Assembly: GCA_947625305.1 (NCBI GenBank)
Contig: CANQNW010000003.1
Span: 1 to 64,000, forward strand
DNA from: Candidatus Gastranaerophilales bacterium
Lineage (GTDB): Bacteria; Cyanobacteriota; Vampirovibrionia; Gastranaerophilales; Gastranaerophilaceae
DNA length: 64,000 nt
Reading direction: 5' to 3'
Shown here: piece by piece, positions 1 through 64,000 of the stretch
Layout: the number at the start of each line of letters is the position of its first letter
Position numbering within the stretch: position 1 is the first letter of the stretch
Translations under genes and position numbers: made by a program
Notes under the pieces: generated by a model
Databases searched by the model: none
Told to the model about the DNA's origin: nothing
The model's input: the letters and a program-made list of their open reading frames with translations, nothing else

Positions 1-766
1 CTCCCTCGCAAGGCATTATCCAATTTGCAACTATTTCAGATGGGTCTACTTTTGTTTTATATCTGTTATTTATTTGATTGTTTGATTTAATTTGAGAGAT
101 GGGAGGTTCAACTGCCCTTTTATAATTTATTGTTTGATTTACGGGTAGTTCACCTAAATTACTCAACGGTTTTTCATTTACTTGCGGGTTTTTTTGTTTC
201 TTTATATTTTCTGCCATTGTTATTATTTCATCAGATTCATTTTCTAATGATTTTTTATATCTTAATACACTTTTTATTGCATCTTCACCAAAACCGTTTT
301 TACCTTTTTGCAGATTAATTTTAAACATATTATTTGTTTCTTGTCCCAATACTCCAAGTGCATCATAATTCTTTTGAGCTTTATTTACTAATGTTTTAAA
401 ATCATCTTTGGAGTTAAAATCATTTTCTCTTAATTTATTTACTGAACTTGCAAGTTTATCTCTTGTAGTTTTTATTGTTTCAAGAGTATTATTAAATATT
501 TTATTTTCCAATTCTGATATATTTGAGTATAATATTTCTTCTCTTTCTAAATTATCTCCTAAGAAATCAAGTAATTTGTTTCTATAATTTGATAGATTAT
601 CTTTAAAAGAATTATCATTATAGAGAATATCTTCTCTGTTTTCTTTTTTTTCATTATATTGAACCCCGCCCAAAAGCAGAGGATTTGAATTAGAACTTTC
701 CCCGTTTTTATAGGTAAATTTTCCCTCTTCATCACGCGGATGTTCACTTTCATCCCAAGTTGCCAT
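1..766 (-). CDS. Partial uncharacterised protein with phage-like N-terminal motif
   Basis: An open frame starts at an ATG (766-764) and runs 255 codons leftwards off the window with no stop, so only the N-terminal part is present. It begins MATWDESEHPRDEEGKFT; the HPRDExGKFT pattern is common near the start of phage head, portal and polyvalent proteins. The next 200 residues are Lys/Asn/Glu-rich and look helical or coiled-coil. The last visible residues are ANWIMPCEG, which could lead into a structured C-terminal domain such as a hydrolase, but too little is present to name it. No promoter was identified. The reading frame is well supported; the function is unknown. Confidence 0.75.
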   Translation of the reverse strand, partial: MATWDESEHPRDEEGKFTYKNGESSNSNPLLLGGVQYNEKKENREDILYNDNSFKDNLSNYRNKLLDFLGDNLEREEILYSNISELENKIFNNTLETIKTTRDKLASSVNKLRENDFNSKDDFKTLVNKAQKNYDALGVLGQETNNMFKINLQKGKNGFGEDAIKSVLRYKKSLENESDEIITMAENIKKQKNPQVNEKPLSNLGELPVNQTINYKRAVEPPISQIKSNNQINNRYKTKVDPSEIVANWIMPCEG

Positions 767-1178
767 TTTTATCTTTCCCTTTCTTGACTTATTTAACCAC
801 GACAAATTAACGGTTTTATTAATATATATTTTTTCAAAACCATTATTTACAGGCATTACACCTAAAATTAATAATCTATATTTTCAGTATAAATCTTTTT
901 CATAACTTTTCAAGATGTATCGAATAAAAATATTATTTTACTCAATTTCAAATACAGCCGAAACCATGATAAATACATGATTTCGGGTATATGTAAATAA
1001 TTGTTAATGTTAAAAAAATATTTTTGGATTTCATCTCGCAATACCAAATTTATATAAAAACAGCATGCAAACCCAAATTGCAGATAAGATTAAAAGATTT
1101 GTTTGATTTTGAATAAAAAAATTGTATTTTCCCTGCCCTCGTATTACAATAAATGTAATCAAAAGAGGAATATAATAT
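767..1178. other. Intergenic region between the divergent left-edge gene and lpxD
   Basis: No supportable gene lies in these 412 bases; the overlapping minus-strand frame at 1031-1354 is antisense to the start of lpxD and has no family resemblance. The sequence is very AT-rich. It holds the lpxD promoter near its right end, and a 6-bp inverted repeat (ATTACA, 5-base spacer, TGTAAT, 1143-1159) overlapping the -10 element. Confidence 0.6.
1122..1150 (+). promoter_or_regulatory. Predicted sigma-70-type promoter of the lpx operon
   Basis: TTGTAT (1122-1127), a 17-base spacer and TACAAT (1145-1150) match a vegetative promoter. Transcription would start near 1157, about 22 bases before the lpxD ATG, leaving the AGAGGA ribosome binding site (1164-1169) in the leader. 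The -10 lies within the inverted repeat at 1143-1159, which could be an operator. Confidence 0.45.
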
Positions 1179-2267
1179 ATGAGGGATATAGATATAATGA
1201 AGGAATACTCTTTAGAAGAGATATCACAAATAGTAGGCGGAATTTTAACAAAACTTGAAGATGTTAAAATATCAAGGTTAGGGCCTCCTTTGTTAGCGGA
1301 TGAAAATACTTTGGCTCTTGCTTTAAATGAAGATGAAATAGAAAATTTGTCCAAAACAAAAGCAAAAGCGGCATTAGTTCCGATAGGAGTTACCTCGGAA
1401 TTAATTTCAACAATAGAAGCTGAACGCCCCCGCTTAGCTATGATGAAGTTACTTCATTTATTTTATATGCCACCAGAAAGCACGGCAGGTGTTCATCCTT
1501 CGGCTGTTGTTCATCCTACGGCAAAACTCGGAGAAAACGTTTCAATCGGGCCAAATGTAGTTATATCAAGAAATGCCTCTATCGGTAAAAATTCAAAAAT
1601 ATTAGCAAATACATACATAGGTCGCAGTGTTCAAATCGGTGAAAATTGCTTGTTCCACCCGGGGTGCAATATTGGCGATAACGCAATAATCGGCAACAGA
1701 GTTATTCTTCAGCACGGGGTTAGTATTGCGGCAGACGGTTTCAGTTTTGTTACGGAAAATCCGAATAACGTAGAAAATGCAAGAGAAGAAGGTAAAGTAA
1801 AACAAGATAATTCAGACCAAAAAATATTTAAAATTCCTTCTGTCGGCTCGGTTGTTATAGAAGACGATGTTGAAATAGGCGCAAATACCTGTATTGACAA
1901 GGGGACAATAGAAAATACCGTAATCGGCGAGCAGACTAAAATAGATAATCTTGTTCAAATCGGTCATAACTGTAAAATCGGTAAAGGCTGTATGATTGTT
2001 TCGCAGGTCGGTATCGCAGGAAGCTGTAAGATAGGCGACAGAACAGTTATTGCAGGACAAGTCGGCATGGCAGACCATATAGAAATAGGAAGTGATTCTA
2101 TTATAATGGCAAAAGCGGGAATAACAAGGAGTTTTCCAGAAAAATCAATTCTTATCGGCGCTCCCGCTATGCCTAGAAAAGATTTTATTAAACATATGAA
2201 AACAATGAAAAAGGCTGAAGACCTTGTTAATAAATTCAAAGATTATGAACATCTTTTAAAGGAATAA
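1179..2267 (+). CDS. lpxD: UDP-3-O-acylglucosamine N-acyltransferase LpxD
   Basis: LpxD adds the second acyl chain (N-linked) to the lipid A precursor UDP-3-O-acyl-glucosamine using acyl-ACP, in the cytoplasm. An N-terminal uridine-binding domain (about 1-105) is followed by a left-handed beta-helix of hexapeptide repeats (about 110-330), with the ADGFSF landmark and the catalytic-type His263 in QIGHN. At 362 residues it is somewhat longer than the E. coli enzyme (341); part of the excess is a hydrophilic insertion after ADGFSF. The start at 1179 has AGAGGA nine bases upstream; an alternative ATG lies at 1197. It is the first gene of a tight operon with lpxC, fabZ and lpxA. Confidence 0.95.
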
Positions 2268-2271
2268 GTTA

Positions 2272-3078
2272 ATGGGGACAATCAATAAAGAAGTTATTTT
2301 AAAATCAACTGCTTTAATGACAGGGCTTGAATCTGAGGCTAAAGTCTGCCCGTCTGAAAAAAAAGGTATCCGCTTTCATTTTGCGGATAAGACAGTAGAG
2401 GCTGATGTTAATAATATTGTTTCAACAGAGCATTGTACGGTTATCGGAAACAGTGATATTAAAATAATGCTGATAGAGCATTTTATGGCTGCCTGCGCAA
2501 TATGCAAAATAACTGCACTTGATGTTTATTTAACCCACTATGAACTGCCGATACTGGACGGAAGTTCTAAAACTTGGGTTGAAACCTTTAAAAATGCGGG
2601 AATTATTGATCCCGATAATACTCAAATAAAGCTGAAAGAACCCGTTTATTACTTAAACGGCAAAACCCATTTAATTGTTTTACCTTCAGATAAATTGAAT
2701 TTGACATACAGTGTAAATTATAAGCATAAGGATTTAAATAACCGCTGGGTTTCATTGGATTTAAATAATTTAAACGAAATAATTGAGGCAAGAACATTCG
2801 GATATTTAGCAGAACTTGAAATGCTCCAAAAAGCAGGTTATGGAAGGGGTGCAAGCATAGAAAATACTCTCGGTTTAACTGATGACGGTTATACAGCAGA
2901 GTTAAAATCGGAATTTGAACCCGTAAAACATAAAATACTTGATTTAATCGGGGATTTTTACCTTGCGGGATGTAATATATTAAATTTTAAAGGTGAAATT
3001 ATAGCAAAAGAGGCGGGGCATACCGTTCATATGATAGTTGCAAAAGAATTAAAAAATAAGTTAGTATTGGAGGCATAA
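2272..3078 (+). CDS. lpxC: UDP-3-O-acyl-GlcNAc deacetylase LpxC
   Basis: LpxC is the zinc amidase that removes the N-acetyl group from UDP-3-O-acyl-GlcNAc, the committed step of lipid A synthesis. The zinc ligands align with the family: His70 in IEH (with Glu69), and His220 and Asp224 in HKILDLIGD; His250 in the AGH motif corresponds to the C-terminal active-site histidine. The length of 268 residues is short compared with about 305 in E. coli. The usual GLHSG-like N-terminal motif is altered here to GLES. It lies 4 bases after lpxD and its stop overlaps the fabZ start (TAATG). Confidence 0.95.
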   Translation: MGTINKEVILKSTALMTGLESEAKVCPSEKKGIRFHFADKTVEADVNNIVSTEHCTVIGNSDIKIMLIEHFMAACAICKITALDVYLTHYELPILDGSSKTWVETFKNAGIIDPDNTQIKLKEPVYYLNGKTHLIVLPSDKLNLTYSVNYKHKDLNNRWVSLDLNNLNEIIEARTFGYLAELEMLQKAGYGRGASIENTLGLTDDGYTAELKSEFEPVKHKILDLIGDFYLAGCNILNFKGEIIAKEAGHTVHMIVAKELKNKLVLEA

Positions 3079-3530
3079 TGGCGGAAGAACAAGTATTACA
3101 GTTCGATATTAAAGGAATAATGGATTTAATACCTCACAGGTACCCTTTTATTTTGGTAGATAGAATAACGGAATGCGTACCCGGTAAATATTGTAAGGGT
3201 TACAAAAATTTAACCGTAAATGAAGCATTCTTTACGGGGCATTTCCCGGGCAACCCCGTGTTCCCCGGGGTATTGCAATTAGAGGCAATGGCTCAGGTAT
3301 CTGCAGGATGCTTAGTTCCTTTGCCTGAATATAAAGATAAATTATTCTTATATGCGGGAATTGACGGGGTAAGATTTAGAAAACAAGTAATCCCCGGAGA
3401 TAAGTTTGAAATTGAATCAGAACTTTTAAAAGTAAAAGGGCCGATTGCAAAAGTACACGCAAAAGGTTTGGTAGATGGACACTTAGCTGTTGAGGCTGAT
3501 TTAATGTTCTCAATGGTAGGTAATAAATAG
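3078..3530 (+). CDS. fabZ: 3-hydroxyacyl-ACP dehydratase FabZ
   Basis: FabZ dehydrates 3-hydroxyacyl-ACP in fatty acid elongation. It competes with LpxA and LpxD for the same substrate, which explains its position between lpxC and lpxA. The 150-residue hot-dog-fold protein has the PHRYPF motif at 19-24 and the catalytic pair His55 (GHFPGNP) and Glu69 (LEAMAQ). Translation is coupled to lpxC through a one-base overlap. The lpxC-fabZ-lpxA order is common in cyanobacteria and several other Gram-negative phyla. Confidence 0.95.
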   Translation: MAEEQVLQFDIKGIMDLIPHRYPFILVDRITECVPGKYCKGYKNLTVNEAFFTGHFPGNPVFPGVLQLEAMAQVSAGCLVPLPEYKDKLFLYAGIDGVRFRKQVIPGDKFEIESELLKVKGPIAKVHAKGLVDGHLAVEADLMFSMVGNK

Positions 3531-3539
3531 GAGAAAATT

Positions 3540-4343
3540 ATGACAATTCATAAAACGGCAATAATAGATGAGAAGGCTGTAATACCTGCAAGCTGTGAGA
3601 TTGGGCCTAATGTTATAATCGGTGAAAATGTAATTCTTGGCGAAAATGTAAAAATTATAGCAAATGCCTATTTGGAAAATTGCGAAATAGGCGATGGAAC
3701 AATAATATATCCGTTTGCAAGTTTAGGTACAGCCCCGCAGGATTTAAGCTATAAAGGACAAAAAACAAAAGCCGTAATCGGAAAAAACTGTATTATAAAG
3801 GAATATGTAACAATTAACCGTGCGGCAGGCGAGGATGGCGCAATTACAAAAGTAGGCGATAAATGTTTATTTATGGCATCAAGCCACGTTGCTCATAACT
3901 GCGTTGTGGAAGATGAGGCTATTTTTGCTAACTTAGCAACGATAGGCGGACACTGCCATGTCGGAAAGGGTGCATTTTTAGGCGGTATGAGTGTATATCA
4001 TCAAAATGTAAGAATTGGTGAATATGTTATAGTTTCAGGTTTTTCTGCCGCAAGAATGGATTTACCTCCGTTTTGTAAGGCTGACGGCCGTCCTGCTATT
4101 ATGCACGGGCCTAATACAATAGGTTTAAAGCGCAGAGGCTTTACTCCTGAAGAAAGAAAAAATATCAGAGATGCTTATAAACTTATTCAATCTCGGAAGC
4201 ATACACTTTCAGAAACTTTAAATGAACTTGAAGAAAAGTTTTCCGAAGATAAAAATGTTATGAGAATAGTTAATTTTATCAGAGAATCAAAAAGAGGTAT
4301 TTATCTTTCAAGATGTAACGACCTTGTTGATGAAGAGGTGTAA
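3540..4343 (+). CDS. lpxA: Acyl-ACP--UDP-GlcNAc O-acyltransferase LpxA
   Basis: LpxA transfers a hydroxyacyl chain to the 3-OH of UDP-GlcNAc, the first step of lipid A synthesis. The 267-residue protein has hexapeptide repeats from residue 2 to about 185 and the active-site motif HVAHN with catalytic His119, followed by the helical C-terminal domain (GFTPEE onwards) typical of LpxA. A GGAGA ribosome binding site precedes the ATG. With lpxD, lpxC and fabZ this gives the early lipid A pathway; lpxB is not in this window. Confidence 0.95.
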   Translation: MTIHKTAIIDEKAVIPASCEIGPNVIIGENVILGENVKIIANAYLENCEIGDGTIIYPFASLGTAPQDLSYKGQKTKAVIGKNCIIKEYVTINRAAGEDGAITKVGDKCLFMASSHVAHNCVVEDEAIFANLATIGGHCHVGKGAFLGGMSVYHQNVRIGEYVIVSGFSAARMDLPPFCKADGRPAIMHGPNTIGLKRRGFTPEERKNIRDAYKLIQSRKHTLSETLNELEEKFSEDKNVMRIVNFIRESKRGIYLSRCNDLVDEEV

Positions 4344-4345
4344 TT

Positions 4346-5449
4346 ATGAATAATTTATGGGAAAAATATGCTAAAGTATTGGTTGATTATTCCGTAAAAG
4401 TTCAAAAAGGTGAACTTACCATAATAAGAACGGATTCTTACCAATCTCAGCCCTTAGTTAAAGAAATATATAAGCAGGTGCTTTTAAAAGGCGGATATCC
4501 TGTTGTAAGAATGGGTGTGGAAGGCTTAAACGAAGTATTTATAAAAAATGCAACTGATGAACAGCTTGAGTATATTGACCCTATGACCGAGCTTGAATAT
4601 GATAAAGCCAAAAATTTAATATCAATAGGTGCTCCGTTAAATGTAAAAAATATGGCAAGATGTGATTCTAAAAAACTTGCAAAACGGTCAGGTATAATGA
4701 AACATTTATCTGAAAAAATGCTAAAAAGATCAGCAGAAGGCGATTTAAAGTGGGTTATAGCGGATTTCCCTACACATGCACTTGCTCAGGAGGCTAAAAT
4801 GTCACTTGAGGAATACACTGAATTTTTAATAAAATCCTGCTGGCTTCATCTTGATGACCCCGTTAAAAAATGGCAGGAAATAGGCGAAACGCAAGAAAAG
4901 ATTGCAAATTACTTAAATACTAAATCAAAAATCCATATAACGGGCGAAAAAACAGATATTACTTTTAATGTATCGGGCAGAATTTGGAAAAGCTGTGCGG
5001 GAGAATGTAATTTCCCCGATGGTGAAGTTTATACATCACCTGTTGAAGACAGTGCGGAAGGGCAGATTTATTTTGATTTTCCTCAAATCTATCACGGAAA
5101 CGAGGCTCAAAAAGTTCTATTAACTCTTAAAAACGGTAAAGTTATTGATGCAAAAGCCGAAAAAGGCGAAGATTATTTAAATAACATGCTTGATATGGAT
5201 GAAGGTTCAAGATTTGTCGGCGAAATCGCAATCGGTACAAATGAAATGATACAGGATGTAACGGGAAACATTTTGTTTGATGAAAAAATCGGCGGTTCAA
5301 TTCATATGGCAGTCGGTGCATCATACCCTGATACGGGCGGTAAAAATGTATCGGGTCTACATTGGGACTTAATTAAAAATATGAAAAACGGCGGAAAAAT
5401 CTTTGCAGATGATGTCCTTATTTATGAAAACGGAAAATTTCTTATATAA
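4346..5449 (+). CDS. M29-family metallo-aminopeptidase
   Basis: This is a cytoplasmic dinuclear-metal aminopeptidase of the thermophilic M29 (AmpS/PepS/AmpT) family, releasing N-terminal residues from peptides. The C-terminal half carries the diagnostic run of metal-ligand motifs: DGEVYTSP, GEIAIGTN, IGGSIHMAVG, SYPDTGGKN and LHWDLI. The 367-residue length is slightly shorter than the usual ~410. It starts 2 bases after lpxA and is probably co-transcribed with the lpx operon, although its role is unrelated. Its stop lies 2 bases from the convergent XRE gene. Confidence 0.9.
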   Translation: MNNLWEKYAKVLVDYSVKVQKGELTIIRTDSYQSQPLVKEIYKQVLLKGGYPVVRMGVEGLNEVFIKNATDEQLEYIDPMTELEYDKAKNLISIGAPLNVKNMARCDSKKLAKRSGIMKHLSEKMLKRSAEGDLKWVIADFPTHALAQEAKMSLEEYTEFLIKSCWLHLDDPVKKWQEIGETQEKIANYLNTKSKIHITGEKTDITFNVSGRIWKSCAGECNFPDGEVYTSPVEDSAEGQIYFDFPQIYHGNEAQKVLLTLKNGKVIDAKAEKGEDYLNNMLDMDEGSRFVGEIAIGTNEMIQDVTGNILFDEKIGGSIHMAVGASYPDTGGKNVSGLHWDLIKNMKNGGKIFADDVLIYENGKFLI

Positions 5450-5451
5450 AA

Positions 5452-5727
5452 TTATTTATTTATAATAAAGAAATCTTTACCCAGTTCATTTTCAACTTGT
5501 TTGATTAATTCAGATAACGGAGTATTTAATGCTTCGGATATTCTCCACATCATTGTAAGTTTAGGTTCTATTTTCCCGTTTTCAATTCTGCATAAATTTC
5601 CGGAATCAAGGTCATACTCATAAGAAAATAAGGTTTGAGATTTACCCGTTTTTCTTTCTCTTTCTTGTTTTATTATTTCTCCAAAAGCTTTAATAAGTTT
5701 TTCGGTTCTTTGATTTTTATATTGCAT
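5452..5727 (-). CDS. XRE-family transcriptional regulator
   Basis: A 91-residue protein almost entirely made of a Cro/CI-type helix-turn-helix (about residues 8-75); the recognition region contains LDSGNLCRIENGKIEPKL, a typical XRE pattern. It is divergent from the ATP-grasp gene at 5796. The shared intergenic region carries two nearly identical 11-base sites 40 bp apart, one in the spacer of the divergent promoter. The obvious inference is that this protein represses the ATP-grasp/peptide genes and possibly itself. It has no ligand-binding or peptidase domain. Confidence 0.85.
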   Translation of the reverse strand: MQYKNQRTEKLIKAFGEIIKQERERKTGKSQTLFSYEYDLDSGNLCRIENGKIEPKLTMMWRISEALNTPLSELIKQVENELGKDFFIINK

Positions 5728-5779
5728 ATATACAGTATATTTGCTATAATAAAATTAAATATTGTATGTATACAGCATA
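5722..5779 (+). promoter_or_regulatory. Promoter of the ATP-grasp gene with two putative XRE operators
   Basis: TTGCAT (5722-5727), a 17-base spacer and TATAAT (5745-5750, with an extended TGC upstream) form a strong promoter towards 5796. The spacer holds a perfect 13-base palindrome, ATATACAGTATAT (5728-5740). Its core TATACAGTATA (5729-5739) recurs as TATACAGCATA at 5769-5779, exactly 40 bp (about four helical turns) downstream and just past the expected transcription start. Paired half-turn-phased sites around a promoter are a classic repressor layout. Binding by the adjacent XRE protein is inferred. Confidence 0.6.
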
Positions 5780-5795
5780 AAGAGTATTATTTTTT

Positions 5796-6704
5796 ATGTG
5801 GAAGTTTTTTAAAGGAAAAGATGAAGAAATACCTGATCCGCCATATGAGTATGAGGATTTATTAAATTTACCCGAAAGGGAGTATCCTAAATATTTAAAA
5901 AAAATATTTAAAAATAAGACCGGAAAAGAATTAAATTTAAAACATCCTAAAACATTTAATGAAAAAATACAGTGGATAAAATTATATGATAAGAATTTGA
6001 AAAAAAAGGGAGAATTAACAGATAAAATTAAAGTCCGAGAATTTGTTATGTGGAAGATAGGTGAAAATTATCTAAAACCTATGCTTTTCACATGTAAAAG
6101 TTTTGATGAAATTCCGTTTTTCTTTTTACCTAATTCTTTTATAATAAAAGCTAATAACGGGTGTAAATGGCAGTATAAAATAAAAGATAAAAATAAATTT
6201 TTATCGGAAGAAAAGTTATATTTGTATGTAAGAAACAAATTTAATAACTGGATGAAACAGCGATTTTGTTATTGGGCCGGATTTGAGATGCAATATAAAT
6301 ATATAGAACCTCAAATAATAATTGAACCTGTTTTAATAGATGATGATAGAGATTATGCCATAGAATATGAAATTTACTGTTTTAACGGTGTTCCGAAAAT
6401 ATATCAGCGAGTGGAGTATGACATTCCTGTTCATTGTTGTGTATATGAAAAAAATTATGAAGAAAGCAAGATTACTTTTAATCCTGCTTATGTAAAGTAC
6501 TATATGGAACCTGAACAGACTTTAATTGAAGCGGTTGAACTATCTAAAATTTTAAGTAAGGATTTTAATTTAGTTAGAGTGGATTGGCTGTTATACAACA
6601 ATAATATATATTTTAATGAAATGACATTTACTCCGTTTTCGGGTTTTTATCAATTTGCGGATGAAAAAATGAATTATCGTCTTGGAAAAATGTTAAAAAT
6701 ATAG
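5796..6704 (+). CDS. TupA-like ATP-grasp family protein
   Basis: The 302-residue sequence matches the TupA-like ATP-grasp family: KTFNEKIQWIKLYD near 54-66, an FIIKANNGCKW strand, YIEPQIIIEPVL, YEIYCFNGVPK, and the C-terminal metal-binding run VRVDWLLYNNNIYFNEMTF. ATP-grasp enzymes join a carboxylate to an amine or thiol via an acyl phosphate. TupA is tied to teichuronopeptide synthesis, and many homologues sit in surface glycan clusters. Here the neighbours are an XRE regulator and, 12 bases downstream, a 52-codon gene, not glycan genes. That raises the possibility that the small peptide is its substrate; this is inference. No signal peptide or membrane segment is present. Confidence 0.85.
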   Translation: MWKFFKGKDEEIPDPPYEYEDLLNLPEREYPKYLKKIFKNKTGKELNLKHPKTFNEKIQWIKLYDKNLKKKGELTDKIKVREFVMWKIGENYLKPMLFTCKSFDEIPFFFLPNSFIIKANNGCKWQYKIKDKNKFLSEEKLYLYVRNKFNNWMKQRFCYWAGFEMQYKYIEPQIIIEPVLIDDDRDYAIEYEIYCFNGVPKIYQRVEYDIPVHCCVYEKNYEESKITFNPAYVKYYMEPEQTLIEAVELSKILSKDFNLVRVDWLLYNNNIYFNEMTFTPFSGFYQFADEKMNYRLGKMLKI

Positions 6705-6716
6705 AAAGGAAATGAT

Positions 6717-6875
6717 ATGGAAGATTTAAATAATATGACGGATGAACAAATAATGGATATTTATTCTGATATTATTGAAAGCGGATTGAAACTTGCCGCT
6801 TTTAAAGGAGGCGGCAGCCATACTTGTTATCAAGGCTATTCGAATGATCCTAATGCTAATTGCAGGCAGGATTAA
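6717..6875 (+). CDS. Small 52-residue protein, possible substrate of the ATP-grasp enzyme
   Basis: This short ORF starts 12 bases after the ATP-grasp stop and has a well-placed ribosome binding site (AAAGGA, 6705-6710, six bases before ATG). The product has an acidic, helix-prone N-terminal half (MTDEQIMDIYSDIIES), then LKLAAFKGGG, then a polar tail with two cysteines (SHTCYQGYSNDPNANCRQD). An acidic leader, a glycine run and a short polar core resemble a ribosomally made peptide precursor, but I recognise no known precursor family. It ends overlapping the convergent regulator by 4 bases. Expression from the upstream promoter is likely; the function is unknown. Confidence 0.65.
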   Translation: MEDLNNMTDEQIMDIYSDIIESGLKLAAFKGGGSHTCYQGYSNDPNANCRQD

Positions 6876-7510
6876 ATATTTTTTAATACTTTTACAACAA
6901 CTTGGGTTCTGTCTTCGACCCCGAGTTTTTGTATTATACTGCTGACGTGGACTTTTACGGTATTAATGCTTACATCTAAAATTTTTGATATTTCATTGTT
7001 ATTTAAGCCTTCACAGATGTATTCCAATACTTCTTTTTCTCTGTCGGTGAGATTATATTCTTTATCAAAATTATCAGTATAGGATTTTTTATCTTTTGCG
7101 ACTGCATTTAACACGACATTAGAAATTTTAGGGTCAAACCACGCAGCCCCTTCTATAACAGATAAAACCGTATCTGCAAGTTTTTCGGGATTTATATCCT
7201 TTGAACAGTATGCGCTAGCCCCTGCTTTTATTGATTCTATAACTTCTTCTTCGCTGTTATGAGAGGTTAATATTATTATTTTTATTTTATTATTTATTTT
7301 TTTAATTTCTTGAGTTGCTTCAATACCGTTCATATTAGGCAGGCCTAAATCCATAATAACGGCATCAATTTTATGTTTTTTGCAAAGTTCGATTGCATCC
7401 TCGGCATTTGAGGCTTCATAAATTTCTTTTATAAACTCCTTTGATTCAAAAGCTGTCTTAAGCCCGAATCTTATTAAAGTGTGATCTTCAACAATAAGTA
7501 TATTATACAT
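6872..7510 (-). CDS. NarL/LuxR-family response regulator
   Basis: A 212-residue DNA-binding response regulator. The receiver domain (1-120) has the acidic pocket (VEDH), phospho-acceptor Asp54 in MDLGLPNMNG, the switch Thr82 (LTSH) and Lys104. The LuxR-type helix-turn-helix (about 147-208) begins LTDREKEVLEYI and includes SINTVKVHVSSIIQKL. It starts 3 bases after the HD-GYP gene, so the two are co-transcribed. No histidine kinase lies in the window, so the phosphodonor is elsewhere or the upstream GAF/HD-GYP protein is a signalling partner. Confidence 0.93.
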   Translation of the reverse strand: MYNILIVEDHTLIRFGLKTAFESKEFIKEIYEASNAEDAIELCKKHKIDAVIMDLGLPNMNGIEATQEIKKINNKIKIIILTSHNSEEEVIESIKAGASAYCSKDINPEKLADTVLSVIEGAAWFDPKISNVVLNAVAKDKKSYTDNFDKEYNLTDREKEVLEYICEGLNNNEISKILDVSINTVKVHVSSIIQKLGVEDRTQVVVKVLKNI

Positions 7511-7513
7511 ATT

Positions 7514-9382
7514 CTACCTTACATAATACCGATTAAAAATCTCTGTTACATTTTTTTCTTTTTGGGTTGGTTTTTCTTTTTGAAGGATGTCTGCAAATTG
7601 TTTTAGGGTTATTGCGGATAATATTTTTCTGTCTTTTTCTTTTAATGTCATTTTATATTCGCTTATAAGTATGTCAATTATAACATCGCAGGGCAGAGAT
7701 AAAAATGTATCAACAATTTTACCGTCAAAATGTTTATTTTTGCCGTCAGTCATTATTTTTAGAGCATCATAAATGGGCATTCTGTTGCGGTAATGACGAA
7801 CTGATGTTATTGCATCAAATACATCGCTTACGGCAAGTATTCTTCCGCCTAAAGGAATTTCTTCGCCTTTTAAACCTCTAAAATATCCGCTCCCATCGTA
7901 TTTTTCATGATGAGATGCAGCAATTTCGGTAATTTCCGTAAATGATGAATTAATATTTGTTTTTCGCAAAATATCATAAGTGATTTTAACATGTTCTTTT
8001 ATATGTTCATATTCTTCTTTTGTAAGGGCGCCTTTTTTCTGTAAAACAGCATCTCGTATCCCGATTTTACCAATATCATGGAGCATTGCTGCCTTTGATA
8101 TTATTTGGGTTATATCACTATTTAATCCTAGTTTATTTGAAATTAATTCGGAATACAGCCTTACCCTGTTTGAATGCCCCAGTGTTATTTTATCTCTTGC
8201 ATCAATTGAAGCCGCTAAGGTATCAATAAATCCGTCAAAGATTTCTTTTTGCTCTTTTAACATCTGCTGTTGAATGTTAAATAATAGGTTATTTTCTATA
8301 GCAATACCGGCATTAGTTCCAATTGCAAGCAAAATTTCTTCATCATCAGGTGTAAATTCGCCGTCTTTCTTGTTTAAAACCTGAAATGCACCTATAATCT
8401 CAAATTTTATGTTTCTTATAGGCATGCACAGCATATTGTATGTTTTATATCCCGTATGTTTATCTATTTCCTTATTAAAACGGCTGTCTTTATAGGCATC
8501 TTTTATTCTTATTGTTTCTCCCGTTTTAACGGCATAACCCGCAAAACCTTTATCAGCAGAAAATCTTATTTCTTCGCTTTCCATTCCGAGTGCGACTTTT
8601 GACCATAATTCATTTTTGTCTTTATCATATAAAAATACACTGCATCTGTCGGCATTTAATACTATTTTTGTCTGTTCCGCTATTGTTATAAGCAGTTTAT
8701 CAAGGTTTGACTCCGCATTTACGGTTCTTGCAATCTCTGAAAGTGCATTTAAAAGTGTTGTATTTTGATTTTTATCTGCAGAACTTTCACTGCCTGATTT
8801 ATTGGGTATAGAACTGTTGGAATTTACAAAATTATCATAAAGTTTTTTTATTTCCTTGTATAATTTTTCGGGTATTTCTTTTGATTTTATTTGAGCAGCT
8901 TTTTCTATACAGGCATATGCCATTTTTGTATTTTGAAGTTTTATGTAGGTTAAAGCAAGTAATTCATTTACTTTAATATATAAAATCGGATAATCTTTTA
9001 ATTCGCTGCAGCAGTATGTCAGATAAAATAAAGCTTCATTATACTTATTTTCCATATAATAAATTTGTCCGAAGGCAAATTTATTTATTGCTATAATAGC
9101 TTTTTGCCCGCAGTTTTGAGCAAGAAACTTGGAATCCTCCAATAAATAAAGTGATTTAAAATAGTTTTCGGGATTAATAATATACTTAATTAAACCCAAT
9201 AAAGATAAACAAAGTGAAACATTAGGAATATCTTTTTTTGCAAGAAAAATTTTATGCGCTAATGATAAATTTTCTGCTGCTTTTATATAATCCTCATTTG
9301 CATATTGCAAAACAGCCTCATCGAGAATTTTAAAAACATTATTTATAATTTCTTTTTGTTTCGCCTTCTGTTTTAAGACCAT
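7514..9382 (-). CDS. TPR-GAF-HD-GYP signalling protein
   Basis: Helical TPR-like repeats occupy the N-terminal ~190 residues, followed by a GAF sensor domain (about 215-360) and an HD-GYP domain (about 390-570) with HDIGK, HHEKYDGSGY and GGRILAVSDVFDAITS. HD-GYP domains hydrolyse cyclic di-GMP (some cleave cGAMP); the GYP triad is GYF here. No transmembrane helix is seen. I place the start at the ATG at 9382, giving 622 residues: it has AAGGAT just upstream, and the promoter at 9410-9438 would begin transcription downstream of the earlier in-frame ATG at 9418. It is co-transcribed with the response regulator. Confidence 0.9.
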   Translation of the reverse strand: MVLKQKAKQKEIINNVFKILDEAVLQYANEDYIKAAENLSLAHKIFLAKKDIPNVSLCLSLLGLIKYIINPENYFKSLYLLEDSKFLAQNCGQKAIIAINKFAFGQIYYMENKYNEALFYLTYCCSELKDYPILYIKVNELLALTYIKLQNTKMAYACIEKAAQIKSKEIPEKLYKEIKKLYDNFVNSNSSIPNKSGSESSADKNQNTTLLNALSEIARTVNAESNLDKLLITIAEQTKIVLNADRCSVFLYDKDKNELWSKVALGMESEEIRFSADKGFAGYAVKTGETIRIKDAYKDSRFNKEIDKHTGYKTYNMLCMPIRNIKFEIIGAFQVLNKKDGEFTPDDEEILLAIGTNAGIAIENNLLFNIQQQMLKEQKEIFDGFIDTLAASIDARDKITLGHSNRVRLYSELISNKLGLNSDITQIISKAAMLHDIGKIGIRDAVLQKKGALTKEEYEHIKEHVKITYDILRKTNINSSFTEITEIAASHHEKYDGSGYFRGLKGEEIPLGGRILAVSDVFDAITSVRHYRNRMPIYDALKIMTDGKNKHFDGKIVDTFLSLPCDVIIDILISEYKMTLKEKDRKILSAITLKQFADILQKEKPTQKEKNVTEIFNRYYVR

Positions 9383-9409
9383 ATCAATCCTTAACAAAAT
9401 TATAGTTTC

Positions 9410-9438
9410 ATTATACAATATATTTTATGGATTTGTAA
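9410..9438 (-). promoter_or_regulatory. Predicted promoter of the HD-GYP/response-regulator operon
   Basis: On the minus strand, TTACAA (9438-9433), a 17-base spacer and a perfect TATAAT (9415-9410) form a strong sigma-70-type promoter. Initiation near 9403 excludes the ATG at 9418 and supports 9382 as the start. Confidence 0.6.
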
Positions 9439-9450
9439 TATGGGTAATAA

Positions 9451-10143
9451 ATGGAAAAAGTAAGTATAATAATTCCTGTTTATAATGAAAAAAATACTAT
9501 CCTTGACTTGTTAAAGATAGTTGAAAAATCCAATTTTTGCGGATTAGAAAAAGAAATAATTCTTATTGATGACGCATCTTATGATGGGTCGAGAGAAATT
9601 TTATTAAGCATTAAAGACAGATATAAAATATATTTTCATGAGAAAAATAAAGGAAAAGGTGCTGCAATAAGAACTGCTTTTAAATATGCAACGGGTGATT
9701 ATGTTGTTATTCAAGATGCAGATTTAGAGTATTCTCCTGCGGATTATGATAATTTATTGCCTTTATTAATTAATAATGAGGCGGATGTGGTATACGGCTC
9801 AAGATTTTTAAACAAAGAAAATCTTAAAAATTTTATGTTAAAAAATAAATTGGCAAATATGTTTTTAACCGTTTTAACAAATGTATTATACGGCTCTGCA
9901 ATTTCAGATATGGAAACCTGCTATAAAGCCTTTAAAAAAGAGGTAATAAAAAATATAAAAATAAAGTCAAACAGATTTAATTTTGAGCCTGAAATAACCG
10001 CAAAAATATTGAAAAAAAATTATAAACTTAAAGAAATTCCAATACAATATAACGGCAGAATTCATCAAGAAGGCAAAAAAATTGGCTGGAAAGACGGACT
10101 GCAGGCTATTTTTACTCTCTTTAAATATAAATTTACGGATTAG
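9451..10143 (+). CDS. Family 2 glycosyltransferase (dolichol-phosphate-sugar synthase-like)
   Basis: A 230-residue GT-A fold glycosyltransferase: VSIIIPVYNEKNTI at the N-terminus, EIILIDDASYDGS, NKGKGAAIRTAF, and the nucleotide/metal motif QDADLEYSP, then VYGSRFL. These features match polyprenyl-phosphate mannose/glucose synthases, which charge undecaprenyl phosphate with a sugar from a nucleotide donor on the cytoplasmic face. There is no C-terminal membrane domain, so it is the short soluble form. Lipid-linked sugars of this kind are the usual donors for GT39-like enzymes such as those at 22471 and 27186; that link is inferred. Confidence 0.88.
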   Translation: MEKVSIIIPVYNEKNTILDLLKIVEKSNFCGLEKEIILIDDASYDGSREILLSIKDRYKIYFHEKNKGKGAAIRTAFKYATGDYVVIQDADLEYSPADYDNLLPLLINNEADVVYGSRFLNKENLKNFMLKNKLANMFLTVLTNVLYGSAISDMETCYKAFKKEVIKNIKIKSNRFNFEPEITAKILKKNYKLKEIPIQYNGRIHQEGKKIGWKDGLQAIFTLFKYKFTD

Positions 10144-10151
10144 AGGTTAAT

Positions 10152-11066
10152 TTGAAAAAATCAATTATATTTTTCTTATTATTATCATTTATCGGATTAA
10201 GTGCTTACGGCGCTAAATATAAGGTTAATACGAGCGGAAAAGTTACCTCCGAAACAGGTCAGGTGCAAAATTCGGGAAATTCCGTTAAAAATGTTATTAA
10301 TAACTATCAGGCAAGCCCTTATGTCGCAAACAGGCAGGCTAATAAAGAAGGTGTCGGTATAATTAACATCGTTATGGACTACTCCGGTAGTATGTATGAT
10401 TGGATTCAAGCAGCACAAATGTATATGACCGCTATTGTTCAACAATTGCCTTCCAATACAAAAATAGGTTTCAGGGTTTTCGGGCATGACGGCGGAAATA
10501 ATCCATATACCCCCGTTATGGGCAAAGTAAAAAATATTATTCAGAAAAAAGACGGAAAATATAAAGTTCAAACAGCTAAATCGTCATATTTAGGGTCGAC
10601 TTCCGGCTCTTGTTCGGCCACTAGCCAAGTTGCAAAGGTTGAAACGAGTAATCCGTCTGCGCTATATAACGGAATGCGCTCTGTTGGTATCGGAGGTTCT
10701 ACTCCTCTCACCCTTGCTCTTGAACAGGCTGTAAATAACGACTTTTTAGGAATGGATAATACTACACCAAAGAAAATAATTCTTATAACCGACGGCGGTG
10801 AAAACTGCGGAGGCGACCCTTGTGCTTTTGCCAAAAACCTTATGGCAAAAAGAAAAGATATAATTATTGATGTTGTTCTTGTATCTTCATATTCAAGGTC
10901 ATTAACCTGCGTATCATCTTTAACGGGCGGAAAATTCTATAATCCTATTGATGTTCCAAGCTTTATGAATGTACTGTCAGAGTCAATGCAGGAACCTGCT
11001 GATAACATGCCCGCACCTCAGGAAAATAAACAGCCCGAACAGCAATACGAGTTTATTAAGGATTAA
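10152..11066 (+). CDS. Secreted von Willebrand factor A domain protein
   Basis: It begins with a TTG codon (AGAGGT upstream) and a clear signal peptide (residues 1-20, ending SAYG). The VWA domain starts near residue 68. The MIDAS motif DYSGSM (76-81), the threonine in GGSTPLTLAL and the aspartate in ITDGGENCGGDPC are all present, so metal-dependent ligand binding is likely. Several cysteines (CSATS, CGGDPC, TCVSS) suggest disulfides in the periplasm. The C-terminus is a Pro/Gln/Glu-rich tail. It overlaps the convergent zinc-ribbon TonB-like gene by 4 bases. The binding partner is unknown. Confidence 0.85.
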   Translation: MKKSIIFFLLLSFIGLSAYGAKYKVNTSGKVTSETGQVQNSGNSVKNVINNYQASPYVANRQANKEGVGIINIVMDYSGSMYDWIQAAQMYMTAIVQQLPSNTKIGFRVFGHDGGNNPYTPVMGKVKNIIQKKDGKYKVQTAKSSYLGSTSGSCSATSQVAKVETSNPSALYNGMRSVGIGGSTPLTLALEQAVNNDFLGMDNTTPKKIILITDGGENCGGDPCAFAKNLMAKRKDIIIDVVLVSSYSRSLTCVSSLTGGKFYNPIDVPSFMNVLSESMQEPADNMPAPQENKQPEQQYEFIKD

Positions 11067-12094
11067 CTTAAATCTATTTGAAATCTTCCGCCATATATTT
11101 GAACGGTTAAACGTAATGTTTCATTTTTGTAGCCCGAGGGCGGCGGATTATATGCGGGATTATTCATTACGGCTGAATACACCGCATCATTTAAGCTGTC
11201 ATTGTCTGACTGAAGCGCAAATGCTCTGTTTGTTAATTTGCCTGACGAGTTTATTTTAAATGTGATTACGCATTTTCCGTCGCCTATAACTTTTGTAAAA
11301 TCAATATCCGAGGAAATTCTGTTCCTGAGTGCTATTTTATATTGAAGTAATTCTTTTTTCATTTCAGCCGTATTAACTTTGGGAGTTGGAGTTAATGTTT
11401 TATCTGCGGGAAGTGATAATCCAAGCTTTTGAGTTTGAGTATTTTGCCGGGGCTGCGAAGGTTTTTGTACCTGAATTTGCGGGGCATTTGTTTGAGGCTG
11501 AGTTTGTTTTTGAACAGGCTGTGATTGTGTTTTAGTTATTTTAGGAGGTTTTGTTTGGGTTTTTGTCTGTTTTTTAGGCTCGGCGGTTGTTTTCTTGTTC
11601 AACGGCTGAGTTTTTTTTGTATCTGTTTTTTGAGTTTGTTTTGGCTGTTCTTTTATCTTTTCTTGATTATTTTGCTGTTCATTTCCGAAAGAAAACGTAA
11701 ATACTTGATTTTTGGGAGGATTAGGAGTTTGTTCTTTCTTTTGTTCTTGACTGGGAACTATAGGCATATCAGTCTGCGTTTGTGCAGGTTGAGTTTCAAT
11801 AGGCTTTACATCCTTTTTGGAAATACTTTTTAAGTGAAAAACACCTGTTATTATCAAGATAATACATAAACCTAATATGCAGGATAAAATTATATATGTG
11901 TAGTCTTTTTTCGGTTCTGTCGGAATTTGCGGCTGAGGTTGAATTTCCTCGGAATTTTCTTTGGTTATTTTTTTATTGGTCTCTTTTTTTGCGGGGGCAG
12001 TAATTATTCCGATTTCTTCAAAATTATTATTTCCACATTCGCAAAACGGGGGTTTATCTTTATATTCTTTTCCGCAGTCAGTACATTTATACAT
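11063..12094 (-). CDS. TonB-like protein with cytoplasmic zinc ribbon
   Basis: A zinc ribbon at the extreme N-terminus (Cys4, Cys7, Cys18, Cys20) would lie in the cytoplasm, followed by one transmembrane helix (about 66-88). A long Pro/Gln/Thr/Lys-rich linker (about 95-235) would span the periplasm, ending in a TonB/TolA C-terminal-type domain (about 250-343, with VITFKINSSGKLTN and the spaced AVYSAVMNNPAYNPPP). TonB proteins transmit inner-membrane energy to outer-membrane partners; the zinc ribbon is not part of the classic architecture. It is the last gene of an operon with a second TonB-like protein 14 bases upstream. Confidence 0.75.
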   Translation of the reverse strand: MYKCTDCGKEYKDKPPFCECGNNNFEEIGIITAPAKKETNKKITKENSEEIQPQPQIPTEPKKDYTYIILSCILGLCIILIITGVFHLKSISKKDVKPIETQPAQTQTDMPIVPSQEQKKEQTPNPPKNQVFTFSFGNEQQNNQEKIKEQPKQTQKTDTKKTQPLNKKTTAEPKKQTKTQTKPPKITKTQSQPVQKQTQPQTNAPQIQVQKPSQPRQNTQTQKLGLSLPADKTLTPTPKVNTAEMKKELLQYKIALRNRISSDIDFTKVIGDGKCVITFKINSSGKLTNRAFALQSDNDSLNDAVYSAVMNNPAYNPPPSGYKNETLRLTVQIYGGRFQIDLS

Positions 12095-12108
12095 ATTTTG
12101 CCTTGTTC

Positions 12109-12990
12109 CTAATTTGTTATTTTTTCCGTATCACTATAATCTTTAGGTGTAGAATATTTTGCAGTTTTAGATATTTTCCAAGCTCCCTGGGCAGTTGTTG
12201 TAAATCTTTTTGAGCCTTGGGGGAAATTTAATATTTCCTTCCCCTGATAACTTCTTATGACTGGCGCTATATATTGAATAGCATAGGGGGTATACTCCGG
12301 GGTCGTTGACCAGGTTTTTACATTGTTTATTTTACCATATTTATCAACATCAAATGAAAATTTAAATATTATCCCTTCTTGTATTGAGGGTAATTTTACA
12401 TCATTCATTATTTTATTTTGAAGGTCAGAGCGCCATTTATTCCATAAGATTACTTCTTCTTCTTCCGTTAATTCTTTTGGCTCGGTATTTTTTTGAACTA
12501 TTGTATTTTCTTCTTTTACGGAAGGCAGGGTTTGTGTTTTTACTGGAGTTTGAGTTTGTTCTTGTTTTACTGCTTTTGCAGGTGTTGTTGTTTTAACTTC
12601 AGATTTTGTTTGTTTTTCAGGGACACTCATTTGCTTTTGTACTGTTGACTGTTTTTGTGAGGAGGTTGTTTTTTGAGGTATTTGTTTTGTTGTTGTTTGC
12701 TTTTGTGTAACAGGATTAATTGCAATTTTTACCTGTTCTGATTTTGTTGTTATTTCAGGTTCATCTTTTATTGTTTTTATTTTTTGTTCATACCTGTTTT
12801 GAGTTTGAATTGTATTTACCAGAGTTGGAATATTTTTAATTTCTTCTTTTTTTGTTTGTTCTTGTTCGGAGATTTCAAAATCTGAATTATAAACAAATAA
12901 TTTTTTATGCATATCAGGCTGTTTAACCCCGATAATCAGTGTTAATATAACTAATATTATAATAACTGTAGTTAAAAAAACTCTTTGCAA
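12109..12990 (-). CDS. TonB/TolA-like periplasm-spanning protein
   Basis: A 293-residue protein with an N-terminal membrane anchor (residues 4-22), a Gln/Thr/Lys/Pro-rich low-complexity linker (about 50-175) and a C-terminal domain beginning ILWNKWRSDLQNKIM with a TonB-C-like strand FSFDVDKYGKINNVKTW. The start is TTG at 12990, preceded by GGAAAG; later ATGs would remove the anchor. It lies 2 bases after the upstream membrane gene. Two TonB-like proteins in one operon suggest a dedicated trans-envelope machine, perhaps linked with the VWA protein. Assignment of the C-terminal domain rests on pattern and architecture. Confidence 0.65.
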   Translation of the reverse strand: MQRVFLTTVIIILVILTLIIGVKQPDMHKKLFVYNSDFEISEQEQTKKEEIKNIPTLVNTIQTQNRYEQKIKTIKDEPEITTKSEQVKIAINPVTQKQTTTKQIPQKTTSSQKQSTVQKQMSVPEKQTKSEVKTTTPAKAVKQEQTQTPVKTQTLPSVKEENTIVQKNTEPKELTEEEEVILWNKWRSDLQNKIMNDVKLPSIQEGIIFKFSFDVDKYGKINNVKTWSTTPEYTPYAIQYIAPVIRSYQGKEILNFPQGSKRFTTTAQGAWKISKTAKYSTPKDYSDTEKITN

Positions 12991-12992
12991 AA

Positions 12993-14588
12993 TTATCTTT
13001 CCATCTTAGCTAATAATTCATTGCCGGTATCAATTTGAAATCTTGTTTTACTAAGCATAAAAGTTTCTGCTATAAGTAATGCGGTTGGAACTAATGCGCC
13101 TAAAAAGCTTATTAATATTCCCGTAAAATCTTCGCCCATTTCCTGCATAAAGTATGAAACATTCATTGTAAACTCAATAAATATAATACAAAGCCCTATA
13201 ACAAAAGAACGGCGCAAATCGATGTTAAGCTGTTGTATTCCCTGTAAGCCGTATATTCTTACTCCATGGGTCATGTAATCGCTAAAACCGTCATTTTTGA
13301 TAACATTTGAAGCTTGAATTTTTCTGTTGCATAAAAATGCGTTTACAAATATGAAAAATGCAAAAATAATCATAAAAGAGGCAAGAGATAAAAATACGGG
13401 GCTGAACTTTAATGTTGATATCCTTATCCAGCCTGCAGCTTCGGGGAAACACATTGCAAGTGTATTAGATACTCCGTATGCCAAAAAGGGTGCCGTTAAT
13501 ATCCCTAAAAATATTTCAAACCCTGATTTTACCTGCAAATTAAATAAAGTATCTTTTAAATTTTTAATGTGTACCTTGCTTAAAGTATTTATATATCTTT
13601 CTATCCATTGACGGTATTCTCTTAAAACCAGTTCAAAATCTTCTCTGTATTCGTATTTATTAAGTTCTTTAGATAATTCAACATTATTATACTTATAATA
13701 TCCGCATCCTATACCTATAATTATGCACATAAGAGTTAAAAATAAAGATATAAATACCGCAAAAAACGGCATTGTTTTAGGGCTTACATAGTATAAAAGA
13801 TTTATAATATAAACTCCCGAATAAAATAAAACGGAAAAAACAAGCATAAGTTTTTCGCCTATATATGCACTTATCGGGGCTTGTAAGGTTCTGTTTTGAA
13901 GCATTAAGAATATTCCCTGCTTAAATACAAGCCCTATTGCATATACAAGGAGCGAAAATACGACTATAAGCTTAATATTTACAGGCATTTGAAGGATATT
14001 CCCCGCCTCTTTTAACGGCAGACCCGCAAAATAATTGGAACATCCGAATGCTAATAATATTGAAGCCAATACCAATGCAATATGAAGCAAAATCCCTGTT
14101 TTAGAATTCATTGATAATTTATGTGTCAGTTCATTTATGTTGTAATAAACCTCTTTTATTATGGAAGTTCTTGCTTCTTCAATTTCTGCTTTTCGTTTTT
14201 CAAGCTTTAATTTTGCCGCAGTATTAACTTTTTCACCGTAAAAATCTTTTAAATCATCTTCCGTAAGCTGTTCTGATGCTACTTTAAATCCGCCCGAGCC
14301 TTCATTTATTCTTATTTGAATAAATTCATCGGAATCTTTAACAAGCAGTCTGCAGGTTTTATCCACTTCTATTGTTTGAGGCAAAGGAGCGCCTTTAAAC
14401 AGAATATTTTTACAGTTAAATTGATTTAAAATTGTACATCTGTTTTTTTTAATATCATATTTAATTGTGAGCATAAAATCAAAACCAAAATTTACGCAAA
14501 AATCGTAGCCTTCTTTTGATGAAATATTTACAAGTTCTTTATCTTTAAAGGTTTTTTCGCTGTTTTTGGTGATAACGGAAAATGTCAT
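12993..14588 (-). CDS. Uncharacterised polytopic membrane protein
   Basis: I do not recognise a family. The first ~110 residues are soluble and beta-rich, like a small cytoplasmic FHA-type or sensor domain; a charged helical stretch (about 130-165) follows. About eight transmembrane helices then run to residue ~520 (LLHIALVLASILLAFGC is the first), with a long soluble loop near 305-350. AGGGAG precedes the ATG. Its position between the VirB10-like secreted protein and two TonB-like proteins suggests an inner-membrane component, possibly energising or scaffolding, of the same envelope system. This is inference from context. Confidence 0.7.
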   Translation of the reverse strand: MTFSVITKNSEKTFKDKELVNISSKEGYDFCVNFGFDFMLTIKYDIKKNRCTILNQFNCKNILFKGAPLPQTIEVDKTCRLLVKDSDEFIQIRINEGSGGFKVASEQLTEDDLKDFYGEKVNTAAKLKLEKRKAEIEEARTSIIKEVYYNINELTHKLSMNSKTGILLHIALVLASILLAFGCSNYFAGLPLKEAGNILQMPVNIKLIVVFSLLVYAIGLVFKQGIFLMLQNRTLQAPISAYIGEKLMLVFSVLFYSGVYIINLLYYVSPKTMPFFAVFISLFLTLMCIIIGIGCGYYKYNNVELSKELNKYEYREDFELVLREYRQWIERYINTLSKVHIKNLKDTLFNLQVKSGFEIFLGILTAPFLAYGVSNTLAMCFPEAAGWIRISTLKFSPVFLSLASFMIIFAFFIFVNAFLCNRKIQASNVIKNDGFSDYMTHGVRIYGLQGIQQLNIDLRRSFVIGLCIIFIEFTMNVSYFMQEMGEDFTGILISFLGALVPTALLIAETFMLSKTRFQIDTGNELLAKMER

Positions 14589-14611
14589 TTATGTCTCCCT
14601 TACAAAAGTTA

Positions 14612-15664
14612 TTAGTAGTTAATAACAACATCAATATTATTTTGAAGAACAACTTCAACGGTAGTAAATGCGGGGATTTCGGCATCAATACCTTTATCTG
14701 CGGCAGAAGTAATAAGCGCACCGCCTCCGCCCATTCCTGCACCTATTGCAGCCCCTTGCCAAACATTTTCTGCACCGCCTCCGCCTAAAAGTCCGAATAA
14801 TGCTCCGACTGCAGCACCGACTAAAGCCGAGGTCGCTACTTTTTGTGCGGTTGAACTTACTATTCCGTCATTTGATACATTGAAATCTATTTGTTTTGTT
14901 GTTATATCGTAGGTTTTACCGTCAGGTGTTACTATTTTATTAAATGTTATTCTTACAAAACCGTTTCTCATTGCATATTGTGCATGATGGGCTTTTATTA
15001 CCTGCCCGTAAAGTATACTTCCCTGAGCAGCTATTATGTGGTTATCTTTTGTTTTCCAATCGCTGTTTAATACACCTATAATGTTATCGCCCTCATTTGC
15101 AGTTGCCGTATTGATTGCGTTTTGTAAGTATACATCAAGTGTATCGCCTTTTCCGACTTTGCCTACGTAACCTGAAAGTGTTGTAGATGGCTGTGCTTTA
15201 GGAGAATTTGTCGTAACGGTATTTGGTACAGATGCTTTAGGTTCATCAAAACTGTATTTTTTCTTTTCACCTGTAAGGGTTCTTCTTGCTATTTGTGAAA
15301 AGTTATTTATCTGAACCGCATTTTCGCTTTCAGAGTATGTATAATCTTGTTTTTTTATATTTTTTATTATTGCTTTATTGAGTTTTTTGCTTGAATTATT
15401 TGATTCATAGTAATAAAATAAATTTTTTCCGTCCTGCTGAAATACTATTACCGCATAATCATTGGGGTCATCAACAGGTATTGCCAAGTATGGATTTTTC
15501 TTTTCAATTTTATAATCCTTTTCCGAAATAATTCTTTCGGTCTGCGAGGATATTGATGATTTATCCGCATTATAAATGTAATAAAGCTTACTTAATGCAA
15601 AACAGGGATTAACGGTAAACATCATATAAATTAAAGTAACAATAAATGCAATATATCTTTTCAT
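14612..15664 (-). CDS. Secreted VirB10/TrbI-like protein with glycine zipper
   Basis: A signal peptide at residues 1-24 (MKRYIAFIVTLIYMMF..CFA) is followed by a variable region. A domain with GDTLDVYLQNAIN, QGSILYGQVIKA and VRITFNKIVTPDGKTYDI resembles the C-terminal beta-barrel domain of VirB10/TrbI proteins. Near the end a glycine-rich hydrophobic hairpin (about 280-325) resembles a glycine zipper able to insert in a membrane. I chose the ATG at 15664 (350 residues): the promoter at 15704-15731 would start transcription after the earlier ATG at 15712. No other type IV secretion genes are present, so conjugation is not implied. Confidence 0.65.
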   Translation of the reverse strand: MKRYIAFIVTLIYMMFTVNPCFALSKLYYIYNADKSSISSQTERIISEKDYKIEKKNPYLAIPVDDPNDYAVIVFQQDGKNLFYYYESNNSSKKLNKAIIKNIKKQDYTYSESENAVQINNFSQIARRTLTGEKKKYSFDEPKASVPNTVTTNSPKAQPSTTLSGYVGKVGKGDTLDVYLQNAINTATANEGDNIIGVLNSDWKTKDNHIIAAQGSILYGQVIKAHHAQYAMRNGFVRITFNKIVTPDGKTYDITTKQIDFNVSNDGIVSSTAQKVATSALVGAAVGALFGLLGGGGAENVWQGAAIGAGMGGGGALITSAADKGIDAEIPAFTTVEVVLQNNIDVVINY

Positions 15665-15703
15665 AAAAAATGCCCTTTTTTTGGAAGTTCCAACATTATT
15701 CAT

Positions 15704-15731
15704 ATTATACAATAATACAGAATTTATTCAA
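15704..15731 (-). promoter_or_regulatory. Predicted promoter of the VirB10-like/TonB-like operon
   Basis: On the minus strand TTGAAT (15731-15726), a 16-base spacer and TATAAT (15709-15704). Initiation near 15697 fixes the downstream start at 15664 and would serve the four-gene operon ending at 11063. Confidence 0.5.
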
Positions 15732-15815
15732 AAGTAAACTTAAAAATAGTATGGTTAGGGATGTTTTGACTTATTAAAAGATTTATACCTGAATTGTAAG
15801 AAATTTGGGGATAAA

Positions 15816-18404
15816 ATGCACATTAATAAAATACTCTGTTTTATTGTGTTTTTGGCTTTATTTAAAGTTGGATGTGCTTTTGCTGTTGAAGTTGACAGCT
15901 ATGATGAATTCATAGATACATATAGGTCAGGCCCTAAAGACGGTGAAATAAATCTTGAATGCAATGTGGATATGGATTGTAACTTAGGATGTCCTGCCTG
16001 CGACTTAAAAATAGAAGGGAATGATAATACAATAGACGGTAATGGCTGCGGGGGTATTGTGCTTGAACATAACAGAAAGCTTTCCGCCGAGGGTGTTACC
16101 ATGCAAAATTTTACGGACGGGCATGGCGCTGTCTTAAATAATACCGAAGGCTGCAGTGTAGAAAAATTTAGCGGTAATTTTGTAAATAATTTCTCGGATG
16201 GTGAAGGCGGGGTTATTTATAATGAATCCTCCATCATTCAAACAAACGGCAGGTTTGAAAATAATCAATCAAACAATAACGGCGGTGCTATTTGTAATTT
16301 GCAAAATGCGGATATCGGCAGTGTATCCGGTGAATTTGACAATAATGTAACTACAAAAAGTACGGGCGGGGCTATTTGTAATTTCGGGAAAATGGGAATT
16401 GTTAATGCATATTTTAATTCAAACAGGGCGGATGAAGGGCAGGGCGGTGCTATAGCAAATTACGGCAATATAGATTCCGTTCAAGGCAATTATGAAAATA
16501 ACAGTTCTTATATTTCAGGCGGTGCGGTTTATAATTCGGGTTCAATAGGCTCACTAAAAGGAAATTTTACGGGAAATTCTACAACGGAAACCGCAGATTT
16601 TGTGGGAGGCGGCGCTGTTTTTAATTACGGAAATATTGATAAACTTTCGGGAACATTTAAAAATAATTCTTCAAACGGTATGGGAGGCGCTATCCATAAT
16701 GCTTACGGTACTATAAATATTGTATCTGATGAAGAAGATGTTATATTTTCGGGTAATAGCGATAGTACAGGTTCTAATGCAATTCATAATGACAGCGGAA
16801 CAATTAATTTAAATGCCTCAAATAAAAATATTGTTGTAAATGACAAGATTTCAGGCAACAGCTTGTATACCGATGCCGTAATTAATATTAATTCGCCTGA
16901 AATATCAGAGGATAATTCAGGGGTGGTTGAATTAAATAATGAGGTTGCGGGTAATACGGTTAATATGTTTTCGGGAACATTAAAAATAGGGCATAACAAT
17001 GAAACAGGCGGTTACGGGAATTTTACAGATACTGCGGATTTTAACTATTTTGGCGGAACTGTTGACCTTCGTGATGAAGATATTCATAATACCAATTTCG
17101 GCAATTTAACTTTGCATAACAATATGGACTTAAAACTTGACGGGAGTTTTGAGGATTTTTTATCGGATACTTTTACGGCAGATTCCTTTATCTCTAACGG
17201 CTATAATATTGATATAACGGATATTTTGCTTATGAGTGTGACGGAGGAAAAAAAGTTTACCATCTCGCCTATAGGCGAAAGTATTGATGAAAGTGTTCGG
17301 AATTTATTAAAGGAGGCAATAGTATATTCTGCGGGAGATGTTATAAATTCGCCTGTTTACCGCTACAGAACTTATTATGTTCCTTCTGAAGGCTTAATTT
17401 ATTTTGAGCGGATAGAAAATGATAAATTTAATCCTGCGGTTTTAGCAAGTGCCGTTGCCGCTCAGCTCGGCGGATATTTAACCCAGCTGAACTCATATGA
17501 AGAAGCCTTTAGAAGAATGGATATGTATATGCTTTTAACAAAACAGCAAAGACTGAATTTAAAAATGATGAATAAATATGCCTCGTCAGATACAACAACG
17601 GTCTTAACTTCCGAGGTTACTCAATATGAAAATAAATGCGGATGGATTAGACCGTATTCTGTTTTAGAAAAAGTTCCGCTAAAAAACGGGCCTAATGTAT
17701 CAAATGTTGCTTACGGCACATTTGGGGGCTTGGAATCGGATTTAATAGAATTAAAAAGAGGCTGGGATTTAATCTGGGGTCCTTATATAGGTTATAACGG
17801 CTCACATCAGGCATATAGAGGGAATGATATCTATCAAAACGGCGGAACTGTCGGCGCTGTAGCTATGGCATATAAGGGAAATTTTTATTCGGGCGCAACC
17901 GCTAATATCAGCTCTAACGGGTGCAATGCTTCTACAATGTACGGGAGTGAAAATTTTGCTATGCTTATGACGGGAATTGCCTCAAAAAGCGGTTATAATT
18001 GGGAATTAAAAGAGGGCAAATTTATAATTCAGCCTAATTACTTAATGTCTTATACATTTGTTGATACATTCTCTTATAAAAATGCAGCGGGCATAAATAT
18101 TAATACAAAGCCTTTATTTGCAGTTCAAATAGCTCCCGGGGTTCAATTAATGGGAAATTATAATAACGGCTGGCAGCCATTTGCTAATGCTTATATGGTT
18201 TGGAATATCCTTGATAAGGCTGAATTTAAAGCTAATGATGTATCACTCCCCGTATTAAGTGTTAAACCTTTTGTCTTATATGGGGTGGGGGTTAGAAAAG
18301 TTATGGGTGAAAGATTTACGGGGTTTTATCAAACCTACGTTACAAACGGAGGAAGAAACGGGGTAGGAATTAATTTCGGCTTAAGGTGGAAAGTCGGAAA
18401 TTAA
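15816..18404 (+). CDS. Autotransporter with beta-helix passenger domain
   Basis: An 862-residue type V secretion protein. A signal peptide (1-23) leads to a passenger (about 24-560) built of degenerate repeats of the form GGAIxNxGxI..V.G.F.NN, the pattern of a right-handed parallel beta-helix with Asn ladders. The C-terminal ~270 residues (from about 590) alternate hydrophobic and polar residues as in an outer-membrane beta-barrel and end GINFGLRWKVGN. The final residue is Asn rather than the usual Phe. Adhesin or surface enzyme roles are both possible; no catalytic motif is visible. GGGGA precedes the ATG. It is monocistronic and convergent with the CstA gene. Confidence 0.85.
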   Translation: MHINKILCFIVFLALFKVGCAFAVEVDSYDEFIDTYRSGPKDGEINLECNVDMDCNLGCPACDLKIEGNDNTIDGNGCGGIVLEHNRKLSAEGVTMQNFTDGHGAVLNNTEGCSVEKFSGNFVNNFSDGEGGVIYNESSIIQTNGRFENNQSNNNGGAICNLQNADIGSVSGEFDNNVTTKSTGGAICNFGKMGIVNAYFNSNRADEGQGGAIANYGNIDSVQGNYENNSSYISGGAVYNSGSIGSLKGNFTGNSTTETADFVGGGAVFNYGNIDKLSGTFKNNSSNGMGGAIHNAYGTINIVSDEEDVIFSGNSDSTGSNAIHNDSGTINLNASNKNIVVNDKISGNSLYTDAVININSPEISEDNSGVVELNNEVAGNTVNMFSGTLKIGHNNETGGYGNFTDTADFNYFGGTVDLRDEDIHNTNFGNLTLHNNMDLKLDGSFEDFLSDTFTADSFISNGYNIDITDILLMSVTEEKKFTISPIGESIDESVRNLLKEAIVYSAGDVINSPVYRYRTYYVPSEGLIYFERIENDKFNPAVLASAVAAQLGGYLTQLNSYEEAFRRMDMYMLLTKQQRLNLKMMNKYASSDTTTVLTSEVTQYENKCGWIRPYSVLEKVPLKNGPNVSNVAYGTFGGLESDLIELKRGWDLIWGPYIGYNGSHQAYRGNDIYQNGGTVGAVAMAYKGNFYSGATANISSNGCNASTMYGSENFAMLMTGIASKSGYNWELKEGKFIIQPNYLMSYTFVDTFSYKNAAGININTKPLFAVQIAPGVQLMGNYNNGWQPFANAYMVWNILDKAEFKANDVSLPVLSVKPFVLYGVGVRKVMGERFTGFYQTYVTNGGRNGVGINFGLRWKVGN

Positions 18405-19867
18405 TCCTCTTTTTTTAATTTGTATTTAAACATTACAAAAATACTTATTATGACTACAATTAAGGCGGAATATTTTGAAATATTATAATCAATATTAAAT
18501 CCGATTTTTGAATTTAAAATGAAAAATGTTGTTATAAAAATATAAAATAACCCCGGAATTAATGTCATAAAATAGTTTTTCTTATTTTTATATAAGTAAA
18601 CCGTTGCATATAAAAATGTAGGAACGGCTATTAATTGATTTACAAAGTTAAAGTATCTCCATACAACCGTAAAACTGCCCGCATTGGATTTTGCCCAGAA
18701 AATAACGGAAATTATAATAAATGCAATCGGAATAATTATTAATAACCTATTTTTAATTTTTGTTTGATTTAATCCGAAAGCTTCGCCTAAAATCATTCTT
18801 AAACCTCTTAATGCCGTATCACCCGAAGTTATCGGCAATACAACAACTGCGATTGTTACAACAAAAGCAAGGAAAGGAAAAACAAATACATCAGCTATAC
18901 TGTTTATAACATTAACACTTCCTATCAGATTTTGAGGTACAAGGTTTAAAGAATAAACATGCATAGCTCCTGCTGCCCAAACCATTGCTATTAAAGATTC
19001 TATGCACATCATCCCGTAAAAAACCTGCCTGCCTTCTTTTTCGCTTGCTAAGGTTCTTGAAATAATTGTTGACTGGGTAGAATGAAACCCCGACAATAAT
19101 CCGCAGCTTACCGTCATAAAAAATACGGGTAATATATGAACTTTCATCGGATGTTCGTTTAGATGCGCAAAATTAATATTCTCTAAATTTATTCCGTGAG
19201 TAAAAAATCCTATAACAACAAGCCCCGTTCCCGTTAACAGCAAAAGCCCGAAGAAAGGATAAAATCTTCCTATTATCTTATCAATGGGAAATAAAGTAGC
19301 TAAAATGTAATAAATCGCTATAACGGAATATATACTTATAATTATCGGATTAGAAAGCGAAAAATCACTTTGATTAAAAAACCTTTCAGCCATTAAATCG
19401 CCTGCCGTATAAACAAACACAGAGGCTAAAAGTAAAAGCATTACGGATACAACAACTATAAAAAATCCGTATGAGCCTTTACCCAGATATTTTTTTATGA
19501 GTTCGGTTATCTGCGCACCGTCATTTCTTACGGAAAGCATTCCGCTGAAATAATCATGCACCCCGCCCATTAAAATACAGCCTATCGGGATTAACAAAAA
19601 TGCTACGGGCCCGAATAATATTCCCTGTATTGCACCTAAAATAGGCCCCAGTCCTGCTATATTTAAAAGGTGTATAAGCATATTTTTATTTCGGCTTAAC
19701 GGAACAAAATCCACACCGTCATTAATTTTTTCGGCAGGTGTTTTTATATCTTCAATTCCAAACTGCTTTTCGGTATATCTTGAATAAAAAATATACCCGA
19801 TTATTAATATTAAAATTCCAAATATAAAAGTTACCATCAAAAAAATTATACCATATTTTAATAACAT
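18401..19867 (-). CDS. cstA: CstA-family transporter (copy 1)
   Basis: A 488-residue polytopic membrane protein of the carbon-starvation CstA family, which imports peptides or pyruvate. Landmarks are GLGPILGAIQGILFGP, GGVHDYFSGMLSVRN, CGLLSGFHSTQSTI and ITSGDTALRGLRM, with about a dozen transmembrane helices. It lacks the long C-terminal region of the ~700-residue E. coli CstA and belongs to the shorter branch. A second copy at 45068 shares the same landmarks. The substrate cannot be told from sequence alone. Confidence 0.88.
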   Translation of the reverse strand: MLLKYGIIFLMVTFIFGILILIIGYIFYSRYTEKQFGIEDIKTPAEKINDGVDFVPLSRNKNMLIHLLNIAGLGPILGAIQGILFGPVAFLLIPIGCILMGGVHDYFSGMLSVRNDGAQITELIKKYLGKGSYGFFIVVVSVMLLLLASVFVYTAGDLMAERFFNQSDFSLSNPIIISIYSVIAIYYILATLFPIDKIIGRFYPFFGLLLLTGTGLVVIGFFTHGINLENINFAHLNEHPMKVHILPVFFMTVSCGLLSGFHSTQSTIISRTLASEKEGRQVFYGMMCIESLIAMVWAAGAMHVYSLNLVPQNLIGSVNVINSIADVFVFPFLAFVVTIAVVVLPITSGDTALRGLRMILGEAFGLNQTKIKNRLLIIIPIAFIIISVIFWAKSNAGSFTVVWRYFNFVNQLIAVPTFLYATVYLYKNKKNYFMTLIPGLFYIFITTFFILNSKIGFNIDYNISKYSALIVVIISIFVMFKYKLKKED

Positions 19868-19911
19868 TGCCCTGTTTTATTCTGTTATGTTAACATTAAA
19901 AAGGAGAAAGT

Positions 19912-20910
19912 ATGTTAAAGAAGAAATTAAATATAAGTTTATTATTAATAACAATTCTTTTTAGCGGAGGTTTTTTCACTTCGCAGGTATTTGCCGATGT
20001 ATCAAAAGATTTAAAAAATCCTGTAATATCTCAAATTAAAACGACATCAAAGGATATTGAATATAAAAAACAAATTTTAAAAGACTGCGGGAATGCAAGT
20101 TACACTCTTGAAAATTTAAGTCCTATAGTCGGGCCTGATGAACTCACTAAATTCATTAAAGCAAATAATAATAACCCTGATATCTATACACCCTCAGAGG
20201 AAAACAGAAAAAACGGAAAATTCAGGGCTAATTTTCATATTCATACCACAAATTCCGATGGTTCTTTAACCGTTGAACAACTTTTAAATACGGCATTAGA
20301 ATATGCAAAAACCCTGCCTGACAATGAATATATGTATATAGCAGTTACTGACCATAATACGGTTTTAGGTTCTCAGGATATTATAAGAGTTCTGCAAAAT
20401 AACCCCGGAAAATATTCAAGATTAAGAATTGTCCCGGGTATTGAGGTATATACCGAATATACAGGCGATAACTCAGGTAAAAAGAATACAAATATACACG
20501 TGCTTACTTGGTGCATAAATCCGTATAACAAATTTTTAGAAAAAGAATTCCATAAAAATGATTTGAATGATAAATGGAATTATATGTCCAAAGATTTTGA
20601 CGGTGTTATAAAAATGATGAAAGAATACGGCATAGTTGGGGTCGCTCATCCTGCAAGGTATTCTTATGAATTGGGCGATATAAAATATGAATATGCAAAA
20701 GAAATGCTTGACAGGTATATTAAGGCGGGTAAATCCGATAAACCTTTATTCATTGAAGGTTATTATCAATCATATCCTGATTATTTTGACGTTCAGAATG
20801 ATAAAGAATTTCAAAAATACTATAATTACATAAATTCCTATGCGGATAAAACAGGAATTAATAAAACAGGAAGTACAGATACCCACGGAACTACAATATT
20901 TCATCATTAA
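19912..20910 (+). CDS. Secreted PHP-domain metal-dependent hydrolase
   Basis: A signal peptide (1-29, ending SQVFA) precedes a PHP domain with [11 protein letters not shown] (His108, His110), [31 protein letters not shown] and the terminal GSTDTHG. These are the clustered metal ligands of PHP phosphoesterases. PHP proteins are usually cytoplasmic, so an exported version is unusual. It ends four residues after the last motif, so the fold is just complete. AAGGAG lies eight bases before the ATG. The following flavin oxidoreductase starts 5 bases later and the genes are probably co-transcribed. The substrate is unknown. Confidence 0.82.
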
Positions 20911-20915
20911 TAAAA

Positions 20916-22493
20916 ATGGAAGAAAAACAAAATAATAATAAAAAAATCATTATAATCGGGGCGGGGCCTGCAGGCTTAAGCTGTGCTTATTATTTTCTTA
21001 AAAATACGGATTTTAAACCTATTATTCTTGAAGAAAGCCGATATATCGGCGGTATATCTAAAACTATTAATTATAAAGGCAATAGAATTGATTTAGGCGG
21101 TCATAGATTTTTTACAAAAAATCCAGATGTAATGAAACTCTGGGAAGAAATTTTTCCCGTTCAAGATGCACCCTCTAAAGATGAAATTCTGATGGAAAAG
21201 GATAATACCAATAAAAAATATAACGAAATTCAACCTGTTGCAAATCCCGAAACTAAAGAAGAAGTCTTTTTGAAAAGACACAGAATTTCAAGAATTTATT
21301 TTTTAAAAAAGTTTTTCGATTACCCTATAAGCCTTAAGCCTCAAACATTTATAAATATGGGATTTATTAATGTTATTAAAGTCGGGTTCAGTTATTTATA
21401 TTCCAGTATGTTTAAAAGAAATGAAAACTCGCTTGAAGATTTCTATATAAACAGGTTTGGCAGTAAATTATACGAAATGTTTTTTAAAGATTACACTCAA
21501 AAAGTATGGGGAATACATCCTAATCAAATAGCGCCTGATTGGGGAAATCAAAGAGTTAAAGGGATATCAATAATTTCCGTTATAAAAAACAGTCTTTTTA
21601 AATTTTTAATAAAAAAAGAAAATGTGGAAACTTCTTTAATTGAAGAATTTATTTATCCTAAACGAGGACCCGGCCAGTTTTATGAAGCTATGGCAGATAA
21701 AATTACGCAAATGGGCGGAGAAATTATATTAAACAATAAAGTTATAGGTATTGAATTTAAAGATAATATAATATCTTCCGTAAAAACAGTTGATAGTGAA
21801 AATAATGAACACAATTATGAATGTGATGTTTTATTTTCATCAATGCCTGTTAAAGATTTAATTCTTGCATTTAATAAAGAGGTGGAACAATCAATCAGAG
21901 ATACGGCAATAAATCTTCCTTATCGTGATTTTATAACGGTCGGGCTATTGGTTAAAAAATTTGCAATTAAAAATACATCAAAATACAAAACTTTTGCGGA
22001 TATTATTCCCGATTGCTGGATATATATTCAGGAACATAATGTAAAAATAGGCAGGCTTCAGATATTTAATAATTGGTCGCCCTATATGGTAAAGGATTTT
22101 GAAAATACAGTTTGGCTCGGGCTTGAATATTTCTGCAGTGAAAATGATGAATTATGGAATATGGATGAAGAAAACTTTATAAATATGGCCTCCGGGGAAC
22201 TTTCTAAGATAGGTTTGATTAATAAATCAGATATTCTTGATTCAACCTTAATTAAAGCAAAAAAAGCTTACCCTGCTTATTTTGGGACTTATAAAAATTT
22301 TGATAAGGTCAGAGATTATTTAAATTCAATTAATAACTTATACTGCATAGGAAGAAACGGCCAGCACCGCTATAATAATATGGATCATTCCATTTTAACG
22401 GGTATTTACGGAGCAAAATCTTTTATTAACGGAAGTGATAAAATAGAAATTTGGAAGGTTAATACGGAAAATGACTACCACGAAAAAGCTTGA
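20916..22493 (+). CDS. FAD-dependent oxidoreductase (amine-oxidase/UDP-galactopyranose-mutase-like)
   Basis: The N-terminus has the Rossmann FAD motif [16 protein letters not shown] with a downstream acidic residue (ILEES), then [22 protein letters not shown]. This pattern is typical of the flavoprotein family including protoporphyrinogen oxidase-like and UDP-galactopyranose mutase-like enzymes in glycan clusters. The C-terminal [18 protein letters not shown] closes the FAD site. The length is 525 residues. It overlaps the following GT39-like gene by 23 bases, which supports a sugar- or lipid-modifying role; the exact reaction is unknown. No clear ribosome binding site precedes the ATG. Confidence 0.8.
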
Positions 22494-24132
22494 AATATTT
22501 GCTTTTATTATATTTTGTATTTTAACAATTTTTTTGACTTGTTTTCATGAACCCTGGTTTGATGAAATGCAGGCTTGGGCTGTTTCTAAAAACACCATAT
22601 ATAATATTTTATTTTTTGCGCCTCATTTTGAGGGTCATCCTCCTATATGGCATTTAATCTTAAAATTATTTTCATCTTTAAATATTAATCCCGAAGTAGG
22701 AATTAGAATTCCTAATCTTTTGTTTATGTTTTTAAGTATTTATATTTTGTTATTTAAATCACCTTTTCATAAAATTTATAAAATTCTTTTAATTTTCACC
22801 TATTTTATATTTTATCAATATACGATTTTAAGCCGTCCTTATTCTTTATTTTGTTTTGCATTGTTTTTGAGTGCGGTATTATATAAAAACAGAAATCTGG
22901 CACCTTTTAAATACATTTTTTCTCTTATACTTTTATGTTTATCAAGCTTTTATGGTATGATTTTGGCTTCAGGTCTTGTTATTGTTTGGTTTATAGAAAT
23001 TATTAAAAATTATAAAATTAATCGGGAAAAATTTACTAATATATTTAAAGACAATCGATTTTTTGCTTTTATCATCTTTTTTATAGTAAATTTAATTTTA
23101 ACAATAATTATATTTCCTGATAAAAATGTAGAGCTGCCAAACAGTCAAATTTCAATTAATTATATATTAAAATTTTTATATGCCTTGTTTGGTTTAACTG
23201 CAGATGCAACAGTTTATAATTTTTATGATTACTTTACCGATCATATTTTTTATCTTGATTTAACAAATGTATTTAAAAATTATTCTTATGCCCTTCTTGA
23301 TAATTTAATCTCCTGCTTTAGAAACGGTATTTATATAGGTGCTGTTATAAATATAATTTTAATATTGTATTTTATAAAAATAAAAAAATTTTTAACATTT
23401 ATAATTCCCTATTCTATGTTTATAATTTTTTCAGGGTTTATATATATTTCTCCACATCATATCGGGCTTTTATTTTTGTTTTTTATTTTTGTCGTTTGGT
23501 GTGCATATGAAGATAATAATGTAAATTCAAAAGATTTAATTGTAAAAATTTTTAATATAACAGCATTTATTTGTCTTTGTATACAGATATCCTGGAGCAG
23601 TTCCGCTTTTTATTATGAATTATATAATAATTACGGTATCGGAAGAGAAGTAGCTGATTTTATTAAAACTAACAATTTACAAAATTGCAGAATAATGGCT
23701 AATTTGTATAAATCTGAACCTATGTGGATAAATCAAAAAACAAACAGAATAGTTATAACTAAAATAAATGGTTATAAACCTGAATATAGTCTTATTTCAA
23801 TAAAAAAATCAAACGAAAAAATGCTCCCCGTAATAATTAATCAATACTTTAATAAAAATTTATTTTATAATTTTAATATTTTTTATCCGAATATTAATTA
23901 TTTATTACATAAAGTATATACTCCTGAACAAGAAAATTTTGAAGAAGCCTGGTTAAAAGAACAAGAAATGCCTGATGTTATAATAGGGAAAATATATGTT
24001 AAAGATATTTTAGGGGAAAAGATTGATTTAAAACAATATATATTTAAACAAATTGAAAACGGCTACATTTTTAAAAATAAATATCTTTCCATAGATGAAG
24101 AAATATATGTAAAAAAAGATTTATTAAAATAA
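22471..24132 (+). CDS. GT39/ArnT-like membrane glycosyltransferase
   Basis: A 553-residue GT-C type enzyme with about 10-12 transmembrane helices. The first periplasmic loop contains PWFDEMQAW (the acidic catalytic motif of the family) and [14 protein letters not shown]. Such enzymes move a sugar from a polyprenyl-phosphate carrier to lipid A, protein or glycan on the periplasmic side. The C-terminal ~130 residues are soluble. The gene overlaps the flavin oxidoreductase by 23 bases, indicating translational coupling. It is convergent with metW, with 3 bases between the stops. The acceptor is unknown. Confidence 0.82.
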
Positions 24133-24135
24133 TTA

Positions 24136-24759
24136 TTATTTTGAAATAATGAATATAGCTTCTTCTGCCAGCAGATTTGAAAACATATTATACTGAATTC
24201 CTTTTCTGATATTGGCTCTTGTAGTGTAGATGCCTTGTAAAATTTTAATATTATGTTTATCTGCAAATTCAAAAAAGTCTTTTATGGTTAACAAATGGAT
24301 ATTTGGAGTATTGTACCATTCAAAGGGAAGTACTCTTGATTTAGGCATATTCCCCGTAAAAAAGAAGTAAAACCTTATTCTCCAATATGCAAAATTAGGG
24401 AAACTTACAATACATTTTTTCCCGACTCTCAGCATTTCTTCAAGCACAAAATCAGGATTTACAGCAGATTGCAGTGTTTGATTTAATATAACATAGTCAT
24501 ATGATTTATCACCGAATTGTTTTAAGCCTTCATCAATATCACCCTGAATAACCGATAATCCTTTTTCAAGACAGGAAATAACCTCCTTTTGAGAGATTTC
24601 AATCCCGTTCCCTTTTATATTTTTAGTATCCTTTAAGAGCTTTAACAGATAACCATCCCCGCACCCGAGGTCTAAAACTTTAGCGCCTTCATCTATCATT
24701 TCGGAAATCAGCGAGTAATTAACGTGTAATCCTTTTGATTTTAAATAGTGGCTATTCAT
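24136..24759 (-). CDS. metW: Methionine biosynthesis methyltransferase-like protein MetW
   Basis: A 207-residue class I methyltransferase-fold protein with the SAM-binding motif VLDLGCGDGYLL and the MetW-specific region FPNFAYWRIRFYF...FEWYNTPNIHLLT. MetW is the usual partner of MetX and is thought to support homoserine O-acylation. The start overlaps the metX stop by 8 bases, and the three genes metY-metX-metW form one operon on the minus strand. Confidence 0.93.
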   Translation of the reverse strand: MNSHYLKSKGLHVNYSLISEMIDEGAKVLDLGCGDGYLLKLLKDTKNIKGNGIEISQKEVISCLEKGLSVIQGDIDEGLKQFGDKSYDYVILNQTLQSAVNPDFVLEEMLRVGKKCIVSFPNFAYWRIRFYFFFTGNMPKSRVLPFEWYNTPNIHLLTIKDFFEFADKHNIKILQGIYTTRANIRKGIQYNMFSNLLAEEAIFIISK

Positions 24760-25885
24760 TAATTTCTCCTTGAATATGGGTATTTAAAAAGCTTGATATT
24801 ATTTTAGATTGAAGGTCATACTCCAGTAAAAACGCATCATGCCCGCAGGACGATTTAATTTCACAGAAAGAAACATCTTTATCGAGTGTCATAAGGGTAT
24901 TAACTATTTCTTTTGCCTGAGAAGAAGGGAAAAGCCAATCTGAATCAAAAGAAATTACAAGGAATTTAGCTTTTGTGTTTTTAAAAGCATTTTGGAGCGA
25001 GCCGTATTTACTTTCCAAGTCAAAATAGTCAACGGCTTTTGTAATATAAAGGTAACTGTTTGCATCAAAACGGTCGACAAAAATCTGTCCTTGGTGCTGA
25101 AGATAGCTTTCCACCTGAAAATCAATATCAAAATTGAAGTCATAGTGATCTTTATCTTGAAGTCTTCGCCCGAATTTATTGTACATTGCTTCTTCGCAAA
25201 GATAAGTAATATGCCCTATCATACGGGCATTAGATAGCCCCCTGTCAGGTTTTTGCTCTTTATCATAATAGTCGCCATTATTCCAAGCGGGGTCTGAAAT
25301 AATAGAGTTTCTGCCGACAGCATTAAAGGCAATAGCTTGCGGGGAAAGTCTTGATGTTGTAGCAATAAGTATTGCCGATTTAACATAATCAGGGTATGTA
25401 ATTGCAAACTGCATTGCCTGCATTCCGCCCATCGAACCGCCTGCAGCAGAGTATAAACTGTTTATCCCGAGGTAATCCAAAATTTTTTTTTGAATTTTAA
25501 TTGTATCTTCTATGGTAAATACAGGGAAGGTAATTCCGTATGGTTTATTTGTTTCGGGGTTTATACTCGAGGGGCCAGTTGTACCGCTGCATCCGCCAAA
25601 AATATTTGTACATACGATAAAATATTTATTGGTATCAAATGCCTTATCAGGGCCTATAAGTTCATCCCACCAGCCCGGTTTTTTATCGTTCTCATTATGA
25701 TAGCCTGCTGCATGTGCATCACCGGTCAGGGCATGGATTACAAGTATTGCATTATCGCCCGCATCATTCAGTTTTCCGCATGTTTCATATGCAACAGTAA
25801 CGGGTGAAAACTCAACTCCGCTTTCAAGCTTAATTTTATCTTCAATAGTATAATATTGTGTTTGAACTATTCCTACATTACTCAT
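24752..25885 (-). CDS. metX: Homoserine O-acetyltransferase MetX
   Basis: An alpha/beta-hydrolase acyltransferase of 377 residues that acetylates (or succinylates) homoserine in methionine synthesis. Visible landmarks are GWWDELIGPDKAFDT (71-85), the nucleophile Ser151 in GGSMGGMQA, the catalytic Asp in SFDSDWLFP and His in CGHDAFLLE. It overlaps metY by 4 bases upstream and metW by 8 downstream. Acetyl versus succinyl donor specificity cannot be settled by eye, but pairing with a MetY sulfhydrylase fits O-acetylhomoserine. Confidence 0.95.
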   Translation of the reverse strand: MSNVGIVQTQYYTIEDKIKLESGVEFSPVTVAYETCGKLNDAGDNAILVIHALTGDAHAAGYHNENDKKPGWWDELIGPDKAFDTNKYFIVCTNIFGGCSGTTGPSSINPETNKPYGITFPVFTIEDTIKIQKKILDYLGINSLYSAAGGSMGGMQAMQFAITYPDYVKSAILIATTSRLSPQAIAFNAVGRNSIISDPAWNNGDYYDKEQKPDRGLSNARMIGHITYLCEEAMYNKFGRRLQDKDHYDFNFDIDFQVESYLQHQGQIFVDRFDANSYLYITKAVDYFDLESKYGSLQNAFKNTKAKFLVISFDSDWLFPSSQAKEIVNTLMTLDKDVSFCEIKSSCGHDAFLLEYDLQSKIISSFLNTHIQGEINE

Positions 25886-27147
25886 TTTCTTGATACTTTT
25901 ATTGCGTTATCTATATCTTCAATAATATCATCAATATTTTCAAGCCCTATTGAAGCTCTCATATAATCATTTGTTATACCCGCTTTGATTTTTTGTTCAT
26001 CAGAAAGCTGGCGGTGGGTTGTGCCTGCAGGGTAGGTAATAATTGAGCGGACATCCCCAAGATTTGTTGCATGAATAAATAATTTTAAAGCCTCGATAAA
26101 TTTTGTTCCGTCGCCGTCTACTCCAAATCCGAGCAGTGATGATACACCTTTCGGAAGATATTTTTTTGCAAGAGCATAATCACTGCTGCTTTCAAGCATA
26201 GGATATTTTACAAAATTTATATGAGGGTGGCTTTCTAAGTGTTTTGCCAATTTTAAAGCATTTTCGCAATGTCTGTCCATTCTTACATGCAAGGTTTCAA
26301 GTCCTATCATTGTAAGATATGCATTAAACGGGCTCATACAACATCCTAAATCCCTGATTAAGTGAGTTCTTGATTTTGCAATAAATGCACCTTCTTTAAA
26401 AGTATCTGTATAAATTATTCCGTGATAGCTTTCATCGGGTGTTGTAAGCATTTTAAATTTATCGTTGCACTTCCAGTCAAATTTGCCCGAATCCACAATA
26501 ACTCCGCCCATTGCATTACCGTGTCCCGATAAATATTTTGTTGTTGAATGAACAACTATATCCGCCCCGAAATCAAAAGGTCTTAATAAATACGGGGTTG
26601 CTACGGTATTATCTATTATTAACGGAATACCGTGCTTATGGGCTAATTTGGCAAGATTTTTAATGTCCGCAACTTTTATGCTGGGGTTGCCTATAGATTC
26701 CGCATAAATACATTTTGTTTTATCCGTTATTGCTTGTTCATAGTCTTCTAAATTATCAGAATCTATAAATTTAACATTTATCCCCATTTGTTTAAATGTT
26801 TTGGCAAACAAATTGTATGTTCCGCCGTATATTTTTGAGGAAGTTACAACTTCATCCCCGCATTCAGCAATATTAAGTATTGCAATTAAAATAGCAGACT
26901 GCCCCGAAGATACACATAATGCGCCTACTCCTCCTTCAAGCAGGGCAATCCTTTTTTCTATAATTTCACAAGAAGGGTTTGTTAATCTTGAGTAAATATC
27001 GCCTTCTACTTTTAAATCAAATAAATTTACCGCATGTTCTACACTGTCAAAACTGTATGCAGTTGTTGCATATATAGGCATTGATATGGCATGATTTTGT
27101 TTTTTTAAATCCGTAAACCCTTGTGTTGCTATTGTTTCAAATCGCAT
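25882..27147 (-). CDS. metY: O-acetylhomoserine sulfhydrylase MetY
   Basis: A PLP-dependent Cys/Met-metabolism enzyme (421 residues) that makes homocysteine directly from O-acetylhomoserine and sulfide. The PLP lysine is Lys204 in STTKYLSGHG, and GNPSIKV and the IIDNTVATPYLLRP segment are conserved. I place the start at the ATG at 27147, which has a strong GGGGGA ribosome binding site; the frame extends to 27207 but that would overlap the next gene and cross a TATAAT at 27169-27164. The leader is only about 20-40 bases, too short for a SAM riboswitch. Confidence 0.93.
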   Translation of the reverse strand: MRFETIATQGFTDLKKQNHAISMPIYATTAYSFDSVEHAVNLFDLKVEGDIYSRLTNPSCEIIEKRIALLEGGVGALCVSSGQSAILIAILNIAECGDEVVTSSKIYGGTYNLFAKTFKQMGINVKFIDSDNLEDYEQAITDKTKCIYAESIGNPSIKVADIKNLAKLAHKHGIPLIIDNTVATPYLLRPFDFGADIVVHSTTKYLSGHGNAMGGVIVDSGKFDWKCNDKFKMLTTPDESYHGIIYTDTFKEGAFIAKSRTHLIRDLGCCMSPFNAYLTMIGLETLHVRMDRHCENALKLAKHLESHPHINFVKYPMLESSSDYALAKKYLPKGVSSLLGFGVDGDGTKFIEALKLFIHATNLGDVRSIITYPAGTTHRQLSDEQKIKAGITNDYMRASIGLENIDDIIEDIDNAIKVSRK

Positions 27148-27185
27148 AATGTCCCCCTTTTTTATTATACTACACAAAAGATTTG

Positions 27186-28684
27186 TTAAACTTTTATTAA
27201 ATACCAAAACATATATTTGTCTTTACCGGTGGTATATTCATAATTCTTTTTATTTATGATATTTTCAATTATTTTTTTTATAGAGTCCTCATCTAAAATA
27301 TTCAGTTCATCATTGTTTAAATTTTTGCATAAAATTAATAAATTTTTGTTTTGGTTATTTTCAAAAGTTTTATTAATTAAATCTTCCATAGTTTTTTGAA
27401 AATCCGAATTGATAAAATATAAGTCAACTTCAAATGTTTTATTATATTTTAATAACTTATTATAAAATTCCATATATACCCTTAATTCTTCCGTTGTAAT
27501 AATTTTGGTGTTATTCGGTATTTGGGATAACAAAGTACTTATAGAATTAGTCATTACTGTTCTGTATTTTTCGTTTACTCTTCTGTTAAGATAATTTTCA
27601 GGATAGGTTATATAAGGTAAATATTTTAAATTCAATATTAAGAATATTATTACTGATAATATAATCGTTTTAATATAAAAAAACCTTGAATCATCTAACG
27701 GGGTAACAATTAATAAAATAAATATTGGTATTGTAAATAATATTAATCTCTCATGAAACGGATAAAATTTAAGGAAAGATGCTACAAGTAGAAAAAATAT
27801 TATTAAAGCTATTAATATTGCGTATTTTCTGTTATTTTTAAATAAAATTATAAATCCAAAAACCAGAAATAAAATAACCGGAATAAAATAATTATCATTA
27901 AATGAATAAATACAAAAATGAAAAAAATTTAATATTATTTTATAAAAAGAACTGAATGATAAATTTAAAAATCCGTTTTTCCATTCCAATGCTTCAATTT
28001 CCGCCGAGTAAATATTGCTATATAGAAAAAATAAATAAATATTTGCCAGAATATAACTAGAAAAAACAATTAGAATTTTTTTTGTAATATATTTTTCCTC
28101 AATAGTTTTTGCAATAATCACTGCAGGTATTATAAATATGGCAGAAAATGAGAAAATCGGAAGTATAAATGCCGAAATTGAATATATAATCAAGTTTTTC
28201 GTGTTTATATTTTTAAAATGCAAATAATCATATATAAATATCAAAAATAAACATACCAAAACATCAGTTGAATAAGGTTTATATTCTTGTGAATAATAAA
28301 TTAAAACAGGGCAGACAGAGAAAATTAATAGTCCCATTAACACTGGGATTTTTGTTTTAAATAATTTAAGAGAAATAATAGAGAATAAAAAAATGGACAT
28401 AATGGAAGACATAAAGGGAAGAAGACGAAAACTATAACAGCTGTATCCAAAGATTTTTAATATAATAAATGTAATTACACAAAATAAAGGAGGACATTTT
28501 TGATAATTTTCTAAAGGAGAAAATAAATCTGCTATATCGGTTTTAAATAAAGATTGACCTAACAACATTTCATCAAGCCAAAAAGGCATACCTTTCAGAT
28601 AATATAATTCTCTGAATATTACCCCCCCCCACATACAATTAATACGGCAAAACACCAAAAAATGAGTTTAAATTTATTTTTCAT
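27186..28684 (-). CDS. GT39-like membrane glycosyltransferase, out of phase at a poly-G tract
   Basis: A GT-C fold enzyme with about 10 transmembrane helices and the first-loop motif GMPFWLDEMLLGQSL. The natural start appears to be the ATG at 28684, giving MKNKFKLIFWCFAVLIVC as the first helix. With nine Gs at 28630-28622 that frame meets TAA directly after the tract; seven or ten Gs would join it to VIFRELYYLKG and give about 498-499 residues. As drawn, the frame opens only from a TTG at 28658 in another phase (490 residues), which destroys the first helix. This looks like a phase-variable gene in the OFF state, or a homopolymer sequencing error. Confidence 0.7.
28622..28630 (-). repeat. Poly-G tract (9 G on the coding strand)
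   Basis: Nine consecutive Cs on the plus strand in a sequence otherwise near 30% GC. The tract sits 19 codons into the glycosyltransferase gene, the classic place for slipped-strand phase variation; the frame is closed at 9 and open at 7 or 10. Confidence 0.85.
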
Positions 28685-28800
28685 AAAAAAATTATATTTA
28701 AAAAATACATAAAAACAATAAGTATACTAAATCAAGAATTTAATATGAGCATAAGGGTTAATTTTTTATGATAAGATAATATTAAAATGTTGGAAACATA

Positions 28801-29682
28801 ATGAAAAAAATTTTTTATATACTCATAATAAATTTAGTCCTTATATTCATATTTTTAGGCTGTTTAGAACTTTATTTATATAATAGTCATAAAAAACATT
28901 ACCCTGATGTTTCATATAAGATTAAAAAGGTTCATTATAATAATATTTTATCTTTGTACAGGCTTTCTCCTGTTGAAGGAGAATTTTATACTAAAAGACC
29001 AATATTATTATTAGGCTGTTCTTATGCTTATGGTCAGGGGTTAAATCGTAATCAAACATTAGGGTTTAAACTCTCTAATATGACAAAAAGACCCGTATAT
29101 AACTATTCTCTCCCGGGTAAAGGATTACAAAATACTTTATTTTTACTTGAAAATAAAATGTTAGATAAAAATATAAAAAATCCCGAATATATTATATATG
29201 TTTTTATGTCTGATCAAATAAGAAGGCTTTATTCTACCGTTTGTTTCCACGATTATAGCGGATTCCCTTTATATAAGCTTGGCAAGGACGGATTAATGCA
29301 TTTAAAAAAAGATTATTATCCGATGTATAAACAGTTTTATACATATTATTTTTTTAATAATATGTATTATTTTTATAAATATTCTTATAATTTAAAACAC
29401 CATTCAAAACTTATTTCTGCATATTTTAATTCAATAAATAACGAAATAAAAAAACAATATCCTGATTCTAAATTTATAATATTAATGTACAATGACAGAA
29501 AAGATAATTTCGGACTGGATTTATCTTCTTTGGATAATTCTATACAAATAGTGCATACTAATGATTTAACCGATGTAATATTATCTGACATTGATTATCA
29601 TATTTCGGAAAAGGATTTTCACCCGAGCGAAAAAGCTTGGGATATTATCGTTCCCGAGTTGATAAAAAAGCTTAAATTATAG
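28801..29682 (+). CDS. Membrane-anchored SGNH/GDSL-hydrolase-like protein
   Basis: A single N-terminal transmembrane segment (4-26) anchors a periplasmic domain. Block I is LLLGCSYAYGQGL, with Ser74 as the likely nucleophile, and the C-terminal block is DFHPSEKAW (Asp272, His274). SGNH enzymes of this type acylate or deacylate surface glycans. The protein has 293 residues. It is divergent from the phase-variable glycosyltransferase, which suggests a shared surface-glycan theme. The substrate is unknown. Confidence 0.7.
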   Translation: MKKIFYILIINLVLIFIFLGCLELYLYNSHKKHYPDVSYKIKKVHYNNILSLYRLSPVEGEFYTKRPILLLGCSYAYGQGLNRNQTLGFKLSNMTKRPVYNYSLPGKGLQNTLFLLENKMLDKNIKNPEYIIYVFMSDQIRRLYSTVCFHDYSGFPLYKLGKDGLMHLKKDYYPMYKQFYTYYFFNNMYYFYKYSYNLKHHSKLISAYFNSINNEIKKQYPDSKFIILMYNDRKDNFGLDLSSLDNSIQIVHTNDLTDVILSDIDYHISEKDFHPSEKAWDIIVPELIKKLKL

Positions 29683-29820
29683 TTAAGAATAAGCTTTGTA
29701 AATATTTTTGTTATTAATGTGTTACAAATGTAAACTTTTTTTTAACATGAGTAAATTTTTTATTCTAAAAATACTTTATATCTATGTGAAGGTATTTAGA
29801 CTTTAGGTAGGCAGAATTTA

Positions 29821-30750
29821 ATGGTTAGTAAAGCAAGTTTTGAAATTGATAACAATATTATGTTCTCGGGAACTTATCCAAAGAGTTTATCAAATAATTC
29901 TAAAGAAGACAAAAGTATATTTCTTTTGGAAGAAAAACTTCAAACTGTTCAAAATGAAGGCGGGACTATATCTGACGGTTGGGATAATTTTAAAGGCTTA
30001 ATCGGTATTGGAACAAGCAGTGAAAAATGTGAAGAATTTATTAATAAATATAAAAATGGTGAAATCTCTTTTGAAGAAGCCATGGCTGAATTAGATAAAT
30101 TTGATAAAAAACAAGACAGCAGTTTAAATTTGTTTGCTAATATTGCAACCAGTATTGTTGCACTTGGTGCAGTTGCGGCGGCTACGGTATTAACAGGAGG
30201 AGCAGCATTGCCTGTTCTTGCTACCGTTGGGATTGGTGCAGCTGCAGGCGGTGCAACAAAAGTTGCATTTAAGTTAACAGATAGAGCCACAAACGAAGTT
30301 AAAGGTGACGCAGTTGATGCTAAGACTATCGCAAAAGATGCTTTGTCAGGGGCTGTAACGGGTGGTATTGCCGTCGCAACTGCAGGTACGAGCGCTAATA
30401 CATATAAAAACGGTTTTTCTATTGCAGGTCACAGCTTTAAAGGAAGAGCAGCTTGTATGGCTAAATGTACAAGAACAGGTTTAATTACAGGCGCTGTTTC
30501 TGGTTCTTCTAATTACTTAATTGATACTGCTTTTGATGAAAATAAAGATTTTAATATAAAAGATTTTACAGGAACTACTGTTGAAAGTACTCTTGTAGGC
30601 GGTACTGTCGGCTGTATAATGGGCGGTATTAACGGTACTTTAAGATCGTCAGGTATTTTGCATGCAGCTGACTCCGATGTTGTTGCTAATTCAGCTTGTA
30701 CTGCTTCATATAAAATTACTAATGACAGAATTCGCAGTATTGCAGGATAA
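29821..30750 (+). CDS. Uncharacterised protein with glycine-rich hydrophobic segments
   Basis: I do not recognise a family. The 309-residue protein has a soluble N-terminus (1-105; NNIMFSGTYP near the start resembles the FSG/FKG tags in this lineage's hypotheticals). Alanine/glycine-rich hydrophobic stretches follow (about 107-145, 175-200 and 255-275, GGTVGCIMGGING), resembling glycine-zipper or membrane-inserting hairpins. There is no signal peptide. Similar compositions occur in effector or toxin-delivery proteins, but there is no toxin domain to support that. A strong terminator follows at 30781-30815. Confidence 0.7.
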   Translation: MVSKASFEIDNNIMFSGTYPKSLSNNSKEDKSIFLLEEKLQTVQNEGGTISDGWDNFKGLIGIGTSSEKCEEFINKYKNGEISFEEAMAELDKFDKKQDSSLNLFANIATSIVALGAVAAATVLTGGAALPVLATVGIGAAAGGATKVAFKLTDRATNEVKGDAVDAKTIAKDALSGAVTGGIAVATAGTSANTYKNGFSIAGHSFKGRAACMAKCTRTGLITGAVSGSSNYLIDTAFDENKDFNIKDFTGTTVESTLVGGTVGCIMGGINGTLRSSGILHAADSDVVANSACTASYKITNDRIRSIAG

Positions 30751-30780
30751 TAAATTTACTTCCCCAATTTATAACTAATC

Positions 30781-30815
30781 ATAAAAGGTATTGTTGTATT
30801 AACAATACCTTTTAT
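30781..30815 (+). terminator. Rho-independent terminator after the glycine-rich protein
   Basis: A 13-15 bp perfect stem (AAAAGGTATTGTT paired with AACAATACCTTTT) with a 5-base loop; the U-run is the 3' arm. It includes the ATG at 30814, so rqcH must start later, at 30832. Confidence 0.8.
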
Positions 30816-30831
30816 GTTATTAAATTATATT

Positions 30832-32463
30832 ATGATTAACTTTGATTCATTAACTTTAAAATTATTTTTGGAGGAAAATAAAAGTTATTTTATTGGGGCA
30901 AAAATACAAAAAATCCAGCAGCCCGGCAGAAATGAACTTATTCTTTTTATAAGAAATAACGGAGTTAGCCGTAAATTTTATATAAATTTTAATCCTGCTC
31001 TTTATCATCTTTGTTTTATGTCGGAGGAAAATGAGAAAAAAAGAAATCTTTCCGTGCCAAAATCAGCTCCGATGTTTTGTATGCTTTTAAGAAAATATAT
31101 TTTAAATGCCAAAATTATTAAAGTTGATGTTCCTAAATACGAAAGAATATTTGAAATTTATTTTGAATACCATGATGAACTAAATGAAAAATCTGTATTA
31201 TGTCTTGCAATAGAACTTATGGGAAAATACAGCAATGTTATTTTATATAATTATGATACAAATGTAATTATAGGCTGTGCGCATAATGTAAGTTCCGAAA
31301 AAAGTAAGGATAGAGAGCTCTCGGGGCTTTTACCTTATACATATCCTAAAAAACAAAGAAAAATAAACATATTAAAGACATCTTTTGAGGATTTTAAAAA
31401 TAATATTGTTTCAGAAAATTATGCAGATGAAATTTCTCAAAAATATTACTACATTACAAAATGTATTGTTAATCAAATAATTGACAACCTGAACAATTTT
31501 TCAATTTTAAATTTATACAATGCTTTACGGGATTTTATTTCATTAAATGCAGTTGAGCCTTGTATTAAAGATGATTTTTTATATTATTCGGTTAAAAAAT
31601 ATAACGGTTATACCCTTTCTGGCAGTATTAACGAGATGATTGATAACTATTTTTCTTATCATCAAATGAACTATTTAATTGAAAATATTCGTTCAAAAGT
31701 TAATAAAGTTATTGAAAATAATCTTAAAAAACTAAGGGCGCTTGAAGAAAATCAGCTGTTTCAAATAAAAAAGCTTGATAAAGCTGAGGAATATAAAACC
31801 AAGGCAGATGTACTTATGGCAAATTCTTATTTCCTTAAAACCTGCCCCCAAGTTGTAACTTTAAAAGATTTTGAAAATAATGATTTATTGATTGAATTAG
31901 AGGAAAATCTTTCCGTTATTGATAATGCGAATAAATACTATAAAATGTATAAAAAAGCTAAATCAGCATATGAGCATGCTAATAACTTAATTCAAGAAAC
32001 AAGAAAACAAATCTTATATTTTGATGAAATAAAATTTTATACGGCAAAAACTGATTCCATTGTGGACTTAGAAGATATATATAATGAAATTTGCAATAAT
32101 AAAAATAATCCCGAAAAATCCCAAGAAAAAATTGATTTTATTGATTTAGACGGCTATAAAATTTATATCGGAAAAAACAAAAAACAAAATGATTATATTT
32201 TATCAAAACTGTCTTCAGCTGAAGATTTATGGTTTCATCCTTTAAATGCACCGGGAGCGCATGTTGTTATTAAAATCGATAAAACAAAAGAACAAGTTCC
32301 AAGTAATGTTATTTTAAAAGCAGCTCAATTAACAAAAGAATTTTCCTTACAAAAAGATAATTCTAAAACTTCCGTTATATATACAAAAAGAAAATATGTT
32401 AAAAAAGCAAACAATAAATTAGCTTTTGTTACTTATAAAAATGAAGTTGAAATTATTGTATAA
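30832..32463 (+). CDS. rqcH: RqcH/NFACT-family ribosome quality control protein
   Basis: RqcH (FbpA/Rqc2 family) binds stalled 50S subunits and adds C-terminal alanine tails to nascent chains. The N-terminal NFACT-N domain (1-~210), a central coiled coil (about 280-410, rich in K/E) and the C-terminal NFACT-R domain with DLWFHPLNAPGAHVV are all present; at 543 residues it is about normal. The catalytically important Asp-Arg pair of RqcH seems to be Glu-Arg here (YERIFEI), a conservative change. I start at the ATG at 30832 because the earlier in-frame ATG at 30814 lies in the preceding terminator. The 3' end overlaps the convergent gene by 11 bases. Confidence 0.85.
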   Translation: MINFDSLTLKLFLEENKSYFIGAKIQKIQQPGRNELILFIRNNGVSRKFYINFNPALYHLCFMSEENEKKRNLSVPKSAPMFCMLLRKYILNAKIIKVDVPKYERIFEIYFEYHDELNEKSVLCLAIELMGKYSNVILYNYDTNVIIGCAHNVSSEKSKDRELSGLLPYTYPKKQRKINILKTSFEDFKNNIVSENYADEISQKYYYITKCIVNQIIDNLNNFSILNLYNALRDFISLNAVEPCIKDDFLYYSVKKYNGYTLSGSINEMIDNYFSYHQMNYLIENIRSKVNKVIENNLKKLRALEENQLFQIKKLDKAEEYKTKADVLMANSYFLKTCPQVVTLKDFENNDLLIELEENLSVIDNANKYYKMYKKAKSAYEHANNLIQETRKQILYFDEIKFYTAKTDSIVDLEDIYNEICNNKNNPEKSQEKIDFIDLDGYKIYIGKNKKQNDYILSKLSSAEDLWFHPLNAPGAHVVIKIDKTKEQVPSNVILKAAQLTKEFSLQKDNSKTSVIYTKRKYVKKANNKLAFVTYKNEVEIIV

Positions 32464-34546
32464 ATTCGCCGAATATATTCTTTGCTTTTTCATCTTTTAA
32501 TATAAAGTCAGAATAATTATAATGATTATTATTCATACCTTCTTTCAGCATATTTTCTTCTTTAACTTTTTTCTTAGTTAAAAGCGAATTTATTGCCGGA
32601 AGTCCAAATCCAAGAATTATCGGAATAAATAAACATATTACAGCGGCTGATATTTGTGCATTAATGGTTTTTATTTTTTTAATCCAAGGATTATTTCTTG
32701 ATTCAAATAATTGCATAATTTTTTTAACTGCTTCAGAATCTTTAGCATTACTAAGAACACTTCTAATTTCTTCGTTAGAAGCAGTTTCTAATGTTCTATT
32801 GCTTCCTTTAAGAAGTTCATTTAATAATTTTTCTGATTCCTTATCTAAACTGAATAATTTGCTTAAATTACCTTTATTTTGAGTAATGAAATCGCAGAAC
32901 CCTTCTATTCCGTTTTTATAATTATGGATATTGCTGTATGTATTAACAATTTGCGGGGTATTTAAAAGTCTTACCCCTTTAATAGGTCTTATATAGTCAA
33001 ATTTTTTCAAATTTTGAGGTTTACGGGCAAAAACAAGACCTGTTTTACTTTCAGTTGCAATAGAAAATAATTTTCTAAAAATTTTTTCACCGAAACACAT
33101 TACTACACAGGTAATTAAATCTCTTCTTAAGATTTCGGTTTTATCGTATTTATCTTTTGCCTGACGAGTTCTCGGCCATAATATACCTAAACCCATTATT
33201 CCAAGTAATAAAGGAAATGTAACATTACATCCTTCAAATTCAAAGGCATTTAATATTTTGTTTTTTAATCCCGTTGCGGAACCGGTAGTTAATTTTTCCG
33301 CTAAAGTTTCTATAGAACCGAATGAAGGAGAGTTTTGTTTCCCTTTACCAAATGAAGGATTAGCTTTTTTAGATTTTTTATCTGTTTCCTCTTTTGGTGC
33401 CGAAGGTTCTTCTTTAACTAAACCTTTTAACCCGGCATTACCTTTGCCTTCTGCCTTATTATACAATTTCGGGATTATTTGCAGGAACCCTATAACTAAT
33501 CCGTACATTAAGAAGTTTAATGCAACTCTGCCTACTATCCTATTATTCACTTTTTCTTTAATAAACTTTGTTAAATCACCGATTATATCAGTAGAATTTG
33601 TTTTTTTGATGTTATCAAGCTGTGTTTTTGCTTTTTCAATTACATCATCCGCATAAGTTTGCATAAAGTTCATTATATCTTTATTTGATGCTTGTGTACC
33701 TTTTATTGTTGACTGCAGAAAATCGGTATGAGCTATATCATCGGCATATTGTTTTGTTATATCGGCAATTTCATATGCAATATCTTGTACAACATCATTT
33801 TTTACAGAACTCGTTGCTTTACCGAATAATTTAGTACTTTTTTCCGATAAAGCTTTAAGTCCGTTAACTTCTTGTGCTGTATTTATTACTTTTTGGGCAT
33901 TTGAACCCGAAACGGAATCAAAAAATCTTTTTGCAAAATCTTTAGCTTTATCTGCTGTTTCCTTTGAAACAGAATCTTCATGTTTTGCATTTTTTATCAT
34001 TTCTTCAAATACTTTTGTGAAGAAATCTTTTGAAGTTAATGCAGCATTAGAACTGTTAAGCGGATTTTCGGCATGTATCTCGCCGAAACTTTTCATTATC
34101 ATTCTTGGGATTTCTGCTGATTTATTAACTGTTTTCTTTGCAGCGGTTAAACATCCTAAAGGAATTAAGAACATGCTCGGGCCTGTCATCATTTCCCTTG
34201 TAAGTTCTTTTAGTGCAAATTTTTTGTTTGTCTGTCCGTGATTTTCTTTTTTATTACGCATTAATCCCATTACAGGTCTTGGAATATTTGTTCCAATCAT
34301 ATCCTGCAATGTAAAAGATACGAATAAACCGCCTGTTTCAATCTTGTTTGTAATCCATAATGCAAAGCGGGTAAGTTGTTCCGGGATAAATGAAAATAAG
34401 CCGGCGCCTCCGCTTTTAAACGAAGGAGCATGGTTCATCTTGTATGATAAACTGTTTTGTTTGCCATTATTAATGTTTCTTCTGCTATCTACTTCCCTTT
34501 TATGTATATTAACGGGAATGTTTGTATTGATTTTGTTGACTTGCAT
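32453..34546 (-). CDS. Large uncharacterised membrane protein with SFKSG/SFG motifs
   Basis: I recognise no functional domain. The 697-residue protein begins with a disordered Asn/Lys-rich region ending APSFKSG (40-46), and has internal NPSFGKG and SPSFGSI repeats of the same flavour. Hydrophobic segments appear near 110-135, 340-365, 455-475 and 645-665, with helical soluble regions between them. Short FKSG/FG tags at protein N-termini recur in hypotheticals of gut Melainabacteria, as I recall them, and may be a targeting or processing signal. There is no classical signal peptide. It is probably monocistronic. Confidence 0.7.
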   Translation of the reverse strand: MQVNKINTNIPVNIHKREVDSRRNINNGKQNSLSYKMNHAPSFKSGGAGLFSFIPEQLTRFALWITNKIETGGLFVSFTLQDMIGTNIPRPVMGLMRNKKENHGQTNKKFALKELTREMMTGPSMFLIPLGCLTAAKKTVNKSAEIPRMIMKSFGEIHAENPLNSSNAALTSKDFFTKVFEEMIKNAKHEDSVSKETADKAKDFAKRFFDSVSGSNAQKVINTAQEVNGLKALSEKSTKLFGKATSSVKNDVVQDIAYEIADITKQYADDIAHTDFLQSTIKGTQASNKDIMNFMQTYADDVIEKAKTQLDNIKKTNSTDIIGDLTKFIKEKVNNRIVGRVALNFLMYGLVIGFLQIIPKLYNKAEGKGNAGLKGLVKEEPSAPKEETDKKSKKANPSFGKGKQNSPSFGSIETLAEKLTTGSATGLKNKILNAFEFEGCNVTFPLLLGIMGLGILWPRTRQAKDKYDKTEILRRDLITCVVMCFGEKIFRKLFSIATESKTGLVFARKPQNLKKFDYIRPIKGVRLLNTPQIVNTYSNIHNYKNGIEGFCDFITQNKGNLSKLFSLDKESEKLLNELLKGSNRTLETASNEEIRSVLSNAKDSEAVKKIMQLFESRNNPWIKKIKTINAQISAAVICLFIPIILGFGLPAINSLLTKKKVKEENMLKEGMNNNHYNYSDFILKDEKAKNIFGEFIQ

Positions 34547-34845
34547 AATTTATATAAATTATTAACTTACTTTCTTACCTTTCTTTTAAAGGTCTATTAA
34601 TAAAAAAATTTGCGTATTTTTCCCTAATTTTTCATATTTTTTTACAAAAGTTTAATAAGTGTATTTAGTATACTTAATTTTTATTTTTTCTTCAAGTCTG
34701 AAACCTTATTATTATTAAATTTGCTTTACATTTACTCTTTATTATGGAAGAAAAATTCATTCAAGGTAATAATATTATTGATGTCTCTTTTACTAATTTT
34801 TCTTCCTTAATTGTATTAAGGAAGTTTTTTTATGCTATAAAATAC
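34547..34845. other. AT-rich intergenic region upstream of the MerR operon
   Basis: No supportable gene is present in these 299 bases. A short frame at 34744-34854 runs through a terminator and has no ribosome binding site. A strong plus-strand terminator at 34802-34831 implies that something short is transcribed rightwards here, possibly a small RNA, but I could not identify a convincing promoter for it. Confidence 0.5.
34802..34831 (+). terminator. Rho-independent terminator of an unidentified transcript
   Basis: CTTCCTTAAT and ATTAAGGAAG pair perfectly over 10 bp around a TGT loop, followed by seven Ts. No gene on the plus strand lies immediately upstream (the last, rqcH, ends at 32463), so it may end a small RNA or simply insulate the MerR promoter. 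Confidence 0.75.
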
Positions 34846-34876
34846 TTGACTTAGAGTAACTCTAAGGTCATAAAAT
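34846..34876 (+). promoter_or_regulatory. MerR-type promoter/operator with 19-bp spacer
   Basis: TTGACT (34846-34851) and TAAAAT (34871-34876) are separated by 19 bases, the over-long spacing that MerR activators correct by DNA distortion. A perfect palindrome CTTAGAGT-A-ACTCTAAG (34850-34866) fills the spacer. It closely resembles operators of the aldehyde/redox-responsive MerR (AdhR-like) group. The MerR gene at 35025 is the obvious ligand. Confidence 0.85.
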
Positions 34877-34901
34877 AAACTTGTTAAAATATAGGAGAAT
34901 T

Positions 34902-34991
34902 ATGATTTTAGACAGAGTTTCAACGAAAGAACTTTATAACCGCTATTATTTAACGAAAAAACTGATAGCTGAAGATATTGAAAAAACTTGA
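34902..34991 (+). CDS. 29-residue leader ORF in the MerR operon
   Basis: ATG at 34902 with an AGGAGA ribosome binding site (34893-34898) about three bases upstream opens a 29-codon frame (MILDRVSTKELYNRYYLTKK..., ending TGA). It is the first ORF downstream of the MerR-type promoter, 33 bases before merR. It could be a functional microprotein, a leader peptide, or the remnant N-terminus of a longer gene. I recognise no homologue. Confidence 0.45.
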   Translation: MILDRVSTKELYNRYYLTKKLIAEDIEKT

Positions 34992-35024
34992 AATCTTTGT
35001 AATGTATAATTTGGAGGATAAAAT

Positions 35025-35420
35025 ATGTATACCGTAAAAGAAGTTGCAAAAAAGATGGAGGTCTGTGAGCATACAATCAGGTTTTGGGCAAAAAGCGGTT
35101 TTTTCCCGTTTGTTAAACGGAATTCCAATAATATAAGACAGTTTGAAGAAAGTGATTTGGAGTGGGTAAGAATTGTTAAATGCTTAAGAGGTGTCGGTAT
35201 TGATAATAAATCAATAAAAAAATATATTGAACTTTGTATAAAAGGGGATTCCACCATTAAAGAAAGATATGATATTATAAAAAAAACAAGAGAAAAAGCT
35301 CAAAAACAAATGAAGGAACTTAAAAAACAATTTGAGCTTTTGGATTTTAAAGAAAACTATTATAATGAGCTTATAAAAAATAACTCAAAAGATACTTGGA
35401 ATCCGATGAATAAAATTTAA
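35025..35420 (+). CDS. MerR-family transcriptional regulator
   Basis: A 131-residue regulator with an N-terminal winged helix (MYTVKEVAKKMEVCEHTIRFWAKSG is split over residues 1-25; the wing includes RQFEESDLEWV) and a C-terminal dimerisation coiled coil (about 75-120). GIDNKSIKKYIELC and the TIKERYDIIKKTREK region match the AdhR-like branch, which lacks metal-binding cysteines at the C-terminus and senses aldehydes or redox stress. TTGGAGGA precedes the ATG. It probably autoregulates and activates the flavoprotein gene downstream. Confidence 0.9.
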   Translation: MYTVKEVAKKMEVCEHTIRFWAKSGFFPFVKRNSNNIRQFEESDLEWVRIVKCLRGVGIDNKSIKKYIELCIKGDSTIKERYDIIKKTREKAQKQMKELKKQFELLDFKENYYNELIKNNSKDTWNPMNKI

Positions 35421-35474
35421 TCACACCTTCGGCTTATCGTAAAAATTTACTCGGACAAAATAAAAGGAGATATT

Positions 35475-36113
35475 ATGAAAGTATTATTATTAAACGGTTC
35501 ACCCCATGAAAAAGGAAATACATATTTATCATTAGAAGAAATTGCAAAAACATTAAAAGAAGAAGGAATTGATTTTGAGATATTTTATATAGGAAAAGAC
35601 CCCATTGCATCATGCGTGGGATGCGGGGCTTGCTCCAAACTTCAAAGGTGCGTATTTGATAAAGATAAAGTTAATGAATTTGTAAATAAAATGGCGGAGG
35701 CTGATGCTCTTATTGTCGGTTCACCCGTACATTATGCGGGAGCAACAGGGGCAGTAACGGCATTTTTAGGCAGAGCCTTTTTCTCCGGCTGGCGCTCGGG
35801 TAAAAATGTATTCAGGCTTAAGCCTGCTGCTGCGGTCGCAGTAGCAAGAAGAGCAGGCACAAGCTCTACTTTAGACCAATTAAATAAATATTTTGGAATA
35901 TCTCAAATGCCTGTTATCTCGGGCAGATATTGGAACGATGTCCATGGGCAGACCCAAGGCGAAGTTAATCAGGATTTAGAGGGCTTGCAAAATTTAAGAT
36001 TTCTTGCAAGAAATATGGCTTATTTCTTAAAGTGTAAAGAAGCAGGGCATAATGCAGGTATTTTACCTCCTAAAGAAGAAGATATTACTTTTACTAATTT
36101 TGTAAGAAATTAA
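35475..36113 (+). CDS. Flavodoxin-fold NADPH-dependent FMN reductase / iron-sulfur flavoprotein
   Basis: A 212-residue flavodoxin-like oxidoreductase. The FMN phosphate loop is LNGSPHEKGNT (7-17); SCVGCGACSKLQRC carries a compact cysteine motif like that of iron-sulfur flavoproteins; GSPVHYAGATGAV completes the flavin site. Such enzymes reduce flavins, quinones or nitro compounds. An AAGGAG site precedes the ATG and the gene lies 54 bases after merR, so it is the probable regulated target in a stress operon. A strong terminator follows. Confidence 0.88.
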   Translation: MKVLLLNGSPHEKGNTYLSLEEIAKTLKEEGIDFEIFYIGKDPIASCVGCGACSKLQRCVFDKDKVNEFVNKMAEADALIVGSPVHYAGATGAVTAFLGRAFFSGWRSGKNVFRLKPAAAVAVARRAGTSSTLDQLNKYFGISQMPVISGRYWNDVHGQTQGEVNQDLEGLQNLRFLARNMAYFLKCKEAGHNAGILPPKEEDITFTNFVRN

Positions 36114-36131
36114 CAATTTTATAATTGATAT

Positions 36132-36163
36132 AAAAAGCAAGCTATATTCAGCTTGCTTTTTTT
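36132..36163 (+). terminator. Rho-independent terminator after the flavoprotein gene
   Basis: AAAAAGCAAGCT pairs with AGCTTGCTTTTT over 12 bp around a 6-base loop, followed by a T-run. The 3' arm also supplies the -35 element of the trpR promoter. Confidence 0.85.
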
Positions 36164-36198
36164 AACATTTAGTTTATAATGTTTCTATCAATAGAAAC
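36153..36198 (+). promoter_or_regulatory. trpR-trpB promoter and putative TrpR operator
   Basis: TTGCTT (36153-36158), a 16-base spacer and a perfect TATAAT (36175-36180). Immediately after lies an inverted repeat GTTTCTAT-CA-ATAGAAAC (36181-36198) covering the expected transcription start. Its position and its place upstream of trpR make it a likely autoregulatory operator. The sequence differs from the E. coli trp operator, as expected for a distant TrpR. The in-frame ATG at 36179 overlaps the promoter and cannot be the start. Confidence 0.65.
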
Positions 36199-36205
36199 AA
36201 AAATC

Positions 36206-36496
36206 ATGGAAAACATAAAAGAAATTGCAAATTTAATAATAAAAAATGGGAATGAAAAAGAGACGGTAAAACTTTTTCAGGAAATTTTTACTCCGGATGA
36301 AATATCCGTTATATCTAAACGATGGCGTATTTTAAGTATGTTAGCCAAAGGAGAAACCCAGCGTAAGATTGCAGAAAAACTGAATGTAAGTTTATGTAAG
36401 ATTACGAGAGGTTCTAAAATACTTAAAAATAAAAAGTCAGTAGTTTACAGATATTTTATGAAGGAGAATAACGATGAAATTAACAATAATGCCTGA
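36206..36496 (+). CDS. trpR: Trp repressor family regulator TrpR
   Basis: A 96-residue all-helical regulator. [21 protein letters not shown] and the helix-turn-helix [23 protein letters not shown] match the TrpR superfamily, in which the corepressor tryptophan binds between the helices. It overlaps trpB by 23 bases, giving a trpR-trpB unit, and an inverted repeat lies at its promoter. It could instead be a YerC/TrpR-like protein with another ligand, but pairing with trpB favours tryptophan. The start at 36206 is chosen from the promoter position. Confidence 0.85.
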
Positions 36497-37682
36497 TAAG
36501 GACGGATTTTATGGTGCATACGGCGGACAATATATTCCTCAAGAACTAAAAGAAGAATTTAACAGAATAGAAAAAGCATTTTTAGAAGCAAAAAATGATA
36601 GTGAGTTTAATAAAGAACTTAATTACCTGTTGAAAAATTATGTAGGCAGACCAAGCCCTGTATATTTTGCAAAAAATTTATCAAAAAAATACGGGAATAA
36701 TATATATTTAAAGCGGGAAGATTTAAATCACACGGGCGCACATAAGATTAATCATTGTTTAGGAGAGGTTCTTCTTGCAAAGAGAATGGGCAAGAAAAAA
36801 GTAATAGCGGAAACGGGAGCCGGGCAGCACGGTGTAGCACTGGCTACGGCAGCTGCGCTATTAGGACTTGAGTGTGATATTTATATGGGCGAAGTTGATG
36901 TTATCAAAGAAAAACCAAATGTAGACAGAATGCGGATATTAAAAGCAAATATAATAACGGTTAAAAGCGGTGCAAGAACTTTAAAAGAGGCTGTTGATGA
37001 AGCATTTATTGCATATATGAAGGATTATAAAAATACAATGTATGCAATAGGTTCTGTTGTAGGCCCGCATCCTTTTCCTATGATAGTAGAGTATTTTCAA
37101 TCAATAGTAGGCAGGGAAGCCAGTGAACAATTTATGAAACAAACCGGAGTTTTGCCGAATATGGTGCTTGCCTGTGTTGGAGGCGGGTCTAATTCTATAG
37201 GGTTATTTAACGGTTTTTTAGAGGATAATGAAGTTGAAATTTATGGTGTTGAACCTTTGGGAAAAGGTGAAAAAGCAGGACAGAATGCAGCAAGCATTAC
37301 CTACGGAAAAGACGGAATACTTCATGGGTTTAAGTGTAAACTTTTGCAGGATGCTAATGGTAATGTATTAAATGCTTACAGTGTCGCTAGCGGACTGGAT
37401 TACCCCGGGGTAGGCCCTAAGCATTGTTATCTTAATGAAATTAAACGGGTAAAATATGTTACGGTTAATGATATTGAGGCCGTTAATGCCTTTTATGAGC
37501 TTTCGGAAACGGAAGGAATTATTCCCGCACTTGAAAGTTCACATGCACTAGCTTATGCAATTAAACTGTCAGAAAAAGTAAAAAATAAAAATATACTGGT
37601 AAATCTTTCAGGCAGAGGGGATAAAGACTTGACTTTTATTTTGGATAACTTTCCAAAAATAAATAAGGATTTTCATTCTTAA
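36474..37682 (+). CDS. trpB: Tryptophan synthase beta subunit TrpB
   Basis: A PLP enzyme (402 residues) condensing indole with serine to give tryptophan. The N-terminal [11 protein letters not shown], the PLP lysine Lys91 in NHTGAHKIN, the catalytic Glu113 in [16 protein letters not shown] and the C-terminal LSGRGDKD are all intact, so it should be active. This is the classic TrpB1-like form that normally pairs with TrpA, but trpA and the other trp genes are not adjacent. AAGGAG precedes the ATG. Transcription with trpR suggests control by tryptophan supply; use of external indole is one possible role. Confidence 0.95.
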
Positions 37683-38791
37683 GGTTTATATAATAATTTT
37701 TTTTCGGCAGAAGGAAGCTTATCTATATATAATATTTCTTCAGTTTCCTTTTGTTTTTCTACATTATCATCGAAATTAATATATTCTTCTACATAACTCT
37801 TATTATTATTTATATAGTTTATTATAAGTTGTCTTTGAGATTTTAAAACTTCTTCTGCATTATCTTTTGTAACATATTGAACAAGATTGGAATTACATTT
37901 ATGATATATAAGGCAATCAACAACTTTAACGGTAAATATATCGGGATTAGGATGCATAACATCCGCAAAATAAAGCCTTACAGGTTTTTTGGTATATTCA
38001 TTAACAAAAGCCATATCATAATATGAAACAATATCTGCAATTCCTCTTTTATAGTTTTCAAAATGCTTATAATAATTGTCTTTTTTATATATATGAGATA
38101 AATATAGCGCATTTGTCGGCGGAATAAAGTAAATTGTATTTATTTTATATTCTTTAGCTAAGTTGTTAATTTTTTTTAAAATTGCAAGATTATCAAATTC
38201 ACAAAATTCCCAATAATAATATTTAATTTTTCTATTATAATGAAATTGAGGCCCTTCTTCAATTGGTTCCCCTTCTTTTTCCATTATCCTGTTTTTTAAT
38301 TTTTCAAATGAGTCCATAACAGAACTTATTGAAAAATAAACACGGAAAATATCATACAATTTATTTGTAGGATTTTTTGGTAATGTATATTTGCTATAGC
38401 AATTTACATAAGTATTAAATTCTAAAGATATAATTATTGTTTTAGTTTCGGGATGAAGTTCCAAAAAGTGTTTTAATAAATTATATTGTTCAAAAGGTGA
38501 AATACCGGGTGTATTTATCATAAATATTTTTTTCTTTGTATACTCTTCAAAAATATAAGGCACCATTGAACTGTTTCCGCAAGAAGCGCACATATAGATA
38601 TAATCATATTTGTATTTTGCCGTAAGATTAATAAAGGTATATAAAAAATCCCTGTCATAATCACTTACATCTCTTTTATATTCCATTATTTCCAAAGAAT
38701 ACGGGTCAACTTTTTTATTAAATATGAAAATAAAAACTCCCAAAATTATTACTACAACTATAAAACAAATTATATTAAATGTTTTTTTCAT
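37679..38791 (-). CDS. Membrane-anchored DltD/AlgJ-like partner of the MBOAT protein
   Basis: A 370-residue protein with one N-terminal transmembrane helix (5-26) and a periplasmic domain. [17 protein letters not shown] sits where SGNH-type acyltransferase partners carry their block I serine, and [12 protein letters not shown] carries the C-terminal HP motif. Such proteins (DltD, AlgJ/AlgX, PatB) take acyl groups exported by an MBOAT channel enzyme to a surface polymer. It lies 10 bases after the MBOAT gene. Family assignment is by context and weak motifs. It ends overlapping trpB by 4 bases. Confidence 0.6.
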
Positions 38792-38801
38792 TTAGGCTCC
38801 T

Positions 38802-40232
38802 TTAAAAAATAAAATATAGAAATTCCGAAGATTTTGTTATAAATAATGCGCTGAATAAAAACAAAACAGCCAAAATTATAGTATAAAAAGTATTATTCTT
38901 GTTTGCAAAAATTATTGCTAATTCGTTTGAATTTTTACTTATAAATACCAGATAAAAACAAACTATAAGCAATAATATATTTAGTTTTAAATTATATATA
39001 TCACTAAAAAATATAAGATTACAACCGTTTATAACAATCGGTTTAAATACGGGAGTAATTCCGACCATAGATTTTAATACGGTAAAAGTCTTTGAAAAAT
39101 TATCTATACTGATAAAAGGAGTTAAAAAAATAAGTGTTATAAAGGTAATAAAAATTGAAATAACTTTAGGTAATTTAAAATTATATTTCATTAAGATTTT
39201 ATTTATACAAACCAGAACACCGTTTAATAAACCATAAACAACATTAACGGGATTACTTCCTTTCCATAGTCCGTATATAAAGAAAACTATCATAATATTA
39301 AAGCATGTTGCGGTAATATTTTTAGCTCCCTTTTCCAGCGGATAATATATATAATCTTTTAAAAATCTTACTAATGTCATATTCCATCTTGACCAGTAAT
39401 CAATTATACTTTGTGATTTATAAGGGGAATTAAAGTTCCAAGGCAGACTTATGTTAAATAAAAATGCAGAACCTAATGCCATGTCACAATAACCCGAAAA
39501 ATCAAAATATCCTTGTAAAACTTTGGAAATTCCAAAAAACCATGAAGTATAAAAATCTGTGTACATATTGTACCTGTATACATTGTCTATAAACGTGGAA
39601 AATCCGTCTGCGAGAACGGTTTTTTTAAGTAAACCGACCGTAATTAAAAAAATACCTATAAATATATTCTCCTGATTTATTATTCGTTTAGCTTTGTCAT
39701 TGAATTGCGGAATCATTTCCTGATGTCTTACAATCGGGCCGGCAACTAACTGAGGGAAAAAAGAAACAAATAGTGCATAATCAATAATATTATAATGCTT
39801 TACCTCCCCTTTGTAACAATCTATTAAATATGAAATCTGCTGTAAGGTAAAAAAGCTTATACCAAGCGGCATTATATATTCCATTGCATTAAAGGGTTGA
39901 TGAACAAGATTTGTATATATTTCATATAAAAATACAAAATACTTAAACCCTGTTAATATAGCTATATTTACTATTAGTCCCAGAATAAGGATTATTTTTT
40001 TTACGGTTTCTTTCAGATTAAATTTAAATAAATAACTTATAAAATAATTTAAAAGTATAGAAACTATCAATATATAAACATACTCGATTTTATATGAACC
40101 GTAAAAATATAATGAAGAAACAAGTAAGAATATTGTAGCAATTGTATATAATTTAAACTTATTTAAAAGAAAATATAATATAAAAACTATAGGAAGAAAT
40201 AATAATAAATATTCAACAGAGTTAAACAGCAT
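38802..40232 (-). CDS. MBOAT (AlgI/DltB-like) protein lacking both conserved histidines
   Basis: A 476-residue polytopic protein of the MBOAT family: MLFNSVEYLLLFLPIVF at the start, PLGISFFTLQQISYLID, PQLVAGPIVRH, GYFDFSGYCDMALG and SPYKSQSIIDYWSRW. Active MBOATs have RRWH and, about 40-50 residues later, WHG with the catalytic His. Here these are SRWN (Asn284) and LWKG (Lys324), both readable directly in the DNA. The paralogue at 46514 aligns without a gap and has His284 and His324. This copy is therefore probably not a conventional acyltransferase; it may be a channel, scaffold or regulatory pseudoenzyme. It overlaps the AlgX-like gene by 11 bases. Confidence 0.85.
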   Translation of the reverse strand: MLFNSVEYLLLFLPIVFILYFLLNKFKLYTIATIFLLVSSLYFYGSYKIEYVYILIVSILLNYFISYLFKFNLKETVKKIILILGLIVNIAILTGFKYFVFLYEIYTNLVHQPFNAMEYIMPLGISFFTLQQISYLIDCYKGEVKHYNIIDYALFVSFFPQLVAGPIVRHQEMIPQFNDKAKRIINQENIFIGIFLITVGLLKKTVLADGFSTFIDNVYRYNMYTDFYTSWFFGISKVLQGYFDFSGYCDMALGSAFLFNISLPWNFNSPYKSQSIIDYWSRWNMTLVRFLKDYIYYPLEKGAKNITATCFNIMIVFFIYGLWKGSNPVNVVYGLLNGVLVCINKILMKYNFKLPKVISIFITFITLIFLTPFISIDNFSKTFTVLKSMVGITPVFKPIVINGCNLIFFSDIYNLKLNILLLIVCFYLVFISKNSNELAIIFANKNNTFYTIILAVLFLFSALFITKSSEFLYFIF

Positions 40233-41304
40233 TATTTCTCCTTATTGCAATATTTGCATCTTCTGTTTTTACATTTTTAATTTTTTCGGCAGTTTCTTTA
40301 TTTTCACTTATATATTTTTTCAGTTCTTCCGTGTCTTTCTTTAGGTAATTTTCAATATTGTCTTTATTTAAAAGAGTTCCCTGTTTTTTATCATCTGCCA
40401 ATAAATCATTAACAATTAAGTTATTATAGGTATTAGACGGATGAATGTTATCAACAAAATTAAAATTATTTTCATCTAAGGCTGTTGTGTTATATTCATT
40501 TGCAAAAGAATAGTCATAAAACGGAGTAATTTCTGCTAATTTCCTTTTAAGTTCCTGATTAGAATTCCACATTCCTTTTTCATAAATATGAATTTTTTTG
40601 GTTATATGAATTGGGGAATAATAAATTACAAGTTCAATGTTGTTTTCATCGGCATATTGTTTAATGTCTTTAACTGTTTTCAATGAATCAAAATTAAATT
40701 CGGTATCGTAGTGTTTTTTTGCAATTTCTCTATATGGATAAACATATATAATATCCTGTCCTTTATTTTTAACTGAATCTCTTATGGTTTCAACACTGAA
40801 TTTTGTAGTGTTGTAAGAAAAAAATAAATTGATAAAATCTTGAAAATTAAAGAATTTGTCTGTTAATTGAGGCAGGGTATCGTTAACTTCATTATTTTTA
40901 TCATTCCAAAAATCATCATAAAACATTCCCCAATAAATTTTTTTTATATTCGGAGCCAGTGTATGAATAGATTTTATTACTTCTGATATTTCATATACTT
41001 TTGCCATGGGGATAGTAAAAAATACTACATTATCAAGCCCTGAACCATAATGGGAAAGCAGGCAATTCCCCGTAAATGCAATATCTTTATTTTTACTGTT
41101 TAATTTTATATCAGAATATATAATAGTCCTTTTGTTAGAATATTTATGTGTTTTTACGTTATTTAATCCTGTTACGGCAGAATCTCTAAAAATATAATAA
41201 GGATCTACAAAAAAATTAAACAATGCAATACTTAATATTAACCCTACTAATATAATTACAAATAAAATGTCATTATGTGGATTTTTGCCGTTTTTTTTCG
41301 TCAA
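40222..41304 (-). CDS. Membrane-anchored AlgX/SGNH-like protein
   Basis: A 360-residue protein with one N-terminal transmembrane segment (13-31, followed by FVDPYYIF) and a periplasmic domain. AFTGNCLLSHYGSG and the C-terminal NFVDNIHPSNTYN resemble block I and the HP block of SGNH-like acyltransferase partners, though the usual GxS serine is replaced by GNC. The C-terminus (305-360) is charged and helical. It is the first gene of the operon with the histidine-less MBOAT and the 37679 protein. The function is inferred from context. Confidence 0.6.
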   Translation of the reverse strand: MTKKNGKNPHNDILFVIILVGLILSIALFNFFVDPYYIFRDSAVTGLNNVKTHKYSNKRTIIYSDIKLNSKNKDIAFTGNCLLSHYGSGLDNVVFFTIPMAKVYEISEVIKSIHTLAPNIKKIYWGMFYDDFWNDKNNEVNDTLPQLTDKFFNFQDFINLFFSYNTTKFSVETIRDSVKNKGQDIIYVYPYREIAKKHYDTEFNFDSLKTVKDIKQYADENNIELVIYYSPIHITKKIHIYEKGMWNSNQELKRKLAEITPFYDYSFANEYNTTALDENNFNFVDNIHPSNTYNNLIVNDLLADDKKQGTLLNKDNIENYLKKDTEELKKYISENKETAEKIKNVKTEDANIAIRRNNAV

Positions 41305-41396
41305 GATATTACTTCCCGATTTGTATAATTTTTACTTTACTATTTGTTTTTATCATAATATCATAAAAATAAATAACACAGGGTTAAGTTATAGAT

Positions 41397-43211
41397 ATGA
41401 AATATAAATCATTATTTGATGTATGGAAACAAAGTTGTAAAAAGTATGATAGTTTAGTTGCTTTTTCTGATAATAAAGAAACAATTCAAATTACTTATAA
41501 AGAAGCTTTTAGAAAATTATGTTATATTACTGAAATATTTCAGAAACTTAATTTAACCAGATATGACCATGTCTGTTTATTTGCCTCTAATTCACCTTAT
41601 TGGCTCATAATAGAACAGGCAATAATTACACTTGGTGCTGTATGTGTGTCTAAAACCTCTGAAATAGATATAAAAGAATTGGACTATGTATATAATAACA
41701 GCGATTCTATAGCTTTAATAACCGATAAAAAAGAGATAATCAGTCATTTCGTTGAATCTGAGGATTTCAAGAAAAAGGTTAAATTTGTAATTTACATAGG
41801 AAATGGTGAATACAATAGTGTAAATGATTTTAAAATATATAATTTATATGACATTCTAAAAGGATTAACGGATGAAACTCCTATTAAAACGGATTGGAAA
41901 GAAGAACCTTTTGACATCGCATATATAAATTATACTTCAGGTACCTCCTCCTTTCCAAAGGGCGCTATGCTCCCTAATATCGGCATGTCTTATGTCGTGG
42001 AGGAACTTCAAAAATTCAATGATATAAAAGAAGGTAAAACCTTTGTAGTAACCTTTCCGCTATCAAGTGCAGGCGGTAAAAGCTTTAATTTATTGTGTTT
42101 TTCTCAAGGCTGCAGGGTTATGTATACACCATACAAAGAATTTTATGAAGTCATTGATAAATATAAGCCAGAATACCTGCATTGCGCTCCTAAAATTATG
42201 CAAACCATGCACGAAAAATTAATGACGGCGGTAAAAAATAAAGGGGTATATTTTCAACATATTTATAATACGGCATTTTTTATTTCTAAGTTTATTCAAA
42301 GCGCAGAAAGAAGATGCTATATATGTACAAAAATACTCAAACCCATAAAAAAACTGCTTGATGAAAAAATATACAAACAAATCAGAAATACTCTTTTAAC
42401 CGATGAAACAACGGTATTTGTGGGTTCCGCTCACTTGGCAAAACCGTTAGAAGATTATTTTGATATAATCGGAATTCCGCTCATCCAGCATTACGGGTTA
42501 ACTGAAACAACAGGGCTAGCTGTCAGCAACACTCTTGAAAGTCAGAAAAAACACCCATATACTGTAGGCATTGCATTTGAAGGTACTACAATAAGAATTA
42601 TTGACCCTGAAACGCATAAAGAAATGCCCATAGGAAAGGTCGGTTTAATTACTTTGGGCGGAATTGAAATATTAAAAGAGTATTATAAAAACGAAGAAGC
42701 TACTAAAAAAGCCATACTTGAAGAACATTTTCTAAACACCGGAGATTTGGGATACGTTGATAAAGAGGGTTATCTTGTTGTTTTATCAAGGTATGACGAT
42801 GTTATAGTAATGTCAAACGGATATAATATTTATACTCCTTTACTGGAAAATGAAGCTAAAGATTCTGAATATGTCAACCAGATTGCAATAGCAGGACACG
42901 GCAAACCCTATTTAACGGCTGTTATTGTTTTGAATAAAGATGAATATCAATCCTGGTGTATAAAAAACTCTTTAAATGGAATTGACGCAAACAAAAATGA
43001 TAAGTTTAAAACATTTCTTATAGAAAATTTAAACGAAAAAATAAAAAGAAAAAATGACTGGAAATATTACGAAAAACTTAAAAAAGTTTATTTTATAAAT
43101 GACCAGTTCACCGTTGAAAACGGGCTTTTGACAAGTACATTAAAAGTTAAATATCAAAAAGTAATAAGTAAATACACAAAAGAAATTGAAAAATTATACG
43201 AGGAGAAATAA
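41397..43211 (+). CDS. AMP-binding acyl-CoA/acyl-ACP synthetase
   Basis: A 604-residue ANL-superfamily adenylating enzyme. The ATP loop is NYTSGTSSFPKGAM, the A5 motif is HYGLTETTGLA, the A7 motif is LNTGDLGYVDKEGYLVV, and the hinge region is SRYDDVIVMSNGYNIY. These fit a long-chain fatty-acid ligase. The A8 hinge and the residues after it differ from canonical enzymes (YTPLLENEAK instead of a PxExE pattern). It starts a plus-strand operon whose last gene is an intact MBOAT, so it could supply the acyl group for surface O-acylation; this is inference. Confidence 0.88.
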   Translation: MKYKSLFDVWKQSCKKYDSLVAFSDNKETIQITYKEAFRKLCYITEIFQKLNLTRYDHVCLFASNSPYWLIIEQAIITLGAVCVSKTSEIDIKELDYVYNNSDSIALITDKKEIISHFVESEDFKKKVKFVIYIGNGEYNSVNDFKIYNLYDILKGLTDETPIKTDWKEEPFDIAYINYTSGTSSFPKGAMLPNIGMSYVVEELQKFNDIKEGKTFVVTFPLSSAGGKSFNLLCFSQGCRVMYTPYKEFYEVIDKYKPEYLHCAPKIMQTMHEKLMTAVKNKGVYFQHIYNTAFFISKFIQSAERRCYICTKILKPIKKLLDEKIYKQIRNTLLTDETTVFVGSAHLAKPLEDYFDIIGIPLIQHYGLTETTGLAVSNTLESQKKHPYTVGIAFEGTTIRIIDPETHKEMPIGKVGLITLGGIEILKEYYKNEEATKKAILEEHFLNTGDLGYVDKEGYLVVLSRYDDVIVMSNGYNIYTPLLENEAKDSEYVNQIAIAGHGKPYLTAVIVLNKDEYQSWCIKNSLNGIDANKNDKFKTFLIENLNEKIKRKNDWKYYEKLKKVYFINDQFTVENGLLTSTLKVKYQKVISKYTKEIEKLYEEK

Positions 43212-45068
43212 GTGGCAAGAGGCAAAAGCAGTACAATAGAGATTTTATCCCCGGGGAAAAATTTAGAATATGCAAAACAAGCAATAAGGTGCGGGGCAGA
43301 CTCAATCTATATAGGCGCTCCGAAATTTTCACTGCGCCATGAGCAGGGCAATACAATGGAAGATATTAGAGCACTTGTTGAATATGCTCATAAATACTGG
43401 GTTAAAATATATATTCCTCTTAACTGTTTATTGTTTACGGATGACGATATTAAACTTGCAAAACAAATGATAAATGAGTTCTATGAAATGGGAATAGACG
43501 GGCTTATTGTTCAGGATATAGGAATACTTGAACTTGATCTGCCTCCGATACCGATTATATTAAGCACAAATGCAATGTGCTTTAAAAAAGAAGATGCACA
43601 GTTTTTTGAAAAATGCGGAGTAACAAGGATAGTTCTTCCCCGTGAACTTACTTTTGAAGAAATTAAAGATATAACGGATAATTCAAATATTGAAATAGAA
43701 ACCTTCTGTTACGGATTTTTATGCGTGGGTTACAGCGGAAATTGTTATTTGTCTTATGTTGAAAACCTAAAAAAGACACAATCTTCGGATAAGGCGCATT
43801 ATTTAGCTTCAAACCACGGTGTTTGCCCTGAAAGATGTATGGGGAATTGGACTTTAAAAGACAATAACGGCAACATAATCAGAGAAAACGACAGATTGTT
43901 TAATTTAAGATTTTTAAGTCTTGATAAAGAAATTGAAAGGCTTGTTGATATAGGAGTTGACTCCTTTAAAATCGCAGGCAGGGAAAAAGATTTAAAACAC
44001 GTTAAAAATTCTACCGCAATATTTTCACAAATCGCAGATAAACTTGTCAAAGAAAAAGGACTTAAAAGAATTTCATCGGGCAGAACAATTTTAGGTTTTG
44101 AACCCGATTTATCCAAAAACTTTAATAAAGGTTTCACAGACTTTTTCTTTAACGGCAGAAAAAAGGAGATGTATTCTAAGTATCATCTTGTAGGTACTTT
44201 TGCAGGGATTGTTGAAGATTTTAAAGACAATTCTTTTAAACTTAAAAACGGGTTAGAACTTAATATCGGCGATAAATTAAGATATCAAAAAGACAATAAA
44301 CAGGTTCAAACAATTGCAATAACCGATATTAAAAACGGAAGATACTTTGCTGACGGAATAAATGACGACATAACGGGGCTTGAATTATACAGATATATTG
44401 ATGTAAAAGGATTTAAAGAAGTTGAAAATTCCGTTAACTACCGTGTTATTTCGGTTGAACTTAATTTTAATGAGCAAAACGGCAAATATAAGGTTATAGC
44501 GGTTGATGAAGATAATAATAAGATTGAAACAATCGTTCTTAAAGGAAATACTAAATATAGTGCCGAGGAACTTCAAAAAAATCTGTATAAGCTTGATATT
44601 GATTGCGAGTTTGCAGTTGATAATGTAAAAGCCCAATCAGATGTTATGCTTGATAACATTGAAGAGATTAAAGAAAATATTTTTGCACTTTTAAGAAATG
44701 AAAGAGCCAAAAATAGACCCATAAGAAGAGTTCAAATAGAAAAAAACAATCATCCGTATTACAAAAAAGAACTCACATATCTTGCAAACGTAACAAATAA
44801 TATGACCAAAGCTTTTTATGAAAGACACGGAGTTGAAAAAATAGAAGCAGGACTTGAAACAGGTATTCCTCTTGAAGGTAAAAGAGTATTTTCTTCAAGA
44901 TACTGTTTAAGAAATGAACTTGGCATTTGCTCAAAAACAAATCCGCAAAACCTTCCGCCTTTACCGTGGCACTTGGAACAATTAGAAAACGGAAATAAAT
45001 TTAAGGTTGAGTTTGACTGCGCAAAATGCTCTATGTATTTATACTGCGAGGATGAGGAAAAACATTAA
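43212..45068 (+). CDS. rlhA: U32-family protein, RlhA-like 23S rRNA hydroxylation enzyme
   Basis: A 618-residue member of the peptidase U32 family (GTG start immediately after the synthetase stop). The TIM-barrel part has CGADSIYIGAPKFSLR; the cysteine motif CYGFLCVGYSGNCYLS continues to HGVCPERC, with a further CAKCSMYLYC at the C-terminus. The full-length layout with SSGRT, the FANVxxxxARxFY-like stretch (LANVTNNMTKAFYERHGV) and the final Cys motif matches RlhA (YdcP), which makes 5-hydroxycytidine in 23S rRNA, better than the shorter tRNA enzyme TrhP. No protease active site is expected. Its operon partners are unrelated. Confidence 0.8.
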   Translation: MARGKSSTIEILSPGKNLEYAKQAIRCGADSIYIGAPKFSLRHEQGNTMEDIRALVEYAHKYWVKIYIPLNCLLFTDDDIKLAKQMINEFYEMGIDGLIVQDIGILELDLPPIPIILSTNAMCFKKEDAQFFEKCGVTRIVLPRELTFEEIKDITDNSNIEIETFCYGFLCVGYSGNCYLSYVENLKKTQSSDKAHYLASNHGVCPERCMGNWTLKDNNGNIIRENDRLFNLRFLSLDKEIERLVDIGVDSFKIAGREKDLKHVKNSTAIFSQIADKLVKEKGLKRISSGRTILGFEPDLSKNFNKGFTDFFFNGRKKEMYSKYHLVGTFAGIVEDFKDNSFKLKNGLELNIGDKLRYQKDNKQVQTIAITDIKNGRYFADGINDDITGLELYRYIDVKGFKEVENSVNYRVISVELNFNEQNGKYKVIAVDEDNNKIETIVLKGNTKYSAEELQKNLYKLDIDCEFAVDNVKAQSDVMLDNIEEIKENIFALLRNERAKNRPIRRVQIEKNNHPYYKKELTYLANVTNNMTKAFYERHGVEKIEAGLETGIPLEGKRVFSSRYCLRNELGICSKTNPQNLPPLPWHLEQLENGNKFKVEFDCAKCSMYLYCEDEEKH

Positions 45069-46498
45069 TGATTACATTCTTTATAGGCTTATTTATATTA
45101 CTTATCGGTTATTTAACTTATTCAAAATATATAGAAAGACAATTTTCGCCTGATGAAAGGAGTGTGCCTTCTAAGGATTTATATAACGGTGTTGATTATG
45201 TTCCCCTGCCTTCTTGGCGCAATCAGCTTATTAATCTTTTAAATATAGCAGGCATGGGGCCTATTTTATCAGCACTCCAAGGTGTTGTATTCGGTCCGAT
45301 ATTTTTTCTTATCGTTCCTATCGGATGTATTTTAATGGGATGTGTTCACGATTATTTCAGCGGAATGATTTCAATCAGAAATAAAGGTTATCAAATAACT
45401 CAAATTACAAAAAAATACTTTGGCAAAACCTTCTTTAATACTTTTACCGTTATAGTTTCAATAATGTCGATATTGTGGATAACAGTATTTATATATTCAG
45501 CAGGTGATTTATATCTGGGTAAAATACTTAATGAAACAGATTTTACGTTTCATAACCCCGTTGCCGTGGTTACATATATTATTGTCGGAATATACTTCTT
45601 TGTTGCTGCATTATTTCCTATAAATAAATTAATGGCAAAAATATATCCGTTTATAGGGCTTTTGTTTGTTATAGGTTCAATTTTGCTTTTAATAGGTTAT
45701 GTATCAAAAGGCTTGAGCCTTCCTGAATTTGATATTCATCATCTTAATTGGCATTATAAGAATTTACCTTTAATACCGTTTTTCTTTATGACAGTTAGCT
45801 GCGGGCTGTTATCGGGGTCACACGCAACACAAACCGCAATTGTTGCAAGAACAATGAAAAACGAATATGAAGGCAGAAAAGTATTTTTTAAAACAATGTG
45901 TTTTGAAAGTTTAATAGTTATGATTTGGGCGGCAGGTGCTTTATATGTTTATCATAACGGTCTTGTGGATGAGAGTATGTTTGGTACGGTAAATATTGTA
46001 AATGTAGTAGCTAAACAATTTACCCCGTTTAATCTTTCTTTGGTTGTAGTTGCTGCAGTATTATGCCTGCCTTTAACTTCAGGAGATACTGCACTTCGCT
46101 CGCTAAGAATGGTTGTTGCCGATGCTCTTGATTTAGACCAAAAACCCATTCAAAACAGGCTTGTTATTATTGTTCCCGCTATGCTTGGTGTTTTCTTATG
46201 CTTATTTTATGCTAAAGCCTATCAAGATCAATTTGCGGCACTTTGGCAGTATGTAATGTTATTTAACCAGTTACTTGTTATTCCGACCTTCTTAATAGCA
46301 ACAATTATTTTATATAAAAATAAAAAGAACTTCTTGTTAACTTTAATTCCCGGGTTATTCTACATATTTATAATTTCATCATTTATATTTAATGCTAAAA
46401 TAGGCTTGAATTTAAGCCTTCCTATCGCAGAGGTGCTTGGAATTATTGTTATGATTATAAGTCTTTATGCTATTATAAAAAGGTGCCGAAAAGAATAG
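45068..46498 (+). CDS. cstA: CstA-family transporter (copy 2)
   Basis: A 476-residue paralogue of the protein at 18401, with the same order of landmarks: GMGPILSALQGVVFGP, GCVHDYFSGMISIRN, CGLLSGSHATQTAIVARTM and LTSGDTALRSLRM. It is a polytopic importer for peptides or pyruvate. It overlaps the U32 gene by one base (TAATG) and precedes the intact MBOAT gene by 15 bases. Two copies in one window suggest different substrates or expression conditions. Confidence 0.88.
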   Translation: MITFFIGLFILLIGYLTYSKYIERQFSPDERSVPSKDLYNGVDYVPLPSWRNQLINLLNIAGMGPILSALQGVVFGPIFFLIVPIGCILMGCVHDYFSGMISIRNKGYQITQITKKYFGKTFFNTFTVIVSIMSILWITVFIYSAGDLYLGKILNETDFTFHNPVAVVTYIIVGIYFFVAALFPINKLMAKIYPFIGLLFVIGSILLLIGYVSKGLSLPEFDIHHLNWHYKNLPLIPFFFMTVSCGLLSGSHATQTAIVARTMKNEYEGRKVFFKTMCFESLIVMIWAAGALYVYHNGLVDESMFGTVNIVNVVAKQFTPFNLSLVVVAAVLCLPLTSGDTALRSLRMVVADALDLDQKPIQNRLVIIVPAMLGVFLCLFYAKAYQDQFAALWQYVMLFNQLLVIPTFLIATIILYKNKKNFLLTLIPGLFYIFIISSFIFNAKIGLNLSLPIAEVLGIIVMIISLYAIIKRCRKE

Positions 46499-46513
46499 TT
46501 ATAGAGAGGGAAA

Positions 46514-47938
46514 ATGCTTTTTAATTCACTGGAATTTCTTTTTATATTTTTACCGATTGTTTTTGCAGTATATTTTCTCTTAAGTAAAACAAAATTAATT
46601 AAATTCTCTAATTTATGGCTTTTAATCGCATCATTATATTTTTATGCTTATTATAAAATTGAATATCTTCCTTTAATAATAATTTCAATTTTATTTAACT
46701 ATACAATGGGATATTTTATTCAAAAAGATTTTTCGCAAAGGATAAAAAAACTTCTGCTTATATTTGCGGTTGTCGGGAACTTAAGCTTGTTATGTTATTA
46801 CAAGTATTTTAATTTTGTGCTGGAAACAATAAACAGCTTTAATTTTACTCATTTTGACACAATGAAAATCTTACTGCCTTTAGGAATAAGCTTTTTTACC
46901 TTCCAGCAAATTTCATACATAACAGATACTTATAAAGGAGAGGCAAAACAAACTAATATAATAGATTATTCATTGTTTGTATCGTTTTTCCCGCAGTTAA
47001 TAGCAGGGCCTATCTGTATGTATAAGGAGTTAATACCCCAATTTCAAGATATCGCAAAAAAAGTTATTACTCGTGAAAATATATACAGGGGCATATTCTT
47101 AATTACAATAGGATTATTTAAAAAAGTAATATTGGCTGATAATTTCACAAATTTTATACAAGATGTAATGCACTTTGAGGCAATGACGGAATTTTATACA
47201 TCGTGGGCATTTTCATTTTCAATAGCTCTGCAAGGGTATTTTGATTTTTCGGGATATTGTGATATGGCACTTGGTATTGGTGCATTATTTAATATAGAAT
47301 TACCTATAAACTTTGATTCGCCTTATAAATCAAAGGATATTTCAGATTACTGGCGCAGATGGCATATTACAATGGGCAGATTTTTAAAATATCACGTGTA
47401 TATTCCGATGGGCGGCAGCAGACGAGGTGAATTAAGAACTTATTGGAATTTGTTTTTCGTCTTTTTAATAACAGGTATCTGGCATGGCGCAAACTGGCCC
47501 TGCATTTTATACGGTACAATTAACGGTATATTTGTAAGCATTAATAAATTATGGAAAAAGACAAATATACAAATAAATGATAAACTTGCGATATTTATTA
47601 CCTTTATAACTATGGTATTTATTGCACCTTTAGTTATGATAAAACATGTTCATCAATATTTTTTATCAGTAAAATCAATGCTTGCAATAAATACTTCTTT
47701 TATCCCTGCCACAATTGATAATTTTAATTTTGTTTTTTCAAATCCGCAGTTAAAACTTAATATTATACTATTTATTGCAAGCTTTATAATCGTATTTTGC
47801 TTTAAAAATTCAAACGAACTTGCACCAAAGTATGCGGAATCAAAAAATATATTTTTAACATTAGTTTTAGCTATAGTATTTATAATTTCTGCATTATCAA
47901 TAACAAAAGGTTCTGAGTTTATTTATTTTAATTTTTAA
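46514..47938 (+). CDS. MBOAT (AlgI/DltB-like) O-acyltransferase, catalytically intact
   Basis: A 474-residue membrane-bound O-acyltransferase that moves acyl groups across the inner membrane for transfer to a surface glycan. Conserved blocks are PLGISFFTFQQISYITD, PQLIAGPICMYKE, GYFDFSGYCDMALG, SDYWRRWHITMGRFLKY (His284) and ITGIWHGANWPCIL (catalytic His324). It is colinear with the degenerate copy at 38802. No SGNH/AlgX partner follows in this operon, so it may share the partners encoded on the opposite strand at 40222 or 37679. A TspO gene is convergent 2 bases away. Confidence 0.92.
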   Translation: MLFNSLEFLFIFLPIVFAVYFLLSKTKLIKFSNLWLLIASLYFYAYYKIEYLPLIIISILFNYTMGYFIQKDFSQRIKKLLLIFAVVGNLSLLCYYKYFNFVLETINSFNFTHFDTMKILLPLGISFFTFQQISYITDTYKGEAKQTNIIDYSLFVSFFPQLIAGPICMYKELIPQFQDIAKKVITRENIYRGIFLITIGLFKKVILADNFTNFIQDVMHFEAMTEFYTSWAFSFSIALQGYFDFSGYCDMALGIGALFNIELPINFDSPYKSKDISDYWRRWHITMGRFLKYHVYIPMGGSRRGELRTYWNLFFVFLITGIWHGANWPCILYGTINGIFVSINKLWKKTNIQINDKLAIFITFITMVFIAPLVMIKHVHQYFLSVKSMLAINTSFIPATIDNFNFVFSNPQLKLNIILFIASFIIVFCFKNSNELAPKYAESKNIFLTLVLAIVFIISALSITKGSEFIYFNF

Positions 47939-47940
47939 TA

Positions 47941-48330
47941 TTAATTCAGTACAAAATAGCTAAAGTTTAAGTAGAATGCGAAACTTACCCAGATTAAATA
48001 TGGTACAAGCAAAACAGAGGCGATTTTTGAATGTCTGAAAAAGAATATTACCGTTAATAACAGGAATATCCACATAAAAATTATAATAATCAGCGCCAGG
48101 CTTATATTTTTCATCCAAAAAAAGACGGGTGTCCAGGCAAAGTTAAGCATTAATTGCGTAATGAAAAAAGCTAAAGGCAGTCTTTTTGATTTATTCATCC
48201 CTCCTCTTATAAAAAAGATGAAAGAAAGAATAATCATTATATATAAGACAGTCCAGACGGGCATGAAAAGCCAATCGGGCGGGCTTAAAAAAGGTTTATT
48301 TAAACTGTGAAACCATTCCATATTTTTCAT
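47941..48330 (-). CDS. tspO: TspO/MBR-family membrane protein, short at the N-terminus
   Basis: A 129-residue tryptophan-rich TspO protein. WFHSLNKPFLSPPDWLFMPVWTVLY, QLMLNFAWTPVFF and VPYLIWVSFAFYLNF are the signature motifs of the porphyrin/lipid-binding translocator family. Bacterial TspO proteins usually have about 155 residues and five helices; this one starts right at the first loop, and an in-frame stop lies just upstream, so helix 1 is missing. It may be a four-helix variant. It is monocistronic. Confidence 0.85.
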   Translation of the reverse strand: MKNMEWFHSLNKPFLSPPDWLFMPVWTVLYIMIILSFIFFIRGGMNKSKRLPLAFFITQLMLNFAWTPVFFWMKNISLALIIIIFMWIFLLLTVIFFFRHSKIASVLLVPYLIWVSFAFYLNFSYFVLN

Positions 48331-48360
48331 ACCATAAGATTAATATGACTTAAAAAATTT

Positions 48361-49113
48361 TTATATTGTCCTCTTGGCTGATTTCGCAGATTTATAGGCA
48401 TTAAGAATAATTTCTTTTGCTTTTACCGTCTGTTCTTTTGTTGCGGGCAGTGTATTTTCAAGCGGATAGGGGATATTTAATTCTTTATATTTTTTCTTTG
48501 CCATATCGTGATACGGAAGTACTTCAAGGGTTTTGACCGTTTTTAAGCGGGCTAAAAACTGTCCCAGTTCGGTTAAATAATTTTCTTTATCCGTTATATC
48601 AGGGACAACAACGTGCCGTATTTGCATTGGAATAGCCTTTAATGAAAGGTATTTTGCAAATTCCAGTACGGATTTATTTGAATGCCCCGTCAGCTTTTTA
48701 TGCTCATCATCATTAATGTGCTTAATATCAAGCAGAACAAGGTCTGTGTATTTTATCAACTCATCATATTTATTTGAGTTATCAAATAAAATTCCCGAGG
48801 TATCAAGCGCAGTATGGATATTTTTTTCTTTAGCTTTTTTAAAAAGTTCAATTAAAAAATCAATCTGCAAAAGCGGTTCACCGCCCGAAACGGTTATCCC
48901 TCCGTTTTTTAAGAACTCCTTTATGCTGTCATATTTATTTAAGATTTCATCAACAGACATTTTTTTATTGTCAGAAATCTGCCAAGTATCGGGGTTATGA
49001 CAATACTTACAGCGCATAGGACAGCCCTGCATAAAGATTACCGTTCTAATCCCAGGACCGTCAACAGTTCCGAAGGTTTCAACGGAATGAATATTTCCGT
49101 AAACCGTATTCAT
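48361..49113 (-). CDS. pflA: Pyruvate formate-lyase activating enzyme PflA
   Basis: A radical SAM enzyme (250 residues) that abstracts hydrogen from the glycyl residue of PFL. The cluster motif is Cys31-Cys35-Cys38 (GCPMRCKYCHNPDTW), with ETFGTVDGPGIR before it and SGGEPLLQ after it. It lies 3 bases after the gene for the separate glycyl-radical domain (49117-49359), whose Gly53 is its expected substrate. It is the last gene of the pfl operon. Confidence 0.95.
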   Translation of the reverse strand: MNTVYGNIHSVETFGTVDGPGIRTVIFMQGCPMRCKYCHNPDTWQISDNKKMSVDEILNKYDSIKEFLKNGGITVSGGEPLLQIDFLIELFKKAKEKNIHTALDTSGILFDNSNKYDELIKYTDLVLLDIKHINDDEHKKLTGHSNKSVLEFAKYLSLKAIPMQIRHVVVPDITDKENYLTELGQFLARLKTVKTLEVLPYHDMAKKKYKELNIPYPLENTLPATKEQTVKAKEIILNAYKSAKSAKRTI

Positions 49114-49116
49114 AAT

Positions 49117-49359
49117 CTATGAACCGAGCGAAGAATGGAAAGTCCTTGAAATAACGTCATCCTGCTGTTCTTTTGTCAGCTTATTAAAGTTAACAGCATA
49201 GCCTGAAACCCTTACGGTTAATTGAGGATATTTCTCGGGATGATTTTGTGCATCAATTAATGTTTCACGATTGAAAACATTTACATTTAAGTGATGTCCG
49301 CCCTTTTCAACATAACCGTCAAGTAAATTAATTAAATTTTCTTCCTGAATGGTAGTCAT
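49117..49359 (-). CDS. Separate glycyl-radical domain of pyruvate formate-lyase (GrcA-like)
   Basis: An 80-residue protein that is essentially the C-terminal ~70 residues of PflB. It has [38 protein letters not shown] with the radical-forming Gly53, then [17 protein letters not shown]. It has its own start and a GGGGAG ribosome binding site, and follows the PFL core by 15 bases. E. coli GrcA is a similar stand-alone domain that repairs damaged PFL, but there the full PflB also exists. Here the adjacent core lacks this domain, so this is probably an obligatory second subunit. Confidence 0.88.
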
Positions 49360-49374
49360 ACTTTCATCTCCCCG

Positions 49375-51459
49375 TTAAAAAATAAATCGTCCTTCGCAGC
49401 AGCCCTCATCAAGATTAACTGCCAAATCTCCCATGAATACTTCGTCTTTACCCAGTGCATCAGGTATAATTGAGAAGGTATTGGAAATTCCGTCTTGTGC
49501 ATCATTAAACGGAAGTTTTGCAACCGAAGCAAGCGAAGCTACTGCCCCGTTTTTATCCCTTCCGTGCATAGGGTTTGCTCCGGGGGCAAGAGGCACTCCT
49601 TCTTTCCTGCCGTCAGGTGTGTTGCCTGTCTTTTTACCGTAAACGACATTTGATGTTATTGTTAATATTGACATTGTTGGTATTGAATTTCTGTATGTGT
49701 AGTGTTTTCTTATTTTTGCCATAAATGTTTTAACGATGTTTACGGCAATTTCATCAACTCTGTCATCGTTGTTTCCGTATTTCGGGAAATCGCCTTCCAC
49801 CTGATAATCAATGACAATTCCGTTTTCATCCCTTATTGTTTTTACTTTTGCAAATTTAATTGCCGAAAGCGAATCCGCTACAACCGATAACCCTGCTATG
49901 CCTGTTGCAAAATACCTTTTTACATCCCTATCCATCAGGGCTAATTGCGCTTTTTCATAGCAGTATTTATCGTGCATATAGTGAATTACATTTAAGGTAT
50001 TAACATACAGCCCTGCGAGCCATTCCATCATATCGTCGTATTTCTGCATTACTTCTCTATAGTCCAGATACTCTGAGGTGATAGGCTGATATTTAGGCCC
50101 TACCTGCTCTTTAAGTCTTTCATCAACTCCGCCGTTTATTGCATAAAGTAAACATTTTGCAAGGTTTGCTCTTGCCCCGAAAAACTGCATTTCTTTACCT
50201 ACGACCATAGATGAAACACAGCAGGCAATAGCATAATCATCACCATGGATAACTCTCATCAAATCATCATTTTCATACTGTATTGAGGATGTTTTTATTG
50301 AAATTTTTGCGCAATATTCTTTAAACGAGTGCGGAAGTTTCGTTGACCATAAAACGGTTAAATTCGGTTCAGGCGCAGTGCCTAAATTTTCAAGTGTGTG
50401 CAGATACCTGAATGAATTTTTTGTAACAAGGCTTCTTCCGTCAACACCCATGCCTGCGATAGACTCTGTTACCCATGTAGGGTCGCCAGAGAACAGTTCG
50501 TTATATTCCGGTGTTCTTGCAAATTTTACAAGTCTTAATTTCATTATAAAGTGGTCAATTAATTCTTGAGCCTGTTCTTCTGTCAGAATTCCGTTTTTTA
50601 AATCTCTTTCAATATAAATATCTAAGAAGGTTGAAGTCCTGCCAATACTCATTGCGGCGCCGTTTTGTTCTTTTACGGCCGATAAATAGCCTAAATACAG
50701 CCATTGTATAGCCTCTTGAGCATTTTGAGCAGGTCGAGAAATGTCGTATCCGTATATTTTACCAAGCTCTATCATTTCTTTAAGAGCATTTATCTGGTCT
50801 GTTATTTCTTCTCTGAGTTGAATTCTGTCGGGAGTCATCTCTCCTTCAAGCGATTTAAACTGTTCTTGTTTATCTTGAATAAGTCTGTTTATTCCGTATA
50901 AAGCTACACGGCGGTAGTCGCCTATTATTCTGCCTCTGCCGTATGCGTCAGGAAGTCCTGTTATAATTGCAGAGTGTCTTGCGGCTTTCATTTCGGGAGT
51001 ATAAACATCAAATACTCCCTGATTATGGGTTTTTCTGTACTTTTTAAATATTTCCGAAATTTCGGGATTAACTTTATAACCGTATGAACTGCAGGAGGTT
51101 TCTGCCATTCTTATTCCGCCAAATGGCTGTAATGACCTTTTTAAGGGCTTATCTGTCTGTAAACCCGTTATTTTTTCAAGGTCTTTATCTATGTAGCCTG
51201 CGCCATGGGAAGTTATCGTTGATATAATATCGGTATCCATATCGAGAACACCGCCTTTTTCTCTTTCCTCCTTAAACAGGTTAAGACATTTTGCCCATAG
51301 TTTTATAGTAGCATCCGTGGGAGGTGCCAAAAAGCTTGCATCACCTGTATATTCGGTATAATTATTTTGTATAAAATCTCTTACATCTATTTGTGTCTGC
51401 CATTTCCCGGGGTTAAAATCAACCCGCTCGGAAATTTCCGTTCCACAAGAATTTAACAT
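49375..51459 (-). CDS. pflB: Pyruvate formate-lyase core subunit without glycyl-radical domain
   Basis: PFL converts pyruvate and CoA to formate and acetyl-CoA in anaerobic fermentation. This 694-residue protein carries the barrel with the catalytic pair Cys413-Cys414 ([23 protein letters not shown]), and matches PflB up to [13 protein letters not shown]. It then ends after [18 protein letters not shown], where E. coli PflB (760 residues) continues into the RVSGYA loop. The loop is encoded by the next gene. The tail after ALGKD looks like a degenerate copy of the linker (NLDEG versus NLLDG), so this is not a simple stop mutation. GGGGAG precedes the ATG. Confidence 0.92.
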
Positions 51460-51539
51460 TTTAACATCTCCCCTAATCCATGTTTACGGCATGAACACCT
51501 GACTTTATGTTTTCTTTTGTTTTTTGAGTATAGCACACA

Positions 51540-51568
51540 ATTATAATTTTTTTAAAAAATAAAGTCAA
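51540..51568 (-). promoter_or_regulatory. Promoter of the pfl operon
   Basis: On the minus strand TTGACT (51568-51563), 17 bases, and a perfect TATAAT (51545-51540): close to consensus, as expected for an abundant fermentation enzyme. A second extended -10-like TGCTATACT lies just downstream. The leader is about 70 bases. Confidence 0.65.
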
Positions 51569-51654
51569 ATCTTTATATAAGTTTTACATTAATTTAATTT
51601 TTTAAATAAAATTTATGATATTATAAAACTACAAAAAAATATAAGGACTTTATT

Positions 51655-52305
51655 TTGAAAAAATTTATATCGGCAAAAGAGGCGGCAGCATTAATAAAAG
51701 ATAACTCTACAATTATGGTGGGCGGGTTTTTAAGCTGCGGTGCGCCCGATAAAATTATTGACGAACTTGTTAAAACTGATGTTAAAAATCTTACTATGAT
51801 TGCAAATGATACATCCACTGAACACGCAGATAAGGGAAAACTCATTGAATACGGGAAAGTAAAAAAAGTTATTACAACACATATAGGTACAAATCCCATA
51901 ACAGGTAAGAAAATGCACGATGGTGAACTTGAAGTTGAATTTTACCCGATGGGAACTTTAGTTGAAAAAATTCACGCAAAAGGCTCGGGCTTGGGCGGAG
52001 TTCTTACTCCTACAGGAATTGGCACTATTCTTGAAGAAGGTAAAAAAATCGTTGAAATAAAAGGTAAAAAATATATCTTTGAAGAACCTTTAGGTGCTGA
52101 TTTTGCAATTATATACGGCACAAAAGCGGATAAATACGGCAATGTTAAATTTGAAGGTACAACAAGAAACTTTAACACATCAATGGCAACAGCGGCTGAT
52201 GTTGTTATACTTCAGGCCGATGAAATAGTTGAAGAAATAAACCCTGATGAAGTTGTCATCCCCGGAATTTTCATTGATTATATTGTTATAAGGGAGGAAA
52301 ATTAA
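51655..52305 (+). CDS. CoA-transferase subunit A (AtoD/CtfA-like)
   Basis: A 216-residue alpha subunit of a class I CoA transferase, starting with TTG (AAGGAC upstream). It has MVGGFLSCGAPDKIIDEL at the N-terminus, KGSGLGGVLTPTGIGT in the middle and YGTKADKYGNVKFEGTTRNFN, all typical of AtoD/CtfA (acetate/butyrate-acetoacetate CoA transferase). With subunit B one base overlapping, it would exchange CoA between short-chain acids, for instance recovering acetyl-CoA from fermentation acids. The exact acyl specificity cannot be read from sequence. Confidence 0.9.
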   Translation: MKKFISAKEAAALIKDNSTIMVGGFLSCGAPDKIIDELVKTDVKNLTMIANDTSTEHADKGKLIEYGKVKKVITTHIGTNPITGKKMHDGELEVEFYPMGTLVEKIHAKGSGLGGVLTPTGIGTILEEGKKIVEIKGKKYIFEEPLGADFAIIYGTKADKYGNVKFEGTTRNFNTSMATAADVVILQADEIVEEINPDEVVIPGIFIDYIVIREEN

Positions 52306-52982
52306 TGTCCCCTATACTTCAGGAATTAACAAAAGATAAGATAAAAGAAATCATTGCAAAAAGAATTGCCAAAGAATTTAAAGAAAATGATATTGTAACT
52401 TTAGGAATAGGACTTCCGACAGAGGCCGTTAAATATGTTAAAGACGGCATGAATATTATTTTTCAGTCTGAAAACGGTATTTTAGGATTGGGAAAAAACC
52501 AAAAAGGCCCTGATTTTAATAAAAAAGTAGTAAATGCAGGCGGGGCTTATGTTAATGTAGTTGAAGGCGCAAGCTTTTATGATTCGCAAATGGCATTTAC
52601 AATTATGCGAGGCGGGCATATTGATGCTACGGTTTTAGGCGCTTTGCAGGTAGATTCTGAAGGCAGTATAGCCAGCTGGCAGATTCCGGGTAAGTTTGTC
52701 CCCGGTATAGGCGGTTCCATGGATTTAATTGTCGGTTCTAAAAGAGTTATTGTTGCGATGACGCATACCGCTAATGATGTTCCTAAAATAGTTAAAAAAT
52801 GTACATATCCCTTAACCGCATATAAAGAAGTTGATATGATTGTTACCGAAAGGTGCGTTTTTGAAGTATCTAAAGAAGGTCTTATTCTAACGGAAATTAA
52901 CCCTATGTTTACCGTTGAAGATATTAAAAATTCAACTGATGCGGACTTTATAATCAGCAAAAATTTAAAAGATATGGTTTAA
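52305..52982 (+). CDS. CoA-transferase subunit B (AtoA/CtfB-like)
   Basis: A 225-residue beta subunit with the catalytic glutamate Glu56 in QSENGILGLG, followed by GGAYVNVVEGASFYDS and MRGGHIDATVLGALQVD. It forms the active site with subunit A. The start overlaps subunit A by one base and the stop touches the lipA start, so the three genes are co-transcribed. Linkage to fermentation is supported by the divergent pfl operon. Confidence 0.92.
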   Translation: MSPILQELTKDKIKEIIAKRIAKEFKENDIVTLGIGLPTEAVKYVKDGMNIIFQSENGILGLGKNQKGPDFNKKVVNAGGAYVNVVEGASFYDSQMAFTIMRGGHIDATVLGALQVDSEGSIASWQIPGKFVPGIGGSMDLIVGSKRVIVAMTHTANDVPKIVKKCTYPLTAYKEVDMIVTERCVFEVSKEGLILTEINPMFTVEDIKNSTDADFIISKNLKDMV

Positions 52983-53843
52983 ATGAAAGAAAGTTTTAAG
53001 AGATTACCTTCATATCTTAAAAGAGGGATAATAGATACGGAAAAAACTAAGTCTGTAAGGCAGATTTTAAAATCTAATTGCTTAAATACGGTCTGCGAAG
53101 CCGCAAGGTGTCCGAATAAAAATGAATGTTACTCTAAAAATACCGCTACTTTTTTGATTATGGGCAATATCTGCACCCGTAATTGCAGATTTTGTAATGT
53201 TTCAGCGGGTAAACCCGAAATATTAAATCCCGAAGAACCCAAAAAAATAGCTGATGCCGTATTAAAATTAGGGCTTAAATATGCCGTTATAACCTCTGTT
53301 ACAAGAGATGATTTATCGGATGGCGGTGCATCTCATTTTGCCGATATAATATACAAAATAAAAAAATTAACCCCCTCTGTTAAGGTGGAGGTCTTAACTC
53401 CCGACTTTAAAGGGAACAAAAAAGCTATTGATACCGTAATTAAAGCTAAACCTGATGTATTTAATCATAATATTGAAACAGTTCCTTCTTTGTATAAAAA
53501 AGCAAGACCTCAGGCGGATTATAATCAATCGCTTGATTTTTTGGATTATGTAAAAAAACATTCTAATATTCTGACTAAAACAGGATTAATGCTTGGTCTT
53601 GGCGAAACTAAAGAGGAACTTATTAAAGTATTTAAAGATTTGGTTAAAATTAAATGCGATATTGTTACGATAGGTCAGTATATTCAGCCTTCAAAATCTC
53701 ATCTTCCTGTCATAAAGTATTATGAACCATATGAGTATGACGAATTAACGGACATTGCAAAGAAAATGGGTATAAAACACACTTTCTTTTCACCTCTTGC
53801 AAGAAGTTCATATAAAGCTGTCGAGGTTTTCAGCGAGAATTAA
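52983..53843 (+). CDS. lipA: Lipoyl synthase LipA
   Basis: A radical SAM enzyme (286 residues) inserting two sulfurs into octanoyl groups of lipoyl proteins. The auxiliary cluster cysteines are Cys38, Cys43 and Cys49 (VCEAARCPNKNEC) and the radical SAM cysteines Cys64, Cys68 and Cys71 (ICTRNCRFC). The C-terminal ARSSYKA serine that ligates the auxiliary cluster is present. It starts directly after the CoA-transferase stop. It is unusual for lipA not to sit with lipB or a lipoate ligase. Confidence 0.95.
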   Translation: MKESFKRLPSYLKRGIIDTEKTKSVRQILKSNCLNTVCEAARCPNKNECYSKNTATFLIMGNICTRNCRFCNVSAGKPEILNPEEPKKIADAVLKLGLKYAVITSVTRDDLSDGGASHFADIIYKIKKLTPSVKVEVLTPDFKGNKKAIDTVIKAKPDVFNHNIETVPSLYKKARPQADYNQSLDFLDYVKKHSNILTKTGLMLGLGETKEELIKVFKDLVKIKCDIVTIGQYIQPSKSHLPVIKYYEPYEYDELTDIAKKMGIKHTFFSPLARSSYKAVEVFSEN

Positions 53844-54067
53844 ATTTGTTTTTCTCTTCTGTAATTTTCTAAATAGAGCATTACTCTATCTTTAAAAGCA
53901 ATAAAGAATAAAGCAACACCTACGAGTATTATGGAATTTAATAGTACAAATAATACAATTTTATTACCGCTTAACAGTAAGGGCATATTAAAAAATAAAG
54001 CACTAAACATCAAGCTTAAAGCAAGTAATAAAAATATTACCGAAAAATAAGTAGCAAATTTATGCAT
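53840..54067 (-). CDS. Small two-helix membrane protein
   Basis: A 75-residue protein with two transmembrane helices (about 7-30 and 37-57) and a basic C-terminal tail (YLENYRREKQI). An AAGGAAG ribosome binding site precedes the ATG, which supports expression. It overlaps the lipA stop by 4 bases. I recognise no family. Confidence 0.55.
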   Translation of the reverse strand: MHKFATYFSVIFLLLALSLMFSALFFNMPLLLSGNKIVLFVLLNSIILVGVALFFIAFKDRVMLYLENYRREKQI

Positions 54068-54207
54068 ATAAAACCGCCTTTTCTTCCTTCTTAAAAATAA
54101 AATATGACACTAAAAAATAGAACACTCACTTCAGGTGTCGGAGGAATAAGAAGATAAACAGTTTAATAAAATTTTTCTCATGCCTTGATTATAACATTTT
54201 TTTCGAC

Positions 54208-54238
54208 AAAAAAAAAGCCCCCGTTTTTGGGAGCTTTT
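54208..54238 (-). terminator. Rho-independent terminator of clpC
   Basis: Read on the minus strand, AAAAGCTCCC pairs with GGGGGCTTTT (one G-U pair) around a 6-base loop, followed by a run of Ts. It lies 11 bases after the clpC stop. Confidence 0.85.
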
Positions 54239-54248
54239 AATTTCTTAA

Positions 54249-56690
54249 TTATTCTTTTTCACATTCAAAGACAATTTTTTCATCTTTTAGTTTAAGAACT
54301 ATTTTATTGCCTTCTTTATATTTGCCCGATAAGATTTCTTCCGCTAAACCGTCTTCTATCCGCTTTTGGATTAACCGTCTTAAAGGTCTTGCTCCGTATG
54401 CTTCGGAGTATCCGGCCTCGCCCAAGTAATCTTTTACTTCGTCAGTTACTTCTATTGTTAAATTTTGTGCTTCTAATCGTTTAAATAAATCATTTAACAT
54501 TAAGTCAACAATCTGACGAATTTCAGGTTTAGACAGATGAGCAAATACAATAATATCATCAATTCTGTTTAAGAATTCGGGACGGAAGGATTTTTTCATT
54601 TCTTCCATTACCGTATCTTTTAATTTTTCGTATTTATCTTTTTGTTCATCTTCAGCAACACTGAAACCAAGCTTGCTGGTATTTGTAATCATGCTTGCCC
54701 CAACGTTGCTGGTCATAATGATAATTGTGTTTTTAAAGTTAATATGTCTGCCTTTTGAATCGGTCAGGCGGCCGTCATCCAGTATTTGCAGCATTATGTT
54801 AAATACATCGGGGTGTGCTTTTTCGATTTCATCAAAAAGAATTACACTATATGGTTTCTTTCTTATGATTTCGGTTAAGTGTCCGCCATCGTCGTAACCT
54901 ACATACCCTGGAGGTGAGCCTATTAATTTTGCGGTTGAATGTTTTTCCATAAATTCTGACATATCAACACGAATCATATTATCTTCACTGCCGAATACAG
55001 CTTCTGCTAATGCTTTTGCAAGTTCGGTTTTACCTACACCCGTAGGTCCTGAGAATATAAAGCTTCCGATTGGTCTATTAGGTGATTTCAAACCTACTCT
55101 TGCTCTTCTTATTGCTTTAGACAGAGCAACAACTGCTTGTTCCTGACCGATAACTCTTTTATGAAGTGTTTCTTCAAGTTTTAAAAGTCTTTCGCTTTCA
55201 CCTTCGGTTATTTTTGTTGTAGGGATACCCGTCATTTGGCTTACAACCTCTGCTACCTGTTCTGCCGTAACAGTCGGTTTATTGCCTTCATTATCTTCTC
55301 GCCATTGCAATGACATTTCACGGATTTTTTCTTTTAAATCAGCCTCATCTTCTCTTAGATTAGAAGCTGTTTCAAATTCCTGATTTCTTATTGCCTCTTC
55401 TTTTTGCTTAATTATAGATTTTAATTCCTTTTCAAGTTCTTTACCTTCAGGAGGAAGCGCACTTTTTTGTATACGAAGTTTTGAGGCTGCTTCATCTATA
55501 ATATCTATAGCCTTATCGGGTAAAAATCTGTCGGTTATATATTTATAAGATAATTCCGTAGCTGCAACTATTGCCTCATCAGAAATATTTAATTTATGAT
55601 GTTCTTCATATTTAGGCTTTAAGCCTTTTATGATTTCAATAGTATCCTCCACAGAAGGTTCTTCTATAATAATAGATTGAAATCTTCTTTCAAGGGCGGG
55701 GTCTTTTTCTACGTATTTTCTGTATTCATCAAGTGTAGTTGCACCAATAACCTGAATTTCACCTCTTGATAGTGCGGGTTTTAAAATATTTGCCGCATCT
55801 ATAGCACCTTCAGCTGCGCCTGCCCCTATTAAAGTGTGCATTTCATCTATGATTAGTATTATATTCCCCGCTTGGCGGATTTCATCCATAATTTTTTTAA
55901 GACGTTCTTCAAATTCGCCTCTGTATTTAGTACCTGCAACCAGTAACCCCATATCAAGTTGAATTACTTTTTTGCCCTCTAAAATATCAGGTACTTCGGA
56001 ATTTACAATTCTTGCAGCTAAGCCTTCAACTACTGCAGTTTTACCTACACCGGGTTCACCTAACAGAACGGGATTATTTTTTGTTCTTCTTGCAAGAATT
56101 TGTATAACACGTTCAATTTCTTTTTCTCTGCCGACAACAGGGTCAAGTCTTTGCTCCTGCGCTGCCAGTGTTAAATCAGTACCGAATTCGTCAAGGCTCG
56201 GTGTTTTTGTTTTGCCGGAGGTGGCTGTGCTGGCTGTCGCTGCTGCCGTTGGCTTTGTTTCACCAAGCATTTTTATTACGTTACTTCTTACTTTATTTAA
56301 ATCAACTCCGAGATTTTCAAGTACTCTGGCTGCGACACCTTCACCCTCCCTAATCAAACCTAAAAGAAGATGTTCTGTTCCTATATAATTGTGTCCCAGC
56401 TGTCTTGCTTCATCCCAAGATAATTCTAAAACTCTTTTTGCTCTAGGCGTAAAAGGAATTTCTACTGCAACAAAGCCTGAACCTCTGCCTATAATTTTTT
56501 CTACTTCTACTCTTGCATCTTTTAGTGTTACACCCATTGTTTTCAATGTTTTTGCTGCAACACCGGTGCCTTCTCCGATTAACCCCAAAAGCACCTGCTC
56601 TGTACCTACAAAATTATGACCCAGTCTTCTTGCTTCTTCTTGTGCAAGCATTATTACTTTTATAGCCTTTTCGGTAAAACGTTCAAACAT
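54249..56690 (-). CDS. clpC: ClpC-type AAA+ chaperone/protease ATPase
   Basis: An 813-residue Hsp100 unfoldase that feeds substrates to ClpP. It has two Clp-N repeats (1-~145), AAA-1 with Walker [10 protein letters not shown] (about 205), a UVR-containing middle domain (about 420-480), and AAA-2 with GPTGVGKTE (about 550), ending in the D2-small domain. The N-terminus ([20 protein letters not shown] and onward) is nearly the same as ClpC of cyanobacteria, the best lineage clue in the window. There is no McsA/McsB or CtsR next to it, unlike Firmicutes. It is monocistronic with its own terminator. Confidence 0.95.
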
Positions 56691-56758
56691 TGCTTTACTT
56701 TCTCCTAATAAGACTTCTCTATTATTTATTTTACACCATAATACAAATTATACAATCA

Positions 56759-57352
56759 TTAACTTATACTCTTTAATTTTAATTCGGCAGGATAATAGTT
56801 CTTTTCCGTTTCCAGTGCTTTTTTAAAGGCATTTTTTGCTTTTTCCGTTTCATTTCCTTTTAAATAAATTTCGCCCAATATAAAGTGGCTTTCAGGGTCT
56901 TTATACCAAATATCCAAGCTTTTCTTTATAAATTTTTCGGCTTGAGCAGGATAATTATTATTGTTTAATACCCTTGCACTGTATTTATATACTTCTTTAT
57001 TAAAATTTTCCAAATAAGTATTTTTATTTAATATTTTCTCTATCATCTTGTATTGTTTATACAAAAATAACATTCCTAAATCCTGTTCATAAAAATTTCT
57101 TATTTGAAAATATGTCGGATAGTAGTCATTTTTATTTAATAAAATATCAATTAAAGCTAAAAGCCAGTTAGCAAAAGAATATTGGTTTTTTATTAACGTT
57201 AATAAAACCTTTGATTCTTCTATTTCGCCCGTTAAAAATTTACAATAGGCACAACCTAAAATATTTTCAGCCTTGTTAAAGCATTCAAAAGCCTCATCAG
57301 GATTTAAATTTTGTAATGCGGTTTTCCCGCTGACAATATTATCTGTGTTCAT
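56759..57352 (-). CDS. TPR-repeat protein
   Basis: A 197-residue all-helical protein with degenerate TPR pairs, clearest at the C-terminus (AEKFIKKSLDIWYKDPESHFILGEIYL and AKNAFKKALETEKNYYPAEL, each within one 34-residue repeat). There is no signal peptide, so it is cytoplasmic. It starts 6 bases after the secreted TPR protein at 57359 and is probably co-transcribed. TPRs mediate protein contacts; the partner is unknown. Confidence 0.7.
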   Translation of the reverse strand: MNTDNIVSGKTALQNLNPDEAFECFNKAENILGCAYCKFLTGEIEESKVLLTLIKNQYSFANWLLALIDILLNKNDYYPTYFQIRNFYEQDLGMLFLYKQYKMIEKILNKNTYLENFNKEVYKYSARVLNNNNYPAQAEKFIKKSLDIWYKDPESHFILGEIYLKGNETEKAKNAFKKALETEKNYYPAELKLKSIS

Positions 57353-57358
57353 TTATAT

Positions 57359-57934
57359 CTAATGAGTATTAATTGCATCCTTTTGCATGCTTGCTCTTTG
57401 CTGATTTATAAATGCTCTTGCATCATCGTGTATATTATTTGGATATTTTCCGTTAATTAATTTACTTATATCCGCATCAGGAGCATTTACATCTTGCATT
57501 GTCTGCTGTTTTGCTAAGAAACTATCTAAAAATTTTACGGGATCCGATTTTAATTGTTTTATTTCATCATAAGTAAAATCTTGATATTTACATTTTTCTT
57601 GATTTTCCATACAAAGTTTAGCTTGTATTGAATATGAGGTTAACTGAGGTACTGTGTTAAGTTCAATTACTTTATCAAATGCATCTTGAGCCTCACCTAA
57701 CATAGCTATATTCATATAAGAAGTACCTAAATAATACCAGGCAACCGCATTATTAGTTTCTTTTGCCGTATACATCTTTAAATCAGATATACAGCCCAAA
57801 TAGTTTTTTGCTTTGTATTTTGCTATTGCTTCTTTGATTACTTGTTTATCATTTTCGGCAGCTTTAGTATCAGGAGCAAAGCAGAAGATACTTATTACAG
57901 ACATAATCAAAGCGCAAATTAATAATTTTTTCAT
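57359..57934 (-). CDS. Secreted TPR-repeat protein
   Basis: A signal peptide (1-25, ending TKAA) is followed by TPR helices (about 30-110: YKAKNYLGCISDLKMYTAK and AWYYLGTSYMNIAMLGEAQDAFDKV are segments of successive repeats) and a polar C-terminal region. It would act in the periplasm as an assembly or scaffold protein. It is co-transcribed with the second TPR protein. There is no lipobox cysteine. Confidence 0.72.
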   Translation of the reverse strand: MKKLLICALIMSVISIFCFAPDTKAAENDKQVIKEAIAKYKAKNYLGCISDLKMYTAKETNNAVAWYYLGTSYMNIAMLGEAQDAFDKVIELNTVPQLTSYSIQAKLCMENQEKCKYQDFTYDEIKQLKSDPVKFLDSFLAKQQTMQDVNAPDADISKLINGKYPNNIHDDARAFINQQRASMQKDAINTH

Positions 57935-58126
57935 ATAAAATCCTCGTAAATAATCTTTTATATAAATTATATACCCATTTTCATAAAAAACCTAATTTAT
58001 TTACATTAATTTTATAATTTTATTTCATCTTTTTAATTGAAATAATTTTTATAATACTATATTAACTTTTGTAACAATAGTATAATGTTATATAAATATG
58101 TTGAGTAAACAATTTGTGGAGGAAAA

Positions 58127-58357
58127 ATGAAAATTAAAATAAAAGAAACGGTTAAGGCTAAAAGAGGCTGGAGCCTTTACAAATTGGCTAAAGTTTTAGA
58201 CCTTCCTCAGCAGACAATATATTCTTGGGCAAACGGAAGAACTCAACCTTCTTATGAAAATATGGACAGGCTATGCGAAACAATAGGCTGCAGTGTAGGC
58301 GATTTATTTGAATCAGAACCTGTTCAGAAGAAGTTAAATCTTGCCGTTAATCAATAA
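58127..58357 (+). CDS. Small XRE-family DNA-binding protein
   Basis: A 76-residue protein consisting of one Cro/CI-type HTH (about 5-63: GWSLYKLAKVLDLPQQTIYSWANG is the core spread over two helices). A strong ribosome binding site (GTGGAGGAAAA) precedes the ATG, and TATAAT lies at 58081-58086. It is monocistronic and overlaps the tlyA stop by 11 bases. The targets are unknown. Confidence 0.85.
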   Translation: MKIKIKETVKAKRGWSLYKLAKVLDLPQQTIYSWANGRTQPSYENMDRLCETIGCSVGDLFESEPVQKKLNLAVNQ

Positions 58358-59159
58358 GCCCTGTATGAGCTTGATTTACAATTTCTTCTGCGTTTATTTC
58401 AGCCTTTTCATCTTTATTTGATAAATATATCAGATATTCAATGTTGCCTTTTGCACCTTTTATCGGCGAATAGGTTAAATTTTTAGGGTATAAATTTAGT
58501 TCCCCGCAGTATTTAATTATACTGTTTATTATTTCTAAATGAATTTTTTTATCTTTAACTATTCCGTTTTTTCCGACCTCGGCTTTCCCCGCTTCAAATT
58601 GAGGTTTTATTAAAGATACAATTTCAAAATTATCGGAATTTACTAAATTTAAAATATTTGGAAGTACTTTTTTTATTGATATAAAAGATAAATCCATTGT
58701 TACAAATTCTGCTTTTTCATCTGTTTTATCGTATATATCCGTTAATGAGCAGTTTTTAATATTTACTCGTTCAATGACTTTAACTCTGTTATCAGTTCTT
58801 AATTTCCAAGCGATTTGACCGTAGCCTACATCTACAGAGTACACTTTTTTTGCTCCGTTTTGGAGCATACAATCGGTAAACCCGCCTGTTGATGCTCCTG
58901 CATCCAAGCATATTTTATCTGTTAAATTTATTTTAAATTCTTTTATGGCCTTATCAAGCTTATATCCGCCCCTTGATACAAAAGGCATGGATTTTATTTC
59001 AAAATTTGTATCTTCTTTTACTTCAAGAAGATACCCTGCTTTTGTTATTGTTTCGCCGTTTACTTTCACGTCGCCTGCCATTATTGCAGACTGCGCCTTG
59101 CTTTTTGTTTCAAAATATCCTTTTTCTAAAAGTATTTTATCTAATCGTTCTTTTGTCAT
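58347..59159 (-). CDS. tlyA: TlyA-family rRNA 2'-O-methyltransferase / S4-FtsJ protein
   Basis: A 270-residue protein with an N-terminal S4 RNA-binding domain (3-60) and an FtsJ-like methyltransferase domain. The landmarks are FVSRGGYKLDKAI, the SAM motif CLDAGASTGGFTDCML, VDVGYGQIAWKLR and MDLSFISIKKVLP. TlyA methylates 16S and/or 23S rRNA riboses; some members also act as hemolysins. The start lies 1 base after the tatD stop, so the two are co-transcribed. Confidence 0.93.
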   Translation of the reverse strand: MTKERLDKILLEKGYFETKSKAQSAIMAGDVKVNGETITKAGYLLEVKEDTNFEIKSMPFVSRGGYKLDKAIKEFKINLTDKICLDAGASTGGFTDCMLQNGAKKVYSVDVGYGQIAWKLRTDNRVKVIERVNIKNCSLTDIYDKTDEKAEFVTMDLSFISIKKVLPNILNLVNSDNFEIVSLIKPQFEAGKAEVGKNGIVKDKKIHLEIINSIIKYCGELNLYPKNLTYSPIKGAKGNIEYLIYLSNKDEKAEINAEEIVNQAHTGLID

Positions 59160-59160
59160 A

Positions 59161-59916
59161 TTAAAAATTAAATATCCTTTTTGCGTTTTGGGTTGTAATA
59201 TTTTTAATTTCTTCTACGTTGGTATTTTTCAAATTAGCAATCTCTTGAGCGATATATTTTAAATACTTTGGAGAATTCAATTTCCCTCTATACGGAACGG
59301 GCGCTAAATATGGTGCATCAGTCTCAAGCAGTAATCTGTCTAAAGGAACGGCTTTTACCGTTTCTTTTAAATCTTTTGCATTTTTAAATGTAACTATTCC
59401 GCCCACTGCTATATAGTACCCTTTATCAATACATTTCAGCGCATAATCTTTTGTCCCTGAAAAGCAATGATATACAACCGTTTTTAAATTGTAATCCTTA
59501 AGAATTTCAAAAGTATCTTCGTGGGCTTCTCTATCGTGGATTAAAACGGGCACATTTAATTCCTGCCCAATTTCAAGTTGAGCCCTGAATATTTCTTTTT
59601 GGAGTTCTTTTGTTTCTGTTTCCCAATAATAATCAAGCCCGATTTCACCTATTGCAATTATTTTTTTGTTTTTCAGATACTCTTTTATCCCAATTGTTGT
59701 TTGAGAGGTGTATGTTTTAGCTTCGGAGGGATGTACTCCTATTGCGCCATATAACATTTCATATTTATTTGTTAAATCGGATATTTCCTTGAATGTTGCA
59801 GGCTCAACCCCGGGGATTATTACTTTTTCAATTTCATTAGCTTTTAAGTCGTTTAAAAAGTTATCAAAATCTGCTTTATATTCTTCAAAATTAATATGTG
59901 AGTGTGTATCAATCAT
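59161..59916 (-). CDS. tatD: TatD-family metal-dependent deoxyribonuclease
   Basis: A 251-residue TIM-barrel hydrolase with the metal motifs DTHSHINF, GAIGVHPSEA, GEIGLDYYW, VLIHDREAHEDT, VYHCFSG and LLETDAPYLAP. TatD enzymes are 3'-5' exonucleases or YcfH-like DNA-repair hydrolases. Full length for the family. It leads a two-gene operon with tlyA. Confidence 0.93.
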   Translation of the reverse strand: MIDTHSHINFEEYKADFDNFLNDLKANEIEKVIIPGVEPATFKEISDLTNKYEMLYGAIGVHPSEAKTYTSQTTIGIKEYLKNKKIIAIGEIGLDYYWETETKELQKEIFRAQLEIGQELNVPVLIHDREAHEDTFEILKDYNLKTVVYHCFSGTKDYALKCIDKGYYIAVGGIVTFKNAKDLKETVKAVPLDRLLLETDAPYLAPVPYRGKLNSPKYLKYIAQEIANLKNTNVEEIKNITTQNAKRIFNF

Positions 59917-60016
59917 TAATTATTTGCCTTAGTATTTAATTTATTCTATTCTAATATAACAAAAAAATTTATTTACATGTTTTAAGCCGAATGAAAAGTA
60001 TAATAAAGGGTAAAAA

Positions 60017-60715
60017 GTGAGTTTTTCTGATTTGGTAATTGAACCTCAAAGATATAGCGCAGTTCAACAGCCTGCAGTTAAGAAGAACAGACGTATAAAT
60101 AAGGTTACGGTTTCTTCAATAGCAGGCAGTGCAATAGGTATTGCCGCCGGGGTCGGGGCTGTTTATTCACTTGCTAAAAAAGGCAACCCTTTAACCTCTT
60201 TAAAAAATTTAACATACTCTGAAGGCGACGTTCTTTTGGTTGGTTTAGGCTCTGTCTTAGGCGGGCTTATAGGCGGATTGATTGCCGATAAAAACAAAAA
60301 AAATGTTAAACCTAAATTAAGAGAAGCCTCCCAGCAATATATAGGGAATATGGTTTTCCCCGTTTCTATTCTTGCTTGTGCTAATAAAATTTTGGAAAAA
60401 TATGTATTTAAAACTTCTGCCACCCCGACTACTTGGCAGGGAATACTTCTTAAAACAGCAGTTTGTATAGCCTCTTTAGTTGGCGGTATGGAACTTGGCA
60501 ACAAAGTTATGAACAAAGTTAATAATAAAATCTTTAAAGAGGAAGTTAAACACGATGTTGAACCTGAAGATTACCTCGTTCATGCCGATGATTTATGCTT
60601 AACCGCTAATATGGTTTTAAAAGATTTTAAATCAATCTCCGCAGTTACATCTAAACTTCTTCCTTTGACCTTTATTGTTGCGGGCTCTAAAACAGGCATG
60701 CAGAAAAACGATTAA
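60017..60715 (+). CDS. Uncharacterised membrane protein with glycine-rich helices
   Basis: I recognise no family. The 232-residue protein starts at GTG (AAAGGG six bases upstream). It has a basic N-terminus and hydrophobic, Gly/Ala/Ser-rich segments near 33-55, 72-92, 110-125 and 140-165. Its composition resembles the other lineage hypotheticals at 29821 and 32453, with small-residue helices suitable for tight packing. There is no signal peptide. It is monocistronic and convergent with hemW. Confidence 0.65.
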   Translation: MSFSDLVIEPQRYSAVQQPAVKKNRRINKVTVSSIAGSAIGIAAGVGAVYSLAKKGNPLTSLKNLTYSEGDVLLVGLGSVLGGLIGGLIADKNKKNVKPKLREASQQYIGNMVFPVSILACANKILEKYVFKTSATPTTWQGILLKTAVCIASLVGGMELGNKVMNKVNNKIFKEEVKHDVEPEDYLVHADDLCLTANMVLKDFKSISAVTSKLLPLTFIVAGSKTGMQKND

Positions 60716-61800
60716 TTTATAAATTCACAAAGTATTTCATTACTTAATAGAATTCCTTTTTCCGTTAATTTTAAGTTATCATTTTTTAATTCTAAAAGAT
60801 TATATCTACTGTACTTTTTTATAATTTCTCCGTAGTTTTTTATAAAATTAATTTTAAATTTTTCATTTATGTTTTTTATATTTATGCCTTTTTTTAATCT
60901 TAATCCTAAAAATATTTCTTCTTCTAAAATATTTTCCTTGGAAAGTATTGTTTCTTCTTCTTTTTTTAAAGGATTTTTAATGTATTCTTCAAAATCTGAT
61001 AGATTTTTATATCTGATATTACTTTCATAACCTGAAGCATTAACCCCGAAGCCGTAATAGTTTTTATTCTTCCAGTATGCACAGTTATGTTTTGAATTAT
61101 AATCGGGTTTTGAAAAATTACTTATTTCATAATGTTCAAATCCGTTTTCCTTTAATTTTTCACATATTTGAAGAAACATTTTTGCTTGGAGTTCATCGTC
61201 AGGGAGATTTTTGGGGGTATGTTTTGCAAAGTATGAGTTTTCTTCTATTTTTAAGCCGTAAGTGGAAATATGCACTATATCAAGTTTTAAGGATTTATCT
61301 ATATCCGTATTTAATAAATCCAAATCTTGATTAATTAATCCGTATATTAAGTCAATGCTAATATTGTTAAATCCTGCATTTTTTATTATATCTACGGCTT
61401 TATAAATTGTTTGCTCCGAATGGTTTCTGCCTATTAATTTTAATATTTTATCGTTAAAAGTTTGAACTCCTAATGAAATTCTGTTTATTCCAATATCTTT
61501 ATATCCTTTGAACTTTTCCGCTTCAACAGTTTCAGGGTTAGTTTCAAGTGTTATTTCAGCACTTTGACAGTAATTAAATTGAGATAATAATTTTTCAATA
61601 TCTTTAAAGTCTAATAAAGACGGAGTTCCGCCCCCTATATAGAGAGTTTTTAATTCTTCGTTTTTATAATTACTTTTTATTTCTTTTAACAAAGAATTGA
61701 TGTAAATATCTTTATTTTTTATATCAAAGCCCGATACAAAAGCGCAGTATTTACATTTTCTTATGCAAAAAGGAATATGAATATAAGCATGTTCTGTCAT
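60712..61800 (-). CDS. hemW: HemW-like radical SAM heme chaperone
   Basis: A 362-residue radical SAM protein with the cluster cysteines Cys12, Cys16 and Cys19 (FCIRKCKYC) and the coproporphyrinogen-oxidase-like motifs YIGGGTPSLL, ETNPET, INRISLGVQTF, DLIYGL and HYEISNFSKP. The HCAYWKNKNYYGFG segment is typical of HemW. It is shorter than HemN and lacks the extra N-terminal cysteine of coproporphyrinogen oxidases, so heme insertion rather than synthesis is likely. Confidence 0.9.
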   Translation of the reverse strand: MTEHAYIHIPFCIRKCKYCAFVSGFDIKNKDIYINSLLKEIKSNYKNEELKTLYIGGGTPSLLDFKDIEKLLSQFNYCQSAEITLETNPETVEAEKFKGYKDIGINRISLGVQTFNDKILKLIGRNHSEQTIYKAVDIIKNAGFNNISIDLIYGLINQDLDLLNTDIDKSLKLDIVHISTYGLKIEENSYFAKHTPKNLPDDELQAKMFLQICEKLKENGFEHYEISNFSKPDYNSKHNCAYWKNKNYYGFGVNASGYESNIRYKNLSDFEEYIKNPLKKEEETILSKENILEEEIFLGLRLKKGINIKNINEKFKINFIKNYGEIIKKYSRYNLLELKNDNLKLTEKGILLSNEILCEFIN

Positions 61801-61837
61801 AATTGTTATTATATGTTAAAATTCAATTACGGGAAAA

Positions 61838-62359
61838 ATGAAAAAAGTAAAAATATTACAAATGACAACGAGCGATGTGGATGCTGTTTACAAAATTGAA
61901 GAAATGGTGCATCCTAATCATCATTGGTCTAAAGACTCATTTTATAATGAGCTTTCAAATAAGCTGGCTAAGTATTTTTGTGTTAAAGATGAAAATGACA
62001 AAATCTTAGGTTTTATAGGATTTTGGCAGATATTTGAAGAATCACACATTACAACACTTGCTATTCATCCTGACTTTAGAAGGCTTCAATTAGCTCAAAT
62101 GCTTTTATTAAAAGCAATAGAGGAATGCTATAGCGATATGATTAAATATATAACTCTTGAAGTTCGTGAGAGTAATATTCCTGCCATCTCTTTATATGAA
62201 AAGTTTTTGTTTGAATCAATCGGGGTGAGAAAGAATTATTATCAGGATAACGGAGAAAATGCAATTATAATGTTTACTCAAAATATTTGGTATGATAAAT
62301 TTAAAGAAAATATAAAAACACTAAAAGAAAATATTAATAAGGTTGAACTTTTTAAATGA
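61838..62359 (+). CDS. rimI: GNAT acetyltransferase RimI
   Basis: A 173-residue N-acetyltransferase of the RimI type, acetylating the N-terminus of ribosomal protein S18. It has VDAVYKIEEMVHPNHHWSKDSFYNEL at the start (split here for brevity), the acetyl-CoA site TLAIHPDFRRLQLAQMLL and LEVRESNIPAISLYEKF. The usual Q/RxxGxA/G loop is RRLQLA here. It overlaps bioY by 4 bases (ATGA). Confidence 0.88.
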   Translation: MKKVKILQMTTSDVDAVYKIEEMVHPNHHWSKDSFYNELSNKLAKYFCVKDENDKILGFIGFWQIFEESHITTLAIHPDFRRLQLAQMLLLKAIEECYSDMIKYITLEVRESNIPAISLYEKFLFESIGVRKNYYQDNGENAIIMFTQNIWYDKFKENIKTLKENINKVELFK

Positions 62360-62997
62360 TTAACAGACGATTAAAAGAAGGAATAAAAAGCTTTCATAAG
62401 CCCGATAAAAAGATTAAATTTTGTTTGGGTGCGCTTGCAATCCTTTGTGTTTGTTTTCTTTTACTTATAATTTCAACATTTACTCAAATTAAAATTAACT
62501 TAAATCCGCATGAAAGTTCTGCAGGTACATATTTGATGTTTGAGTATATTCCTCAAATACCGATTGTGCTTTTTATTGCGGGATTATTAGGTGAGAGCTG
62601 GGGTTTAGCCTGCATTTTAATATATATTATTCTGGGACTTACTCCCTGGTTTCCTATATTTGCCTTAGGCGGAGGTTTAGGATATGTTTTCCAGTATAAC
62701 TTCGGATATATTTTTGCATATATATTTGCCGTTATATTAACCTCAAAAGAACTTAACAAAGGAAACTCTTTATTAAATATCATTTTTGCTGTTTTATACG
62801 GAGTACTCTCTATTCATGTAATAGGAATAATTTATATGATAATAGCGGCATTAATCAGGCATGATGGGCTTGATTTCATTGCTAATTGGATTTATTATCA
62901 ATCACTTTCTAAAATTTTATACGATATAGTTTTTTCAACAATTGCATTAATCATTGCAAAATCCTGCAAAAGAATTATGTGGTTTTTCATGAGTTAG
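62356..62997 (+). CDS. bioY: BioY-type biotin transporter substrate-binding component
   Basis: A 213-residue polytopic protein (about six helices) with YIPQIPIVLFIAGLLGESWG and LGLTPWFPIFALGGGLGYVF. This variant of the BioY pattern is the one I associate with cyanobacteria rather than with the usual VPITLQT form. BioY is the S component of an ECF importer or acts alone in biotin uptake. It is translationally coupled to rimI. No EcfA/T genes are adjacent. Confidence 0.8.
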   Translation: MINRRLKEGIKSFHKPDKKIKFCLGALAILCVCFLLLIISTFTQIKINLNPHESSAGTYLMFEYIPQIPIVLFIAGLLGESWGLACILIYIILGLTPWFPIFALGGGLGYVFQYNFGYIFAYIFAVILTSKELNKGNSLLNIIFAVLYGVLSIHVIGIIYMIIAALIRHDGLDFIANWIYYQSLSKILYDIVFSTIALIIAKSCKRIMWFFMS

Positions 62998-63261
62998 TTA
63001 TAAGCCGAAGGAAGATAATATTCTCACAAGTAACTGTTCAATAATTTGAAGGACTATAAATGCTATTAAAGGCGAGATATCTATCATTCCTATTGGCGGT
63101 ATAACAGAGCGGAAAGGCGCCATTATTATATTATAAAATCTTACAAGTGATGCAACAGGTTCTTTTCTAACATCAAAAATAGGTATCCAGCTTAATAAAA
63201 CAACTATCAGTATTATTAAGTAAATTAATCTAAAAATTATTGAAACAATGTAAGATATCAT
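62998..63261 (-). CDS. YggT-family membrane protein
   Basis: An 87-residue protein with two transmembrane helices (about 4-27 and 60-80) separated by the YggT signature LLSWIPIFDVRKEP...LVRFYNIIMAPFRSVIPPIG. YggT proteins are linked to cell division and chloroplast/cyanobacterial nucleoid organisation, or to osmotic protection. It follows the mtnP gene by 11 bases and is probably co-transcribed with it. Confidence 0.9.
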   Translation of the reverse strand: MISYIVSIIFRLIYLIILIVVLLSWIPIFDVRKEPVASLVRFYNIIMAPFRSVIPPIGMIDISPLIAFIVLQIIEQLLVRILSSFGL

Positions 63262-63272
63262 TTTAAAACCTT

Positions 63273-64000
63273 TTATGATGTTTGTGAAGTGTTATAACAT
63301 TCGCAATTATTTCTTTCAATAGGAACATTTTCTATAATTGATAATAATAATTGTTTTAATCTGCTTATATTGTTTTTAAATACATGGATTACTTCCTGAT
63401 GAGTAACGGGAGGCACATCACCTACTAAACCCGCATCATAATCCGTTATTAAGGCTATTGTTAAAGGACACATATCCAGTTCACGAACTAAATGTACTTC
63501 AGGATACTGGCTCATATTGATAACTTCCCAGCCTTGATTTGTAAAGAATTTAGATTCCGCTTTTGTTGTAAATCTAGGGCCGTTAATAATAACAACAGTA
63601 CCTGTTTCATGAACCGTTATACCTTGTTTTTTAGCTTGTTCTATTGCAATCTGCCTTAATTCAGGGCAATAAGGGTCTGCTGCAGAAGGATGAATACAAT
63701 TCGGACCTTCAAAAAATGTATTTTTTCTTCCGTCAGTCCAATCAATAAATTGATCGCATATTACAAAATCCCCCGGTTTTACGTGTTTTTGCAGACTGCC
63801 TGCCGCACAAGGTGATATAACTCTTGTAACACCTAAAGATTTTAAAGCCCAAACATTAGCTCTATAATTTACTAAATGCGGTAAAAATCTGTGGTCTCTG
63901 CCGTGACGGGGGATAAATGCAACTTTTTTTCCGTATATTTCACCTATTGTTATTGCATCAGAAGGGCTTCCATAAGGGGTATCTATTGTTATTTCCTCAA
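63273..64000 (-). CDS. mtnP: S-methyl-5'-thioadenosine phosphorylase, partial
   Basis: The gene continues past the right edge; 242 C-terminal codons are visible. The minus-strand frame reads through DTPYGSPSDAITIGEIYGK, FIPRHGRDHRFLPH, NYRANVWALKSLGV, NGPRFTTKAES and EVINMSQYPEVHLVRELDMC, the signatures of MTA phosphorylase/purine nucleoside phosphorylase. The VINMSxxPEVxLARE segment and TDYDAG favour methylthioadenosine as substrate, part of methionine salvage. The usual I-x-V-S-A-V-G phosphate loop is VISPCAAGSL here. The ATG at 63515 is internal and not the start. Confidence 0.9.
   Translation of the reverse strand, partial: EEITIDTPYGSPSDAITIGEIYGKKVAFIPRHGRDHRFLPHLVNYRANVWALKSLGVTRVISPCAAGSLQKHVKPGDFVICDQFIDWTDGRKNTFFEGPNCIHPSAADPYCPELRQIAIEQAKKQGITVHETGTVVIINGPRFTTKAESKFFTNQGWEVINMSQYPEVHLVRELDMCPLTIALITDYDAGLVGDVPPVTHQEVIHVFKNNISRLKQLLLSIIENVPIERNNCECYNTSQTS

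What the first reader, a model, noticed from the sequence alone, without database searches (positions are those of the whole stretch)
5452..6875. XRE regulator, TupA-like ATP-grasp enzyme and a 52-residue peptide gene form a compact unit
Seen: an ATP-grasp gene is followed after 12 bases by a small ORF with an excellent ribosome binding site. Its product has an acidic helical N-terminus, a Gly-Gly-Gly boundary and a two-cysteine polar tail. A divergent XRE gene and paired operator-like sites control the unit. Known: ATP-grasp enzymes modify ribosomal peptides in several RiPP classes, and TupA-like members build peptide-sugar polymers. Inference: the small protein may be the substrate of a TupA-type peptide modification system not tied to a glycan cluster.
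Basis: partly seen in the sequence, partly recalled or inferred. Interest (0 to 1): 0.72.

Follow-up and report, generated by a model that had tools for sequence, protein, structure and literature searches.

The report
Hypervariable cysteine peptides with TupA-like ligase
A small gene beside a TupA-like ATP-grasp enzyme belongs to a previously undescribed family of gut-bacterial peptides that share one conserved 'handle' but have wildly different cysteine-rich tails, probably modified by that enzyme, with up to about 50 copies per genome.

Summary
In detail: XRE (5452-5727, -), a PF14305 TupA-like ATP-grasp gene (5796-6704) and, 12 nt later, a 52-codon gene (6717-6875) form a 1.4-kb unit. The host is a Candidatus Gastranaerophilales relative. 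The unit is absent from the same site in three congeners.

The peptide belongs to a large family. Its host genome has 8 members; 20 of 41 congeneric genomes have it (53 and 40 copies in two); no credible hit exists elsewhere in the family or order. The ~22-residue acidic N-terminus (E-I-x-x-L-Y-x-D-I-I-E) is conserved (35% mean identity); tails are not (8-9%). Of about 52 TupA genes examined, 48 are followed by such a peptide, usually within 30 nt. Peptide-linked TupAs separate from glycan-cluster TupAs in a tree. Two cassettes in one genome share 824 identical nt ending exactly after DIIE; beyond that the tails are unrelated. Tails are Cys-rich with even Cys counts (70 of 80), pointing to disulfides. 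Some relatives carry poly-C tracts (phase variation), radical-SAM or U32-like genes.

Best reading: a leader-guided, RiPP-like system with a TupA-type ligase and exchangeable tails. The chemistry is untested. It is not a graspetide by the features tested.

The parts
5452..5727 (-). XRE-family regulator (91 aa), divergent from the operon
   Evidence: HTH_3 PF01381 E 6.3e-7; 21 of 43 peptide-linked TupA genes with room upstream have a divergent XRE, against 2 of 17 other TupAs
5719..5739 (+). operator-like repeat copy 1 (ATATTGCATATATACAGTATA)
   Evidence: 21-nt direct repeat, 86% identical to copy 2, spacing 40; function inferred
5745..5750 (+). TATAAT, possible -10 box for the TupA-peptide operon
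   Evidence: sequence match only
5759..5779 (+). operator-like repeat copy 2 (ATATTGTATGTATACAGCATA)
5796..6704 (+). TupA-like ATP-grasp ligase (302 aa)
   Evidence: PF14305 E 7.3e-26; residues invariant in 15 homologues include K118, E177, R261, E275, T277; confident model pLDDT 88.8, ATP-grasp fold by Foldseek
6717..6875 (+). precursor-like 52-aa peptide; conserved leader about aa 1-21 (MEDLNNMTDEQIMDIYSDIIE), variable two-Cys tail to aa 52
   Evidence: leader-HMM hit E 3.9e-10 in own genome; 7 other leader copies in own genome, 20 of 41 congeners positive
5440..6888 (.). approximate extent of the block present here and absent from the same site in G027, G030 and G004
   Evidence: M29 and RR genes lie about 10-25 nt apart in the three congeners

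Best explanation
The unit is one copy of a RiPP-like cassette family. SHOWN: a divergent XRE gene flanks a two-gene operon of a TupA-like ATP-grasp enzyme and a precursor-like peptide; the peptide has a conserved acidic leader and a hypervariable, Cys-paired tail; cassettes are gained or lost as blocks, and in one pair the boundary between shared and unshared sequence lies at the leader/tail junction. INFERRED: the leader helix binds the TupA enzyme, which uses ATP to activate a carboxylate on the peptide (or on a partner) and forms an amide or ester bond, tolerating almost any tail. The leader is later removed and the tail is exported and forms disulfides. In other copies a radical-SAM or U32-like enzyme may add a second modification. 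The XRE protein probably represses the operon from the two repeats at the promoter. The mature products probably act outside the cell as a changeable arsenal or signal.
For: Physical coupling: about 48 of 52 distinct TupA genes examined carry the peptide directly downstream, 43 of 50 gaps between -20 and +30 nt. Specialised enzyme: 14 TupAs without a peptide, most of them out-of-genus copies beside glycosyltransferases, form one clade with 100/100 support apart from all peptide-linked ones. Leader conserved, tail not: mean pairwise identity 0.347 against 0.089 and 0.079. Promiscuity: TupAs 96% identical in one genome (L052/L054) have identical leaders and unrelated tails, with 756 nt upstream plus 68 nt of leader perfectly identical and then a sharp end at codon 23. 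Purifying selection on leader codons: pN/pS 0.17/1.20, 0.14/0.62, 0.07/0.26 in three pairs. Even Cys counts in 70 of 80 tails; 45 even to 8 odd after clustering, p 1e-7; control proteins 47% even. Precedent: the TupA-like domain of C. jejuni Cj1438 forms amide bonds on a carboxylate (PMC11800379). Intact conserved residues and ATP-grasp fold.
Against: No biochemical evidence that TupA acts on the peptide. No exporter or leader peptidase was found: the genome has no C39 peptidase and no GG motif is conserved. Disulfides alone would explain the Cys pattern without enzymatic modification. Some peptides stand without an adjacent TupA (own C2 and C14 copies; orphan copies in G027 with TupA in trans). 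TupA similarity correlates slightly better with tail similarity than with leader similarity across loci. For the window peptide itself no same-site orthologue exists, so its own dN/dS could not be measured. In two of nine pairs the leader pN/pS was near 1 (L059/L060, L053/L195).
Confidence: 0.62

Rival explanations
1. The tails are small secreted disulfide-rich proteins, and TupA does not alter their structure but conjugates them (through a carboxylate or amine) to a cell-surface glycan or another carrier.
For: Characterised or presumed TupA-like enzymes act in glycan clusters: Cj1438C amidates glucuronate, and out-of-genus TupAs here sit beside glycosyltransferases. Even Cys counts fit disulfide-bonded tails.
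Against: The peptide-linked TupAs are a separate group from the glycan ones, and the window unit has no adjacent glycan genes. A leader conserved far more than the tail fits enzyme docking better.
Confidence: 0.2
2. The peptide is an autonomous secreted effector or bacteriocin-like protein whose leader is an export signal; TupA is a passenger or immunity gene.
For: Several peptides occur without an adjacent TupA; G007 precursors hold two or three leader-like repeats with a single TupA in the genome.
Against: Tight TupA-peptide adjacency in 48 of about 52 genes, and genomes with leader hits also have TupA.
Confidence: 0.1
3. The unit is a toxin-antitoxin or phage-defence module with XRE as antitoxin or control protein.
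For: XRE partner; gained or lost as a compact block; one relative (L067) lies between phage head, adaptor and terminase genes.
Against: No PADLOC hit for TupA or peptide; only generic HTH/control-protein hits for XRE. The hypervariable Cys-paired tails do not fit an intracellular toxin. Half of the loci have no XRE.
Confidence: 0.05
4. The 52-codon ORF is a chance ORF.
For: It is short and has no Pfam or PHROG match and no NCBIfam match above cut-off.
Against: Leader family with eight copies in the genome and 20 of 41 congeners; ribosome-binding site; purifying pN/pS in related copies.
Confidence: 0.01

Closest known systems
Prochlorosins (Nif11-leader lanthipeptides; one promiscuous ProcM, many precursors; PMC10783134)
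   Same: Conserved leader, hypervariable Cys-containing core, many precursors scattered in one genome, some in trans to a single enzyme.
   Different: No Nif11 or GG leader match and no C39 peptidase in the genome; the enzyme here is a TupA-like ATP-grasp, usually one per peptide; even Cys counts suggest disulfides rather than lanthionines.
Graspetides / microviridins (ATP-grasp ligases of the MvdC/D kind; PMC8939145)
   Same: ATP-grasp enzyme next to a leader-core precursor; some Bacteroides loci also pair closely similar ATP-grasps with unrelated precursors and carry SPASM radical-SAM genes.
   Different: PF14305 enzyme, with no graspetide-ligase model among its hits; leader motif Phhx(1,2)h in 0 of 81; no shared Ser/Thr-Asp/Glu/Lys pattern in the tails.
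TupA-like amidoligases of glycan pathways (C. jejuni Cj1438C, PMC11800379; teichuronopeptide TupA, from memory)
   Same: Same domain name and family, so the same ATP-dependent bond-forming chemistry is expected.
   Different: Here the gene is paired with a peptide rather than glycosyltransferases, and the enzymes form a separate group.
Pheganomycin peptide ligase PGM1 (cited in PMC8939145)
   Same: An ATP-grasp that joins a ribosomal core peptide to another amino acid.
   Different: Different ATP-grasp family and cluster (from memory); not compared directly here.

Membership tests
PF14305 TupA-like ATP-grasp | Profile match above the curated cut-off | tested here: met
   91.6 bits against cut-off 25 over residues 56-300
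PF14305 TupA-like ATP-grasp | ATP-grasp fold and conserved catalytic-type residues | tested here: met
   pLDDT 88.8; best Foldseek hits are D-Ala-D-Ala ligases and LysX/ArgX at E about 1e-6 to 1e-5, TM mostly 0.35-0.47; K118, E177, R261, E275 invariant
RiPP (general) | Precursor with conserved leader and variable core, clustered with a putative modifying enzyme | tested here: met
RiPP (general) | Post-translational modification of the core shown | not testable with these tools
   needs mass spectrometry
RiPP (general) | Leader peptidase or exporter | tested here: inconclusive
   no C39 peptidase in the genome; U32-like proteins in some related loci; other exporters not searched
Graspetide | ATP-grasp ligase of the graspetide families | tested here: not met
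   no graspetide-ligase model among NCBIfam or Pfam hits of the enzyme
Graspetide | Leader motif Phhx(1,2)h (present in about half of graspetides) | tested here: not met
   0 of 81 leaders; motif definition
Graspetide | Conserved Ser/Thr and Asp/Glu or Lys crosslink residues in the core | tested here: not met
   tails share 8-9% identity, Glu and Lys depleted, 5 tails have no Asp/Glu
Nif11 / prochlorosin lanthipeptide | Nif11 leader with double-Gly motif | tested here: not met
   no Pfam or NCBIfam Nif11 match for the window peptide; small doublet right after the leader in only 19 of 81
Nif11 / prochlorosin lanthipeptide | LanM-type synthetase | not tested
   none noticed next to the loci read; genome not searched for it

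The most novel reading that the evidence does not exclude
A new class of ribosomal peptide natural products: a TupA-type ATP-grasp amidoligase guided by a short acidic leader (ExIxxLYxDIIE) modifies disulfide-rich tails of practically unlimited sequence. The tails are swapped by recombination exactly at the leader end and in part switched by poly-C slippage, giving gut Gastranaerophilales a diversified, changeable set of secreted peptides (up to about 50 per genome).
Probability: 0.45. Interest if true: 0.86.

Novelty: new variant of a known kind. Interest (0 to 1): 0.74.

Why it matters
No paper in the open library links a TupA-like ATP-grasp to a ribosomal peptide (0 papers; the only 'TupA-like' plus 'ATP-grasp' paper concerns a capsule). 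If true, it adds an enzyme class to RiPP chemistry that tolerates very different tails. It also reveals a large hypervariable peptide repertoire in a gut lineage with little known biology, and a natural example of modular leader/tail exchange that can be tested directly.

Tried and rejected
GGG as cleavage boundary: present only in this peptide and one paralogue of the own genome; conservation ends at DIIE. C39/double-glycine export: no C39 peptidase in the genome. Spread by viruses in general: IMG/VR hits are distant TupAs at 21-37% identity; only one prophage-borne relative found (L067). Presence outside the genus: leader hits elsewhere have E above 1e-3 and sit in ORFs of about 300-950 aa; TupA homologues there are 32-44% identical and mostly sit with glycosyltransferases. 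Hypermutation of adenines (DGR-like) between two near-identical G009 peptides: differences are not A-directed. Defensin-like fold of the long G009 tails: model pLDDT 55, Foldseek without significant hit, Cys motif not enriched over shuffles. An early tail clustering by global alignment merged nearly everything and was replaced by BLAST clustering. The TTGCAT/TATAAT promoter guess is not among the consensus-scan hits.

Full report
WHAT IS THERE. The window lies in a 1.97-Mb genome of 26 contigs. Named relatives are Candidatus Gastranaerophilales MAGs (Lapin series, presumably rabbit gut) and a goat-caecum bacterium. Downstream of lpxD-lpxC-fabZ-lpxA (names by reading) and an M29 aminopeptidase gene stand a divergent XRE gene (5452-5727, -), a TupA-like ATP-grasp gene (5796-6704, +; PF14305 E 7e-26) and, 12 nt further, a 52-codon ORF with a good ribosome-binding site (6717-6875, +), then a convergent LuxR-type response regulator. 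Two 21-nt direct repeats (5719-5739, 5759-5779) flank a TATAAT box in the intergenic region.

THE PEPTIDE IS ONE OF A LARGE FAMILY. A search of the own genome with the 52-aa sequence found three paralogues, and a leader profile found eight copies in all. All share an acidic leader of the form L-[ST]-x-E-[EQ]-I-x-x-L-Y-x-D-I-I-E, followed by unrelated tails. Around them are XRE genes, TupA genes and in some copies radical-SAM genes with or without a SPASM domain. The own genome has seven TupA genes, five of them with a peptide downstream or within about 2 kb.

DISTRIBUTION. In the genus (41 genomes), TupA homologues are in 34 and the leader in 20; two genomes (G009, G010) have over 60 TupA matches and 53 and 40 leader hits. 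In 191 family and 286 order genomes the leader was found only in this genus; the remaining hits have E above 1e-3 and lie in ORFs of about 300-950 aa, taken as chance. I fetched 56 TupA reading frames with neighbourhoods, some of them fragments of one gene, so about 52 genes. A leader peptide follows 51 frames and one more was found by eye (L064): about 48 of 52 genes. Of 50 gaps measured, 43 lie between -20 and +30 nt. These loci were chosen by TupA similarity to the window, so the fraction does not apply to all TupAs.

ENZYME. In a maximum-likelihood tree 14 TupAs without a peptide, mostly of glycan type, form one clade (100/100) and no peptide-linked TupA falls in it. The label 'no peptide' needs 5 changes against 15.8 in shuffles. 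Three other no-peptide rows (L013, L015, L188) lie among the peptide-linked ones; L013 has a peptide 1.7 kb away and L188's genome has orphan peptides. Outside the genus, TupA genes mostly sit beside glycosyltransferases. The window enzyme is predicted with confidence (pLDDT 88.8) as an ATP-grasp fold, nearest to D-Ala-D-Ala ligases and LysX/ArgX, with TM only about 0.35-0.47. No solved structure matches by sequence. The one biochemically described TupA-like domain found in the library, Cj1438C of Campylobacter jejuni, couples a glucuronate carboxylate to serinol-phosphate or ethanolamine-phosphate (PMC11800379), so ATP-dependent amide formation is the expected chemistry.

LEADER AGAINST TAIL. 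Over 81 peptides, mean pairwise identity is 0.347 in the last 19 leader residues, 0.089 in the first 20 tail residues and 0.079 in the last 20. In two cassettes of one genome (L052, L054) the TupAs are 96% identical, and 756 nt before the peptide start plus 68 nt of leader are identical without a mismatch. Similarity then stops after codon 23, at DIIE. This is direct evidence of recombination or gene conversion bounded by the leader/tail junction, and of one enzyme type with unrelated tails. Leader codons show purifying selection in most pairs, near 1 in two of nine. TupA similarity correlates with both leader and tail similarity across loci (0.28 and 0.40), so enzyme and tail are not wholly independent.

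TAIL COMPOSITION. Tails are enriched in Cys (6.1x), Trp (2.4x), Tyr (2.1x) and Gly (1.7x) and depleted in Lys, Leu and Ile. The Cys count is even in 70 of 80 tails that have Cys; after BLAST clustering 45 clusters are even and 8 odd (p 1e-7); control proteins are 47% even. In one search, with 76 tails, six is the commonest number (26). This points to disulfide pairs and hence export; zinc sites would favour multiples of four. Several of the odd ones belong to a sub-group with leader S-I-D-E-I-N-x-L-F-x-D-I-I-E-x-P and SPASM radical-SAM genes (inference).

MOBILITY AND SWITCHING. In the congener G027 (response regulator 99%, M29 98.6% identical) and in G030 and G004, the M29 and regulator genes are about 10-25 nt apart: the whole window block is missing. 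No target-site duplication was seen. With three empty sites, gain in this lineage is the simpler reading. In G006 two TupA genes and their peptides lie between phage major-head, head-tail-adaptor and terminase genes. Poly-C tracts of 8-11 nt occur right behind the leader codons of both C8 peptides, leaving the tails out of frame, and near TupA starts or peptide starts in many relatives. Such tracts are common in the whole genome, and the window unit has none.

REGULATION. A divergent XRE gene stands before 21 of 43 peptide-linked TupA genes with room upstream, against 2 of 17 others. The XREs fall into different subtypes, and their intergenic repeats differ accordingly (by eye), so each unit seems to be controlled separately.

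VERDICT. Observation confirmed; interpretation supported in its core. It works like a RiPP system with hypervariable cores. By the features tested it is neither a graspetide nor a Nif11/prochlorosin system. The modification itself, the leader protease, the exporter and the biological role are unknown.

Noticed in passing
L016:4500-4890 (own genome C8:25500-25890): Two tandem leader peptides carry poly-C tracts of 11 and 9 nt directly after the DIIE codons; the tails in the other frame resemble each other (..GLGCGGPK / ..VSCGGGK), which suggests phase-variable tails.
   Followed up: partly
window 28622-28630 and whole own genome: Poly-C/G tracts of 8 or more are frequent (166 overlapping 8-mers in 1.97 Mb, 31% G+C in the window); the one in the window lies at the 5' end of a 490-aa hydrophobic ORF (27186-28658, -). 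Phase variation in Gastranaerophilales: no paper found.
   Followed up: partly
G009, G010 (L070-L088): Over 60 TupA-like ATP-grasp matches and 40-53 leader peptides in single genomes of 2.3-2.5 Mb, with long tails (roughly 60-140 aa) that form several sequence families, some with internal repeats (L074, L130).
   Followed up: partly
L190-L194 (G007): Precursors of about 214-252 aa with two or three leader-like repeats before one Cys-containing tail ending in CK; the genome has a single TupA hit.
   Followed up: no
L066:6227-7351, L077:2479-3624, L062:2678-3832, L017:1681-2685: A protein of about 380 aa with weak peptidase U32 similarity (PF01136, E 6e-6 to 1.5e-4; the last one without a Pfam hit) follows the peptide in many loci; possible second modification or leader-processing enzyme.
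   Followed up: partly
L067 (G006:C50:114000-125000): Two TupA genes and their leader peptides lie between phage major head, head-tail adaptor and terminase genes.
   Followed up: partly
L182, L184, L186 (G027): Orphan leader peptides at different sites share a conserved upstream stretch of about 160 nt with a poly-C tract; part of the same stretch lies downstream of the TupA gene at the end of L188.
   Followed up: no
L118, L116, L120: Tails with CxxxC..CxC spacing and a low-confidence beta-alpha-beta-beta model reminiscent of a defensin-like fold; not significant.
   Followed up: partly
L224:2374-2589 and L225:1178-1420 (other genera): Short Gly/Asp-rich ORFs (71 and 80 aa) with ribosome-binding sites lie upstream of glycan-type TupA genes; unrelated to the DIIE leader.
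   Followed up: no
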